Origin: Entophlyctis helioformis
Taxonomy: Eukaryota > Chytridiomycota > Chytridiomycetes > Chytridiales > Chytriomycetaceae
Direction of reading: 5' to 3'
Assembly (NCBI GenBank): GCA_025526915.1
Contig: JAHLKH010000141.1
Location: 1 to 64,000, forward strand
Length of the DNA stretch: 64,000 nt
Numbering within the stretch: position 1 is the stretch's first letter; the number at the start of each line of letters is the position of its first letter. Positions 1 to 64,000 of this stretch are shown piece by piece. The position numbers and the translations under genes were made by a program. Below the pieces are notes generated by a model, which had not been told where the DNA came from, ran no database searches, and saw only the letters and a program-made list of their open reading frames with translations.

Positions 1-120
1 CATGTCTGCCCCTCCTGCGGCCTCGTCTGGCCCCTCTGATGCCCCCTCGTCTGCTCCCGCTGCCTCTTCTGCTGCTCCAGGCACCGGCAGCAGACGCAAA
101 CAGGCGCTCGCCCAAGAACA

Positions 121-153
<33 letters not shown>

Positions 154-3100
154 TCAACGTTCAAGCGCCGCTCTTTGTTCCTTCTGCCCAGGCACCTGCA
201 CCTGCACCTGCACAGGCACCTGCACAGCGGCCTGCAAGCGCACCTGCCTCGGCCAACAGAGGCTCTCGCCGCCAGCAGCATCCTCAACAGCAACAGTCCC
301 AACAGCAGTCCCAACAACGGTCCCAACAACAGCAACAACAGCCTGGTCAGTCCGAGTCAGCCTCGCTCGCGCGGCGGTAGACAGAGCAGGGTCCCTGCTT
401 CGGTCCGTGCACAGGAGCGATCCACTCTGCCGAGCGGCCTGCAGTTCAGTCTGAGCAAGGCCAGCGACGCTGCCAATGCATCCGCTGGTGCACCGCAGCC
501 TTCCCACAGCGACCAGCCCCTTGCACAGCCGTCATCGAGCCGCTCTCGCGCACGGCCCCCGTCGAGAATGCAAGCCAACGCCGGCCTCGCAAAGTCCAAC
601 GCCGATCTGCTCGAGGCCCTGACCGAGGACCTGACCAACGAGGTCTACGACTGCATGGTGTGCTACGACACCGTCAAGGCGCGAGACTCGATCTGGAACT
701 GCGGCGTCTGCTTCGCCCCCTTTCATCTCAAGTGCGTGTCCAAGTGGGCCGCCCGCTCGCAGGACACCAACGCCACGGATCCGACGCGGTCCATGGAGTC
801 TTGGCGGTGCCCGGGCTGCCAGTCGACCAACGAGTCTGCGCCGTACGAGTACCTCTGTTTCTGCGGCAAGACCGTCAACCCGCAGCGCAACCCGTATGGC
901 TGCCCGCACAGCTGTGGACAGACGTGCGGCAAGGATCGCCGATGCGCGCACAAGTGCCCGTTGCCCTGCCATCCCGGACCGTGTCCCCCGTGCGAGTTCA
1001 TGGCATCCCCGATCGCCTGCTTCTGCGGCAAGGGCGAGCTGGTCGTGCGATGCACAGAGGTGGCACGCATCGACTTTATGCCGTCGTGTGGCCAGACGTG
1101 CACGCGGCTGCTGGACTGCGGCAACCACACGTGCACCATGCTGTGCCATCCGCCGCCGTGCCATCCGTGCTCCGAGACAGTCGCGGTCAAGTGCTTCTGT
1201 GGCGCCGACTCCAAGGACGTGCCGTGTGGCCAGTCGCCGGACGGATTCTCGTGCGGCAAAAAGTGCGAGTTTACGTATGCCTGCGGCGTGCACACGTGCG
1301 ACCGCCCGTGCCACGCTGAGCCGCACCAGGACACAGAGATCTGCCCGCTGGATCCGTCGGTCGTGACGCGCTGCCCGTGCTCCAAGCACTCGGTTGAAGA
1401 GCTCACTGCCGGCAAGACGCCACGCACATCGTGTGAGCAGCCGGTCATCACCTGCAAAGAAACTTGCCGCATGCCGCTGCCCTGTGGTCACGAATGCGCA
1501 GATTTGTGCCACACCGGCCCATGGTACGTTCATGTCTATTGTCCAACTTCTTTTGCTGGCCTCTGACATGGTGCTCTCTCCTGCAGTGATCCGTGCCCGT
1601 TGCTCGTGTCGCGCAAGTGCCGCTGTGGCAAAGAGACGATCAAGATCCGCTGCAAGAACCTCGACTGCGATCCAGTCACTGGCGAGCCTCTTGCACCGCT
1701 CTGTGCTCGCCCTTGTGGAAAGCGTCTCCACTGCCGCCGTCACCAGTGCCAAGACACGTGCTGCCCAAAGTCCGACGCCGAGCACGAGTGCGACGCCGTC
1801 TGTGGCAAGACGCTTGCCTGCAAGAAGCACCCGTGCATGATGCCTTGCGGCCATCAGGGCAAGTGCCACGACTGTGTCGAGGGCGTGAGCTTTGACGAGC
1901 GTGCTTGCAACTGTGGTCGCACGGTTCAATACCCGCCGATTCCGTGCAACGCTCCGCCGCTCAAGTGCAACTATCCGTGCACGCGTCGTCGCACCTGTGG
2001 CCATCCCACCATCACGCAGCACTACTGCCACGATGACAGCGAGCCGTGCCCTCCCTGCATGATCTTTGTCGAGCGTCGCTGGTACGTTGGCTCCTCTTAC
2101 AGACACTGCTCGACAGCCCGTTTGACTGACTCTTCTCTGTCTGCATCCATTAGTGCCTGCGGTGACAAGATCATGAAGAACATCCCGTGCTCTCGCCAAG
2201 GTGCTCCGTCCTGTGGCTCGCCGTGTAAAGGAAGGATCACAGCCTGTGATCATCCCTGCCGCCGAGTTTGCCACACCGGGCCTTGCGCCGACGAGACGCA
2301 TCCGTGTGTGGAAAAATGCGGCCGTGTTCGTTCGTCGTGCGGCCATACGTGCCAGTACAACTGCCACGGCACGCCCGAGTGTCCCGAGACATCCTACTGC
2401 CGCACACCGGTCACGCTCAAGTGCCCCTGCGGCAATCGCGTCAAGCAGTCCGTCTGTGGTTCTACGCGCGACAAGCCCGTCACGACCTCTCTCACACTCG
2501 AGTGCGACGAGTCGTGCAACCGCAAGCGCCGCAACGAGCGTCTGGCGGATGCGCTTGGCATCGATCCTTTGGCACCATCTGCTGCCGCCACTTCCTTCAC
2601 TTTCCCCGAGACTCTGGTTCGCGCAGCCTTCCGGTTCAAGGACGTCGTGGCCGCAACCGAGGCTACGCTCGCCACGCTCGTCGAAGAGCCGTCGACACAG
2701 TTTTACTATTTCCCCAAGCAACGCTTAGCGGCTTCCTCTGCGCTCATCGTCGAGCTCGCCACGCTGTATGGCTTCTTTGCACAAATCATTGACGCCAATG
2801 TCGGCAAGCCGACCGTCGTGGTCCGGCGCATCAAGGACCGGACTCCGGCGATCCCGCCCAAGCTCCTTTCCAAGGTCGCCGAAGAGTACGATCCGCTCGC
2901 GCCGGCCGTGTCAGCAGACATTGCGCCAGCCGAGACGGTCGAGACGCCGACGGCCGCCGACGAGCTGCTTGCGCTCGAGCCGTTTGTCCCCAACGCGATC
3001 CTCGTGCGCGGCGTGCCCCTTGACGCCGAGCTGTCCAACATCAAAGCGATCCTCAAGCCCATCTGCACGACCATGAACCTCGCGGCCAAGCTGCACTGGA

Positions 3101-3510
3101 TCACCGACGCCGACTTTGTCGTGTCGTACGAACGCATGGTGGCGTGGGGGTCCATCAAGGACAAGGACGCCGAGATCCCGTCGATGCTGGCCGACCGCGT
3201 CAATGCAGCCATGGCCCTCGACCTCGGCTGGGCATCGGAAGTCGTCGAGTGCCAGATCCTCTCCAGCCGCGCGATCCGCCTCGCCGACAAGCAGGTGCTC
3301 AAACGCGACAGCGGCACGCTGCTCACGCGCGGCACGCTTGCGCAGGAAGAGGGATGGACCACGGTGCGGCAGTCGCGCAACCCCGGTATACCCATCAATG
3401 ACGATATCGCGGTGCCTGGCTTGCCGCTGCAAGACAATGGCGCGGCGTCTGGGTCTGGCAACCAAAAGGGCGGTGCGTCCGGGTCGCAATACTGGTTTGA
3501 CGAGGAATAA
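1..3510 (+). CDS. FAP1: NFX1/FAP1-type zinc-finger protein (5' end uncertain)
   Basis: NFX1-family RNA/DNA-binding regulator. From about 640 the reading shows a RING/PHD-like Cys-rich domain (CMVCYD...CVSKW...WRCPGC), then a long series of NF-X1 fingers of the CGxHxC...CHxGPCxPC type to about 2520. These are followed by an R3H-like region (about 2730-2860) and an RRM-like tail (about 2990-3280). Introns 1524-1586 and 2082-2153 are clear GT-AG introns, and both restore finger cysteines. Stop TAA at 3508-3510. The N-terminus lies in another frame: there LNVQAPLFVP (about 155-185) fits the PAM2 consensus LNxxAxxFxP, which binds poly(A)-binding protein and is known in NFX1. The link between that frame and the main frame (open from about 280) is unresolved, either a short intron or an indel in the CAG-rich stretch. 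The gene may start at 39 or before the window. Identity is very confident, the 5' end is not. Confidence 0.88.
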
Positions 3511-3586
3511 ATTACTGGGATGTATCTGCCATGATATGTATTTGGGGCGGTTTGTGCCTGAAGCGCAGAGTAGTGCACGCATACAA

Positions 3587-6049
3587 TCAGCCAAGTTGCA
3601 GTGTCGTGCGCTGGTCGGGCCGCACTGGGTGTTTCGGCTGCAGGCTGTTGAGCACGGTGCGTGCATACGCGGTCGTCTGCACACCCTGCTTGTACAGTGC
3701 ATGCGACACCTGTGTGCGCACGTCTTTCATCACCTTGTCCGTTGTGAAGCTCGTCGTCTTGTACCAATCAGGCTGTCGTCGCAGCGAGTGCCACCGCAAG
3801 CCCTCTCCCATGTCAGTTGCACCATATCCAACGAAAGTTTTCAACCACATGGGCGATCCCTGTACCTCGTCGGCTGGTTTCTTGGACTCGGCAAACGCGA
3901 CCGTGTCACTGAGGATGCGCGACCAGTCGGATTTGGCGTCGACGGCTACCGTCTGTCGCAGGGCATCCAGCTGTCGCTGCAACGCGTCGCGTCTCTCCTG
4001 TGCCTTGAGTGCCTCGGCCCGGCGATCCTCAAGCTTGTGCTGCCGCTGGGCCTCTCTGTACTGCACACGCTCCTCGTTGATCTGCCCCGCATCCACAAGC
4101 CTGTGAGCGTCTGCATTGGACAAAGGAAACGGACAGCAGCACCGCACGAATGCATGCACACACGTACCTGTTTCTGGGATTCGATCTCGGCTGCCAGCGT
4201 CGCACTGATGCGCGCCGCCATCTCAACCTGTTTCGCCATGGCAGCACGCCGAGCCTCGTGGTACGCATCAATCTTTTGGCGGTCCATATCGCGTTTGAGC
4301 GCCTCGGCCTCGGCCTTTATCCGATCAGCCTCCATCTGTTCCTCGAGCGCACGCACACGGAGCTCAGCAGCAGCTCGCAGCTGGCGGATCCGCGCATCGC
4401 GCCAGACTCTGAGCCGGTCCTGTGAGATCTCTAGCCGCGCCAACCGCGCGTCGCGGTCCTTTTGCGACTCGGCGTGCTGCAGATAGAATGCGCGCGCTTC
4501 GTCGCAGGCGGCGAGAACCGTGTGCACGAGTTCCTGCATGCGTGTCTCGAGTGCACGGCGCAGTGCGCGTTTCTGTGCCTTGAATGCAACTCGCCGTGTC
4601 ATCCATGCATCGTGGTTCTGTCCATGGCGCGTCTCATTAGTCGACGGGTGGTGTCTAACCGCTAGCGGCATACACGCATCCACGCACTTCGATTTGTCTG
4701 ACTGTGAGGAACGGCAGCTCAAGCCGGTACCGCTCGGTGAGAAGACCGTGCCTGCCACGGACTTCCGGTGCAGCATACTCGTCCCGGATCTTCTCGAACC
4801 GCTCGTGCTGGTCCTGTGTCCACCCGCCGTACCGATCGGTCCCTACATCCGCATACGCCGTCTGCAGCCTGGCCATGCTGTCTCTGAACCAGCCGACGAG
4901 CCTGGCATGGTCCATTACAGTGAGCAGGTCGTACGTTGGGGCAGTGTGTCTCGTGGATGGATGGGCAGACTCACTGTTTGTGGTCGCTGCGACACCGGTC
5001 ACTGACGCACTCGTCCACCGACTCGATCTCGGAGATGCGCAGCACCTGCCCATCATACTCCACCCACGGATCATGTGCAGCTGTGTCGTCGACCGATGCA
5101 GCATTCACCGACACCATTGCCTCTGAAATCTCCTGCTCGAGTTTGGCCACGCGATCCGCATCCTTATACACACATCGGGTCAGCCGCACTGTCCTCCACG
5201 CTGCACACCGCGACAAGCCAGTGTACCTTGTTCAGCCGCCGTTCAAGCGTCGCTTTGAGATCGTCCAGCTTGCTCTGCAGCTTCTCGCTCCCTCGCTGCG
5301 CCTTCTTGTCGCTACTCTCCGGTTTGTCTGTCGACAGCTTCTCCTGCTTCTTGCGCTCGGCAACAACAGCACCAAGGTTCTGTATCTGTTCATGCAGCTC
5401 TGGCACATCAGTCAGCAGTGAGTTGCGGACATGCCAGTGCGAGCGTGTATGGCAGACACACACCGTGACGCTCGCGTTCCACCTGCTCGTCCACCGACAC
5501 CTCCTCTTGGGCAATCTGCTTGATGGCGTGGACGTATGCAGACGGGTCAGCCGACGTTGACTTGAAGAACGCGGCAACCTGATCACGAAGCTCAGACTCG
5601 AGGTACATTCTGCCACGCGCACATGTTATTGGCCCTGACGGCGCATGTCCTCAACAGAGCCAAGGGTCAGAAAGACTGACCGCCATTTGGTGAGACGCGT
5701 CTGCTCTTCACGCCACACGAGCCGGTGTTTCTGGAACTGATGGTTGGCATGCTGGGTCTTGCGGCTCTTGTCCACGGCAGCCAGCTGCTCGACAGCACTG
5801 TCAGCAAACGCGTCGCCAGCGTCCAGCATCTGGCTTCCAGCATCATCAGCACACGCACACCTTGTCGGATATGGCGCTGGTGGCTGACTTGTAGCGGTCG
5901 AGCGTCTGTTGTTGCGATGCCAGCGACTCTTTTTCTCTGTTGCGCTGGTCGAGCCTCAGCTGCCGTCTGAGCAGCGACACTTCGATGGACGAGTCGATGC
6001 CCACGCCAAACTCGTGATACCGCAGCCGTTGTCGCGTCTGCTCATTCAT
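3587..6049 (-). CDS. CCDC148: Coiled-coil protein CCDC148 homologue
   Basis: Multi-exon, almost entirely coiled-coil protein starting at ATG 6049 (MNEQTRQRLRYHEF). Exons lie in about 5846-6049, 5626-5829, 5408-5608, 5164-5400, 4971-5150, 4655-4940, 4160-4630 and 3587-4130. Order and local motifs follow animal CCDC148: an early segment HRLVWREEQTRL, a central W..D..RF segment followed by a GR..L...RY motif, a long Arg/Glu helix, and the C-terminal block ERVQYR ... LRQTVAV ... ILSDT. It ends with an ALYKQGVQTTAYA segment, matching the family's ALREAGLHRTLYA region. The molecular role is not established; the family is found mainly in ciliated organisms, which suggests a flagellated zoospore stage. 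Splice junctions are approximate. Confidence 0.75.
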
Positions 6050-6109
6050 CGAGTAACGTCTGGGAGAGAGGTATCTGGTTGCTGTTCCGCGTTTTTATTG
6101 CGTGTAGTT

Positions 6110-7075
6110 TTACAGTGGCATGCGCTGGTCAGCCAGCCGCGCCATAGCCTCGGTCACCATGGCATTGCACCTGGCGAGCAGTGTGTGAGCGAGTGTCGGA
6201 CAGAGCGCTGCATCTCATTGCCATCCACATGTGCCTGCAACCAGCACGGCTTACAGCTTGGCATATGGATTGTTCTTGACCATGCCGCGGGCAATCTCGT
6301 TGCCGTACTGCGCACCCTTGGCAAAGTCCTGGTCAGCACCGGCCTCATCGCCCCTGCTGCGCTTGATGATGGCACGCTGAGTGTATGCCTGCATGCCATC
6401 CAAGCCGTCATCCAAGCCGTCATCCAAGCCGTCCAGCGGCCATTGCCTGGTCAGCCGACTTGCATGCGCAGAGAATCGCAAGAGCGCTCGACACCGACCT
6501 GCTTGAGGGTCTGCTGGCTGTTGGTGGTCGTGCCGTGGTCGATGGCCTTGCACAGATCGTCGTAGGCCTCGTCGGGCCTGCCCAGCAGACGCAGCACCTG
6601 GGCCCGGTTGTTGTATGCGCTGGCGTAGACCGGGCAGAGCGTCACGGCCCGCGAGAGCGTCGCATGGGCAGCAGCGAGGTCGCCCTGCTCGGCCTGGCCG
6701 ACGGCGTCCTGCTCCAGCTGCTTGAGCTGCATCAGCGTCGAGTCGTCAATCAGGCTTGCTGCTGTCCAGTATGTCCAGTATGTGAGTGTGAGTGCCAGTG
6801 CGTAGTTGCGGACAGCGGCAGCAGTCGGCGTGAGCTCATGATGCACCTGCAGCAGCAGCAGCAGTGGCACGGGGCGTGGCATCGTAGACGCTGGGCAGCG
6901 CAATCTCGCCGTCTGTCGATGGGTGGTGGGCAGGCGGGTGAGTAGCGCAGACAGACAGACAGACAGACAGGCGTCTACATAGACGTCCACACAGCAGCCA
7001 GCCAGCGAGCGAGCCAGCGAGCGTACGGTTGTTGAAGATGGCGTCCAGGATCTGGTCGTCTGTGAGCTTGGCCAT
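6110..7075 (-). CDS. TTC36: Tetratricopeptide repeat protein TTC36
   Basis: Small TPR protein of the TTC36 (HBP21) family, proposed HSP70-binding factors. Start ATG at 7075 (MAKLTDDQILDAIFNN), matching the family's opening 'AxLxAIFNP' region; stop TAA at 6110-6112. Three TPR motifs are visible, including AYNNRAQVLRLLGRPDEAY. The conserved end NNPYAKLCNAMVTEAMARL corresponds to the family's 'LNPYAALCN' tail. Introns supported by phase are 6171-6254 and 6389-6498; two more lie at about 6780-6850 and 6930-7027. The 6389-6498 intron carries a 12-bp unit repeated three times (about 6396-6433), and the 6930-7027 intron carries a CAGA tetranucleotide run. It shares a 97-bp divergent promoter region with ClpX. 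Confidence 0.85.
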
Positions 7076-7172
7076 TGCGCTCAGACTTGCCTGCGAGCCG
7101 GGAAACCTCGCTGCCCACACAACACACACACAACACACACACAACACAACTCGCACCTCATACCTGGCAACG

Positions 7173-9740
7173 ATGCTGCTTCTGCGCAGACACCTTGCCG
7201 CTGTCGGCGCTTCTGCGGGCCGTCGCTCGCTGTCGTCCTCTCGCGGCCGTCCCTGGAGCACTTCCACAACCACCACTGGCACAACCACAACCAACACCAC
7301 ACGACCTCTTACGCCTGCTGCCGACGCAGATGCTGCCGATGCCGCCGCAGATGCTGCAGGCAGCCACCTTGCCCAGCCCGCCGCGACTCTGCGTCCTGCC
7401 ATCCTGGCCGCCAGACTCCAGCAGCAGCAGCAGCAGCACGCCTATCCGAGCACCTCATCATCGCAGCCACCACTCCCTACCTCCTCCTCATCTTCATCGC
7501 CGTCGCCATCGCTGTCATCCACATCAAGCAGCAGCAGCGGCAGCGACCTCTCATCGACGCCTCGCCCGACATTCCACAGCCTGCGCTTCACAAAGCAGCC
7601 TCCTGTGCAGGCTCCGTCCGCCAGAGCACCGCATGCAGCACCACATGCAGCAGCATCACCCACACCGCCCCCGTCCGGCGCCTCAGAGAACCCGCCCGTC
7701 ACACCGCCTTCCAATCCATCGCCGATGCGACCCTGGCGTGTTACGGGCGGGCCTGGCCAGTTTGCGCATCTGCGCACACCCCCCATGCCGCACAACCCGG
7801 CCATGGGCTCGGGCGACTCGGGCAGCCTGGCGACTGATCCCCTTGCCCTGCTCCCAGACGACCAGCCCGCCCCTCCGCGCATCATGACGCCGCGCCAGGT
7901 ACAGACGCTGCTTCTCGCGCCATTTCACGATCTGGTCGCGCATGCTTGTGCCTTTGTGCCCGAATGCCTTTGTGTGTGGCCCTGCGCCATGGCCCTGACA
8001 TTGTGTGCTTGTGCTGTGCGTGACAGATCCGTGCGTTGCTGGACGAGCATGTGATTGGCCAGGACCGCCTCAAAAAGGCGCTGTCTGTTGCAGTGTACCA
8101 CCACTACAAGCGGCTGGATGTCAACTACGGGAGCACCAAATGGGCCGAAGAGGATATCCGCGACGGTAAGCCAGCATGGCTGCTTCCGAGCATGTGTCGG
8201 CCAGTCGACTGTGCTGCTGATGCTGGTTGCTCGGCATGTGCGTGTGGATATGACCGAACATGGCGACGACAATGCTCACGTTTCAAGAATCGCGTTTTTC
8301 AGGCAAACCCGTGCGGATCCGGACTCCGCGCTCAGCGATCCGCGACGAGCCTCTGACGATCGACAAGAGCAACGTGCTGCTTCTAGGCCCGACTGGCTCA
8401 GGCAAGTGCCTATTGTTTCGGCTCCTTGTGCTCACGCGTTGCTGACCCTGCCAACCGTCCCGGCCCACGGCGTGGAATGCAGGAAAGACGCTGATTGCAA
8501 AGACGACGGCCAAGATTCTGGATGTGCCGTTTTCCATGAACGATGCGACGCCGTTTACGCAGGCCGGCTACGTGGGCGACGATGTCGAAGTCTGCATCCA
8601 CAAGCTGCTGCAGAATGCCGACTACGACGTTGCCAAGGCGCAGCGCGGCATCATTTTCATTGACGAGATTGACAAGATTGCCCGCCGGACAGACGCTGCG
8701 AATCCCAACCAGCGCGACGTGTCTGGCGAGGGCGTGCAGCAGAGTCTGCTGCGCATGCTCGAGGGCACTGTGGTCAATGTCACGGTCAAGGCTGGCGCTG
8801 CAGGCACAAAGCGCAGCATCCCCCAGGGCGGCGAGGTGTTTGCCGTGGACACATCCAACATCCTGTTCATCTGCTCTGGTGCCTTTGTTGGGCTGGAGAA
8901 GATTGTGCAGGATCGCATTGGCGTCAAGGGCGTAAGTCGCTGCGTGTCTGCTGCATGCCACGACGAGCGACGCCGGTGACTGACACGAGCCGTGGCATAA
9001 CAGTCGATTGGATTTGGCGCGCAGCTTAATCCCTCACACAACGAAAAGGCACATCACCATTCGAATGCACTCCAGTTTGCGGAACCAGACGACCTCATCA
9101 AGTACGGCTTTATCCCCGAGTTCATTGGTACGTTGTCGTGTGCACTCGCCCTGCATGGGTTCTGTGCGCGCCAGCCACTGACGCTGCTGCTGGCACCACA
9201 GGCCGCATGCCCATCATTGCCAGTGCAAACCCGCTACTCGTTGACGACCTCCACCGTGTGCTCACCGAGCCCCGGAACGCCCTCGTCCGCCAGTACCAAG
9301 AGATCTTCCGCCGCAGCAACATGGATCTCCTCTTCCACCCGCTCGCGCTCCGCAAGATGGCCGAGATGGCGGCATCCAAGAAGACGGGAGCGCGCGGCCT
9401 GCGCCGCATCATGGAGTCTGTGCTGCAGGAAGCCCTCTACGACTACCCGGGCACGGACGTCCGGTACATTGTCGTTGGCGAAGGGGCCGTCACGGGCGGG
9501 TCGGTTGCGGCGTTCACCGACGGCCAGGAACGCGAGGTGTGCAACTACGCGGGCTGTGATACCTTGCCGCCTCGACGGGATGCCGGCCTGTACACGCATT
9601 CGTATGCACAGCAAAGTCAGCAGAGCCAGCAGAGCCCGACACCTGTTCAGCAGACGGAGATCCTGGAGACGGGGCAGCCGCCGCTGCCGTATCCGTTCAT
9701 CGGTCGCCAGCGGCCTGGCTCGTCCGAGGGCTTTGTTTGA
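7173..9740 (+). CDS. MCX1: Mitochondrial AAA+ unfoldase ClpX
   Basis: Mitochondrial ClpX/Mcx1, an ATP-driven unfoldase and chaperone of the matrix. Start ATG 7173 gives an Arg/Ser-rich presequence ([18 protein letters not shown]), then a long Ser/Thr/Pro linker. The bacterial-type N-terminal zinc domain is not visible, as usual in fungi. The core shows [17 protein letters not shown], Walker A GPTGSGKT, Walker [12 protein letters not shown], the pore loop GYVGDD, sensor 1 ILFICSG, and the C-terminal GARGLRRI sensor-2 motif. Introns are 7899-8026, 8166-8302, 8402-8482, 8932-9003 and 9128-9201. The third is a GC-AG intron (GGCAAGT donor) splitting the Walker A glycine codon. Stop at 9738-9740. 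No ClpP gene lies in this window. Confidence 0.95.
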
Positions 9741-9803
9741 CCTATTGCCCTTTTGCTGTCACAATATACACTCAGTTTTCATATTTTACCTTGAATATTT
9801 GCA

Positions 9804-10855
9804 ATGGCCGCCGAGGCTGGTGTGGTCGAGTCCACAGCGAATGCAGGTGCCGAGCAGGCCACGTCTGCCAAGGGCCGTCGCACACAGCCGACGCCTGCCG
9901 AGGAGGAGCAGGCAAGTGAATGCGCCGGCTGCCTTCTGGCCTGCTCAGTGCGGCTGCCACGCCTGGATCGGTTGCTTGTCACACGAGCACTGCCGCAGCA
10001 CGCCGCGGAGCCTTGGACTGACCGCCACGATGCACACACGCACGCACAGAGGCTCAAAGAGGCGTGGAAGCTGCTGCTCCATGCCATTGACCAGGCCGAC
10101 TCGGCTGCTGCTGATGTGACGACGACGACGCCGCCGCCAGCACCACCAGCACAGCAGCACCAGAGCCGATCGTCCTTCGCCTGGTTTGGACGGCCGGCCG
10201 CGGCCAGCTCGCTCGATAACCTTACTCCCGATCCGACGCAGACGCCGACACAGATACCGCCACAACAGCCATCGCCGATGCCATTGCCCACCGACGCCAT
10301 CCCGCTGATCGAAGAGCTGGCGCTCAGCATGCACGACGAGATGCCCGACCGCCTGCTGCGGCGTTACCTTGTCGCGCGCGGCTGGGACCCCAAGGCCGCC
10401 GTGCACCAGCTGATGCAGAGTCTGGCCTGGCGGGCCGAATACGGCGTGCGGCGCATCCTGTACGCCGGCGAGCGCGACATGGACCAGGCCGAGCTCCACC
10501 GCAACCAGTCGTATGTCATTGGCACGGACAGCGCTGGCCATCTGTGTCTGTACGTTTCTGCGTGGCCGTCGTCCTTGCTCTCACTCTCACGCACACTCGC
10601 ATTCACACATATTCACACTCGCACTCGTACACACACACGATCGTGAACACAGGTCCGTCACGCCGGCTTTGCACGATCCCCGCATAGCCGACAAGAAGAA
10701 ATGCAGGCAGCTGGTTGTGCAGCGTGTCGAGACGGCGCTCGTCATGGCATCGCACATGGACAAGGACGCCATCTGCATGGTGTACGACATGCGCGGCTTC
10801 GGTCTCGCCCACATGGACTTTGGTCTCGTCAACTTCATCACATCGACGTTTGTAG

Positions 10856-10912
<57 letters not shown>

Positions 10913-11480
10913 TCTCGCCTCTTGCTGACACTCGCATGCACTCCTCCTGCAGCAATCGCATTACCCCGAACGGCTGGGTAAAGCCTATGTCGTGGACGCG
11001 CCGTGGGTGTTTGAGGGGCTATGGCGGGTGATCCGCACATGGCTGGACCCAGTCGTCGAGTCCAAGATCGCCTTTGTGCACTCATCCGACATGGCAGACG
11101 CCATTGCGGCTGACCAGCGCGGCCAGCGGCTAGGTGGGTCGTTGCCGGATTTCGAGTACATCGAGGCACCGCAGAGCGAGATAGACGCGCTTGAGGCTGT
11201 GCGCGGGAGCGCGGCGTGTGCAGAGGCGTGGTCGGCGTACCGATGTGCGTTGGCCGGCTTTGTGCACGAGACGCGCGAATGGATGGTGGCGGGCGAAGGG
11301 GCGGACCGCACGTCGCGGTTAAAGGCATGCGCGGGTCTGCAGGCCGCGTATCGCCGGTTGTCGCCCTTTGTGCGCGCGCCGTCGACATACAACCGCAACG
11401 GCCTGTTACGCGAGAGCGCGTATGCCGGCATCGTGCGTCCCGTCTCGCCGCCCATCTTTGCAGCACTCCGGTCGTCGTGA
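9804..11480 (+). CDS. CRAL-TRIO (Sec14-like) lipid-transfer protein
   Basis: Sec14-superfamily phospholipid or lipophile transfer protein. It starts at ATG 9804 with an Ala/Glu-rich N-terminus and a low-complexity Pro/Gln stretch. It then has the CRAL-TRIO N-helical domain (LLRRYLVARGWDPKAAVHQL) and the lipid-binding domain (MVYDMRGFGLAHMD ... HYPERLGKAYVVDAPWVF), the latter being the hallmark of the fold. Introns: 9912-10049 (best read as GC-AG, donor GCAAGT; its length is a multiple of three so retention would also stay open), 10550-10652 and 10852-10952. The last contains a roughly 48-bp CT microsatellite. Stop at 11478-11480, 74 bp from the convergent FPGS stop. It resembles yeast Pdr16/Csr1-type proteins more than Sec14 itself, but the subfamily is not certain. 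Confidence 0.87.
10861..10908. repeat. (CT)n microsatellite in intron
   Basis: An uninterrupted run of about 24 CT dinucleotides lies inside the last intron of the CRAL-TRIO gene, between the GTAGGT donor and the polypyrimidine tract. It is likely length-polymorphic and may simply extend that tract. Confidence 0.95.
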
Positions 11481-11554
11481 TCCCGCCCGGCCCACTCCCT
11501 CCCTCACTCGCACGGGCCAATAAACACGCCATAGACTTGGGCTTAGATGTGTAT

Positions 11555-13686
11555 TCAGGAGCAGTCCACGTCAAGGTACGTGAGCAGCGACCCAAGCAAA
11601 TGCAGGCTGCCCGTCACAAGCACACGCTTGGCACCCTCGCGGCCATCAATGAGCGTGGCAGCCGCCTCAACGGACCCCGCCACGTCCACACGAGTGCCAG
11701 CAAACGCGTCCATGCCCTGGGTCAACGCCGTCCACGTATCCCGCAGACTTGCTTGCGCCTTGAGCTCCGGATCGGGCATGACCGTGTGGTTGGTCATGTC
11801 CGACTCGGTCGTCGGCATCACTTCAAACGGCGTGTTGGTGCAAAACACAACACCCGCCAGCGGGACGTTCTTGAACATCTCAATCAGCGGCGGGAAGAGC
11901 CTGCTGCCTTCGCGGCCGTGCGTGCAGTTGAAGACAAGGTACACTGGCTCGGTAGCAGACGCCGTGGTGGACGACGTCACCACATCGCGGAACCACTCGG
12001 CGCAGACGGTGAGCGACTCTGGCGTATGCGCTCCGTCAATGTACCAGTCGATGTTGGCGAATTTAGGCGTACGGACATGCTGGCACCGTCCGGGCCAGCG
12101 GGCGTCTTGCAGGCCGGCCTGGATGGTGTCGGGCGTCGCGTGCACGGACGCGCCAGCCGCTTGGCGCGCTGCGATCCATTCTTGGCAGAGAGCCCGTGCG
12201 ACGGCAGCGTTGGAGCGCTGGTGTGCACCGGGGAGACCGAGCTTGATGTCGGCCAGGGATTTAATGTCCTGGTCGCTGATCTCGATGAGCTTGGATGCCT
12301 ACATGACACGGCATTCGCAAACGCATTGTCAGCCAGTCATGCAACCGCCTTTGGAGCTTCGTGTAGATGGCCTGATACGTGCTTACCTTGCGTTCCTTGG
12401 CACGCTCGCGAATGACTGAAATGGCCTCGGGCACCTGCGGAGCCGTGATGATGGGTGCATCGGCCTACAACCACGCAGTCCGCCAGCGTCAGCAAGCTTG
12501 CCAGCACACTTGGGGCATGGCACCAGACCCACCTTGATGATGCCCGCCTTGTGCCATGCAATCTTGTCAATCGTCTCGCCAAGAATGCTCATGTGGTCGA
12601 ATCCGAGCGACGTGATGCCGCACGCAACAGGCTTTTCGATAAAGTTTGTGCAGTCGTACTCGCCCCCGACACCCGTCTCCAGGATCACCACGTCGACCTT
12701 TTCTTGCATGAATAAGTGGAACGACATGAGCGTGAGGTAGCGAAAGTAGTTGGGCTTGTCGGGATGGTCGCGATCAACGACGGCCGGCTGTGTCGCAGTC
12801 GCTCAGAGTCAGCACGGCTGGATGTAGGTTGGCGCGGGCATTGGGACAGGGTGCTTGCCTTTGTGGCTTCGAGCTTGTCCCAGACGTTGAAGAAGTGGTT
12901 GGCAAAGAGCTCCTTGCTGACAGGCGATCCGTTGATGCGGATGCGCTCCCTCACTTCCTTGAGGTGTGGCGACGTGTACAGGCCTGTTGGAGAGCATCAG
13001 CCAGTGGGCCAGCCAGTGTGTCAGCCAGATTGGCCAGATAAGCACGGCCACTTCCGCCGGAAGACGGCTGACGTAAGCAAGCCAGATCAGCGAGACCAAG
13101 ACAGCCGAGACGCAGTTGATGCGAGGGGCTGGCATGGGCTGGCATGGCATGGCAGCCAGAGACAAGGACGCACCCGTCTTGAGCGGCCTGGACAGGCCGT
13201 TATGCCCGGCGATCTCAGTCTTGCGCAGGATGGACTCGCAGAACGCCGAGGTGGATCCCTTGCCCTTTGTGCCAGCGACGTGGATGATGGCCAGGCTGTT
13301 CAAGTCGGAGGGCTGCGTGAAGGGCAGGGCAGGGCAGGGCAGGGCAGAGCAGAGCAGCGACGCCAAGGCCAGTCAGCACGGCCCAGGGGCAGGCACGGAC
13401 GGCAGCATGGGCAGACGCACCTTGTAGCCGATGCGCTGCACAAAGCCGCGGAACTCTGGCAGCGACATGGTGTTGAGCAGCGAGCCCTGCTTGCGCACGG
13501 CCTCGAGGATGGCCGCGTTGGTCTGCAGCGAATTGAGCAGGTGGATGGCCGTCTGTGGGCGGGGCGTGTGTCAGCGGGCTGTCTGCATGGCAGTCTGCAT
13601 GCATGGCTGCATGGCTGCATGGCTGCATGCGTTGCCCCGACTCCTCAGCTTTGTTGCCCGCCACTCACAGCGTAGTCGCGTGCCAT
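11555..13686 (-). CDS. MET7: Folylpolyglutamate synthase
   Basis: Mur-ligase-family enzyme adding glutamates to tetrahydrofolate, needed for one-carbon and mitochondrial folate retention. It starts at ATG 13686 with an 18-bp first exon (MARDYA). Next come TAIHLLNSLQTNAAIL, the P-loop HVAGTKGKGSTSAF, SPHLKEVRERIRING, then PDKPNYFRYLTLMSFHLF, ETGVGGEYDCTN and GITSLGFDH. The C-terminal domain contains IDGAHTPES and LVTGSLHLLGSLL. Exon limits supported by phase: 13669-13686, 13421-13552, 13174-13312, 12859-12983 and 12787 downward. Intron 12788-12858 is GC-AG (AAG/GCAAGC). No N-terminal mitochondrial presequence is obvious. It is divergent from shugoshin with only 71 bp between the two ATGs. Confidence 0.95.
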
Positions 13687-13757
13687 GGCGTGTGCAGTTG
13701 GCGTGTGCTGGTTGGTTGTGCGTCCGCAAAGTGCATCTGGTCCCTCTGACTGATCTG

Positions 13758-15235
13758 ATGGCGGCCGCACCCACAGACCCGTGTGCGTGGCTGTCTTGCA
13801 CATGTCTCACACGCCTCGCACACGCCTCACACACGCCTCACGCATGTCTCACACGTCTTGCCGTGCCACCTGCGCAGTCAGAGACGCCTTCAGCAGGCGC
13901 AACCAGGAGATCATCCGGTGTGTGCTGCTGGTGCTTCTTGTGCCTCTGATGCTGCCGCCCCTCGTGCCGTGTCTCACACATGCCTGCCCTTGCACGCTCC
14001 TCGCAGGGCAAACACAAAGTACGCCGCCCTCGTGCGCAAGCTGGAGCGCGAACGCTCCGATCTGCAGGCAAGCCTCGCCGTGTCCTGCCGTGTCTCACAC
14101 CATCTCTCACTCTCGCTGTCTCACGGCTGCTTGCACCAGAGAGACATCCTCACGAGTGCGGCCACCATTGCGTCGCTGCGTTCCGCGCTTGATGCTGCGA
14201 CCGCGCGTGTTGTGTTGCTCGAGGCGGACGCTGCCCGATCCGCCCATCGCGACGTGGACGGCCACCAAGCCCCGCGTGCACCAGGCGACGGCTCGCAGGT
14301 AACCGCCTGCAGACACATGCGGCTGGCACGTGCACGCACACGCTGACCCGCCGCCAGACCGTGCAGGCCATCGCCGGCTCGGCCATCATGGCCTTCAACG
14401 GCATGCGTCGCGCCTTTGAAGCGGCATCGCAGATCTTTGAAGCCCACGCCCTCCCGGGCCTCCAGTCCCTCGCCACCGGCGTGGCCACCATCCATCTCGC
14501 ATCTACTGCCGGGGCTGCACCCAACCCGACTCTGCCACAACCACAGCACCACGAGCCTCGCCAACGGCCAACGGCATCCAAACCTGCCAAGAAAGACAAC
14601 CGCCCCGGTCATCCACCCAAACCCGTCCGCAGCAAACGAAAGTCGCTGGCCGTGGCCGCAGCAACAGCGTCGGCCGCGTCATCTCTGGGCATGCAGCCAG
14701 CCGCACTGCAGGCTGATCTCGATGCCGTCGGGAACCCAGCGCTTGACGCGATCCCTGAGCACCACGGCGACCTGACGGCCGAGGATAAGCACAGCGACCA
14801 GCACGCGCAGCAGTCGGGACAGTCGAGCAGCTCCGTGCTGCTGACGGCCGAGAGCGTCGTGCCCGACAGTGGAGACCGTCTGGACACGCTGGCACTGGCT
14901 CTTGACGAAAGCGAGCCCGATCATGGGCAGTCGGGTGGCGAGATGGAGCAGGGTCGACGTCCATCGCGTCGTCGGTCCATGGTCAGCTATGCATTGCCGT
15001 CGCTCAAGACAAAACTGCGGCAAGGTGTGTGTGTCTTGTGCGCGATGCTTGGATGCGCTTTCACGCGACTGACATGGTTGTGTAAAACCACAAACGACAC
15101 CAAGGAGACGCATTCACAACGCCGCCAAGCGATCCCTATGCTGTGCTGCCGCTCCGGCCAGGCGGTCTTGCCCTTGCACAAGACGACATCGAGCCAGAGG
15201 AAGACCAACACGCCACACGGGCAGTCGAGCCGTGA
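13758..15235 (+). CDS. SGO1: Shugoshin, centromeric cohesin protector
   Basis: Shugoshin recruits PP2A to protect centromeric cohesin and helps tension sensing. The conserved N-terminal coiled coil appears as RRNQEIIRANTKYAALVRKLERERSDLQRDI, interrupted by two introns (13925/6 to about 14010, and GC-AG 14068-14139). The C-terminal shugoshin basic box is clear: RRPSRRRSMVSYALPSLKTKLRQ at about 14957-15024. Between them is an unconserved Ala/Gln-rich region. The start is inferred: ATG 13758 with a 25-nt first exon spliced at 13783 to 13878 gives MAAAPTDPF joined in frame to RDAFSRRNQ. A last exon after about 15108 adds an acidic tail ending at TGA 15233-15235, followed by AATAAA at 15240. Typical of the family, only the two ends are conserved. 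Confidence 0.85.
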
Positions 15236-15318
15236 CATGAATAAAAGAGTGTGTGCACGCCAGAGTTCATTGGACGACCACATCAACAAACGTGCGGCTC
15301 GGCTTAGATCTGCCTGGC

Positions 15319-17700
15319 TCAGCCCGTCGGGCGCAAGTACTTTCCAAAGATGTCAGAGGATGTGTCCAGAAACGCGACGCAGAACCCATACTCGCGCGGC
15401 ACAGCCGGCAGCACGCCGAGCAACAGACTCCTCAGCAAGGGATGCTCGCCGAGCACCTGCCCGCTCGTGTCGACCACAGACACTCGCGTCTTGACCAGGT
15501 ACCGCGCATAGTCAAACACGAGCATCAGGCTGGCCGTCCCTCGCAGCGGCGGATACCCGAGCGCCTGCAGCCGCCCCGCAATCGAGTCCAGCGTCTGCTT
15601 GAACGCGGGATGCACAGGCACGTGTCCAGTGAGCCGATTGGCCACAACCTGCTGTTGGTGCTGTTGCTCCTGAAGCTGTTGAAGTCGATGCTGAAACTGC
15701 CACGTGTACTGGATCTTGTCCGTGACAGGCGGCCCTCCTCCTCGCCGTCGCTGTTGCCCTCCTCCAAGACCACCGCCATCGCCGGCAAACGAGTCGTCCC
15801 CAAACAGCCGCGTCGCCATGATCATGTCCATGCGCGACACGACAAGCTGGTTGAACCGGGCATCGTCATAGAGCTGAAAGTCGTACCACGTCGCCGCTAG
15901 CGAGTAGATCATGCACATGGCGCCGTCGTCTGGCGATGCCCTGCCGGTGTCACCGTTTCGGTCCGCGTCCGCCTCGCCGCCCCCACGCTCGCCAGCACCC
16001 GACAGCCATCCGTCCGTCTGCTGCCATTTCGGCACGCCGCCACGCCCCCCAAGCACAACCGCCCGCGGATCCGCCAGGTACTCGTCAAACACCATCAGCA
16101 TCGCCAGCAGCAGGCAGCTCGCGCGTCGCGCCGCTTGCACCTCGTTCACCAACCCATGTCCATGCCCCCGCTCTCGCTCTCGCTGTCGCCCGCGTTCACG
16201 TTCACGCTCCTCGCTTCCCTGCCCTCCACCACACACACGCAGCAGCAAGTCGCCCACACCCAGTCGCGGCGGATACGGCCCAGCCCTCCAAGCATTCCCA
16301 CCAGGAACAGGCACAGGCACTGGCGCCATGCACACATTAAACACAAACACCGGCACAACTCGTCGCCCCAGCCATCCATGCCCAGCAATCTCCCGCACCA
16401 TGCGGCTCTTGCCCGCCCCTGCCCGCTCAACCACCGTCACGTACGGCTCCCGCCCACGTCGCCACTGCTCCAACACCGTGCCGTCCAGTGATCGCTTGTA
16501 CGCGCCAGGCTCCAGAAGCATCCCGTTGTCATTACCGTTGTTGCTGTCTTCCCGCTGTCGCAGTGGAGCCGTAAACGCCTGTGCCGGATCGCGTCTTGTC
16601 ACAAGCGTCACGCCTCTGGACTGCTTCACGAGCGTCGCCTGCATCGTCTGCTTCGCGTGCGTGCCTTGCTTCGTCGGCTTCGTGGGTGTGGCTTGACCGC
16701 CCCGCACAGGCGACCCGCGTCCATTGAGCCCGCCTCCGCCTCCGCCTCCGCCTCCTCCAACTCGCACGGGCGACGGCCCCGGCGGTCGCGGCGGTCGCCC
16801 CTTTTCGCGTGCAGGAGTGTCGGCAACAACGCCTGGTCGTCGCAGCACGCGGACAGGCGTCGCGACCTGCGCATGACGAGCGGGGGACGACGATGGTGAA
16901 GGCGATGGCGACGATGGTGACGATGACGACGATGACGACGATGGCGGCAGCTGTTGTGGAAACAGCCGGTGCACCATCCTGACGGCTGCCGGCTGTGGCG
17001 ATGGACGACTCGCATCTCGCGTTTGCACAGACGCGTGTGGTGGCGGGTGCTTCACAGTCGGCGGTGTGCGTGCAGGAATGCCCGACCCTGCAGTCCGTGG
17101 CGGCACGAGCATCGGTTTCGCCTGTCGCTCTTGCCCGTCGTCTTGCGGCTGCCTCGGTTGTCGTCGCTGCCGTTGCTGTCGTCGTGTGGTCGTCACCCGC
17201 AACCCGTGCGCGAGATGCGTTTCCGTGACGACCGCGTTGCCATGGACAACGTACATGCCGCCCGTCACGAGCAGCAGCAGCGGCTGGTCGCTGTTCTCGC
17301 CATGCTGGTGGGGGCTCTCTGTGCCGTCCTCGTCGCTATCCTCGCTCTCGTCAAACAGATGCTGGAACGTGTCGCGAGCCAGCGTCTTGACATCGACCGC
17401 CGTCCTGTATCCTCTCCATACGAGGTGAAGCGTGTCGGTTGCCTTGCCTGCCGTCGCTGTCGCCTTTGTTGCTGTCGTTCCTGTCGTTGCCGTCGTCGTC
17501 GTGTCGTTGCTGTCGTGACCAGAGGGGATACGGATATCCACGGGCACACGGAACACGGTCTGTGATGCCATGAGCCGCCCGTAGGCAGCCAGCACCGTCA
17601 TGCCGTCGACAGGGCCGCGTAGCTCCGGGATTGTGTGATGTCTGAGGGGTGTCGGGGTTCTGCCGTCTGGCTGTCGCGGTCCAAGTCTGTCGGAAACCAC
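15319..17700 (-). CDS. Crinkler (CRN)-like P-loop NTPase
   Basis: Single long reading frame of about 790 residues. After a short N-terminal region resembling the ubiquitin-like CRN header (VFRVPVDIRIP ... LHLVWRGYRTAVDVKTLARDTFQHLF) comes low-complexity Pro/Ser/Arg and poly-Gly sequence. A P-loop ERAGAGKSRMVREIAGH follows, then VPVFVFNVC. Near the C-terminus are LMLVFDYARYL and FCVAFLDTSSDIFGKYLRP, which fit the fungal CRN-type pattern 'FDEAR ... DTxS.I..F.P', with Tyr where Glu is usual. In this family NTPase and effector roles are proposed; nothing here proves secretion. An overlapping reading at 17598-17837 has a hydrophobic stretch (PFVVVVVVLVLPPASA) but is in another frame, and I could not join it. 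Family confidence is moderate. Confidence 0.5.
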   Translation of the reverse strand: MVSDRLGPRQPDGRTPTPLRHHTIPELRGPVDGMTVLAAYGRLMASQTVFRVPVDIRIPSGHDSNDTTTTATTGTTATKATATAGKATDTLHLVWRGYRTAVDVKTLARDTFQHLFDESEDSDEDGTESPHQHGENSDQPLLLLVTGGMYVVHGNAVVTETHLAHGLRVTTTRRQQRQRRQPRQPQDDGQERQAKPMLVPPRTAGSGIPARTPPTVKHPPPHASVQTRDASRPSPQPAAVRMVHRLFPQQLPPSSSSSSSSPSSPSPSPSSSPARHAQVATPVRVLRRPGVVADTPAREKGRPPRPPGPSPVRVGGGGGGGGGGLNGRGSPVRGGQATPTKPTKQGTHAKQTMQATLVKQSRGVTLVTRRDPAQAFTAPLRQREDSNNGNDNGMLLEPGAYKRSLDGTVLEQWRRGREPYVTVVERAGAGKSRMVREIAGHGWLGRRVVPVFVFNVCMAPVPVPVPGGNAWRAGPYPPRLGVGDLLLRVCGGGQGSEERERERGRQRERERGHGHGLVNEVQAARRASCLLLAMLMVFDEYLADPRAVVLGGRGGVPKWQQTDGWLSGAGERGGGEADADRNGDTGRASPDDGAMCMIYSLAATWYDFQLYDDARFNQLVVSRMDMIMATRLFGDDSFAGDGGGLGGGQQRRRGGGPPVTDKIQYTWQFQHRLQQLQEQQHQQQVVANRLTGHVPVHPAFKQTLDSIAGRLQALGYPPLRGTASLMLVFDYARYLVKTRVSVVDTSGQVLGEHPLLRSLLLGVLPAVPREYGFCVAFLDTSSDIFGKYLRPTG

Positions 17701-17846
17701 GGCTGCAGATCCGAGAACCAGCTATAAAATGCCGAGGCGGGAGGCAACACAAGAACAACCACAACAACGACAAAGGGTTTATTACGTGATAGCAGATGGA
17801 GTGACGGGTGAGAGGGTGAGAGGTCTGTGCACGACACCGACGCGAC

Positions 17847-20800
17847 TCAGACATGGCCGACAGAGGCATGGGCAGCCGAGCCCGTAGAGCACTGGTAGTG
17901 CACCACGTCGCCGGTGGATGCGCGCCAGACAAACAGCGTCGGGTCGCGCACAGGTCGCTGGCACAGGCCGCACAGGGCAGGCGCTGTTTTGCTGAGCATG
18001 ATGGGCGGCCTGGTTGTCATGGCGTCGATGGCCTTGCTGCGCACTTGGAGGTTTTCGCCGCGTGCGAGCGCGCGGACAAGGTACTGCTGGCGGCGGGCAT
18101 GCAGGTTGGCCGCGACGACCGGCAGGACAAACGGGGAGACCATGGCCAGGCCCCAGGTGTCGGGGATCTCGGCCAGGATGCGCACCGCGTTGAGCGACGC
18201 TGCGTAGGTGGTGAGCAGGTATGCGGTTTCGTTGGCCAGCGCCGATCGGCGGTCAGGCGGCAATCTGTCACAAGGCGTGGCCAGTCAGCCAGTCTGTCAG
18301 TCAGTTGGTGGTGCATTCGCAGTGAACAGCCACAGCCTTACAAGGTGCTTGATGATGCCTTGATGTACATGGATATCAACCGATGCAGCAGCGTCACAGT
18401 AAGAGACGGCAGCAAAGTCGATGCTTTTGCAGATGTAGATGCTAGTGCTGGTGCATGCGCGTCACGCGGCTCGTGTCCAGCAGCCAGACAATACGATTCG
18501 GCAGCATCAAAGTCGCCGAGCCTGAGCGCATAGACATCCAGCACGCCTTCGTGATCGCCCATCTAAGCCATCCCAGCAAGAGTCAGTCTTTCAAAGCCGA
18601 CACGCACCCAGTCCAAGTGCCAAGGCATGGAGCCGTACCCTGGATAGCAGGATGGCGCGCTCAATGTGCAAGTCGCCGCGCTCGTCTGTCAGCCGCGACA
18701 CGACATCCGCAACGTCCACATACGCAGAGGACTGCACAAAGTCGATAAACGCAAGCCGTGCCAGCGTGAGCGGATCTCGCAGGTCGCGCATCAGCGCCAG
18801 AAACGTCGGCCGCCGCGTCCTGCGGTCCCTAAACCGTTTCTCTGCAACGCACACCGTCAGTCACCATCCCATGCGTGTGCACGGCCATGCACATCCACAT
18901 CGGAGCGAGGAACGCACCCATGTCGCCCATCGTCTCGTCCGTGGCAAGCTGAACGATCGTGTCCATGTACAGGATCGCCAGGCGGGTATGCAGTGCGCCA
19001 TCCAGCGACCCGCGCTCGCGCACCAGATGCTCAATGTACACTTTGAGGGCCCGGCTCCCGTACGACTCGAGCAGCTGCAGCACTTGCGTCGACTCGAACA
19101 TGCCGTCGGTGCGCTCGGTAAAGACCTGTGCGATGCCCATCGCATCAGCCGAGTTGCAGATGCAGATCCTGTATCGCCCACCACGTGGATGGGATGAACG
19201 AGGGCAGGGAACTGACCTTGACACCGCGTAGTGGGTCGCGCCGCAGCACCCATTCAGCATACCGCCACACAAGTGCCTGATCGTCCAGCTCGACAAGGAG
19301 CTCCACAATCAGCTGCATGCCAGCAAAATCCGTGTCGACCACTTCACCGCCAGCAATCCTGTCCACGGCTCCGTGTGTCAGCCCAACAGCCGTTTCACAT
19401 CGACGCTCTCCAGTCGCCCTCAAATCCCAACAACGGATCCAGAGGTCAGCGTAGTTACGCACCGTGTCCAGACATCCAGCACGTCCTTGTACATCCCGCG
19501 ACTCTTGAACAGCAGCGATAGCCCAAAATGCCGCCCGTGGCTGGCAAGGACCGGCGTGCACTCGTCCACGTCGCAGTAGTGGCTGCCAGAGAGCAGGTCG
19601 TACATGGCCGGCACGTTCGACTCGGCATACATCTTGAGCAGCGTCGTGTCCACCGCCTGCAGATCCTCCCGCACGTGTCCGCGTCAGTGAATACGTATCG
19701 GCCATCGTCAAAGACGCCAGGTGCAGACAAAAGTGAAGGCATGACGCACCTCGCGGTTCTCGGGCCGGAACAGTTTGGACCGCCGGTATTCGGCGAGATA
19801 GGATGCAAGCATATCCTTGGCCTCGATGGCCAGCGCCGTCTGCACCGACGCAGCCATATCCGCATCCGCGTCGGGATGATCGCGTGCGACCGCACTTGCC
19901 ACTGTCCAGCCGTCTGTGTCAGCCCACTCTGCCACAATCGCTCTCTACCACACGCCAACACACACCAATGTCGCTGATGGACGGCATCTTGGCGATCCAT
20001 CGCGTGGCATTGCCGTCGGGAACGGCCACGCACGAGGCAGGGCGGAGGTCATGGAACAGGTGGACCAGCGCGCGTGGATCCAGCCGACCCTTGCGCACAT
20101 ACACCAACGCCGACTGGAACTGCGCATCCTGGATGAACCCGAGTGCCGCGCGTATATACAACCGCGCCAGCGTTGTTTTCTGCAAATGGGGCCATGTCGC
20201 GGGGACGTGTCAGCCGGGAGGGAGAGGGAGAGCTAGACAGACAGCACTAAAAGAATGCCGAGCAAAGACACACTACCTTGACAGGCGTGTCTTCGTCCTG
20301 CTTGAGCATCTGCTCGCCCAGCGTGACTGCCTGCTGGAAGCGTCGCGAGTCCAGCAGCTGCTCGACCTGCGTCTGCCAGGGAATCATGCGCAGCCCGAGA
20401 ATCTCTTCGCGGAAGCCAATAATGACCTGCACGGATCCGCCCGGAATGAGCTCTCGGCTGTCCCGCCCACCCGCGCCGTCCGTGCCACTCGCGTCGCCAT
20501 TGGCAGCATGCTTTGCAGGCACGGCCGGTGCAGGCGTGTCTCGTTCATTGCCCGTGTCGGACACTGGCGACGGCGACACTGCACGCACCGACCCGGCTAC
20601 AGAAACCGAGTCGGCCGTGTCCGCGTCTGCAGCAGCAGCATCTGCAGTAGGAGCAGTGGATTCAGCATCCGACTCCATCTGCGACACGGCGATACTGATT
20701 TCAAGCGGGTAGGTGGCACACGCCAAGCAGCGCGCCGGGGCGTCGGACGGGAACGTGATGGACTGCACCAGGTCCTGCGTCTTGAAGTTGTGGATCTGGA

Positions 20801-22307
20801 GCACATTGTTGCGCAGGAGAGCAATCACATAGGGGAACTGGAACACTGGGAAGGGTCGTGCATGCATCAGTCGCGTCGCGTCGGATCGGATCGGACGGTT
20901 GCACATATTCCAGAAGAGGCGAGAGGGGGAAACGGGGAACACGGCAGCCTACTTACCCATGGAGATGGGGACGGCAGGCCACTGCAAAGTGCCGCGGATC
21001 GGGTCGCCCGACGATGAGATGAAGACGCCGAGACCCATGCCCTGGGCCGACGCGGTGACGATGAGGAACTCGCCGCCGCCAATCACGACCACGACAGGGG
21101 CCATCTGGGATTTTTCGTACGGGAACAGGGGGATGGTGTCGCCCCTGTCGAGCCGCACGATCTTGTAGGACTGGGCATCAGCCGCGCAGACGGCCAGGCG
21201 GTCCTGCGCGACGACTAACGCTCCGTCGATCATGGACACGTCCTGTGCACACGACCAGTTCCAGCCCATGCCGACAGCAAGCAGCAGTCAGTGATGGGAT
21301 GGCCCGGTGCAGACAGGCACGAGGCAGACGCGGACGAGAGAGCCTGTACTTTTTGCAAGGTGAGCTGGCTGTCGAGGGCGTAGTTGGACAGGAAGCGGCG
21401 TTTGGCGACGGTCAGTGACAGGGGGCTCTGGATGGTCTTGTCGGCGCAAAAGGCTGTGACGCCCTTGACGGGCAGCATCTGCGCAGGGGGGACGGCAGAG
21501 AGCGTGTCGAGCCTGTAAAAGGAGAGGACGCCATCTGGACCAGCAAGCAAGCGAGTCAGCTCGTGGATCCAACAAACAGACATGCAGAAAAGGATCGGCA
21601 TGGTCACCAGCAAGGACGGCGAGCTTGGACTCTGTGGGGATGGACAGCATGCTCTGGATGGGCTTGCGAGTGGGCGACACTTGGATGGACTTGCTGATGC
21701 TGGTCTTGAGCTGTGGCAAGTCGGGGTATGTCAGGTCGGATGTCATATGTCGCGCAGGGGCAGAGCGCGATGACGCAAGGTACCTCTGCGTTGGACGAGT
21801 CGAGGATGGGATCGATGGCGTAGTGCACCAGCGAGCCGTCGGAGAGGGCAGCGTAGATGGCATTGCCTGTCGGAGGAGAGCGGTATGTGAGAGAGTGAGG
21901 AGGGTGGATGCAAGGTTGGGCAAGGATGGGCAAGGGCAGTCCATCAGATCTGGCATGCGGAGATACGACGACGCACCGCAGAGGTCGATGGTGGCAAAGA
22001 CGGCGGGCGGCGACTGGTCGATGGCGTGAGCAGGCTGAGCAGAGTGTGCAGAGTGTGCAGAGTGTGCAGGCTGAGAGGACGCCGATGGCTGAGAGGAGAG
22101 GGACGAGAGCGAGCCAAAGAGGGCCGAGGCCGAGCCCAGGGTGCGCTTGAGCGGACCTTCCGAGGCTTGAGCTGTAGCTGTAGCTGCTGTGGTTGCTGTT
22201 GCACTCGGGGTGGTTGTGGTTGTCGTACTTGCTGAACTGGTACTGGCCAAGGGCAGACGCACGAGCGAGATGAGCTCAAAGGGCAGCGGAGAGGCCGGCA
22301 GGCTCAT
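17847..22307 (-). CDS. VPS3: CORVET subunit Vps3 (TGFBRAP1 homologue)
   Basis: Rab5-binding subunit of the CORVET endosomal tether. The N-terminal CNH/beta-propeller includes GNAIYAALSDGSLVHYAI, VLAGPDGVLSFYRLDTLSAV and FPYVIALLRNNVLQIHNF. The helical middle contains LLKMYAESNVPAMYDLL, ALVWRYAEWVLRRDP, ALKVYIEHLVRERGSLD and FDAAESYCLAAGHEPRD. The C-terminus has EIPDTWGLAMVSPFVLP, HARRQQYLVRALARGENL and the zinc-finger-like CGLCQRPVRDP...VVHYQC. The SYC and HARR...ARxENL motifs fit TGFBRAP1/Vps3 better than Vps39. About a dozen exons. The start is ambiguous: Met 22307 (MSLPASPLPFELISLVR) aligns best with the family, while ATG 22451 would add about 48 residues translated from a Thr/Ser and TG-repeat stretch. 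Stop at 17847-17849. Confidence 0.85.
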
Positions 22308-22319
22308 CTGGTTGTCTGT

Positions 22320-22338
22320 CTGTGTGTGTGTGTGTGTG
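22320..22338. repeat. (TG)n run near VPS3 start
   Basis: TGTC/TG repeat just upstream of the preferred VPS3 start; further CA-rich repeats (CACAC with period 5-10) lie at about 22563-22612. This short divergent region to GlnRS is simple-sequence rich and shows no other recognisable element. Confidence 0.8.
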
Positions 22339-22725
22339 GCTGTTGGTGTTGATGTTGATGTTGATGTTGGAGTAGTAGATGTTGTAGTAGATGCAGTTGA
22401 ACGTTCAACCAACTCTATCATTCCAGCCAAGTGCCGAGTGCCGAGTGCCATGCCCCTGCGAGTGGCTGCTGCGCGGCGAGTGCTACCAGTGCCATCATGG
22501 CTGCCCGTGCTGCCGTCGAGTCACCACCACCACCACCCACGCATGCACCATCCAGTGCCATATCACACACACCACACACACCACACACACCACACGCACC
22601 ACACACATCGCACGCGCGGCTTGCACTCGTCGTCCTCATCTCGTCCGTCTTCTCCACACTCGCCTCAACACTCGCCTCTTCACCAACACCACCAACACCA
22701 ACACCAACACCACCAACAGCCTCGC

Positions 22726-25549
22726 ATGACTGCCGCAGACGAGTCCCGCCTGGTCGCCGCCTTCCAGGCCATCGGCCTCTCAGAGGCAAAGGCCAAAGAG
22801 ACGGCTGCCAACAAGCGGCTGGCCCCGACCCTGCTGCAGGCCATCACCCACGTGCGTCGATGGTGTCTCTTGGGTGTCTCACTCTCTCGGCTGTCTCTCG
22901 GCTGTCTCTCACCTGTCTCACTCACTCTCTCTCTCACACTCGCTCGCTCGCCCGTCTCACTCCCCGCTTGTCCAGGCTGGCGCTGCCAACGGCATCGACC
23001 GTGCCGTCGGCGCCCTCCTGTACCACCTGGCCTCGACCATCTCCAAGCCCGCCCTGCCGCACCTGCCCTTCCTGGCCCTCGCCGTCGCCGACGCCCGGCT
23101 CGCCTCGACAGATCAGGTCTCGGGTGCGTGTCTCTCTCTCACACACATGTCTCACGCTGCTGCCTCACACACACACACACACATGTCTGTCTCTCTCACA
23201 CTCCCCTCTGCTACCCCCCGACACAGCCGCTATCAAGTTTGCAGAGACTGCTACCGCCCCCTTTGACCAGGCCGCCTTCAACGAAGCCTGCGGTGTCGGT
23301 GCGTCGCCTTATCGCTCGCTCGCTCGTTTGTGCCTCTGTCAATCACTCGACTCACCTCTCGACTCACTCTTGCCTCTCGACTCACTCTCCCAGGCGTCGT
23401 CGTCACCCCCGCCCAGATCACCGCTGCCGTCGCTGCCCTGATCGCCGAGAAGCGGGCTGAGCTCGACGAGAAGCGCTACACCTTCTTGGGCCAGCTGCTG
23501 AGCGCCATGCGCATCAGGCTCAAGTGGGCAAACACCCTCGCCCTCAAGGAGGAGATCGAGAAGCAGGTCCTTGCTGCCCTCGGTCCAAAGGACGAGCGCG
23601 ACGACCCAAAGGCAAAGGCATGCACGCCTGCCTTGCACCATGGCTTCTGCTGCCCCATATCAACTCGCTGACTCTCTCTAATATGCCGTCTGCTGCCGTG
23701 CATCCGACAGAAAAAGAAGGAAAAGGAGGCCGCCAAGGTGGCTGCTGTGGCCGTCGATGCAACGGCTGCCTCGGCCTCTGCTGCTTCAGCCTCTACTCCT
23801 AGTGCTGCTGCTCCCACAGAGCGCCGCATCGAGGATCTGGCCAAGAGCACAAAGTTCATCTTCGAGGGCGAGCTGGCCCGTCTCCACAGACCCGGAGAGA
23901 ACCCGCAGATCCGCCCAGAGATCATGGCCGCACACCTCAAGCGCACCGGCGGCAAGGTCATCACCCGCTTCCCTCCCGAGCCCAACGGATTCCTGCACAT
24001 TGGCCACGCCAAGGCCCTCAACATCAACTTTGGCTATGCTGCTGCCTTCAACGGCATCACCAACCTGCGCTATGACGACACCAACCCCGAGGCCGAGGAG
24101 GAGATTTACTTTACGGCCATCAAGGACACGGCCGAGTGGCTCGGCTTCAAGCCCGACGCCGTCACGTACTCGTCCGACCACTTCCAGCGTTTGTACGACC
24201 TTGCCGTCGAGCTCATCCGTCGCGACAAGGCCTACGTCTGCCACTGCACCGGCGAGGAGATCCACGCGATGCGCGGCGGCGACAGCAAGGGCCCACGCTC
24301 CGAGTGCAAGCACCGCAACCGTCCGATCAAGGAGTCGATTGCCGAGTTCAAGAAGATGAAGGACGGCAAGTACAAGGAGGGCGAGGCCATTCTGCGCATG
24401 AAGATGGACATGCAGAACCCCAACCCGCAGTTCTGGGACCTGGTTGCGTACCGCGTGCTCTTTTCGACGCACCACCGCACGGGCGACGACTGGTGCATCT
24501 ACCCGACCTACGACTACACGCACTGTCTCTGCGACTCGTTTGAAGACATTACGCACTCGCTGTGCACGACCGAGTTCCAGCTGTCGCGCGAGTCGTACTA
24601 CTGGCTCGTGGACGCTCTCGAGCTGTACAAGCCGGTGCAGTGGGAGTACGGCCGCCTCAACCTCACCAACACGGTGCTCTCGAAGCGCAAGCTGAACAAG
24701 CTCGTGACAGACGGCCACGTGTCGGGCTGGGACGACCCGCGGCTCTTTACGCTCGCGGCCGTGCGTCGCCGCGGCTTCACGCCCGAGGCGATCAACGCGT
24801 TTGTGCGCGAGGTGGGCGTCACGACGGCCAACACGGTCATCCCCGTCGAGCGTCTGGAGGGCTATGTGCGCGACCACCTCAACCAGGTGGCACCGCGCTA
24901 CTTCCTCCTCCTCGAGCCGCTCAAGGTGGTCCTCACCAACGTGGACGCCGACTTTTGCCTCGAGGTGACGGTGCCCAACAAGCCGCGCGACGACAGCTAC
25001 GGCTCGCGGGTGCTCCCGTTCACGCGCGTCCTGTACATTGACGCGTCCGACTTCCGCGAGACGGCGGACCCCAACTTTTTCCGTCTGACGCTCGGCACGA
25101 CGGTCGGTCTGCTCAACGTGCCGTTCCCGATCCGCGCGACGGGGGTTACGCGCGACGCGTCAGGCCGCATCGTCGAGGTGCGGGCCACGTACGAGACGGG
25201 CACGAGCGCCAAGCCCAAGACGTACATCCAGTGGGTGGGCGAGAGCGACAAGCACCAGTCGCCGCTGCGCGTGGACGTGAACCTTGTGAGCAAGCTGTTT
25301 ATGCACGACAACCCGCAGAGCAAGGAGGACGTGCCCGGAGGCTGGCTGTCGGACATTAACCCGGACTCGCTGCGCGTCGTCAAGGGCGCCATGGCCGACA
25401 CGGGACTCGTTGGGCTGGGTGTCGAGGACAAGTTCCAGGCGGTGCGCGTCGGATACTTTTGCGTTGACAAGGACTCGGTGCCGGGCAAGGGCCGCTACGT
25501 CCTCAACCGCACCGTGACGCTCAAGGAGGACTCGAAAAAGGACAAGTGA
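22726..25549 (+). CDS. GLN4: Cytosolic glutaminyl-tRNA synthetase
   Basis: Class I synthetase charging tRNA-Gln. ATG 22726 begins the non-specific N-terminal domain (MTAADESRLVAAFQAIGLSE), which continues through VVVTPAQITAAVAALI and a Lys-rich linker. The catalytic part has FPPEPNGFLHIGHAKALNIN (HIGH motif), RYDDTNPEAEE, and the KMSKS-equivalent VLSKRKLNKLV. The anticodon-binding beta-barrels run to TGA 25547-25549. Introns: 22852-22975, about 23125-23226, about 23300-23393, and one ending at 23710. The last has no GT donor nearby and is best read as GC-AG from 23612 or 23618; without splicing a TGA at about 23670 would end the protein. The large final exon is intron-free and well conserved. 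Confidence 0.96.
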
Positions 25550-25612
25550 TACTCTTGTTGTTTTGGTGACTGGCAAATACACTACTCTTTCTGCCTTGAG
25601 TCGGCTCGTCGC

Positions 25613-25638
25613 AACGTGTGTGTGTGTGTGTGTGTGTG
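25613..25638. repeat. (GT)n microsatellite in convergent spacer
   Basis: About 13 GT units within the 293-bp spacer between the GlnRS and DUF8032 stop codons. AATAAA occurs at about 25735. Nothing else is recognisable in this spacer. Confidence 0.9.
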
Positions 25639-25842
25639 CGAGACAACTGTGGAAACAATAGAGGATGAAAGGGTACGCGATGCATGTATAACAAAAAAGA
25701 GGAAAGATGACAGGCAAAAAGGAGAGAGAGGATGCAATAAAGACGCTCATTACAAGGAAACAAGAAACACGAGCCCGTCCAGTCATTCAGCGCAGGTATC
25801 ACCACGGCGGCGTGTGGCGTGTGAGGATCGATGGGAGGGGAG

Positions 25843-27457
25843 TCAAGATGCAGTCACCATCGAAGCCGCTGGTGCACCCTCTCCATTCGAATGCATCCGT
25901 GGCAGTGTCCCTGGCGGGTCCAGACCCGACGACTGTTGCGACTCTTGCGGTTGTTGGGACTGTTGTAGTGACCGACCAGGCGACACATGCGCCGCATGCG
26001 AGTGCATCTGCAGCGTGGCCGCGGCCTCGACAGCACGCTTGGCGGGACGGGGCCAATGATGCGCTTCACCAAACGACAAGAGGTACAGGTCGACGGCACG
26101 CTGGAGCAGCGGCCGACTGGCACCGAGGGTGGCCGGGTTGAGGAGGGCCAGTTTCCACGCCAGGTCGTTACACCGCAGCTCGCGCTCGCGCTTGGCCTTG
26201 AGCGGCGCGGATGTCGGCGGCTTGGTCGGGATCCCCGTGAAGAGGCGGTAGTGCTTGCGGAAATCTGATCCGGGGATCGCTGCAATCGAGGCCAGGTCGA
26301 CCGAGATCTCGAGCTTGATGCGCGCCTCGTTGCGGATCGTGTCCATCATGAGCGTGCGCTGGCCTGGTGGCGGCATGCCTGTTCGCGGGGTGCCGGACCC
26401 CGTTTGTGTCGTTGTTGTCGCTGATGCGGATGCCGCGTGTGGTGATGAATATACATGGGATAAACTGCCAGCAGCCGAAGCGGCGGTCGGCGATGTGATG
26501 GCACCCGTGACGGAACGACGCGCGCGCTTGCGCACAGGCTCGCCCGTGATCTCGTTGTACGTCCACTCGTTGCCGCCCGACTCGAGCGCGTCCATGGCGG
26601 CAGCGGCTAACGCGCCGATGCCATGGAAGCGACCGCCTTGGCCAGCCGCCGCCGCCACCGATGACGACGACGACGACACGGCCGACGAAGAGGCAGTGGA
26701 AGGATGGCCGTGGCCGTGATGGTGGTGACTGTGATGGTTGTTTTGGGATGGTTTTGCAACGAGAGCCTCGACGAGGGCAGGCACGGCAGGGGCGAGCTGG
26801 GCAGAGTTGGCTGTGCCGGAAGCGTGTGCCGAGGCCGAGTGGGAGTGATCAGCCGGGCCGCCCTGCTTCTCGACACGGGCCACACGGCGGCTCTTTGAGT
26901 CGGGGAACCTGTTTCTGAAGCTGCGCGGTTGTGGACGTCGTCGTGGATGCAAATGTGATTGGTGAAATGGCACAAGACACGACGACCAGGGTATGGAGGA
27001 CGAATGCACGGCAGTTGGACAGACAGTACACAGTCAGCACACAGAGACAGAACACAGACAGACAGACAGGCACAACTACACAGGCACAACTACACAGACA
27101 CATCAACGCATCAACGCACCTGTCGACGGCCCGCTGCAGCAGGCCGCGCTTGCCGACCAGCTCGGGATTGAGAAAGGACAGGCGCCAGCCAATCTCGTTG
27201 ACGGTCGACTCGTACTGCCAGCGGTTGCCCTGGTAGGCGTCAAAGGGCACGTTGGCGCGCGGGTAGACCGAGTTGATGACGCGGAACGACGGCGTGAGGT
27301 CGCTGTCTGCCACCGAGTCGATGTCGATGCGGATGCGGAACTGCGTGCTCTGGCCCTTTGCCGTGTACGTGAACGTGAGCCACTCGACGCCGTCGCGGGT
27401 CTCGATGGCGGTCGGGATGGTCAGCGGCCGCTTGCGTTGGGCGCGCGAGCCAGACAT
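25843..27457 (-). CDS. DUF8032-domain fungal protein
   Basis: Two-exon gene, ATG 27457 (MSGSRAQRKRPL), stop at 25843-25845, intron 26915-27119. It carries two copies of a fungal domain usually named DUF8032. The first (about residues 20-120) shows WLTFTYTAKGQSTQF, VYPRANVPFDAYQGNRW and IGWRLSFLNPELVGKRGLLQRAVD. The second, more degenerate copy (about 26090-26600 on the genome) shows EWTYNEITGEPVRKRARR, GSDFRKHYRLFTGIP and LAWKLALLNPATLGASRPLLQRAVDLYL. A His/Ser/Ala-rich linker and a Gln/Ser-rich tail suggest a nuclear regulatory protein, but the function is unknown. The duplicated 'NP..LG.R.LLQRAVD' ending makes the family call firm. Confidence 0.8.
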
Positions 27458-27609
27458 GTCTGAGAGAGTTGGTGACTGAGTGCTGTGTGTGTGTCTGTTG
27501 GGAGTGGGCTGTGTGACTGTGTGGCTGTGGATTGCCGGGTCTGGGTCGGCTGTCGAGGCTGCTGGGTCCGTTGCGAGTGGGCTGTGGGTTCGAATGGATG
27601 GATTGGATA

Positions 27610-28300
27610 CAGTAGTACCTTGAAAAATCCAAGGCGATTGTATCACGAGAACCTTGAATTTTACTTGACGATTTTGCGTTTTGGGGAAAATCCAAGGGTG
27701 GGGCACCTTGATGGGCTGGGGCCACACACAGAGAGGCCCAGATGCGTACAGACGGCTCCCGGAATGCATGCACAGTCTTGGGAAACCATACTTCTTTCAT
27801 TCAGGGCATGCGCAGGCTGCAGACATCGGCCTGACGGCTTAGGGCCATAGCCACGGCAGGGAAATGTGGGAATGAGTGCGCCAGTGACACGATCAGTCAT
27901 CTTCTCATAAGTCAGCGGAACTGCCAGCGTTGTTGGCTTGGACAGGAGAGGTGCGGGTGTCTCAGGCGGTGGTGGTGAAGCCACGGCTGCCTGCAAAGAT
28001 GCTGTTGCTGCTGCCGCCTCACTCGGGTTGCAGCGCTGGCGGATGCGGCCTCTGGCAGTTGTCTTTGCCATCGTTGGGCAGATTGGACAAATCGGACAAC
28101 CTCGTTCATGAGAACGGCTTCCTTGAAAAATACCCTCTCCCTATGGAGCCGGCCATTGTATCAACAGACCGAATCCAGCACCAGGAGGTCGCACTTGCAT
28201 GCCCAGCATCCTGGGGCATGTGGGATCCACCTCCCTTTCCCAGCACACCCGCCGATGACTTTGGGTAAATTTCAAGGTAGGATTTTTCAAGGTACTACTG
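27610..28300. mobile_element. Tc1/mariner-type MITE with perfect TIRs
   Basis: Element of 691 bp bounded by 21-bp perfect terminal inverted repeats: CAGTAGTACCTTGAAAAATC plus C at 27610-27630, and the exact reverse complement at 28280-28300. It is flanked on both sides by TA (27608-27609 and 28301-28302), as expected for the TA target-site duplication of Tc1/mariner/pogo elements, whose ends commonly begin CAGT. Sub-terminal copies of an ACCTTGAA motif occur at both ends, and a degenerate second copy of the left end lies at about 28118-28165. No transposase motifs are visible inside, so it is probably non-autonomous. It lies between the DUF8032 gene and the next gene's promoter. Confidence 0.8.
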
Positions 28301-28440
28301 TAATCGAAGACTGCCTTGGGCTCCATCGCGTCACGTGACCCGCCACAGCCATCGCCTGCGTGTCTTCTGCTTCTGCTTGCCGTCTGCCGCCTGCTTCTGC
28401 CGACTGCTTCTCCTCGGTCCATCTCGGTCCCTCTATCGCC

Positions 28441-31400
28441 ATGTCCGCCTCGTGGGCTCTGCGCAGGCGCTCCGGCGGCCCAGACCACACCGGCAACAGC
28501 AACAACAACAGCAACAACGACCACGCCAGCGACCCCGAGGCCGGTCCCTCCATCGCCGCCATCATGTTTGCCGCCTCGCTGCCCTCGCCCTCGCTGCCAT
28601 CGCAGCCATCGCTCCTCCTGCGGCACACGCCGTCGGCTGCGTCGGGCTGCCCTTCCGCCGATCTGCATCCTGTGGCCTCTCATACCACGCCAGATCTGCT
28701 GCCCTTGCAGTCGCTGGTGCACGCCCAGATGCATGCCCAGCTGCACGCCCAGCTGCAGGCAAACACCTCCAAGCGCAGAGAGTCGGACGCTGACGACCGG
28801 CGCCGTCGCCGCTTTGGCATCCTGTGGTCGCATTCGCCGTTCGCGGAAGCTCCTTCTTCTGCTGCTCCTTCTTCTTCTGCTACTGCTGCTGCTGCTCCGG
28901 CTGCCGACCAGCCTTTCCATGGCATCAGACGCCCGCACTCATCGCATCCGCTAACTGCCGCTGCCGCTGCTGCGCCTGCCCCCGACGCTGCGGCCGAGCC
29001 CGCCACCAGGCATCGCCTTTCGTGGCCTCTGAACGCGCCGGCCTCGCAGCCGCCTCCAAGACGCCTGTTCCGTCGCCCTCCGCCTGCGGCCGTGTCACTG
29101 CCGCCCATCGACGTGTCCTCGCCTCTGTCAACCCCAACAGATCCGCTGCTGCTGCACCCCGCGTGGCCTGCCCCGCCCATCCTGGCGTCGGGCAACACCA
29201 CCGACGTGTCCTCGCTGCTCTCTGACGTGTCGGCGGCTGTCGCGACGGGATCGGCGTCGGGCCCAAACACTCGCCAGCCATCTCCCGCACCGTCTGCTCT
29301 TGCCCACGAGGCTGTTGCCCACGAGACAGTCGCTCCCTCTCCCGCTCATTGCGATGTTGAACGCGACGGCCAGCCTGCAGATGCGCATCTGCTCGAACAG
29401 GCACTCGCCAGCCACGCAGCGCAGTCGGCTGGCTCGGCCGCCGTGTGGCCCCACCACGCTCACGCACAGTCGCAGTCGCACCACCAGCACCCTGCCCTTG
29501 CGCATGCTCTCCTCGACCATCTGCACCGCCCTGCTCGCGCCGATCTGCACCCCTCGCTGCTCGGCGCCACTCTGGCGGGCTCAGCAGGTGCCAATGTTGG
29601 TGCACACGCCGATCTCGTCGCACCGCCAGCCTGCCGCGACCTTGCTCCCGCTCGACCATCTGTGTCTGCAGAACATACGCCAGCACCTCCAGCGCCTCCC
29701 GCCCCACCTCCACCGCCCTCGGCCTCGTCCTCGTCGAGGTGGCCGCCCAGACCTTTCCCCACATCCCCATCCGCTGCGATTCCCCCCGCCGACGTCGCCC
29801 TTCCTCCCCGCCCGCCGCCCGCCGACGCCAGCAACGACGACGCCAGCAACGACGGATCTCGCCATCACGCTGCCATGTCCTTCCAACGCCCGCCGTATCA
29901 TCAGACGACGCTGGTGGGTGCCAACGCCCACCGCACGCACCCGCTCGCCGCCATGCAGCCGTCCACGGCTGGCGGCACCGGCACCGCATCGCCGTCCATG
30001 TCGCTGACCTCTGCCGCTCCCGCTGGCCCGCCCTCATCCCACCTCCAGCACCTCCAACACCAGCACCAGCACCAACAGCAGCACCAGCAGCAGCAGCATC
30101 CAAGCCATGCCGTCGTGGTCGCCGCCCTGCCGATGCAGCAGTCGCGCCGACAGTGGCAGCCGACGCTCGGCCATCCCGCCACGCTGCCGATGCTGTCGCA
30201 TCCGATGGGCTTGCCGATGCCCCTGTCCATGCCCGGTCTGCGCTTACCGCCGTCGCCCCAGCCTCCCCAGCAGCACCAACAGCAGCCGGGCCGCCCTCTC
30301 CAGCGGCTGCCGTCGCTCGCCGTCATGGCCGATGCGCTCGCAAGCCTTGATTGTAAGTCGTCGTGCATGTGACTGTGCACCGCCGGCGTTTGACTGACGT
30401 GCTCGCTCCCCCAACGACTGGCCCGCCTCGCTCGACCCGCCCGACACAGCCGCCGCCAACCAGCTCGAGGTCATTCTGGCACAGCGCCGCCTGCTCATTG
30501 ACCAGGAGACGCAGCTGCTGCGCACCAGCGAAGTGCATCTGCGGCTGCTTCGCCAACAGCAGGTCCGTCCTCCTTGCACCGCCAACTCGTCGCGTCAGCC
30601 GTCGATTCGCACTTGCGGCGGTAAAACGGCTGAGCTAAGCGGGTGTTGGCGGGGCGGATGCTGGCTGCGTCCTGCCCCGCCTGCCCGCACCCGTATGAAT
30701 GTCTGTCTGTCTGTCTGTCTGAATGGCTGGCTGACTGACCCCCTCCCTCTCTGCAACACGCTCGTGCCGGCCGGCAACAGGCGCAGATCCAGAGCATCGA
30801 CTGGGCTCCGCTGCTCAACGCCGCCTTTTCGGAAAAGCCGTCTGCTGCCGACACGGCCAGCGACGCCGCCACGCTTCATTCCATCACGGATACCGTGCAG
30901 GGTCCCGTGCCCAAGACGGCCGGCGCTCCCGCTCCTGCTCCCGATGACGGCCACCACGGTCACCACGTCCAGCAGGCCGAGGATCACGAGCAGCCGCACC
31001 AGCAGCACCAGCACCCGCCCCTCGCCTCGGTCGCGGCCCGTGTCGTTCAAGTGGTTCAGTCGACGCACGAGCAAGAGCCCCATCGCGCCGTCACAAACTC
31101 GGTGGTTGACGACGACGACAACGAGTCTGGCTCAGGCGATGGCGACAACCACGACGATAACCACGACGACAACCACGAGCAGCAGCAAGGCAGATCGCCC
31201 CGCGGCCATGGTCACGACCACGCCGCCTCGCCCGCAAGTGCCCTGTTCACGCCTGATCGCATGGTCCCAAAAGCACCACGCCAGTCGCCCGTGTCGACGC
31301 CCGTCCCCACGCAGCCGCCTGCCCATGCCGTCGAACCCGCCGAATCCGCCGCCACCCCAACGGCACCGGAGCTGCCGTACGTGGTGCTGCGATCGCCGAC

Positions 31401-32091
31401 CCCGCCCATGGCGCTCCACCGCATCCTGCAATCCGCGCAATCCGCGCAATCCGCGCAATCCGCGCAGTCTGCACAGCCGGCCGACCCTGACTCTGACCCA
31501 GCCAACGGCGAACAGCGCGTCTCCGCCAACATCGCCCGCCATCCAAGCACGGCATCGTCCGACGCGACCTGCATCCCCGTGCCCTCGACCGCGCCATCCG
31601 CACCTGCCGTCCCGCTCGACGGCGTCGTGGTGATTGTCGACGACCTCGGCAGCGACACCTACTCGCACTCACACTCGTACTCTCACCATCTCGCAGCCCC
31701 GCCACCGCCGCCCTCAGTTCCCCACACAGCAGCAGCGGCCAACACAGCTGCGTACACTGACATGCCGCGCAGTGCAGCGTCTGTCGACCGGCCACCGCTG
31801 TTTACCATCCTGTCGGCAACCGACAAGTACGCCACCGACGGCGATACCGGCGCGGATGTCGATGTCGATGATGACGACGATCGCTCCAGCTCGGTGAGCG
31901 CCGCTCGCAGGGCCAAAAAGTCCCGTCGGAGAAGTCTGATGGATTTCTTTAAACCTAGCAGTAGCATCAGTGGTGGGGGTGGCGGTGGTGGTGGTGGTGG
32001 TGGTGGTGGGATGACGGGCGCGTCCAAGCCATTGAGCCGACCAAAGTCACAGCTGTTTGTCAACCCGTTTGCCGCATCGAAGCGCGGCTGA
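28441..32091 (+). CDS. Low-complexity protein with short coiled coil, function unknown
   Basis: I do not recognise this protein. ATG 28441 (MSASWALRRRSGGPD) opens a first exon of about 1.9 kb rich in Ala, Ser, Pro, His and Gln. Splicing near 30353-30450 leads to a short exon with the only ordered-looking segment, NQLEVILAQRRLLIDQETQLLRTSEVHLRLL, a predicted coiled coil. A further intron (about 30561-30780) leads to QIQSIDWAPLLNAAF and a disordered C-terminal half. That half contains acidic/His runs, a tandem QSA repeat (about 31430-31475), a poly-Gly run (about 31971-32010) and a final basic patch RRAKKSRRRSLMDFF before TGA 32091. Composition suggests a cytoskeletal or regulatory scaffold, but this is a guess. 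Splice sites are approximate. Confidence 0.6.
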
Positions 32092-32344
32092 TGTCTTGGT
32101 GAGAGCGGGGGTTGATGGCCATTGAGCCTGTACATACTAATGAAAGCCGAGGGTGGAAGGGAAGAATCTCATCCCACACACACACACACACTCAACTCAG
32201 CTCTGTAGCGGATAATGGAAACAAGTGGTGGAGCGTGGCGCAGACTCTAGTACATTGAACGAACAAGAAAGGATGACGGTGTTGATGACGATGGAGGGAG
32301 GGAAGGGGATAGGAAAGGGGAGAGAGGATAGAGACTGGCGTGGA

Positions 32345-35300
32345 TCACTCGTCCTGCGTGCCATTGGCCTTGCCGTGCACCTCTGCATGCACACGCGACG
32401 ACGACGCAACCGTCGCAGCGCGCTTGGGCCGGTGCGTGAGCTCGTAGTCGCCGCCGTCGGCCTCGCCGGCAGCATGGACAGACGTGTTCGATCCAAACAT
32501 GACCGAGTTGGACACGCCGCGGCGCACGCGCTCGACAGCCGGGTGCGACATGATGTTGTCCATCGACAGCCCGCGGCCGCGCAGGTTGTCCTTGACCTGC
32601 CGGCCAATCTCGCCCGTCGTCACGCGCGCCACCTGCAGCAGCGGCCCGCCCATGTTGGTGCGGTACACAACATACGCCGCCACGAGCGAGACAATGAGGC
32701 CCATCGTGAGCACCGGGTTGCGCAGGATCGCCATGAACTCGTTCCATCCGAGCACGACCGTCATGACAATGAACCACGACGGGATCTTGGCCGTCGTTGC
32801 TACCGTCGACCGCTTCGCCTCGACAAACTGGCCGTGCGCCTCGCGGTTGAACGCTGCGCGCGCGTCCTCTTGGCGCGACACCGAGATGAGCACAATCGGC
32901 ATCTCCTTGATACCCTGCAGACCGTCGTCCGTTCCATCGTGATCCATTGTATTCAAGTACACGTCAGCAACAGCCACGGCAGAGCAACAGCAGTCCCAAC
33001 ACGCCCCGATCAGCCCCCCGTACCTTGCGCTCCGCCACGTCCTTGTCAATCTCAGACAGCGGCACCTTGAACTCGGCCAGCTGGCTAAGCAGCTCATCCG
33101 CCAGACCGCGGGCAGCAGCAAAGACGCCGTCAATGTCGTCCATGGGCGACCAGAAGCGCGGAATGCCCTTGTCATCGTAACGGAACCGGCTCTCGAACCT
33201 AGCGTCCGCACACACACACACAGACACACATCAACCTTATCAGTCACCGCTCTCCCGCCCTCTGACCCCAACACGCAACACGCAACACTCGATACGCACT
33301 TGGTGCGCAGCTTCTCGAGCAGCTGCTTCTCCGACACCTCCTCCTTGATCGTGTCCATGAGCAGGTCCCACGCCCGCACCTTGGTCTGTTTGATTTCCTC
33401 GGCAACGAGGTCGGCAGACACCTCGAACCCGTTGAGTGACGTCTCGAGCGTGCCCGTGACCGTCTCCACGACCTTGTTGTACGTGCGGAGGACATCGGCC
33501 CACAGCAGCCGGCTCGGCCGGCTGAACAGGTCCTTGACAGGGTGCTGCAGCTGCGTCGTCATGTCGCTCTCGAGCTTCTTGCTCATGCGCTGCATCGCCT
33601 CGGTGCGCTTCTTGGCGCACTCGTCGTCGAGCTCGGCGATAAACAGCGTGTGCTGCTCCTCGTACGTCCACCCGGCCTCTTCGATGATGGCCGCCTGCGC
33701 GCCGTCGCGGAACCGCGTCTCTGCCTCCACGTACGCGGCCTTGAGCTTGAGGGCAAAGTCTGCCTCGCTGTTCTTGATTTTGGCCTATCCGTTGCCAGCA
33801 GAACGACGCAAAAGTCAGCGCCAGGCCATCCCACCAAGCAGACAGACAGACAGACAGGCAGACAGCCAGACAGGCAGCCACCGCCATACAGATACTCACA
33901 GCAAGCGACGTGTTAAAGAGCGTGATGGACAGCTTGTGCAGGTTGCGCAGCTGCTGCACAAACAGAACCGACAGCGCCGTGTACATCTGGTTGGCAAACT
34001 CTTCGCGCTTAGCCTGGTACACCTGGGCATTGTAGCGGCTGGCGTCCTTGTCGAAATCAGCTGTACGCAACCACCACACACCATGTCGCAGGCGAAGCCC
34101 CCACCAAGTGCGTTAGTCCATGCCAAGCCGTCACCATCCAAAGGCTGCACAGGCCGAGCTTTCACAGCACATACCCAACGCAGTCTTGGTCAGGCCGCGG
34201 ATGATCGTGCCAAGATCCTCGACAACATGGCCGCTGTCAATCTTGTGTCGGAGCGGCTTGAACTCGGCCGACACGCGGTCATACACCGTCTTGGCAATCT
34301 CGTCACAGCGGTACTGCGCGAGCAGCTGCTGCTGCGTCGGCAGGTCCAGATCGCGGTTGCTGACAATCTTCTCCCAGACCGAGTCGGCAAAGTGCTGGAA
34401 GCCGTCAATCGGGATGCGCTTGTGGTAGTTGGGCTTGAACACGTAGCCGGCCGAGCTGGTGTTGTAGAAGCGCTCGCGCATCTCGTCCACGGCCTCCTCG
34501 AAGCGGTCCGTGGCGTAGATCTTGTGCGGCAGACCCACATACTCAAAGTCAAAAAAGTCGGTGATCTGCGAGCTCTCCTTTCCAGCAGGCTGTTGGATGT
34601 GTGAACAGAACCGGTGAGCCTGCCAGTGGATACACCAGGCGTGCTGCGGCAAGTGGCAGAGACCCACCTTGACAAGACCCTCCCAGATGCGCTTGAGATC
34701 GTTGATGAGCGTGTCGGCCAGCTTGCTGAGCGGCGTGCGGTTGGTAAAGTCACGCAGCACAAAGAAGATGCACGTCTTGGGCGATCTGGCGGCAAGCGAC
34801 GGCGATGAAGCCCATGGCATGTGACTGTCAGCCAAAGCCAGACTATGACGAGCCAAGCTATGACGAGCCGACAGAAGGGCAGCGGGCAACCAGCGGTACG
34901 CACCCCTGCTTCTGGAACAGCTGCAGATTGACCTCAAAGACGGTCTTGAGCAGGCCCATGTTGGCGCCGTTGTACAGGCCAACCGACTGCTCCCACATGT
35001 TGACAATCAGCACCTCGGCCACCGACAGCGAGAACAGCGCACTCTTGCGCTCAAAGTCCTGTTCGCAGCACGCCAGTCCGTCAGTACGTCAGTACGTCAG
35101 TCCGTCAGTATGCCGATCAGTGCGCCAGGCGATCGTGGGCAGGCCACAGGGGGGCTCGCACCTGGTCCTCGCCACGCTCGCGGCCGTCCGTGCCCTCGAC
35201 GTCCATGACAAGCGTGTTGGCGCCACGGGCCTTGCACATCCAGATGCCCTTGGTCGTCTGCTGGCGCATGCTCTCGTTCATGACATCGAAGCGGGTCTCG

Positions 35301-35846
35301 AACAGGCGGTTGAGCAGCGTGCCTGCACACCAGCACGCCGTCGCACGCCGTCGCACAGGGTGGTACGCTGTCAGTGCCAGACGCTCCCTTGCCAGCCCGC
35401 ACACAAGCACACGTGGTGAAACAGGATCCGCCGGCGCAGCAGCACACTCACTCTTGCCCGTGCTCTGCGAGCCAAAGACGGCGACGACGTTGTAGTTGAA
35501 GCCTTGGTCGGCCAGCTGCCAGCGCTTCTCAAACGCCGCAGTCAGCTCCGTGCTGCTCGGTCGCCAGCAAGTCAGTCACAGTCAGCCATTGTCAGCCAGC
35601 CATAGTCAGCAAGTCTGAATCGCCGTCCGCCACCCGCCACCGCTTGAACGGCCAAACACGGCGGCTGGTGCTGCGCAGCGTGCCGGTGGCTGGGCAGGAG
35701 GGGGCGGGACGGAGCGGGAGAGCGACGGGAGGGCAGGCAGCCACATACGTAAACTTTTGCTCCTCGTCGACCATCTGCACCTGGAACGACAGCTCGCCGA
35801 CAGCCGCAGTGGCCGCCGCAATGGCAATGTCTGTGCTGCTCTGCAT
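32345..35846 (-). CDS. SEY1: ER membrane-fusion GTPase Sey1 (RHD3/atlastin-like)
   Basis: Dynamin-like GTPase driving homotypic ER tubule fusion. ATG 35846 ([16 protein letters not shown]); stop at 32345-32347. GTPase motifs: G1 FGSQSTGKS (split by an intron at about 35450), G2 [10 protein letters not shown]3 [12 protein letters not shown], and G4-like [17 protein letters not shown] long helical stalk follows ([18 protein letters not shown] ... FNTSLA ... [13 protein letters not shown]). Near the C-terminus is a paired membrane hairpin, [17 protein letters not shown] and [16 protein letters not shown], and then an amphipathic tail, as in Sey1p. About nine exons with introns of 60-150 bp. Length and motif order are normal. 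Confidence 0.95.
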
Positions 35847-36046
35847 CGTTTTGGTGATTGTTGCGGCAAGATGGCGCGGCGTTGATCCGCCAGCAGCCAC
35901 GGCACGGCAAGGACGGCTGGCTGGAGAGTGCCAGAGGACGGCAGACGCAGCGACAGGCAGCCACAGTGGCAAAAGAGAGAGAGAGTGGCCAAGGATCGAT
36001 GTCCAGCAGTCGAGCAAAATGGCGAGATGGGACAAAAGAGAAGCCA

Positions 36047-36118
36047 GCCCGACGTGGGGGTCGAACCCACAACCTTAAGATTAAGAGTCTTACGCTCTAC
36101 CGATTGAGCTAGCCGGGC
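36047..36118 (-). tRNA. tRNA-Lys (CTT)
   Basis: 72-nt cloverleaf on the minus strand. Acceptor stem GCCCGGC pairs with GTCGGGC (one G-U). D-arm GCTCAATCGGTAGAGC, anticodon loop CTCTTAA with anticodon CTT, T-arm GTGGGTTCGACCCCCAC. No intron and no encoded CCA. The base after the acceptor stem reads T on the tRNA strand. B-box GGTTCGACCCC is intact. It lies upstream of SEY1 on the same strand. Confidence 0.93.
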
Positions 36119-37080
36119 TTGTTCCTTCTTGTCACGTGATCTGCCCACCCACACTCGATCCCTGCCACTCTGTGCACCACAGCCACCGCGAAACCAGCAA
36201 AGCGACCGTGTCCTGCCACTCTTGTGCCATCCACTGGCCTGCGTTGGATGCTGCCAAGTCGCACAGCACAGCCGTCATCGTCAGCTCCTTGTGCAGTCGC
36301 TCAGTGGCACTCCTGAGCTGGCTGGTGGCAGACATTCAAACAGCCAGCCAGATTCATCCCCTTGATCGTCCTCGTCTGTTCATGCCTGGCCATGCAAGGA
36401 GGCATTGGCGCTGTGCTTGCCACTGGGCTGGCCACTCGACTCGTTGTCGGCAAGAAGCAGCGCGCAGTGCAGCTGTGATCCACAGAGACCAGTGGCGCGG
36501 CAATGGCGAGCAAAGGCTTGCGTGTCGATCAGCCGAGATGGTCGTGCTTGACAGCAACCCAGAGTCGTCAAGCCAGCCGATCTTGCAGTCATTGGTCCAG
36601 CTGGCCCAGCCGCACTTGTGCACTGTTGGCTGTTGCCTCACGTTGCTCGCTGCTGCGTCCCAAGCCGAGTGAGTGGACGAGCAGCCTTGACCGCCACGAT
36701 GCAGCGCTCTTTGTGTGTGTGGAGCCACCGACTCGTGCGGAATGGCAGCGCATACGCTGAGATCGCAGTGTTGCTTGCGGCTGTCTCGAGTGCCGCTGGT
36801 TGCTCAAGCAAGAGCCGCACGGCGATGCTGCCCGGTTGGTGCGTCCATCGACGTGGACGCAGCCACTCTCTTGCTCGTCTGGCTGTCTGTCTGTCTGTCT
36901 GCTGCTAGAGTATCGGATGCCGTGGCTGCGCTTGGTCAGTGGAGCAGCAACGACAGAGCAGCATCGCATGAGCCAGGCTCGTTGAATGGACACTGCCAGC
37001 CTGATCTGGACACTGGCTGCCCGTGCTGCTGCACAGCAAGCAAGCGAGCGAGCAGACCAACAACGCCACGAGTGCAGCAG
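36119..37080. other. Gene-poor spacer, no supported gene
   Basis: About 960 bp between tRNA-Lys and the ankyrin gene. Several frames are open on both strands but none shows a domain, consistent codon pattern or splice continuity. A CACGTG E-box-like site is at about 36133-36138 and a CTGT tetranucleotide run at about 36880-36901. It may include untranslated exons of the ankyrin gene. Confidence 0.5.
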
Positions 37081-38697
37081 ATGGACACGGTCGCGTCCAA
37101 GTGGATCTTGTCCTGTCCGTCACAAAGCGAGCAAGCGGCTGTGACAATGACAACAGAGCGGCTGACGGCAGACAACGTTGATGCAGCAGCAGCAGACGCA
37201 GCAGCCAGCGACGAGCATGTGTGCAGTCTGCAGAACCAGCCGCAGAGCACAGCCGAGGAGGTCGTTGGAGCGAGTGGCAGTCAAGCCGTCGAGCCAGGAC
37301 AGCTTGGACAGCCAGCAGCAACGAAGACTGCGCAGCCGCAAGAGCCGCAGGTGAAGCCAAGTGTGCCTCGCTATGTGGTGCCGCCAGCGACCGGCAACCT
37401 TGCGTACGGACGCAGCCACTGGGACGGCAAGCCTGCCGAGATCCACGCCATGATCCTCAAGCTGGCCGGCTCGCTCACTCGCTTCCTGTGCGGACTGCTC
37501 GGCGACAAGCGCCGCATCGACCAGGCGACCAAGCTGCAGCTGTGGATCGATGCGCTCGAGACGGACTGGCAGGGCGATCTGCGTCTGCTGCCTAGCGTTG
37601 ACCTGACGGCCAACAACGGACTGCTCCTCGCACACTCTCGCTCCATGTACGACCGTCTGTGCAAGCGCTTTCCGCGGTGCACCGAGGTCTCGTATGCAGG
37701 CTCAGACGCAGACAAGAACAACCATGACCTGTCGTTCTATCACGACTCTTGGAACAGCAAGCGACTGCTTCTCATTCCCATGCGGCACGGCTGGTTCGAT
37801 CTGCTCGACTTTACGCATCCGATCGCACTCGCTCGCATCGCCATCAGCTTTGGGTTCGTCGACCTGCTCAAGCATCTCGACCGCACTCACGACGCACTCC
37901 GCGGCTGGATGGTCGAGCACGATACGACGACCGAGATCTGGCACAGCGCCATCGACCGAGCGTCGTGCAATGGACATCTCGATGTTGTGCAGTACTTGTT
38001 TGAGGCTGGCGTGGCGGGATGCACTGTGGATGCCATGGACTGGGCAGCTGCCAACGGCCATCTGCCTGTCGTCATCTGGCTCCACGAGAACAGGACGGAA
38101 GGATGCACGACTGCTGCGATGGAATGTGCGGCTCGCGATGGCCATCTGCATGTCGTCAAGTGGCTGCATGCCAACAGGACGGAAGGATGCACGACCAATG
38201 CGATGGACTGGGCAGCCATGTATGGACGTCTGCATGTCGCCAAGTGGCTCCACGAGAACAGAACAGAGGGATGCACAGACCAGGCGATGGTCTATGCGGC
38301 GGGCCGTGGGCATCTGTCCATGGTTCAGTGGTTGCACGAGACCCACGGCGAAGCGTGCTCGTCTGCCGCACTCGATGCCGCCATCAGCCGTGGATACACG
38401 GACGTTGTCAAGTACATGCACTCCAGAGGCGGCCGTGCATCAAGCAGTGCTGTTGAGACGGCGTCCATCGATGGCAATGTCGAGATGCTGCAGCACTTGA
38501 TGGATTGCGGATATGCCGTTGAACTCGGAGCCATCAATCGCGCCACGAACATGGCCGCTGCCAATATCCTGCTTGGCAGCCTCACACTGGCTCGAGCACA
38601 GGCGTTGCTTACAGAGAACAACCGCAGAAACGGCTTCGCTGTCACCACCCAGCGACTCGAATCGACCATTGCAGAGCTGCAGAAGGGATGCAAGTGA
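37081..38697 (+). CDS. Ankyrin-repeat protein
   Basis: Intronless in this reading. ATG 37081 (MDTVASKWILSCPS) or 37147 (MTTERLTADNV) starts a disordered N-terminus, then a helical region with EIHAMILKLAGSLTRFLCGLL that resembles the F-box-like head of chytrid ankyrin families. From about 37870 at least eight degenerate ankyrin repeats follow. They have the pattern 'AAxxGHLxVVxWLHENRTEGCT', e.g. AMDWAAANGHLPVVIWLHENR, AMECAARDGHLHVVKWLHANR and AMDWAAMYGRLHVAKWLHENR. Ends at TGA 38695-38697. The near-identical tandem units suggest recent internal duplication. The function is unknown, but large families of such proteins occur in some chytrids. A non-LTR remnant lies immediately downstream. Confidence 0.75.
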   Translation: MDTVASKWILSCPSQSEQAAVTMTTERLTADNVDAAAADAAASDEHVCSLQNQPQSTAEEVVGASGSQAVEPGQLGQPAATKTAQPQEPQVKPSVPRYVVPPATGNLAYGRSHWDGKPAEIHAMILKLAGSLTRFLCGLLGDKRRIDQATKLQLWIDALETDWQGDLRLLPSVDLTANNGLLLAHSRSMYDRLCKRFPRCTEVSYAGSDADKNNHDLSFYHDSWNSKRLLLIPMRHGWFDLLDFTHPIALARIAISFGFVDLLKHLDRTHDALRGWMVEHDTTTEIWHSAIDRASCNGHLDVVQYLFEAGVAGCTVDAMDWAAANGHLPVVIWLHENRTEGCTTAAMECAARDGHLHVVKWLHANRTEGCTTNAMDWAAMYGRLHVAKWLHENRTEGCTDQAMVYAAGRGHLSMVQWLHETHGEACSSAALDAAISRGYTDVVKYMHSRGGRASSSAVETASIDGNVEMLQHLMDCGYAVELGAINRATNMAAANILLGSLTLARAQALLTENNRRNGFAVTTQRLESTIAELQKGCK

Positions 38698-38719
38698 TTG
38701 TGGTTGTGTTTGGACGGCT

Positions 38720-39469
38720 GTTCAATGGATGACCAAGACTCGCCACTTGAATGAAGATGTGATGGCGCACATGGACACGCCAAAGGACATCTCCCATCTG
38801 CTGGCCCACTTGAGATCTAAGGGACGCCGTCGAGGATGTCGTTGATGGAGAGGTTGAACAGGATCGGGCTGAGAGGGCAGCCTTGGCGGACGCCGCGCTC
38901 GACCAGGAAGGACTCGGAGAGCGACGAGCCCGCGCGAGCACGGGCTGTGGGGTTGGTGTAGAGAGCACGCAGGTAAGCAAGCATGCGCGGAGGGATCTGC
39001 AGCCGCTCCAGCTTCCAGAGCAGGGCCTCGAAGGGCACAGTGGCAAACGCCTTGCGCAGGTCAACAAAGGCAGCATAGGTGGGAAGGCCCACTGCACGGC
39101 GACGCTGGATGATATCGATGAGCGCACAGATCTGAGCGGGGCACTCCTCGCGGCGGCGGAAACCTGCTTGTTCGTGCACCAGCAGGTCGTTGGCTTCAAC
39201 GAGATCGTTGAGGCGAGCAGCGACGATCTTGGACACGATCTTGAGGCCGGTGTTGATCAGCGAGATGCCGCAGTGGTCGTTGGGGTCGAGTGGGTCGCCC
39301 TTCTTGGGAATGGAGACGATGGTGGACGAGGTCCAGCGGTCGGGGATCTTTGCCTGCAGGAAGATGGCATTGCACACACGGAGCAAGGCGGCGGCAGCAG
39401 GATTGGGAGGAGGGTCAGCTGGTGGTGGTGGCTGCTGCAGGTACTCTTGGAGAGTCGGGAGAGGCTGGG

Positions 39470-39504
<35 letters not shown>

Positions 39505-39760
39505 CGAGGCGGCTTGTACAGCATGGTCTTGAAGAACGCTGCTGGCAGGCTGTCGTCGCCTGGCGCCTTGCGGGCCTGCATCCTGCGCAGAGTCGCGCTG
39601 ATCTCGTCCCAGTCGAACGGGGCATCAGCCTCCTCGGCGTGGCGTCTGACCACGCGGGACGGAGGCTGCAGAGTCGCACCCAGCCGCTCCCAGTGGTCGC
39701 GGTTGAGGCTGTTGGAATGAGCAGCGCTGGCCGCAGATGTCGTCAGGCTCGTAGCTGATC
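38720..39760 (-). pseudogene. Truncated non-LTR (LINE) reverse transcriptase remnant
   Basis: Minus-strand reading, best from about 39720 to 38817. It shows RT fingers/palm motifs in order: MQARKAPGDDSLPAAFFK, a 10-residue poly-Gln insertion, IPDRWTSSTIVSIPKKGD, NDHCGISLINTGLKIVSKI, HEQAGFRRREECPAQI, FVDLRKAFATVPFEALLW and VRQGCPLSPILFNLSINDILDG. It stops at 38817. The following bases in another frame encode KWASRWEMSFGVSMC, a typical thumb motif. The segment between, which should carry the catalytic (Y/F)ADD box, is missing, so this copy is dead by deletion. The endonuclease and 3' tail are absent. Upstream frames to about 39897 hold only short unrelated peptides. Confidence 0.85.
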
Positions 39761-39898
39761 AGGTCGGTGCCTGACCGGCGGATGGGCGACGTGATGGCAG
39801 ACGAGCGGGCGCTGAGGTTCATGACTTGGCGTTGACGGTGACAGACTTGCAAGTCCTCGGGTGATAAACGTGCCAAAAAAATCAAAAATGTAACCAAT

Positions 39899-39969
39899 GG
39901 AGCAGTAGGGGATTGAACCCTAGGCCTTCCGCATGCGAAGCGGACGCTCTACCACTGAGCTACAACCCC
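39899..39969 (-). tRNA. tRNA-Ala (CGC)
   Basis: 71-nt cloverleaf on the minus strand. The acceptor GGGGTTG pairs with CTGCTCC and contains the G3:U70 wobble that identifies alanine tRNAs. D-arm AGCTCAGTGGTAGAGC, anticodon loop TTCGCAT (anticodon CGC), T-arm TAGGGTTCAATCCCCTA. The discriminator base is A. One T-T mismatch is present at position 6 of the acceptor stem. No intron. Reverse transcriptase fragments lie on both sides. Confidence 0.88.
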
Positions 39970-40019
39970 ACCAGTTGAAAGAATTTTCAGCAAATTACAA
40001 TAAATACATTAATTCTTCA

Positions 40020-40450
40020 ACAGTCCATGATCTTGCAAACATCGCTTTCACCATCATCACTGCTTTGCGTTGCACTTTCAAGCCGACATTGATCAGAGAG
40101 ATACCACGGTGGTTGGATGGCTCACTCAGATTGCCCTTCTTTGGCAGCGAGACAATGGACGCCGGAATGACTGCTCCTCAAAGATGGTGTTGCACACACG
40201 CATCAGCCCCTGAGCTGCTCCCGAGATGCCGGCTGCTGCCGATCGCTGGCCCTGGAGCTCCGGTGGGATCTTTGCATCAACTCCTTGTCAAACGACGCAG
40301 GGATGCCGTCGTCGCCAGACGCCTTGCGTCCATTCATCTTGGAGATGGCTCTCGCCAATGTCAACCAACTTTCATTGTGCAAAGACAGGCACAGCCAAGG
40401 ATCGCCTGCCTTCAGGTTCGACACCTTGGACAGCCCCGCTAGAGTGGCAT
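40020..40450 (-). pseudogene. Second degenerate reverse transcriptase fragment
   Basis: Minus-strand remnants of the N-terminal RT region. LARAISKMNGRKASGDDGIPASFDKELM lies at about 40270-40370. After at least one frame break, ASIVSLPKKGNLSEPSNHRGISLINVGLK lies at about 40080-40170. It is similar to but clearly diverged from the neighbouring RT remnant, so it is probably from a related but separate insertion. No catalytic box remains. Its upstream end overlaps the 3' end of the GH31 gene. Confidence 0.75.
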
Positions 40451-43016
40451 ACCAGATCCCGTGTATCGCCATGAGGCAGCACAAACACAATGTCACGGTA
40501 GTCAGGAACAAACGCGTTGGACAGGACATCAACACCAACAGTCACAGTGGTCGCAGTTGTCGTCTCCATCCACAGCCTCGCCTCAAACTTGCTCGCATCC
40601 GCCGTCACACCGTCGTCGTCCACCAGAACAAACTCGTACCGCCTTGGTGGTTGAGCAGTTGCCATCTTGCCGTGTGGCGGGTAGACCCAAACAGCGCGGT
40701 ACGAGTCTGGCTGTGCACCAACATGGCGCATTGGAGCTGCCATGGGGATCATCGCACCCTGCACAGCAAACACAGCGCCATGCTGTGCGAATGGCACGGG
40801 CACACTGATGGTGGCACCACCCGTGTACCACTTGCCATTCCAAAAGTCGCACCAAAGAGTTGGCTCGGCCAATGTCGCGCTGCTTGGCAGATATAGCGTC
40901 CGTGTTGCTACGCTCGTCAAAATGTCGGCGGCAGCTGTGGGTGTAAAAACCGACGCGACAAGCAAGCCCGAGCCAAGGAGAAACTCAAACGATGCCTCGT
41001 GGACACGAGGGTCGGATTGGAAGTGGTAGACGAGTGGACGGATGACCGGCACGCCAGTAGCACTCGCTTGGTGGTGCAGCGTGTAGAGGTACGGAATCAG
41101 CATGTACCTCAGCCGCATGGCATCACGAACCACATGCACAACCTGCACATCAATCGACTGTCAGCATGTAATGGAGGGCGGCCAAGTCCGTAGCGAGCGC
41201 ACTCACGTCAGGATACATCCACGGCTCAGTAATGCCCTCGTCTTTCCATGAATGGATGCAGAAGCGGGGATGGAAGATGCCATTCTGCACCCATCGCACA
41301 AACAGCTCCTTGCCCGGCCGCTGCCCGACGAACCCGCCCACGTCATGGCCATAGCCAGGCATGAGCGACAATCCGGCATTCAGCCCCATCGGAATGTTGT
41401 GCTGCAGCGTCTCCCATGACGACGCATTGTCGCCCGACCAGGTCTGGCTGGCGAAGCGATGCGCGCCAGGTGCACTCGACCGCGTAATCAGGAATGGTCG
41501 CTTTGCAGGCGAATGCTCGGCCATTGCCTCGTACGACGCCGACGCCATGAGCACAGTTTGCAATGCTCGGCCAGCCATCCCGACGTGTGGGAGTTTGGCC
41601 GAGCATGCTGTACACATGGTCATCATCATGCAGACTAAACTCGTTATTGTCGTTCCACATGCCGTCGACGCCTAGATCCAGCAGCTTCTTGACGCAGGAC
41701 TTCCAGAGATCGCGTCCGGCGGTACTGGAAAAGTCAATGTAGCTGCCTGTAGCCGTCGTGCCTGCGCCGGCACTCCACAGCCGCGTGACACTTGCGCTGT
41801 CCGACTCGGGATCCCAGATGAACCCCTTGGATGCCAATGTGGAGGCATAGAGGGGATGCTGCGACAGGAGCCACGGCTTGATATTGGCGACCGTCTTGAT
41901 GCCCGCACTGTGCAGTCGTGCAAACATGCGTGCCGGATCAGGGAAGCGAGTGGCGTTCCATGTGAACACATTGCGACCGCCAGTGACGGGATCGACCGTG
42001 TATCCAGAGGACAGATGCAGCAGATCGCATGGAATGTCCCATTTCTTGCAGAGCTCCGGGAACGCCTCAATGAGCTGCTGTGCATTCTCTGCTTCCGCGT
42101 AGCCCATGGAGCTCGCCAGGTATCCAAGGGCATACTTGGGCACCATCGCAGGCCGGCCAACAAGAGCAGCCAGAGTCTGCACACAGTCGTCGAGCGCCGG
42201 GCCAAGAAACACGTAATAGTCCAGTGACGGCGCGTGTGTCTTGAACGTCGAGTAGGTGCCCCAGAGCGCATCGATCTCGCATCCAAAGTCCATGGATCCG
42301 GTGGCAAGCGAGTCGTAGTACACGCCAAATGCCTCGAAAGTGGACCGCGAGATGCCGTAGTATGCAGGCACGTGCTTGTACAGCGGATCAGATCGCTGCG
42401 GGTCGTATCCAAGCGCATCCAGTGCCTCGAGCCGCAGATGGCGACCGCTCAGCGACAGCGGACTTGCACGCTCGCCGGCACCGTAGTAGCTGGTGTCGGT
42501 GCTGTGGCGCACATTGTGGTGCACGGATCCAGTGCCCTCGACGTCGTATTCGTAGGCACGGAAGGGTAAGTCTTGCAGGAACGGCTTGCTGCTGTGGCGC
42601 GAATGCCACGAGAGCGTCAAGTCGCCGTTGGCGATGTCGACGACGAGGTCGATGTCGGCTGTGGAGAGAGTGAAGCGGGTTCCGTCTGCAGACACAGCAA
42701 GGACAGGGGCGGTGGCAGTGGCAGTCGGGCGCATCGAGCCGAAGCGGGAGGACAGCCTGGCAGTGACGTCTGAGCGAGCCGTGCCAAGGACGGGCAGGCG
42801 AGCATCGTTGCTGCCGACGTGGCTGGTGGTGGCGGTTGGGACGCAGACCGAGTGTGTGGCAGGCAGCGGAGTGCGGCCAGGCGGCACATGCTGCACGCGC
42901 ACGGTGCGAGAGTCGATGACGTTGATGTCGATGGTGCTGCCGGCCGTGCTCGTGAAGCGCAGCGGGCTGAGCGAGCTGCCCGACCGCTCAAAGCGCTGCG
43001 GGATGCGTCGCTTCAT
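40372..43016 (-). pseudogene. GH31 alpha-glucosidase, one frame break and altered C-terminus
   Basis: Glycoside hydrolase family 31 (alpha-glucosidase/xylosidase type). ATG 43016 (MKRRIPQRFERSG), no signal peptide seen. Recognisable: TSYYGAGERASPLSL, YYGISRSTFEAFGVYYDS, KYALGYLASSMGY, the nucleophile region GVDGMWNDNNEFSL, the acid/base region WSGDNASSWETLQ, and GYGHDVGGFVG. The frame changes by one base at the CCC run 41589-41591: upstream HVYSMLGQ and downstream GRALQTVLMASASYEAM are in different frames, and no intron can join them. A clean intron lies at 41143-41206. The C-terminal beta domain runs to about 40480. The final approximately 35 codons overlap RT-derived sequence, ending at a stop at 40372, so the native C-terminus may have been replaced. 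It is either a recent pseudogene or an intact gene with a base error. Confidence 0.8.
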
Positions 43017-43086
43017 GGACGCGGTTTCGCGATTGCTGTAAAAGTGGCTGCATGGGGCTTCGTTGCATCAACATTGTATATTGCAG

Positions 43087-46000
43087 TCAGGCGAGCTCAA
43101 AGCCGGCACCAGATCGGATTGCATACAGCAGCTTCTCGCGCAGCGTGCTCTTCTTGGAGTATGCCGGCAGCTTGAGCAGGTTGAAGCAGGTGCTTGCAGA
43201 CGGCAGATGCTGCTTGTCCTTGCCAAGACCCAACAGGCTGCCAAAGCGTGCAAGCGGACTGCTGCTCTGTCCGGGCGACAGCGCGCCTTCCTCTGCATCC
43301 ACAAAGCGGATCGTGAGCGGCGGCTCCAGATGAGCGAACCCCCCAACAGGCGGCTGTTGATTGCACACCATCCCTAGTCAGCAAATGACCGTCCACTCAA
43401 CGCTGCAAACAACCATGGTACCTTGGAGCAGCTTGTCACAAACTTGAGGAGCGCGCTGCGGTCCTTGGCATCCATCTCCTCAAGCACCTGCCAAAAGTTG
43501 CGGATGGTTCGATGCACATCAAAGTAACCGCCCTCGTATCGCGTATGCTTCCGCAGATCCGCCACATCAAAGTCGACATTTTCACCCGACATGAGCCACT
43601 GGAGCTCGAGAGCCGAAAAGATGTGCAGCCAGCTTTCCTGGATAACGGCCTTGAAGCCGGCAATAAAGTAGCGGAACTGGTCCTTGCACTCCTGGTTCAT
43701 GCGGTAGTCTGCCATCAGATGGATGTACTCGAAGCGGTTGTCAGCCGTCACGTTGATGTGCGAGCCGCCAGTCTTGATGTCGACCGACTCCACTTTGCCA
43801 AACAGGTTGTGGTCAATCGTAAAGTTTAGGCCCAGATCCTCAAAGTCGCCTGTTGTGTACAGTCATGGTATCAGCCATGGCCAAAGCCAAAGGTGCGAGA
43901 ACGGCACGCCAAACAAGGCGAGCATGCACCATCATAGGACTTGATAAACGCCAGATTGCGGTAGAGGTCAGGATCAAGGGACGGCAGATCGTCAATAAAG
44001 TTGTACCGGCCGAGCAGCTTGGCGTAAATGTACAGTGCAAAGGGGATGTCCAGCACGATGCCCTCGTAAAGAGCCTTGCCGAGAATCCGCCCGACAAAGT
44101 CAAACAACTGCAGATGCTCCTCGTGGATAAAGGACGTCACGGCTGGCGTGACATTGCCGTCCGGCGTTGTCCTGAACAGTCCAAAGTCGGTCGAGAACGC
44201 CGTCTTGCAGATGTCCTCGAGAAACTCTTTGAAAACACCAAACTGGTCGATGCCGGCTTCTTCAAGACCAAACTGGTTGACAAACTTGACGCGGATCGTC
44301 TGCTTGAGCTGCGACGGAGCAAACTTTTTAAGCTGCGCGAAGCCGTCCTCGAACAAACGCTGCCGATTGACCGTAATGGGGATGGTGCGGACAGAGTCGG
44401 TAAACTGGCTGCGGTCCAGCCGCACGAGATCTCGAAAGATTTCGACTCGCACGCGGAAGGGAATGGCTTGCGGCACGTTTGAGAGGATCAAAAGTGCGCG
44501 ACGGTCCTGCCTGCGGACAGCGTCCAGAAAGTCGGGTTTCGTGCACGGCTTCATGACCCATGCCGTCTTGATGTCTTCGCCGACAAAGGGACGACGGGAT
44601 GCCATGTCGAGGAGGGTGTTGAGCAGCATGCGGCAGCAGTCAATGGCAGCAGTCATGGCAGGGAACTCGGCGGGCCGTTTCATGGCCTCAAAGTGCAGCC
44701 AGAACACCTTGAAGCAGAGCTCATTGAGGAACATGACCAGACCATGGAGCTCGGCCAGCTCAAACGGATGCTGCCGGACGTAAACGTCGTCCTGGTCGAG
44801 GGTGATGAAGACGATGCTGGTCATCTTGCAGAACGCGTGCAGGATGGGCAGATACGGCTCTGTTTCCAAGGTTGTACGCTCAGCCGAAGCCAGCAAGAGT
44901 GCAAACCCTTGACGCTTTGGGCCCAGCATGTGGATGACGCGAATGAGAGATGCAACAAGGCCAGGCGTGTAGCTGATCTTGTTCCAGATGGCATGCGACT
45001 GCGTGAGGACTGTGGAAGTGAGACGCATGTACATTCTGCACGTTGCGCTGAGCGAGACGGCCACTTGTGTTGTATCTGCGACCGAGGGCAAGGCCGATGC
45101 AACTGTGCTGCTTCGAGGCGTTGTGCTGTTGCTGCTTGCAGTCTGGATGTCGAGAGCTGGCCGAAAGAGACGCTGCACAAAGGGTGGCGACCAGAGATGA
45201 GCCAGCTGGTTAAGCAGCAAGGTGTACACATGCTGTGGCAAGTGGTGCGTGGATCCTGCATACCACTGTTGTAGATGCGCGGCATCATGTCAGCCGATGC
45301 TTTACCAAGACTTTGCAGAGAGTCGGCCAACCAACCTTGAAGATTTGGTGGTAGGTGACATTCGAGAGTTGCGTCTCACTCGCAAACTTTTGAGCGTGGT
45401 GCAGCAGTGACGAGACGACATTGACGAGAGCGTCCAGATCGAGCGATGCACGTGGTGATGCTGGTGTCATTGCAGGGCTCAAAGGCAACGTGCTGGATGG
45501 CGACTGGACAGGTGCCGAGCCTGGCAGAGACTCGATCCGGCTGAACAGCGTGATCAGATTGCCAGTCAGGAAGAGAGTGGCTTCTCCGTCGAGCCTGAAG
45601 CAGAGGCTGCTGACCATGTCAGGATCCGAAAGCAGCGCCAGGATGGCTGGGATGAAGCCGGCTCTGGCGAGGATCGCCACGCCCTGATCGTTCATGACGT
45701 TGGCCAGCAGCGGCACAGTGACAAATGCGCGCAGGAAGCTGATGGATGGTGGGTGTGTGTGCAGATGGCTGCTGATGCTGATGCCGGAGGTGGCGATGGT
45801 GGATGGACTGACGAGCTGCATGGCGATCTGCAGCGCAGCGTTGATCCAAAGCATGCGCTGGCGTGCGTCTGCGGGCAGGTTGTTGTGCTTGTGCTCTGGC
45901 AGGGCCAGAGGGAGCGAGCGATGTGCGAGTGCGGAGCCCAGGGTGCTCAGAGCGCCGTTCATGTGCAGATGGGCGTGAATGATGCTCAGGCACGGCTCTG

Positions 46001-46634
46001 GGATGGCCTTGCGGTCGACATAGGCGAGGAGCATGCGCATTTCAGGGCCAGAGAGGTACTGCGCGGGCGATCGAGACGGCGATTCAGACGGCGATCCAGG
46101 CGACGCTGCCGAGGCAGCAGCGCTCTGCGGCTCTGCAGGGCCCGACACTCTGCCGACGGCGATGCCGAGCAGGCGAGCCAGGATGCGTGGCGCTGTCGCG
46201 GGATGGCTCAGCAGCAGCGGCAGATACGGCAAGGCTGGCTGCGTGTGCTGCGTATGCTGTGTGTGCTGTGTGTGCTGCGTCTGCGGGGGAAGGAGAAGCC
46301 GGGCCAGGCTGGCGAGCCGTGCAGCGTCGGCCAGCGGATCGTAGAAGCGCACCAGCAGCCCGGCCAGGAGCCGCAGCGTCTGCGGCGGGAGCGGCTCCAG
46401 CTGCGGCGGCAACAGCAGCTGAGCAGCGGCAGCCAGCCGGCCGTCCCACGAGGCCCGCAGAGCCGCCGCTGCTCTGCGACGGGCCGCCGCCGCCGCCACG
46501 AAGCGGCCGATGGCTGCGGCAGCGTCTGTCCGCCGCACGGCCTCTGCCTGCGCCTGGCGGGCAGCGCTGCGCTGTGCTCGCTCGATGCGTGCCTGCTCGG
46601 CGACGGAGCGCACGGGCGCGGCGCCGTCGAACAT
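43087..46634 (-). CDS. HUL5: HECT-type E3 ubiquitin ligase (Hul5/UBE3C)
   Basis: Proteasome-associated chain-elongating ubiquitin ligase. ATG 46634 (MFDGAAPVRSVAEQARIERA) resembles the UBE3C start with an IQ-like Arg-rich helix. A long alpha-helical N-terminal region follows, and the HECT domain starts at about 44450: IRVKFVNQFGLEEAGIDQFGVFKEFLEDI, FVGRILGKALYEGIVLDIPFA, and QFRYFIAGFKAVI. The catalytic cysteine lies in LPSASTCFNLLKLPAYS near 43180, followed by LREKLLYAIRSGAGFELA. Introns 43354-43421 and 43850-43929 have consistent phase; another lies at about 45242-45330. Stop at 43087-43089. Length of about 1100 residues is usual for the family. Confidence 0.93.
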
Positions 46635-46994
46635 GCGTGTTTGCGCGAGTTGGCCCACAGCAAGCCAACCGCACGCAGGCCAACCACACAGGCCAACTGC
46701 TCGACTAGCAAGCCAGCAAGCCAGCAAGCCCCTCTCGCCCACGCCAGCGCCCTCGCCTACACCTACGCCTTCGCCGCCGCCATCGCCTCGCTGCAGCCGC
46801 TGCCCTCTACGGCCCTTTCCTGACAGGCCCCTCGGCGACCCAGCCGCACGGCTCCGCAGCATCCACTCCATCCACATCCACGCCGCTCAACGACCACCAC
46901 CCAGAACCGCTCAACGACCACAACCCAGCACTTGGCGCTCTCCCCGCAACCAGCTCTGGCCGATCCCATACACACCTCGCACCAACGGACGCAG
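46635..46994. promoter_or_regulatory. Divergent promoter region, HUL5/carrier
   Basis: 360-bp region between divergent start codons. It contains imperfect direct repeats (AGCCAGCAAGCCAGCAAGCC at about 46707-46726; a CTCAACGACCACNACCCAG motif twice at 46885-46930). I see no TATA box or known operator. Confidence 0.4.
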
Positions 46995-48607
46995 ATGGAC
47001 GCCCGCCTGTCGCCACAAGAGTCGCCGGCAGCCGCCATCGCAACGTCCCTCGCCGCCGCCTCGGCGCCCGATGTCAAGATACAGCGGGACACCAGAGCCG
47101 CTGATCTGCTCTTTGGCTCGGTGGGTCCTGCCGCCCCCGCCAACCTGCCTGCCCGCCCTCCTTTCCTTTCGCTTGCATCCACTGCTGCACTGCTGCACTG
47201 GCAGGCTTGCCAGACAGACCAGACAGGCCAGGCTTGGCATCCCAGACTGCCTCCGTCTCACAAGAGCATCGCTGCTGCTGCCACCATGCCTGGCATCGCT
47301 GGCTGACCATCGCTGCCACCGCCGCAGATCTCTGGGCTCGTCGGCAAGCTCGTCGAATACCCCTTTGACACCGTCAAGGTTCGCCTCCAGGCCGAGCCGC
47401 TGCACATCAACACCCGCTCGGCAGGGGCCTCGTGGTCCTCTCTCTTCAACGGCCGCACACTAAAGACCATCCGCGACATGGCCTCCCAGGAGGGCTTTGG
47501 CTCGTTTTACAGAGTGCGTGCTGCTCGCTCCGTTTGCACGATCCAATGACGCCATCGCCCGTGTTGGTTCATTGCCTGTGCACCTGCGTGCCGTGACATG
47601 CCCGTCTGACCGCTGCTGCCGCTTGCCGCCGCTTGCTCATCGGACAGGGTCTCTCGGCTCCGCTCGTCGGGTCCATGGCAGAAAACTCTGTCCTATTTAT
47701 TGCATACAACCAGGTCCAGAACTCCATCCGCAGCCTGTCGGGCATGGAGCCCTCTGCACCACTGTCCATGAGCCAGCTCGCCCTGGCCGGCGCACTCTCT
47801 GGCGCGTGCGTCTCGTTTGTGCTCACGCCCGTCGAGCTCATCAAGTGCCGGCTGCAGGTCCAAGGCGCCCCCGTGCAAGAGTCGGCCTACCAGTCGCAGA
47901 CGAGCCGGTTCCTGCTGTCCAAGAACCCGTCGGTCCTGATCGCCGGCGGGTTCGGTGCGCGCGGCCACCTCTCGGAGCCGCCTTTGGCGGGCTCGTCGGC
48001 CTCTGGGGCTGCCGCGTCCTCGGCAGGAGCAGTGCCGGCTGCTCCAGTCGTCCCCACCGCGTCCGGCCCACAGTTCCGCGGCACGCTGCATGTGCTGTGG
48101 CACACGCTGCGCCATGACGGCATCCGTGGCCTGTACCGTGGCCATCTGGGCACCATGCTGCGCGAGGTCGCCGGCGGCGCGGCCTGGTTCGGCACGTACG
48201 AGTTTGCCGTCAAGCGCTTCGTGGCCACGTCGCCGACAGCCCAGTCCAAGGAGGATCTGTCGCCGTGGCTGCTCATGGCGGCTGGCGCACTCGCCGGTGT
48301 CAGCTACAACGCCGCGCTGTTTCCTGCCGACGTGATCAAGAGCAGGCAGCAGACATCGCCGCTCGGCACGGGCGGGTTCATGGCCGTGGGCCGCGAGCTG
48401 TACCACGCCGAGGGCATCCGCGGCCTGTACCGCGGTTTTGGCATCACCATTGCCCGCAGCGCCCCCACCAGCGGCGTCATCTTCATGACCTATGTGAGCG
48501 ACGGCCTCGCTCTGTCGATCATGTCTGCTGCATTGCCTTACGCTGACACCTTTCTAATCCCGCCACAGGAACTGCTGAGCCGCAATCTGACGGTCGAGAT
48601 GGACTGA
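46995..48607 (+). CDS. ORT1: Mitochondrial carrier, ornithine/basic amino-acid type
   Basis: SLC25-family inner-membrane carrier. ATG 46995 (MDARLSPQESPAA). Three carrier signatures appear in order: YPFDTVKVRLQ, TPVELIKCRLQ and FPADVIKSRQQ, each followed by a G-rich pair such as GIRGLYRGHLGTMLRE and GIRGLYRGFGITIAR. The first repeat, ISGLVGKLVEYPFDTVK, is typical of Ort1/Arg11-like ornithine carriers, but the substrate cannot be fixed from the sequence alone. A long Ala/Ser/Pro loop is inserted in the middle repeat (about 47950-48075). Introns: about 47116-47326, about 47513-47647 and 48494-48568; the last joins MTY to ELLSRNLTVEMD and stop TGA at 48605-48607. Confidence 0.88.
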
Positions 48608-48760
48608 TTGCACATGTAGACGCACAGACCCAGCCGCTCGCACTATAAAAGAAGCCGATTGAAGAGCATTGTATTGTTTTTTGGTTTGTCAAGTCTCACT
48701 CCCACGACACTCTCACGCGAGCCGGACACGTCCGGCCCCCTCATTCCACCGACACATTGG

Positions 48761-51700
48761 TCAGAGGAGCTTGAGCACCTCGACGCTGTAGTCGCCTGCG
48801 CCGTTCTGCACCTGATCCAACACATCTGCCACCGCTTGCCGTGCATCCGGTCGCCGTCAATCTCCTTGGCTGCCGCTGCGGCCGCCGCGTCCTGCTCGTT
48901 CAGGGGGACATGAGCCTTGGGTGCGGCGGAGCGGTCGACAGAGAGACCGAGCAGCGGGCCGCGCAGACGCGAGTCGTACAGCTGCAGCAGCCGCAGGTCG
49001 CGCTTAACAACCGCCTGCAGACGCGTAATCTCGGAGGCGAGGTCGCTCGTCAGCAGGATCGTCGTCAGGTGCGAGTCAATCACAAGCGACAGCGCGTCGA
49101 CAGCCTGTAAAACAAAGGCAACCAACCAAAGCGTCAGCAAGCCGCACGTCCGTGATAAAGACAGAGTAGGGGAAAGTACAGCCAAAAACACACCATGATC
49201 CAGTCATTGTAGTTGTGCGTCTCGTCGAGCGTGCCCTCGGACCACAACCACCACAGGGGGAACCGGTCGCCGGACGCCGTCATGCGGGCAGCTGCTGCAT
49301 TGGCATCAGCCTCGTCTTCGCCCTCGCCAGCTGTCTTGCGGACAGGCAGCGCAAGCTCGGTCGAGTACACGGGACACAAGAGGTCAGACAGGTAGGCAAG
49401 GAGCACGCGCAGATCCGACGGCGACAGAGTGGACCGCATGGCATGCGTGAAGGCGAGGTCGTTGCGTGGCGCGGACAGGACCAGACGGAAAAAGTGCAGC
49501 TGGCCGGCCGTGATCGCACGGTGAGTCGGTGCCAACGGGTTCTCGGCATCCTCGAGCGTCTGATCAACGTCCATGTCAGACGTCTGCGTCTTCAGGGCAG
49601 CGTCTGGCGCAGGGGCCGACTTGACAGCCGCGGCGGCAGCAGCAGACGCAGCCGCAGACGCCTCAGCAACTTGCGCCGCAGAAGACAGGTCGCTGTCAGT
49701 GGTGCGGCCACGGCGCAGCTCCTTGGCGCCAGGATGCGGCCGACGCGCCATGTATGCATCAAGTACCCGGCTGCGGTGCTCGTCTTCGGCCGGCGAGTCT
49801 GTGGCAAAGCACACGTGGTGGAGCACGCGGGCGAGATCCACCTCGGTCAGGTCGCATACGTGGCGGAGGGCCAGCTCGACGAGATCGTAGTCGTACTTGG
49901 CAATCAGGGTCATGAGCAGGCGGCTGTTGGCAGTGTCGCCGACAGCCTGCGAGGTGAGAGAGCCGCTCGCAATCAGGTGCTCGACAACAACACGCGGCCA
50001 GAACTTGTCCGGGTTGGTGAAGCAGCGGCGGGCAATCGTCGCAACGGCAGCATGCGACAGCTCGGTGACGGGAATCTGGGGGACAATCTCGCCGGCACGC
50101 AGAGCGGCACTCTCCTGGAGAGCCATTCCACTGCGCTTGGCGAGCCACGCGACAAACGCGGCGTTGAAGCTGTCGACCGTCGCAGTCTGCGCAGGATCGG
50201 CCAGCTTGGCAAGGTACTTGGAGTCCAGAAGCTCGTTGCGGCTGATTTCCGAAGCCCATTGCCCAAGAGCAGCGCGGTCATGAGCACGGTACACGCCAGT
50301 GGTGTCTTCGGCATCATCCTCCTGGTCGACAGACTGGCCGCCAAGGAACGCGCCAGCAACAGGCGGCTGCGAGCCGACAATGGAAGCAAGCGGCACAACC
50401 AGGTCGGTGTCATCACGCTCCTGGTAAGCCGGAGTCGCGCTGAGCTTCGCGAGGACGCTCATGAGCGACACGGCTTCACAGTGGTAGGGAACGAGCGCCG
50501 AGTTGAGCTGGATGGCTCTGGACTCGGTGGATGCAATGAGCGGCACAAGAACGCGGCCGAGGTAGGACACGGAAGTCTCGCCAAGCGAGAGAACGCGCGT
50601 ATCGCGCGCAGGACGCTCGGCGTCGTTGTCGACCAGAATGAACTCGCTTTGGAGCGAGCCGTACTTGAGTTCCCAGACGGTGATGATATCCTGCTGCTTA
50701 CGCTGCGAGAGAACGGCAATGTGCTCTTCAGGCAGCACAGCAAGCGAGGCGGGAGATTGCGCATTGGCCTTTGGTGTGTCCATGAATGCTGAGACGTCAA
50801 TGTCGAGAGCGGGCTTCGACTTGGCGCCGTCGTTGAGCTCGTAGACAGATATGTGGCGGTTCGCACCTGCAAGTTCCGCCCATGGCACGCATTCGTCAGT
50901 TCCTGGCTTGACAAAAGCACAAAGAGGATCAGATGAGGGGCATGGTGCATACCAAGAAGAGAGAGACGGCGAGACTTGGGGTCGAATGCGTACGAGAGCG
51001 GGTTGCCGCCTGCAAGCTCAATGTGATGCTCGCTCTGCAGGATCACAAAGGCGCGGCCAAACGACTCATTGACGGAGATGAGACGCACAGTCCATGAGTC
51101 CTTGTTCTGGTCGGCCAGATGGTGGCGGACAACCTGCACAAGGATGCCAGATCCAAGCTCGGGATCGGCCGCAGAAGCGCCAACGACAACATTGTCGACT
51201 TGGACGGCCGGCGACTCGGTCTCGGACGTGAAGAACTGCGAAAACTCGACAGTGGATGCCGACTTGGCGTCCTTGAGCGCAGGCGGCGACCAGCTGCTCA
51301 AAACACGGTCGACGTTGGCCGAAAGCAGCGAAACGTGGCCATTGATCATGACTGCGACGATTCTGTGGTTGTGCTGCTTGCGCTGCGTCACGGCAATGGG
51401 CAGGATCGCGATGGCTTGGATGGGATGTTGAAGCTGCCGTCACGAGTCCGCCATCCAACCGGCCGTCCAGACAAACAGCGTGAGTGAGATGGACGAGGCC
51501 GGCTGCTGCAGACTGGCTGAACATGCACACATGCCATGCGTGGCTGGCCTTACCTTGCGGAAGTAGTCGGGCTTGCTGATGGCAGACGTTTGGGCAGAGT
51601 CGATCTTCCAGACCTGCAGATTCATGGTCGACGCAGCAACCAGACGTCCGACAACAGGCTTGTCGGCCGTGCCGGCACCTGCATCGGCATCGGCATCGGG

Positions 51701-52195
51701 AGCAGATGCAGCGCCGTCCTGTGCTGCCTCGTCGGCCTCGTCCTCGGCGGCGATCTCCCTGGGTCCGTAAAAGACCGCCGGCACGGTAAAGGCAAGAGCG
51801 TCCTTTCCAGTCACGGATGCAATGCATCGTTGGTTGGACGCCTGTCGTTTCGAAGCGGCCACAGCGTCAGTCAGCGGCAGAACGGGCTGGCCCGGCACAG
51901 CATGGCATCCAACGAATGGCTTGCATGGCAGCAGCCCTGACTGAGCAGCCGCCATCCATCCATCCATCCATCCTTTGGCTCATGGCAGCTCGCCAAAGAA
52001 AAACATCGGCTCGGCAACCAGCGCAGCGAGCCAAGCCAGACTCACGCTGTGGAGCAGGATGGCGTTGGGCGTGGTGGTGGCGACAAACGGTGCAGACGTG
52101 GTGACGGCAGCAGCCATGCCCTTGGCAGCCGCAGCGCCCGATGCAGACACGGGCTGCGAGAACAGCGGCGTCGGTGTCTGGAGCAGCGCCGACAT
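48761..52195 (-). CDS. NOL11: NOL11-like component of the t-UTP/SSU processome
   Basis: Nucleolar protein needed for rDNA transcription and pre-18S processing in animals. ATG 52195 (MSALLQTPTPLFSQ). The beta-propeller region includes RLVAASTMNLQVWKID, SLAVLPEEHIAVLSQRKQQDIITVWELKYGSLQSE, and LVPYHCEAVSLMSVLAKL. This matches the NOL11 blocks 'DHVAVLG...LSVWNIKFQTLQ...VIPYKCEVSSLAGALGKL'. The C-terminus has WIMAVDALSLVIDSHLTTIL and ends NGAGDYSVEVLKLL at 48761, matching the human end 'GLYSIEVLEL'. That last segment is one frame away from the upstream KEIDGDR segment (about 48845-48865), with no visible intron. Without correction the frame would run to 48643 with an unrelated tail. It shares a 71-bp divergent promoter with the next gene. 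Confidence 0.82.
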
Positions 52196-52266
52196 GATGG
52201 ATGCCGAAAGTGAGGTCAAAGTCCAACAGTTTTTTCTTTTCTGAATGTGCTCAGATCCCGATTGGG

Positions 52267-54860
52267 ATGGCATCGACAGGCGGCACTGCGGCACGGCCAG
52301 CATCTGCCACCGATGCCACCGATGCCACCGATGCCGTCGTGCGGGCGCTCGGCACGCTCAGAGAGAGCCGCTTGGACGCCACGCATCTTGCTGCATACGC
52401 CGCACTGCCGGCAACTGCACGCTCGGCCACGGTCTGCACGCCGCCGCTGCTCGCCCACTTTCGGACACCAGCGGACACTGCCGTGCGCCAGCTGCTGCTC
52501 CGCGCGTGTCTGACGCCTGTGCTCTCTGCGTCGGCCAGCACACAAGGCGACGGCTTTTATGCCGAGGCAGCATCTGCCTTTGAGCAGGCATCCCGTATGT
52601 ACTCTTGGCGCTGGATATGGCTCGGCAGGGGCTGACCGTCGGCTGCGTCAACAAGGCAAGACGCCACATGCCACTTGGCTGCGCATCAATGCGGCACTCG
52701 CCTCGTCCATGGTGAGCCAATCCCATAGCCGATGGTGTCCTGTCGTGCACTGCATGCTCACACTTGCACTCAGGCCACCAAGTCCGTCGCACCTATCCTG
52801 CTGCTGGCCGACGAGCTCAAAGGTGGGCATGCGGTCCTGGCCGTCTCAAGCAGTCTGCCATTCCTCTCATCGCCTGCCATGCCAGCACTAGGATCAATGC
52901 CGCATCTGGAGACATCGCCGCTGCATCTATGCTACATCCATCTTACTCTGACACTGTCGCAAGATCCGCAGCTTGAATGGATCAATCAGCTCGGTCGGCA
53001 AGACCTGCTCGAGTCGTGTGCGCGGTTGGCATCATCAGCTGGATTCACAAGCGGAGACGAGCAGGACAGCCAGCCTGCTGAAACAGAGCGCATCTGCGTC
53101 CAGATCATCAAATGGTGCACAGCATGCATCGATCGATCGACTCTGGATGGCGTTCGGCCCGGCAATCATGCAATGCGATGCAATATCGCAGCAAACTGCA
53201 TCTGGCTATGTGCACGCCACGTCGGCATGGATGCACAGCCGCTTGTCCGACAGGCACTGGCCTCTGTCGATGCTCTTGCCCAAAGCATCGCGCTGCCGTC
53301 CACGCCAGCTGCCCCTCCACCATCAGCAGCAGCAGCAGATCAGTCGCAATTGTTTGCATCAGTATGCAAGAGCGAGATGATTGCAGGCAACACCGTGGCG
53401 CGATCGCTGTTTCTGTGGTCTACTGGCGTTCGTGACCCCGCGCTGCTTCTCGCAGCGATCCCTTCCACGTCGCCCATCGCGAGTTCAGTAGGCATGACGA
53501 TCATCACAGGTATGCAGCCACTCTTGCATCCACGGTTGCTGCTCAGCCTCCATCGCTGACCGGTGCACCGGCCCCAGGATACGTACACTACGAGGCGGGC
53601 AGGTACCAAGAGGCATTCGACAGCTTTGTCACGACCGTTTCAAAGCTTTCGGATCCAGCCAAGATGCTCAACATGATGGGCTGCTCTCTCATCAAGCTTG
53701 TAAGTCGGTCGCGCGATTCTGGTTCCTGCGATGCTCTCTGACTCGCGGACGCCGGCATGCTGTGCGAGCCAGAACAAACCACAATCGGCGCTCGTCTTGA
53801 TCAGAGAATCGTTTCAACAGTGCCCGAGCGATGCGAGCACCATGATTAACCTTGCGAGCGTCGCGCGGCTGCTCGGTCACACACGCCTGGAGATCCAGCT
53901 TCTGACGCGACTGACTGGCAAGCCTGCAAGCACACAGGACGCCATGGATGCAGGCATGTGGGACACGCTTGCAGCACGCCTGACAACAGCACTGCGAGAA
54001 ACCGGTGCTCTGGATGCACTCTGCGATATGTGCAGCCAGTGGCGTGCACAGGGATACCGGCTGTCCCAGCGTGTGATGCACGAGTATGTCTACGCCCTCA
54101 TCAAGAGCCGCAAACACGCCGAGGCGTTTCGAGTATGTCGCGCTCTGGTAGCGAGCACAGTCCAGCGCCAGGAGGAGACGCACGGCGACTGGCGAGCGTG
54201 CCTGTACATGGGCGAGGCTGCCGTCGGCGACGTGTCATCCTCCAGCAGTTCTGAGAGCTGTGGAGGGGATCGTATGGATGTCATCAAAGACGGCATGAAT
54301 GCTCTGCGACGCGCTTTGGTGATCCTCGGCAGCCATCGCGTTCAAGACGAGACCGACAGCCAGGCCGCCAAGCGACGACGGTTATCAAGCGACACTGGCC
54401 CTATCCAGGATAGCATGCCACTGCCAGCCAAGCAGTCCTACATTGTACGTGGCCGCTACATGGTTGTCTGTGAGCAGATTGCTGACCCCAAGTACGGCTT
54501 GACAGATTCATATCCACAGAAACCTGGGACTGCTTCTGTCCCTCTCGGGCTGTCTCGCCGCGTCACTGGACGCCTTTGAGCGTGCATTGTCTCTCTGCAC
54601 AGGCAAGCAATGCGCAGTTTGCAGATGCGGTTTGAGGTCGCTGCTAACACGCCATGAGGTCCCTCGTAGACACCGATCTGGAGCTCCATGGACACGTTTG
54701 CCTTGTGCTGGTGCGCATGGGACGACCAGCGGCAGCAGCCAGGCGATGGCAAGCAGCGCAGACCCAACGATCGGCCTATTCGGCTGCACACGCCGATCTC
54801 GTCTCGTGGCTCGATGCCCATGCAGCCGCTCTGCTGCGCACGACTCCCGTTGCAAGATAA
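52267..54860 (+). CDS. TPR protein resembling Fanconi anaemia group G
   Basis: ATG 52267 (MASTGGTAARPAS) to TAA 54858-54860, about nine exons separated by short introns. TPR-like helices throughout. Several blocks track animal FANCG in order: NMMGCSLIKLNKPQSAL, then LASVARLLGHTRLEIQLLTRL (FANCG: '[20 protein letters not shown]'), then VMHEYVYALIKSRKHAEAFRVCRALV. Near the C-terminus is LELHGHVCLVLVRMGRPAAAARRWQAA (FANCG: '[26 protein letters not shown]'). FANCG is a TPR scaffold of the Fanconi core complex in crosslink repair. The similarity is by eye and could reflect generic TPR structure (alternatives: SRP72 or another TPR scaffold). The first exons (52267-52600) are Ala/Thr-rich. Splice sites near 54600 are uncertain. 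Confidence 0.5.
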
Positions 54861-55034
54861 AGAAGAGCAAGACGGCAACAATGAAGGTGTGGGTTTATGG
54901 CTGGCGCAAGAGGTCTTGGTGGTGGTGGTGGTGATGTGAGAGAGGAGACGTCTCTGCATGAGAATGTGTGCAGTGCAGCTGAGCGTGCGGTGTGTATATG
55001 GTTGGTCCGTGCGTCCGTGCGTCCGTTGTGCTGC

Positions 55035-55455
55035 TCATGCGCCAGTGACGATGTGATCCGCACCACCAGCCTGTCGAAACGAACGCAGCCAGCGGTAGCA
55101 GCATGTGCGCCAAGGAGAGCAAGAGTCAGTACAGCCACCCTGCTCGGAAGCCCCCGCACGGCCCGCCACGCCTCCACCCACGGCAGCCTCCACAGGCCCA
55201 CAGCACGACACAGAAGGCGGCCGTCACAAGACTCACGTCGATGGCGGCAAGCTCCTTGGCCGACAGCGGCAGCTGTCTGTATCTCGGCGGCAGCGCAAAC
55301 TCTGACTCGTACGTGACAATGCGGACGCCATTGGAGACGGCGACCTGCGGTGCGGCAGCAGCACGGCCAGCAGCAGGCGTGGCTGCGCCAGCGCCAGCAT
55401 GTGCGAGGAACTTGCGGGGTCCAAGGAAGCGAATCAGCGGGACATGCTTTGCCAT
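55035..55455 (-). CDS. KGD4: KGD4/MRPS36-type 2-oxoglutarate dehydrogenase subunit
   Basis: Small two-exon gene. Exon 1 is 55237-55455 (ATG 55455, MAKHVPLIRFLGPRKFLAH); exon 2 is 55035-55070. The intron 55071-55236 has a GTGAGT donor and CAG acceptor. Joining gives FALPPRYRQLPLSAKELAAID followed by AGGADHIVTGA and stop. The pattern 'LPxRyrxxPlsexElexIxsGGA' is the conserved C-terminal signature of KGD4 (YMR31), the E3-recruiting subunit of the mitochondrial 2-oxoglutarate dehydrogenase complex, earlier listed as ribosomal protein S36. The N-terminal 'HVPLIxFLGxR' motif also fits. Length of about 84 residues is normal. Three CCAAT boxes lie upstream. Confidence 0.88.
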
Positions 55456-55503
55456 GTTGGATGATACAACGCAAACCAGGGGCCCGGTTCTCATACCATT
55501 ACC

Positions 55504-55588
55504 CCTGGTGGAATATTCCTGATTGGTCAATCCTGGTGGAATATTCCTGATTGGTCAACTCCTGGTGGAATCGCTGTGATTGGTTGAT
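55504..55588. promoter_or_regulatory. Triplicated 28-bp repeat with CCAAT boxes
   Basis: Three tandem units beginning CCTGGTGGAAT start at 55504, 55532 and 55561. Each contains GATTGG, i.e. CCAATC on the minus strand. The first two are nearly identical, the third diverges. On the KGD4 strand this gives three phased CCAAT boxes 50-140 bp upstream of its ATG. In yeast, HAP2/3/4/5 acts through CCAAT boxes on 2-oxoglutarate dehydrogenase genes; HAP control here is an inference. Confidence 0.7.
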
Positions 55589-55885
55589 CTAGAGAGCCCT
55601 TGAGAAGTGCTGACACTGCGTGATGCGAGCACAGCAACGACAGTGGTGCAGGCAGCAGCGCCTGCTGTCTCGCTGGGCCGTGCGTGTGTGTCCTCCATGA
55701 ATAAAGAGGGGCGAATGCATAGTCATGTGCAACGCTCTCTCTCTCTCTCTGAGGAGCATGCCATTCCACACACACAGACCAGTGCTCCATGTGTTGCTGC
55801 CAACCATCAGTCTGATATTACGAGAGCAGCTTGCCCATAAAACGACCGACACAAAACAACACGCAACAACACACAACAAACACAC

Positions 55886-58800
55886 ATGGGAGTTGACGGC
55901 AGTCTCCCCACCATCGACAAGAGAGGTGGTGTCAAGACATACAAAGCAGACACCCCTCTGCCCACTGCCATTCAGGCCATTGCCCAGCAGCAGCCAGATG
56001 CAGCAGCAGCAGCAGCAGCAGCAGCCGACTCCGAGCCCATCAGCTGCATCATCCATGTCGACATCCTTTGCCTGCTCTTCATTGACATTATGAGAGCAGC
56101 AGCCGCAAAGCCGCCCCAGTCTGACAACGACTGGAGGCTGCTACTCGAGCCGCTCATCAGCAGCCTCGCCGCAGCCATTGGACAGCTGCATACAGTCCAG
56201 CTGCATGTGATGGGTCGCAGCTCGACACCGCATCAAGGCTGCTTATGCCGGGCGGGCCTGGGCAGCATTGGAGGTGGCATCCTTTCTCATGGCCGAGGCA
56301 GCCAAGCAAAATGCCGGCCAGAAGAGCGGCAAGCTCTCGAGGTGTGCCACTTGCTGCTGTTGATCTGCATGCTGTACTGACTCAATGCCATTCCAGAAAC
56401 GAGATGCAGCGCCTGCAGAAGGCATACCCCCTCACACGCGAGCGCAAGGCAGCCATCTCGAGGGCCCTGGGCAGTCTTCTCAGATACTTCAAAGGCGGGT
56501 CGTCTGTGTGCCTTTGCGAGAATGAGCGGATGTTTGCATTGCACGCCATTCCCGCGAAGCAAGGTTGGTCAGCCTTCTGCATGCTTCTAGAATCCATGGC
56601 TCACGCGCCTTCTTGACAGCAATGTGCCAGTCATTGTCATCAGTGGCGACTCCGATCTGGTGTTCCACTGTGCCGGCTATTGCCCTGTCCTGCTGCTGCA
56701 ACTGTGCAGTGGGCAGATCAATAGAATGCGATCCTACAATCACCATGGGATTGCCTCCATTGCAGCCGCCTTAGGCTTGCCAGACATTCCCTTTGTCTGC
56801 CAGTTGGTGGCCGCAATGGCGAGCAACAACTATTTCCATTGTGTTGGGATTGGTAGGTTGGCTTGCCTGCTTTGCATTTTTGGATGTCATGCACTGCGAC
56901 CTTGACTTACTCGTGATGCTGCGATGTGGACTTGAAAGGGATCGTCACGGCTGCAAAGTGCATCATGGCATGCATTCGTTTGGAGGCAGAGCAGCTGGGT
57001 ATCTCTGTCGCGGATGTCTGTGAATGCCTCCAAGACCCCAACATTGCCAGAATGTTTGTGCATGTCATCAAGATTGCGTTCATGTGGCAGATGTACAAGA
57101 TCGGCAGCAAGCCTCTTGCTCAGTCATTCAGCAATGCCTTCGCGGTGTTTCTCAACCGTGACAAGAGAGGAGCCGATATTGGAGAGATCACAGCCCCAGC
57201 ATGTGGCCATTATGCCAGTGTGTTTGCAGGACAGATGCGGCAGTAAGTCTTGGTTTGGATGCACTTGGACAGCATGGCATTGACATGAATGCATGCACCA
57301 TCCAATGGCAACAGCAGGACTGCCAACAGGACCATCTCGCCCCAAAACAGGTAGGCACGGCTGCGATCTCTGCAGGATTCTTGTGGCACTGACTCTGATG
57401 GATGCCACTGGCAGATCTGCCTCTGCATGCACGGCCTACAGCGACTGCTGCTTGAGCCACACGGCACAGCAGCTAAAGGGCAATGCCAGTCGTGCAGTTT
57501 GGCACCTTACATGGGATGAAGTCATGGTGCTCGCCAAGCACATTGTCAACACAAGGCGACTGGACGACGTTTTTGTCATGCTCAATGGCTGCCGTGTCGT
57601 GTTTAGCTGCGTTCTCCATGCACGGCAGACTCCTCGCCGATGACATTCTCAACGGCCGTGACATCCTTGCTGATATCTGCGAGAATGCAAGCAAGCAGCT
57701 GCTCCAGGCTGTGCACGAGAAGGATCTCGCTACAAAAGGATATGAGATACTCAGCCCAGCTGAGCAGAGCCTGTTACACGCCTTTGTGAGTTTTGGGTGG
57801 CTTGGATGCGTGTCTTGACTGTCCACTGCATGCTGTTGCTGATTTTGAGCATGGCTGACTTGATCCATCACTGGGCGAGCAGATGGTGATCCTGAGACTG
57901 CAGGAACGGCTCAAGAGGTATCCAGGCATTGCATGTGCACCATTCAGGCGTTCAAGGAAGCCAGGTTCGCTCTGCATTTGTTTGGCACAGTGCGACCTTG
58001 TGTATTCACAATCAATCACGGCATTCTTCTGGCAGGCAACCGCAAGGCTAAACAGCACCGCAGAAAGAGCACACGGATCGCGACTCGAAAGGCTGTCGCT
58101 GCCATTCGCAAACAGGCCGTAGATACGCTGAATCTCTTGGAATGCCAAAAGAAACACAGCCCGGACGACTTCAAGCCGCTGGCACTTTCTGAGCAGTATC
58201 AACAAGCCACAGACACACTGACACTGATCATTGACAGGGCTCCAGTGCGTCTTTGCATTTCTATGCTCTGTTTGCATGTGGCGGCTTGATGCACCTGCTC
58301 ATGCTTTGACTTGACAGGTCGGCAAGCCACCAAAAGGCCACAGATGCTGCTGCCATCTCCAGCCGCAGCTGATGGCACAGATCGCGACAAGATCCTCTAC
58401 ATTGATGTGCTTCAAGACACAAAGACAACCGTGAGTTGAACTGCAGGCTTGTGATTGTGAGCATCTTGTGCACATTCAGAATGCACGCCTAAGATTGCAT
58501 CCAAACACGGCAGGAGCCATACCTTGTCACACTGGCCAGACAGGCTGTATTCAAGAAGGAGCGAGAAGAGCGTGCAGAGAAGGCCAAGGCAGATGAGATC
58601 ATCAAGGAGCTCAAGAAGGATGCAAGCAAGCAAGCCCGCCAGGCTCAATCTGAGGACGAGACACAGGCGTAAGTGGCATATGGCATGTCGCGTGCCTTGA
58701 TTGTGCTTGCTGACATGCATTCTGCTGGCAGATACCATTTCATGCAAGACGCACCTTGCACAATGAGCTTGTCCGGATGGGCGACTACAAACAAGGGGCC

Positions 58801-61800
58801 TGCCAGACTCTTCCTGCAGCCGCCAATTTCAAAGCACCAACAGAGGAGGGCACGGAGAAAGACAAGGAGAAGGAGGAGGACGAGCGCGAGCAGGAGGCAC
58901 AGCAGCATCCCAAAGCACCAAAGGCTCAGACAAACACGCAGCAACATCGCCCCAATATGATCGTGGATCTGAAGGTATGGGGGTTGATCGCCATGCTGCT
59001 CTGCATGCTCGGCTTTTTGCATGCTGACAGGTGTGCAGGAGATGGTTTCAGACAATCCAGCAAGCGCAAAGTTGTTGGGCCCTCCAGCCAAACCACCATC
59101 AGCAGAGCAAACCATCGCCATGGTTGTCCTAGCCTGCATTTCCAAGGTTTACACGTTCATCGTCGGCGCTCGGCATGTCGGGATTGTGATGCTTGGCGCT
59201 GTTCTCGAAGTACTGCTCAAGCTCGAGTCAGATGAGCCACTGCCACTCGATTATCGCGTTTTCAAGTGGACCCGCGATGGAAAGACCAACTACTGCTTTC
59301 TTGATCGCGAGAAACTTGACCGCAAGACGGAGGCTGCGCTCTTGGCAGGATACTGTGTGCTGGAAAAGGACACCATGGTCCGGTTTATGTACGGCGTTGG
59401 TCCACATGGTCGCAAGGGCAAAATCCCTTTCTATGGGGATTCTGTGATCCTCTCAAAGGACACAGTGCTTGAGCTCTGCTCGCTCGGACACGTCAAGAAG
59501 CCCAAGCAGCCCAATGGCCCCAATGACCCTGACGGTCCTGACAGCCATGAGGACGATCGCGACCACGAGGATGATGATGATCATGATGACCACGAGGACG
59601 ATGACGATCATGAGGATCACGAGGACGACGAGCAGCATGATGACCATGAGGATGACGAGCAGCATGAGCAGCACGAGCAGCAAGCAGAAGCAGAAGCAGC
59701 AGCAGTCATTCCAACTGCCAATCAACTCCTCACAGCACTGACCAGCAGCAGATCCGGTGGCGAGACGTCTGTGGCATGTCTCCTACGCCACATTGTCACG
59801 ATTGTTGGCAATGGTCGCATGGCAAAGCCGCGATCAAACATGGACACCACCAACGCATGGTTGGTCACCGTCATGCAACTGATTGTTCACCGTAACTGGA
59901 CGCGGCGCATGGTGCACGCCAATGCAGGCAAGGTGCGTGCAGACATGGCTGATGCTGACATGATGGGCATGGATATGATGGATGCTGACAAGATGGACGC
60001 GATCCAGACAAGCGCGATCCAGACAGATTTGGACAAGGCAGTCCTGCCATGCAAGCTGGCTGTTGGTCTGTGTGGGAAAGCGGCCAATGACATCTACAGC
60101 TACTTGGCCCGAGATATCTGCACCATGCTGGCAGTGCATGTCATCTCGAACCAGTCGATGCTCGTGCTTGCTGCTGCCCACCAGCTGATGCCCGGCGCAT
60201 CAAAGGAGGAGGTCGTGGCATCAGTCGCGGCCATGACCAAAGCCATTGAGGATGCCACGCCACTGGCCGCCGAGGATGCCACACCACAGGTCGCTGAGGA
60301 CGCCATGCCACTGGCCGCAAGGATGCCCCATCGCTGGCCGATCTTGACGCTGCACCACAAGCCACTCTGGATGCTGCACCTCCTGCGGCAGGTCGCAAGA
60401 GGGCCCTGTCTAGCTCTTCGTCGCCCACCGATTGCACCGCGACCAAGAAGCCATGTGGCGAGAGGGACGAGGCCACCACAGACGCGGCATCCAGCACACC
60501 TTCAGACACGGAGGGCATAGCCATTTCTGGGATCCCCCAACAGCTGGTTAGGCTTGCGGCGATCTTGCTCAACAAGTCGCTGTCGGAAATAGGCAAGTTC
60601 TACCGGCTGCGCAAGCTGGCCGGCGAAACAGTGATCAAGTTATGCCCTGAGGCGGCGAATCGGGACCCGTTTGTTCATATCACCGAGACCATTCTGTTTT
60701 GGTCGGTGATAGGGAACCCAAAGGATCGCAAGCCAACCAAGAACAACGCGGCATTGCAGGCTTTGCAAAAGCGTCTCTTGGCTGCGATCAGCAGTAGGTC
60801 GCACTTGGTTATGCCATGCTTACATGATTTGATACTTACAAACCACTCTTCTCAAAGAGCCTGGCTCGCAAGCCTTGACTCTTGCGTCATCCAACAAGGA
60901 CATACAAGCCGCTTTCAGCTCAAGCCGCGAGGATTGCGTTCTCGACATTCTCCTCCCCGGACTCGCCTCGGATACACGACGCTTCCAGACGCCTGCGAGG
61001 CAAAGGTCCAGATGGACGCGGCTGCCAAGGCCAGAGCAGACGCCATTGCCGATGCGACTCTTGAGGCCAAGAGACTCCTTCTGGTTGGCAAGGTGCGCGA
61101 GGATTACATCCAGGCTGCGATCAAAGCCCTGCCCCCAGCGCGACCAACCAAGGCCGTCAGACTAGGCAGCATCAAGACCGATGGATACAGCGTCTCTCAG
61201 CTGACTCTGGACTTTCGCACAGACCGTCCAGAGTCGCCTCGCAGTATGTGGCGCACTTGAATGCGATGGTGCACACATTGGTTCTGACATCCGCCTTGAT
61301 CTGCAGGTCCCAACGCGGCGTCTTCAGCCCAGCAACTCAGTCTTGCTGGTGATGCTCATGATCACATGGACGTCACATGTGAGTTGCTGTACCAATCCAG
61401 ACGCGCACTTGTTGACCACACCGACTGACATGCCATCCACGGCCACCGATCCAGCCGACCCATCAGCCGCCAAGCCAAAAGCACCCAATCCTGTAAGCCA
61501 CTTGCATGCCAACCTCGCGCATTGGTGCACATGCACTGCACATTCCTCACTCATGTCATGGCACGACAGGCCCAGCGCAACTTTTACGCCTCACAGCGAC
61601 TGCATGACATCATCAAAGCCAACAACCTGTTCACCAACAAGGGCTACCAGACTGTTCGTGTTGTCAGCTTTGATTGGGGCAAGCGGTACCTGTATGGCGC
61701 GTCCAGCATCTTGGTCGACCTCAGAGACTTTTCGTATACGCTCGAGTCCAACTACGTGCTCTCCTCTGGCATGGCACATGCTGAGGGCATCTTTCAGCGG

Positions 61801-63030
61801 TGGTATGCATGCAATGACTCTGCCACGCGCACTCTTGACCAGATCAACTCACAGTGCCCGTCTCTTGCGCCAGGTTTGATGACCGACTTGCCAAGGCTGC
61901 TGACATCCAGGCGGCCATTGCATTCAAGACAGCAAAGCATGCCGATCCAAACGTCAAGCCTGGCGAGAGAGCCTTTTGGGATCTGCGCTGCCATGCGTAC
62001 TGCACGCCATTCCTGAATGCACGGGTACGGTTTCTCTGTTTCTGGATGTCCATTGCCATGACCGCCATACTGCTTGATCGCCTGCTGATTGCACTGGATG
62101 GCATGGCGTGGCATGGCATTCAACAGAAGGTCAAGGCCAAGCGGTTCACCATGCGCAGCAGCCGCACGTCTGATCGCGGAAACGCTCTTGAGGGCATCAT
62201 GAAGCTGGCAGGATCGACCACTGGAAAGCGCGCATCTGCTGCATCTCAAGGCCTCCCTGTCGACCGAACAAAGTCGACAGAGGACAACATTCCCGTTGTC
62301 TGGGCATTTGGCATCGACTTTACAGGCCAAGGTGGCCGGCACGCTGTGTTTGAGAGGTTTCTCATCAGGCATCTGCGGTCATCTGGATATGCCTATGTGC
62401 GTCTGATGCCATCCATCCATCCATCTGCGCACCAACTGACACGATCATGCCCACACACACACACAGATCTACCGCTGCAACGAGAACCTGACCAGCCAGA
62501 TGTGCCCGCAGTGCAAGCAGCGGATCCCATACGAGAACCGCACCAACCTGCGACGCTACGAGTGCATACCATGCAAGACTGTCTACCACCGCGATGTGCT
62601 TGGAGCCACAAACATCGGGATGGTCGCGCTGTGGCATCTGCTCTTTGGACACCGGCCGCTCTACTTGACACACACCAAAGCCGACAGCAATCCAGCCACG
62701 CCAGAGCACCTCAAACGCATCGCAAGAATGCATACTGCCATCAAGCTGCGTGCACGAGATGCTCCGCCTGTTGTCCCACAGCCTCAAACGCGGAAACACT
62801 TCAAGTCGCATGTGGCCTCATGGGACCAGATCAGCCTGCCGTCCTGTGGTATTCAAGACGTGCTGTACAGCAGCGTTCAAGACACGGTCCATCCGTCATC
62901 CAGCAGCGACCAGCACGCAGACAGCCTGCCCTCAAGTCACTTGACCTGCATCCCACACAGTGACTTGTTTGACTACCAACTCTTTGAATCGGGGGACCTC
63001 CCGATCGACCTAACGGGTCACTTTTTCTAA
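55886..63030 (+). CDS. Composite XPG/FEN1-like and Fanzor (TnpB-like) nuclease gene, frame-broken
   Basis: Starts at ATG 55886 (MGVDGSLPTIDKRG), the XPG-N position. The XPG-I-like region has VPVIVISGDSDLVFHCAG (Asp codons 56648 and 56654), then IPFVCQLVAAMASNNYFHCVGIG and a helix-hairpin-helix. A long middle follows: basic helices (about 57950-58240, 58514-58668), a conserved-looking block MYGVGPHGRKGKIPFYGD (about 59390), an Asp/His/Glu-rich run (59520-59690), and more helices to 61240. The C-terminal Fanzor/TnpB domain has RuvC-I VVSFDWGKRYLYGAS (Asp 61672), CNENLTSQMCPQC ... CIPC zinc ribbon (62503-62574), and RuvC-III YHRDVLGATNIG (Asp 62593). Stop TAA 63028-63030. Introns with matching phase include 56342-56396, 56853-56938, 57786-57882, 58431-58513, 58975-59038, 60794-60857, 61244-61306, 62025-62126 and 62397-62466. 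Frame breaks occur near 56215, 56525, 57570, 57930, 60318, 60990, 61430 and 61870, and one further phase mismatch remains at the junction 58669-58731. One fused gene, two adjacent genes, or a decaying copy are all possible. Confidence 0.7.
56640..56960 (+). other. XPG-I / helix-hairpin-helix domain of the composite gene
   Basis: The GDSD metal-binding motif, a following hydrophobic segment where FEN1 proteins have their 'GCDY' region (here SNNYFHCVGIG), and the hairpin GIGIVTAAKCI created by intron 56853-56938. The order matches Rad2/FEN1-family flap endonucleases. The upstream EAD acid pair is present only in a shifted frame at about 56525. Confidence 0.65.
59520..59700 (+). repeat. Asp/His/Glu-rich simple repeat in coding sequence
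   Basis: GAC/GAT/CAT/GAG triplet-like repeat encoding HEDD/DDHEDDDD/EQHEQ runs, followed by Gln/Ala. It remains in frame. It separates the XPG-like half from the RuvC half of the composite nuclease gene and looks like a flexible linker. Confidence 0.8.
60244..60330 (+). repeat. Eight-codon tandem repeat (EDATPLAA-like)
   Basis: Three to four tandem copies of a 24-bp unit (GAGGATGCCACGCCACTGGC and variants). In the last copy one base is missing compared with the unit, which produces the frame break at about 60318. Confidence 0.75.
61570..62760 (+). other. Fanzor/TnpB RuvC plus zinc-ribbon domain
   Basis: RuvC-I Asp in SFDWGKRY (61672-61674). The Glu in CNENLTSQMC (about 62480) sits where Fanzor proteins have their 'DExxTSxxC' glutamate just before the zinc ribbon. 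Two CxxC knuckles start at 62503 and 62563. RuvC-III Asp is in HRDVLGATNI (62593-62595). All expected catalytic and zinc residues are present across introns 62025-62126 and 62397-62466, so this C-terminal half may still encode a working fold apart from the break at about 61870. Confidence 0.8.
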
Positions 63031-63240
63031 CGATAAAGGTGAGCACTTCGTCGGATGTGCCTCGCCCACTTGTCGTCGCATGCTCGTTGCTGACTCGAAC
63101 CTTCAATCACGTGATATGTGGGCTTGCATCCGTCGCCTCTCTGGTCGAATTTAACTCCAAAATCCTTGGTAATTGTATGAATATCGGGCCCAAGAATCGT
63201 CAGAATTGCTCACAAGGTTTATTAAGGCCACTACGTCGGA

Positions 63241-64000
63241 TCAGTACAGTTTGAGCGAGCCCGACACCCGGTCGACCATGCTCGCCGGCGCTGTGCACAC
63301 GCCGCCAGATCGAGCGAGTCAGCCACACGACATGCAGCACACAGCACGGCATGCATGCAAGTTAACGCACCAGGACCGATCGCAAGCACGGTGCGCGAGC
63401 CGGCGGCGATCTGCGTGCGGCCCGCGTCGCAGATGCTGCGAGCCACCAGGCCCTGACGGCGTGCGGCGGCCTGCATGTCCAGCCTGCCATCCATCCATCC
63501 AAACGCACAGCAACCTCGGTGTAAGCCAGTTGCGCGTGTCTGTATGCACAACACGACACGACACGACACGACACGATCCAAGACAATAAGACATGGCATG
63601 ATGTTGCCGTACATGGCTGTCTCGGACGGGCACTTGAGCGTGACCTTGGTCTGGCCAGCGCGTTCCCAGGTACGAAGCCACGCGCGAGTCTGTTTTGTGC
63701 AGTGCCATGTGTTATCGTCAGACACACACACACACACACGCAGACACACGCACCTGGTCGCTCTGCTCGGTCGCCGCCTGGTACGCCGACAGCGCCGCGT
63801 GGCAGCACTGCGCCGCCACCTTGCCCTTGGTCATGTCCAGATCCGTGCGAATGACAAGCACCTGCCGTTGCCGTCAGTCCCGCTTCTCTCATCGTCGTCC
63901 AACAGCGCTCGGGCACCGGGTCCGTCCATCCATGCATGCATGCACTCATCTGCACTTGCCATCTTGCACGGCTCCGCATCATCATCGTCGTCGTCATCGT
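63241..64000 (-). CDS. PTH2: Peptidyl-tRNA hydrolase 2 (5' end beyond window)
   Basis: Pth2/Bit1-type hydrolase that releases peptides from peptidyl-tRNA. On the minus strand: an acidic stretch and EPCKM (about 63960-64000); then, after a GC-AG intron (63862-63959, donor GCAAGT), [30 protein letters not shown]. Later exons encode [48 protein letters not shown] and the terminal [12 protein letters not shown] before TGA at 63241-63243. Motifs GKxAAQ(C)xHA, DAGRTQI and GPG are the family signature. The N-terminus (often a membrane anchor) is outside the window. Confidence 0.93.

Follow-up and report, generated by a model that had tools for sequence, protein, structure and literature searches.

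A decayed transposon copy in Entophlyctis helioformis and its probable fusion of an XPG/FEN-like nuclease with a divergent Fanzor

Can a flap nuclease and an RNA-guided nuclease be parts of one protein in a chytrid fungus? Fanzors are eukaryotic RNA-guided nucleases whose role in the transposons that carry them is still debated, and an earlier note on the locus considered here had proposed an XPG/FEN1-like flap nuclease fused to a Fanzor. The locus lies in a stretch of 64,000 nt from Entophlyctis helioformis contig JAHLKH010000141.1 (the window; all positions refer to it). The two halves were confirmed in the order, strand and coordinates that the note had given them, the XPG-like part occupying 55,886–57,242. 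Three points were absent from it: the multicopy transposon with terminal inverted repeats, the decay of the window copy, and DWG at RuvC-I.

A dispersed transposon with terminal inverted repeats

The locus is one decayed copy of a dispersed, high-copy DNA transposon bounded by terminal inverted repeats (TIRs), of which the E. helioformis genome holds more than 100 copies, entire or fragmentary. The full copy spans 55,481–63,190 on the plus strand (7.71 kb) and ends in TIRs, about where shared homology stops in most copies; in C176, homology to the window extends past the element end, to 63,998. The TIRs are imperfect and 23 bp long, the 3’ repeat (63,168–63,190, minus strand) equalling the 5’ repeat (55,481–55,503, plus strand) at 19 of 23 positions by a by-eye count. 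Genome-wide, the inner 21 bp of the 5’ TIR gave 86 matches at no more than two mismatches and that of the 3’ TIR gave 127, with no match for the reversed control in either case. When the best 100 of the 127 3’ TIRs were considered, 45 of the 86 5’ TIRs were paired with a same-strand 3’ TIR no more than 20 kb away, compared with one pair in the wrong order and three on opposite strands. Short subterminal repeats, tcctggtggaatattcctgattggtcaa, adjoin the 5’ TIR (55,505–55,590, plus strand) in an arrangement that differs from copy to copy.

At 11 of 24 junction rows, representing ten distinct insertions, 8 to 11 flanking bases were identical; read as 8-bp target-site duplications (TSDs), these occur in roughly half the sister copies inspected. 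Eleven of the 24 rows had no TSD, and none was seen at the window copy itself. A single insertion present on two contigs (C35s and C436s) has flanks that share seven identical bases. The family has both TIRs and a TSD of constant length, as expected of a cut-and-paste DNA transposon. Nested insertions are present within these elements, and several copies hold nested elements or are rearranged.

No transposase of its own, such as an autonomous transposon would carry, was recognised by eye in the elements read, and a Pfam scan of some of the window exons gave no transposase match except a zinc-ribbon match below the cut-off. The larger copies C297 (15.9 kb) and C37 (14.8 kb), considered as transposase carriers, contain nested LTR retroelements, recognised by eye; C25, considered as a larger transposase-bearing copy, proved composite and carries a different ORF; and the 3’ flank common to C10, C166, C202 and C215, considered as an extra gene, is duplicated host DNA. 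Shortened derivatives that keep the TIRs, one insertion of about 1 kb and others of 2.2 kb, suggest that the element can be mobilised in trans. KDZ was the sole family found in the genome among three transposase families searched, with four matches at three places; MULE gave no match, and neither did hAT, a weak negative in that the same search found none in control genomes either. One KDZ piece (C334) was rejected as an element with the same TIR, because the 6.5 kb read around it contained no matching TIR at up to six mismatches.

The two nuclease halves and decay of the window copy

Four plus-strand exons make up the XPG-like half. Exon 1 (55,886–56,341) holds the N-terminal part, including the HVD strands with acids 1 and 2, and exon 2 (56,397–56,562) contains the E-A-D motif, the limits of both being hand-read. 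Exon 3 (56,620–56,852) encodes the XPG_I-like core from VISGDSDLVFHC to SNNYF, and exon 4 (56,939–57,242) the helical, HhH-like end, with joins that match the annotated model P0002; this model and a second, P0001, concur with the XPG splice sites. The seven acidic positions of XPG/FEN nucleases, which by FEN1 numbering we take to be catalytic, are invariant across an alignment of five diverged copies; in the window copy the seventh, D in other copies, has become N (SNNYF).

The TNB zinc ribbon was recovered in a protein scan (PF07282, E 1.8e-9, at 62,461–62,616 on the plus strand); the window's own XPG-like pieces matched no Pfam family. Eight annotated relatives were found, and XPG_I_2 (PF12813) was the top Pfam match in all seven that were scanned, with E-values of 1.9e-4 to 0.014 that all fall short of the Pfam cut-off. 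It also ranked first for the spliced C138 model (E 7e-4) and only third for that of C10 (E 0.27). An AlphaFold model of this half had low confidence (mean pLDDT 42.8); its order of strands and helices is PIN-like, and 10 of the 11 top Foldseek matches to this low-confidence model were T5 flap endonuclease, Rat1, a plastid exonuclease and XRN, all at E>0.01. PDB sequence-profile searches returned nothing relevant, and among 8,000 candidates scored every relative belonged to one species. Viral contigs, considered as a source of relatives, gave 26 pattern matches, none of them a relative. Two further genomic XPG_I_2 matches (C1 and C38) lie within long frames.

The Fanzor half, also on the plus strand, begins with exons of a REC-like N-terminal part (59,039–61,492) that include an acidic low-complexity stretch and have Pfam matches all below the cut-off. 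The RuvC exons (61,570–62,396) contain RuvC-I as FDWGKRY, then GIDFTG, and are followed by the TNB zinc ribbon with an alternative glutamate (ENLTSQMCPQC...CIPC...HRD) and by a stop codon at 63,028–63,030. Passages of earlier papers give a Fanzor pattern, D-X(125,275)-[TS][TS]XX-C4 zinc finger-X(5,50)-RD (Bao & Jurka 2013, PMC3627910), and an alternative-glutamate pattern, ExxxxxxCxxCx(12,18)CxxCx(4,8)D (Yoon 2023, PMC10711439). With the spacer before RD relaxed to 3–50 (it is 5 in the window copy), the D-[TS][TS]-C4-RD motif is present in all eight gene models at a D-to-TS spacing of 155–225 residues; the alternative-glutamate pattern matched in 23 of 24 copies, the sequence taken for C272 being truncated. 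The RuvC-I motif was located in 20 of 24 sequences and reads DWG, not DPG, in all of them; the scan gave no match in C25, C199, C40 and C35. As DPG is described as near exclusive at this position in a passage of Yoon 2023 (PMC10711439), we call this half Fanzor-like, or a divergent Fanzor1, rather than a typical Fanzor.

Compared with at least four of six close copies, the exons of the window copy (limits set by hand) lack about nine single bases, two of them in exon 1 and one in exon 2, and have gained none; the gene model of this copy evades the deletions only by skipping coding sequence. A frameshift considered as a common feature of the window's subfamily was rejected, as C22 reads through that position. 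The agreement of exon phases that the earlier note had described is borne out in the sister copies but not in the window copy itself.

One gene or two

Among the matches listed, 67 of 134 XPG-like loci are followed, on their own strand and at no more than 12.5 kb, by a zinc-ribbon match of the Fanzor type (median XPG-to-TNB distance 5.6 kb), none has a same-strand match upstream, and four pairs lie on opposite strands; order and strand are thus kept in 67 of 71 neighbouring relations. In the same set, 43 of the 134 XPG loci have downstream neither a TNB match nor one of the 3’ TIRs listed. That an XPG element came to lie beside a Fanzor element by chance or by nested insertion, the two being functionally unconnected, is disfavoured and seems to us scarcely credible. 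It would draw on the nested insertions known in these elements and on the many zinc-ribbon matches with no upstream XPG match (84 of 150 among the matches listed; of 60 checked, half are no more than 6.5 kb from a contig end, judged from interpolated lengths, and the other 30 are farther away). However, order and strand are almost always the same, they persist over XPG copies that diverge to 36–39% identity with the first copy, and both halves sit within one TIR pair.

Several plus-strand linker exons (57,315–58,974) run between the halves, among them a charged exon of exactly 155 bp (58,514–58,668) whose length and phase are constant in all eight models. For each of the eight copies modelled, the window copy included, a single chain of exons spans both halves and no frameshift had to be forced; some sister-copy models include doubtful introns. 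Model scores for three copies were 156–208, against −2 to −76 for reverse-complement, reversed and block-shuffled controls. The predicted protein up to the zinc ribbon is 1,555 aa in C10, 1,742 aa in C22 and 1,819 aa in C138. Two protein searches with long queries gave no match among the 7,999 candidates sharing most words.

Across the modelled segments dN/dS is mostly below 1. Over six pairs it ranges from 0.13 to 0.54 in the XPG part (one value saturated), 0.22 to 0.40 in the first linker segment, 0.14 to 0.44 at the REC start and 0.13 to 0.94 in the RuvC and TNB segments, reaching 1.29 in the last REC part; the last two linker segments, at 0.15–0.90 and once 1.95, are weakly constrained. 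The high values in the late linker, last REC part, RuvC and TNB argue against strong selection across the junction and the Fanzor half.

The best-supported reading of these sequences is a single gene that fuses an XPG/FEN-type nuclease to a Fanzor. The earlier proposal of such a fusion gains from the recurrent order, the linker phase and P0001, a 520-aa annotated model in which the XPG part continues into the linker, and it loses from the end of P0002 just past the XPG part and from DWG at RuvC-I. We consider it fairly probable that the element is a decayed high-copy TIR transposon whose sole recognised gene encodes an XPG/FEN-superfamily nuclease, a flexible linker and a divergent Fanzor as one protein. 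What the sequences themselves show is how the halves are ordered, how many copies there are, where the element ends and that its flanks are duplicated, together with active-site residues and a modelled exon chain that are conserved.

It is possible, if doubtful, that one transposon instead carries two neighbouring genes, an XPG-like gene ending at about 57.35 kb and a Fanzor gene of its own, whose start would lie in the linker, perhaps at the ATG of a conserved EM motif at 59.04 kb. The end of P0002 directly after exon 4 would fit, as would a TAG, overlapping a donor-like GTAGGC near 57.35 kb, that the same frame in the window is seen by eye to reach. Constraint on the XPG side is lowest in the linker, and the recombinant C5b combines the XPG half of one subfamily with the Fanzor half of another. 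Yet, as far as the donor that precedes 59.04 kb, the exons of the linker stay in frame and phase in all eight models, one with exact length, the candidate ATG lies immediately 3’ of a splice acceptor, and P0001 extends into the linker. That the repeat family is dead, with both nucleases inactive and the dN/dS signals left over from earlier selection, strikes us as highly unlikely: decay of the window copy, nesting or rearrangement in several others, RuvC and TNB values as high as 0.94 and the doubtful introns needed in some sister models are compatible with it, but C10 and C138 retain the acids and yield exon chains in which no frameshift had to be forced, and the XPG dN/dS of the recently diverged pair C102/C138 is still 0.13–0.29.

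The right end and comparison with known systems

The element closes with a putative terminal half-intron (63,039–63,190, plus strand) that has the donor AAAG/GTGAG and a branch-like site, TTGCTGAC, and coincides with the expected position of a guide-RNA scaffold. No AG lies between the donor and the element end, and the first AG after the donor is usually in target DNA. The 3’ end has a mean identity of 85% across 23 copies, and covariation gave no support for a candidate guide RNA in it (z 0.3).

If the two nucleases do form one protein, the Fanzor half could be guided by RNA from the right end and its flank and cut the matching empty site, and the XPG half might trim flaps, or strands displaced in the R-loop or in a repair intermediate, which would let repair copy the element in; excision and insertion would be performed by a transposase acting in trans. 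A more elaborate scheme, which we regard as unlikely, would add to one polypeptide of flap and RNA-guided nuclease a half-intron completed by a target AG. Splicing would then produce the mRNA and the unspliced scaffold plus flank the guide RNA, with the target site setting the balance between enzyme and guide.

A Fanzor joined in nature to a flap or R-loop nuclease, and kept so across many diverged copies in one genome, would reveal which processing the guided cut requires in a eukaryote and would supply an architecture of two nucleases ready for use. With so many copies of the element, its deletion derivatives and its conserved half-intron, this one fungus allows direct tests of the fusion, of guide production and of mobilisation. 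No account of an XPG–Fanzor fusion was found in the titles or opening lines of abstracts among the papers listed from a mostly open-access literature.

Introners and IStron-type elements have edge splice signals that are completed by target DNA, and a choice between splicing and guide RNA. In the present element, as far as its sequence tells, the donor instead points outward and the AG is outside the element. KDZ/Zisupton DNA transposons, for which a passage of PMC12730594 gives an 8-bp TSD, share with it the 8-bp duplications, and pieces of KDZ transposase occur in the same genome, but no KDZ transposase was seen in the element copies read. Fanzor1, as described in passages of Bao & Jurka 2013 (PMC3627910), Yoon 2023 (PMC10711439) and Saito 2023 (PMC10432273), occurs in eukaryotic DNA transposons, and the likeness extends to capture by a transposon that has TIRs and TSDs but lacks a transposase, and to the C-terminal RuvC, C4 zinc finger and RD with an alternative glutamate that precedes the zinc finger by six residues. 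The element differs in having DWG where Fanzor1 has near-exclusively DPG, in a predicted protein about 2.5–3 times the length of SPu-1-1p (633 aa), and in an added N-terminal XPG/FEN-like nuclease that those Fanzor1 passages do not mention. With XPG/Rad2/FEN1 proteins (XPG_I_2, T5 FEN, XRN/Rat1) this half shares the acid pattern D...D...ExD...DxD...D; the family also supplies the top, sub-cut-off Pfam match of the seven relatives scanned and the leading Foldseek neighbours of the low-confidence model, whose order is PIN-like. Unlike them, it falls below the Pfam cut-off, is found in a single species, is borne by a transposon and is probably joined to a Fanzor.

Proposed joining of the two halves

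An earlier note proposed a possible fusion of an XPG/FEN1-like nuclease to a Fanzor at the window locus, with exon phases agreeing across most junctions. To place both halves genome-wide, we merged two XPG queries (best 150 of 267 and best 150 of 316 candidates) into 134 loci and compared them with the best 150 of 205 zinc-ribbon candidates scored. Among the matches listed, 67 of the 134 XPG loci had a same-strand zinc-ribbon match no more than 12.5 kb downstream and none had one upstream; four neighbouring pairs lay on opposite strands, and the median distance was 5,569 bp. A zinc-ribbon match or listed 3' terminal inverted repeat (TIR) followed 91 loci, 43 had neither, and conversely an XPG match preceded 66 of the 150 zinc-ribbon matches, all among the matches listed. 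Contigs often end close to element copies: 30 of 60 unmatched zinc-ribbon matches checked (of 84) lay within 6.5 kb of an interpolated contig end, and the remainder include at least one short deletion derivative.

Spliced-ORF models, computed for eight copies including the window copy, each gave a single exon chain with no forced frameshift, measuring 1,463-1,819 aa when counted as far as the zinc ribbon; the window model omits coding sequence at its deletions, and the C5a, C176 and C22 models also include doubtful introns. Three copies scored 156-208, compared with -2 to -76 in controls; the codon table was trained on portions of these elements that exclude the linker exons before 58.99 kb. 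All eight models contain a linker exon of exactly 155 bp that ends in phase 2; the exon after it ends in phase 0 and leads into the exon of the Fanzor half with the conserved EM (or KM) motif, at ~59.04 kb in the window. The proposed phase agreement was borne out in the sister copies; the window copy itself does not confirm it. Across six pairs, dN/dS was 0.13-0.54 in the XPG-like half, 0.22-0.40 in the first linker segment, 0.15-0.90 in the last two (with one value of 1.95), 0.14-0.68 in the REC-like part of the Fanzor half (0.43-1.29 in its last part), and 0.13-0.94 in the RuvC and zinc-ribbon region. Copy C5b (L087) is a mosaic, carrying the XPG half of one subfamily and the Fanzor half of another joined across the linker, which we ascribe to recombination between elements; its non-synonymous difference from C22 is only 1-3% across the region that starts at the last linker exon and reaches the third REC segment.

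Annotated proteins related to the XPG-like half differ at this point: in P0001 the XPG part continues into the linker, and P0002 ends before it. The latter speaks for two genes, the gene order and unbroken exon chains for one; from these sequence comparisons we favour a single fusion gene, and were that wrong, the split would fall in the linker. No such joining was found in the literature searched.

Probable identity of each half and condition of the window copy

Evidence for the N-terminal nuclease comes from the relatives of the window copy. When the best 8,000 candidates were scored with a profile of this half, eight proteins reached E<=1, each named as hypothetical and belonging to the chytrid Entophlyctis helioformis. 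XPG_I_2 was the top Pfam family in all seven of these scanned, with E-values of 1.9e-4 to 0.014 that fall short of its cut-off; it ranked first in the spliced C138 model (7e-4) and third in that of C10 (0.27), and the window's own XPG-half exons had no Pfam match. When five spliced copies (36-65% identical to the first) were aligned, seven acidic residues proved invariant; these presumably correspond to FEN1 D34, D86, E158, E160, D179, D181 and D233. The predicted fold was poor (mean pLDDT 42.8, seven sequences). In a Foldseek search with this poor model T5 flap endonuclease ranked highest (E 0.011); the top 11 also contained Rat1, plastid exonuclease 1 and XRN1/XRN2, together with a NEDD8-activating enzyme in fifth place, and numerous unrelated proteins ranked lower. 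Taken together, and short of proof, we take the half to be an XPG/FEN-like nuclease.

In the window copy the seventh acid is N, and single bases are missing at about nine exon positions, with none extra, relative to at least four of six close copies. Deletions of this kind, with no insertions among them, could reflect decay or sequencing error. More intact-looking copies lie elsewhere in the genome (C10 and C138).

The C-terminal half carries a zinc ribbon (E 1.8e-9 in the window copy). The alternative-glutamate Fanzor pattern, from the available part of PMC10711439, was present in 23 of 24 copies, and the Fanzor motif in the available part of PMC3627910 in all eight gene models. RuvC-I, located in 20 of 24 sequences, reads DWG in every one. 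Pfam matches across the REC-like region of the window were all below cut-off and fell chiefly on an acidic stretch. Since the Fanzor patterns are present and one signature, DPG, fails, we file this half as a divergent Fanzor1 that would work in Fanzor-like fashion on paper; the zinc ribbon of the earlier proposal stood, and the RuvC-I motif is atypical.

Element ends, insertion sites and a putative half-intron

In the 29.57-Mb genome (482 contigs, the window on C141), DNA homology between the window copy (55481-63190, plus strand) and most sister copies stops near 55481 and 63190; similarity to C176 continues past the 3' end. The termini form an imperfect 23-bp inverted repeat, whose inner 21 bp occurred 86 times for the 5' TIR and 127 times for the 3' TIR (up to two mismatches), against none for reversed-sequence controls. 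With 100 of the 127 3' ends used, 45 of the 86 5' ends paired with a same-strand 3' end within 20 kb, compared with one pairing in the wrong order and three on the opposite strand. Size classes were ~1 kb, 2.2 kb, 7.2-8.0 kb, 8.8-9.8 kb and 11.6-15.9 kb; two 15-kb copies, C297 (L080/L081) and C37 (L089/L090), owe their size to nested Ty3/gypsy-like LTR retroelements that we identified by eye. C25 (L086) is a TIR-bounded composite with its 5' region repeated, Fanzor represented by the zinc-ribbon end only, and a 397-aa minus-strand ORF, HNH-like by eye. Exon 1 of C22 (L042) has a ~230-bp insertion, apparently another small repeat. A second type of 3' end, seen in L001, L004, L005, L006 and L008, has some 47 additional common bases beyond CGGGC (shortened in L005). 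The window also holds tRNA-Lys and tRNA-Ala genes at 36045-36119 and 39897-39970 (minus).

At the junctions of 24 copies, 11 rows, representing ten distinct insertions (C18 and C272 share a flank), had 8-11 identical flanking bases adjoining GGCCCGG...CGGGCC, which on visual inspection we interpret as an 8-bp target-site duplication. C35s/C436s, a single insertion on two contigs, had 7, and the other 11 rows, including the window copy, had 3-5, that is, no duplication. The window copy shares its 3' flank, and not its 5' flank, with C176, a pattern suggestive of recombination or duplication. Host DNA has been duplicated at some 3' flanks: ~3-4 kb downstream of C10, C166, C202 and C215 is 98.8-100% identical across the four contigs, reflecting recent duplication or uncollapsed haplotypes.

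A donor-like AAGGTRAG marks 23 right ends, which are not 23 independent tests because the copies are related; variants are GTAGA in C10 and C235 and GCAAG in C25. In the window the donor lies 8 bases past the stop codon and opens a putative half-intron (63039-63190) whose conserved donor and branch-like site recur at 22 other right ends. Downstream of the donor, 22 of the 23 carry TTGCTGAC; between this motif and the end of the element 4 AGs are present where 138 would be expected, a ratio of 0.03 that is the lowest of all dinucleotides (next TA, 0.57); the AG ratio at the 5' ends of 15 copies is 0.99. AG-free stretches about as long are present in other parts of the element too, the 5' end included. 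In target DNA the first AG ends 4-10 bases past CGGG in 21 of 26 insertions (two flank-sharing pairs, window/C176 and C18/C272, included), versus 6-12 of 26 for intervals of the same size placed farther away. With AG scarce inside and the first one just outside, the target seems to supply the 3' splice site.

Possible mobilisation and comparison with known Fanzors

We recognised no transposase in the elements that were read. Genome-wide searches for three transposase families found only KDZ, as four matches to transposase pieces at three places (C334:6404-7253, C271:9823-10062 and C396:222-449); MULE and hAT each gave 0 matches, the hAT result being uninformative since that query also lacked a match in any control genome. 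According to the available part of PMC12730594, KDZ (Zisupton) insertion produces 8-bp duplications, which are usual for hAT elements too. The element may be mobilised in trans, with the Fanzor half making a guided cut at empty sites and the XPG half processing flaps or displaced strands.

Fanzor1 within transposons that lack a transposase is already known, as the available parts of PMC10432273, PMC3627910 and PMC10711439 describe. The last of these, in the part available, gives Fanzor RuvC-I as near exclusively DPG, whereas the Fanzor half of this element has DWG.
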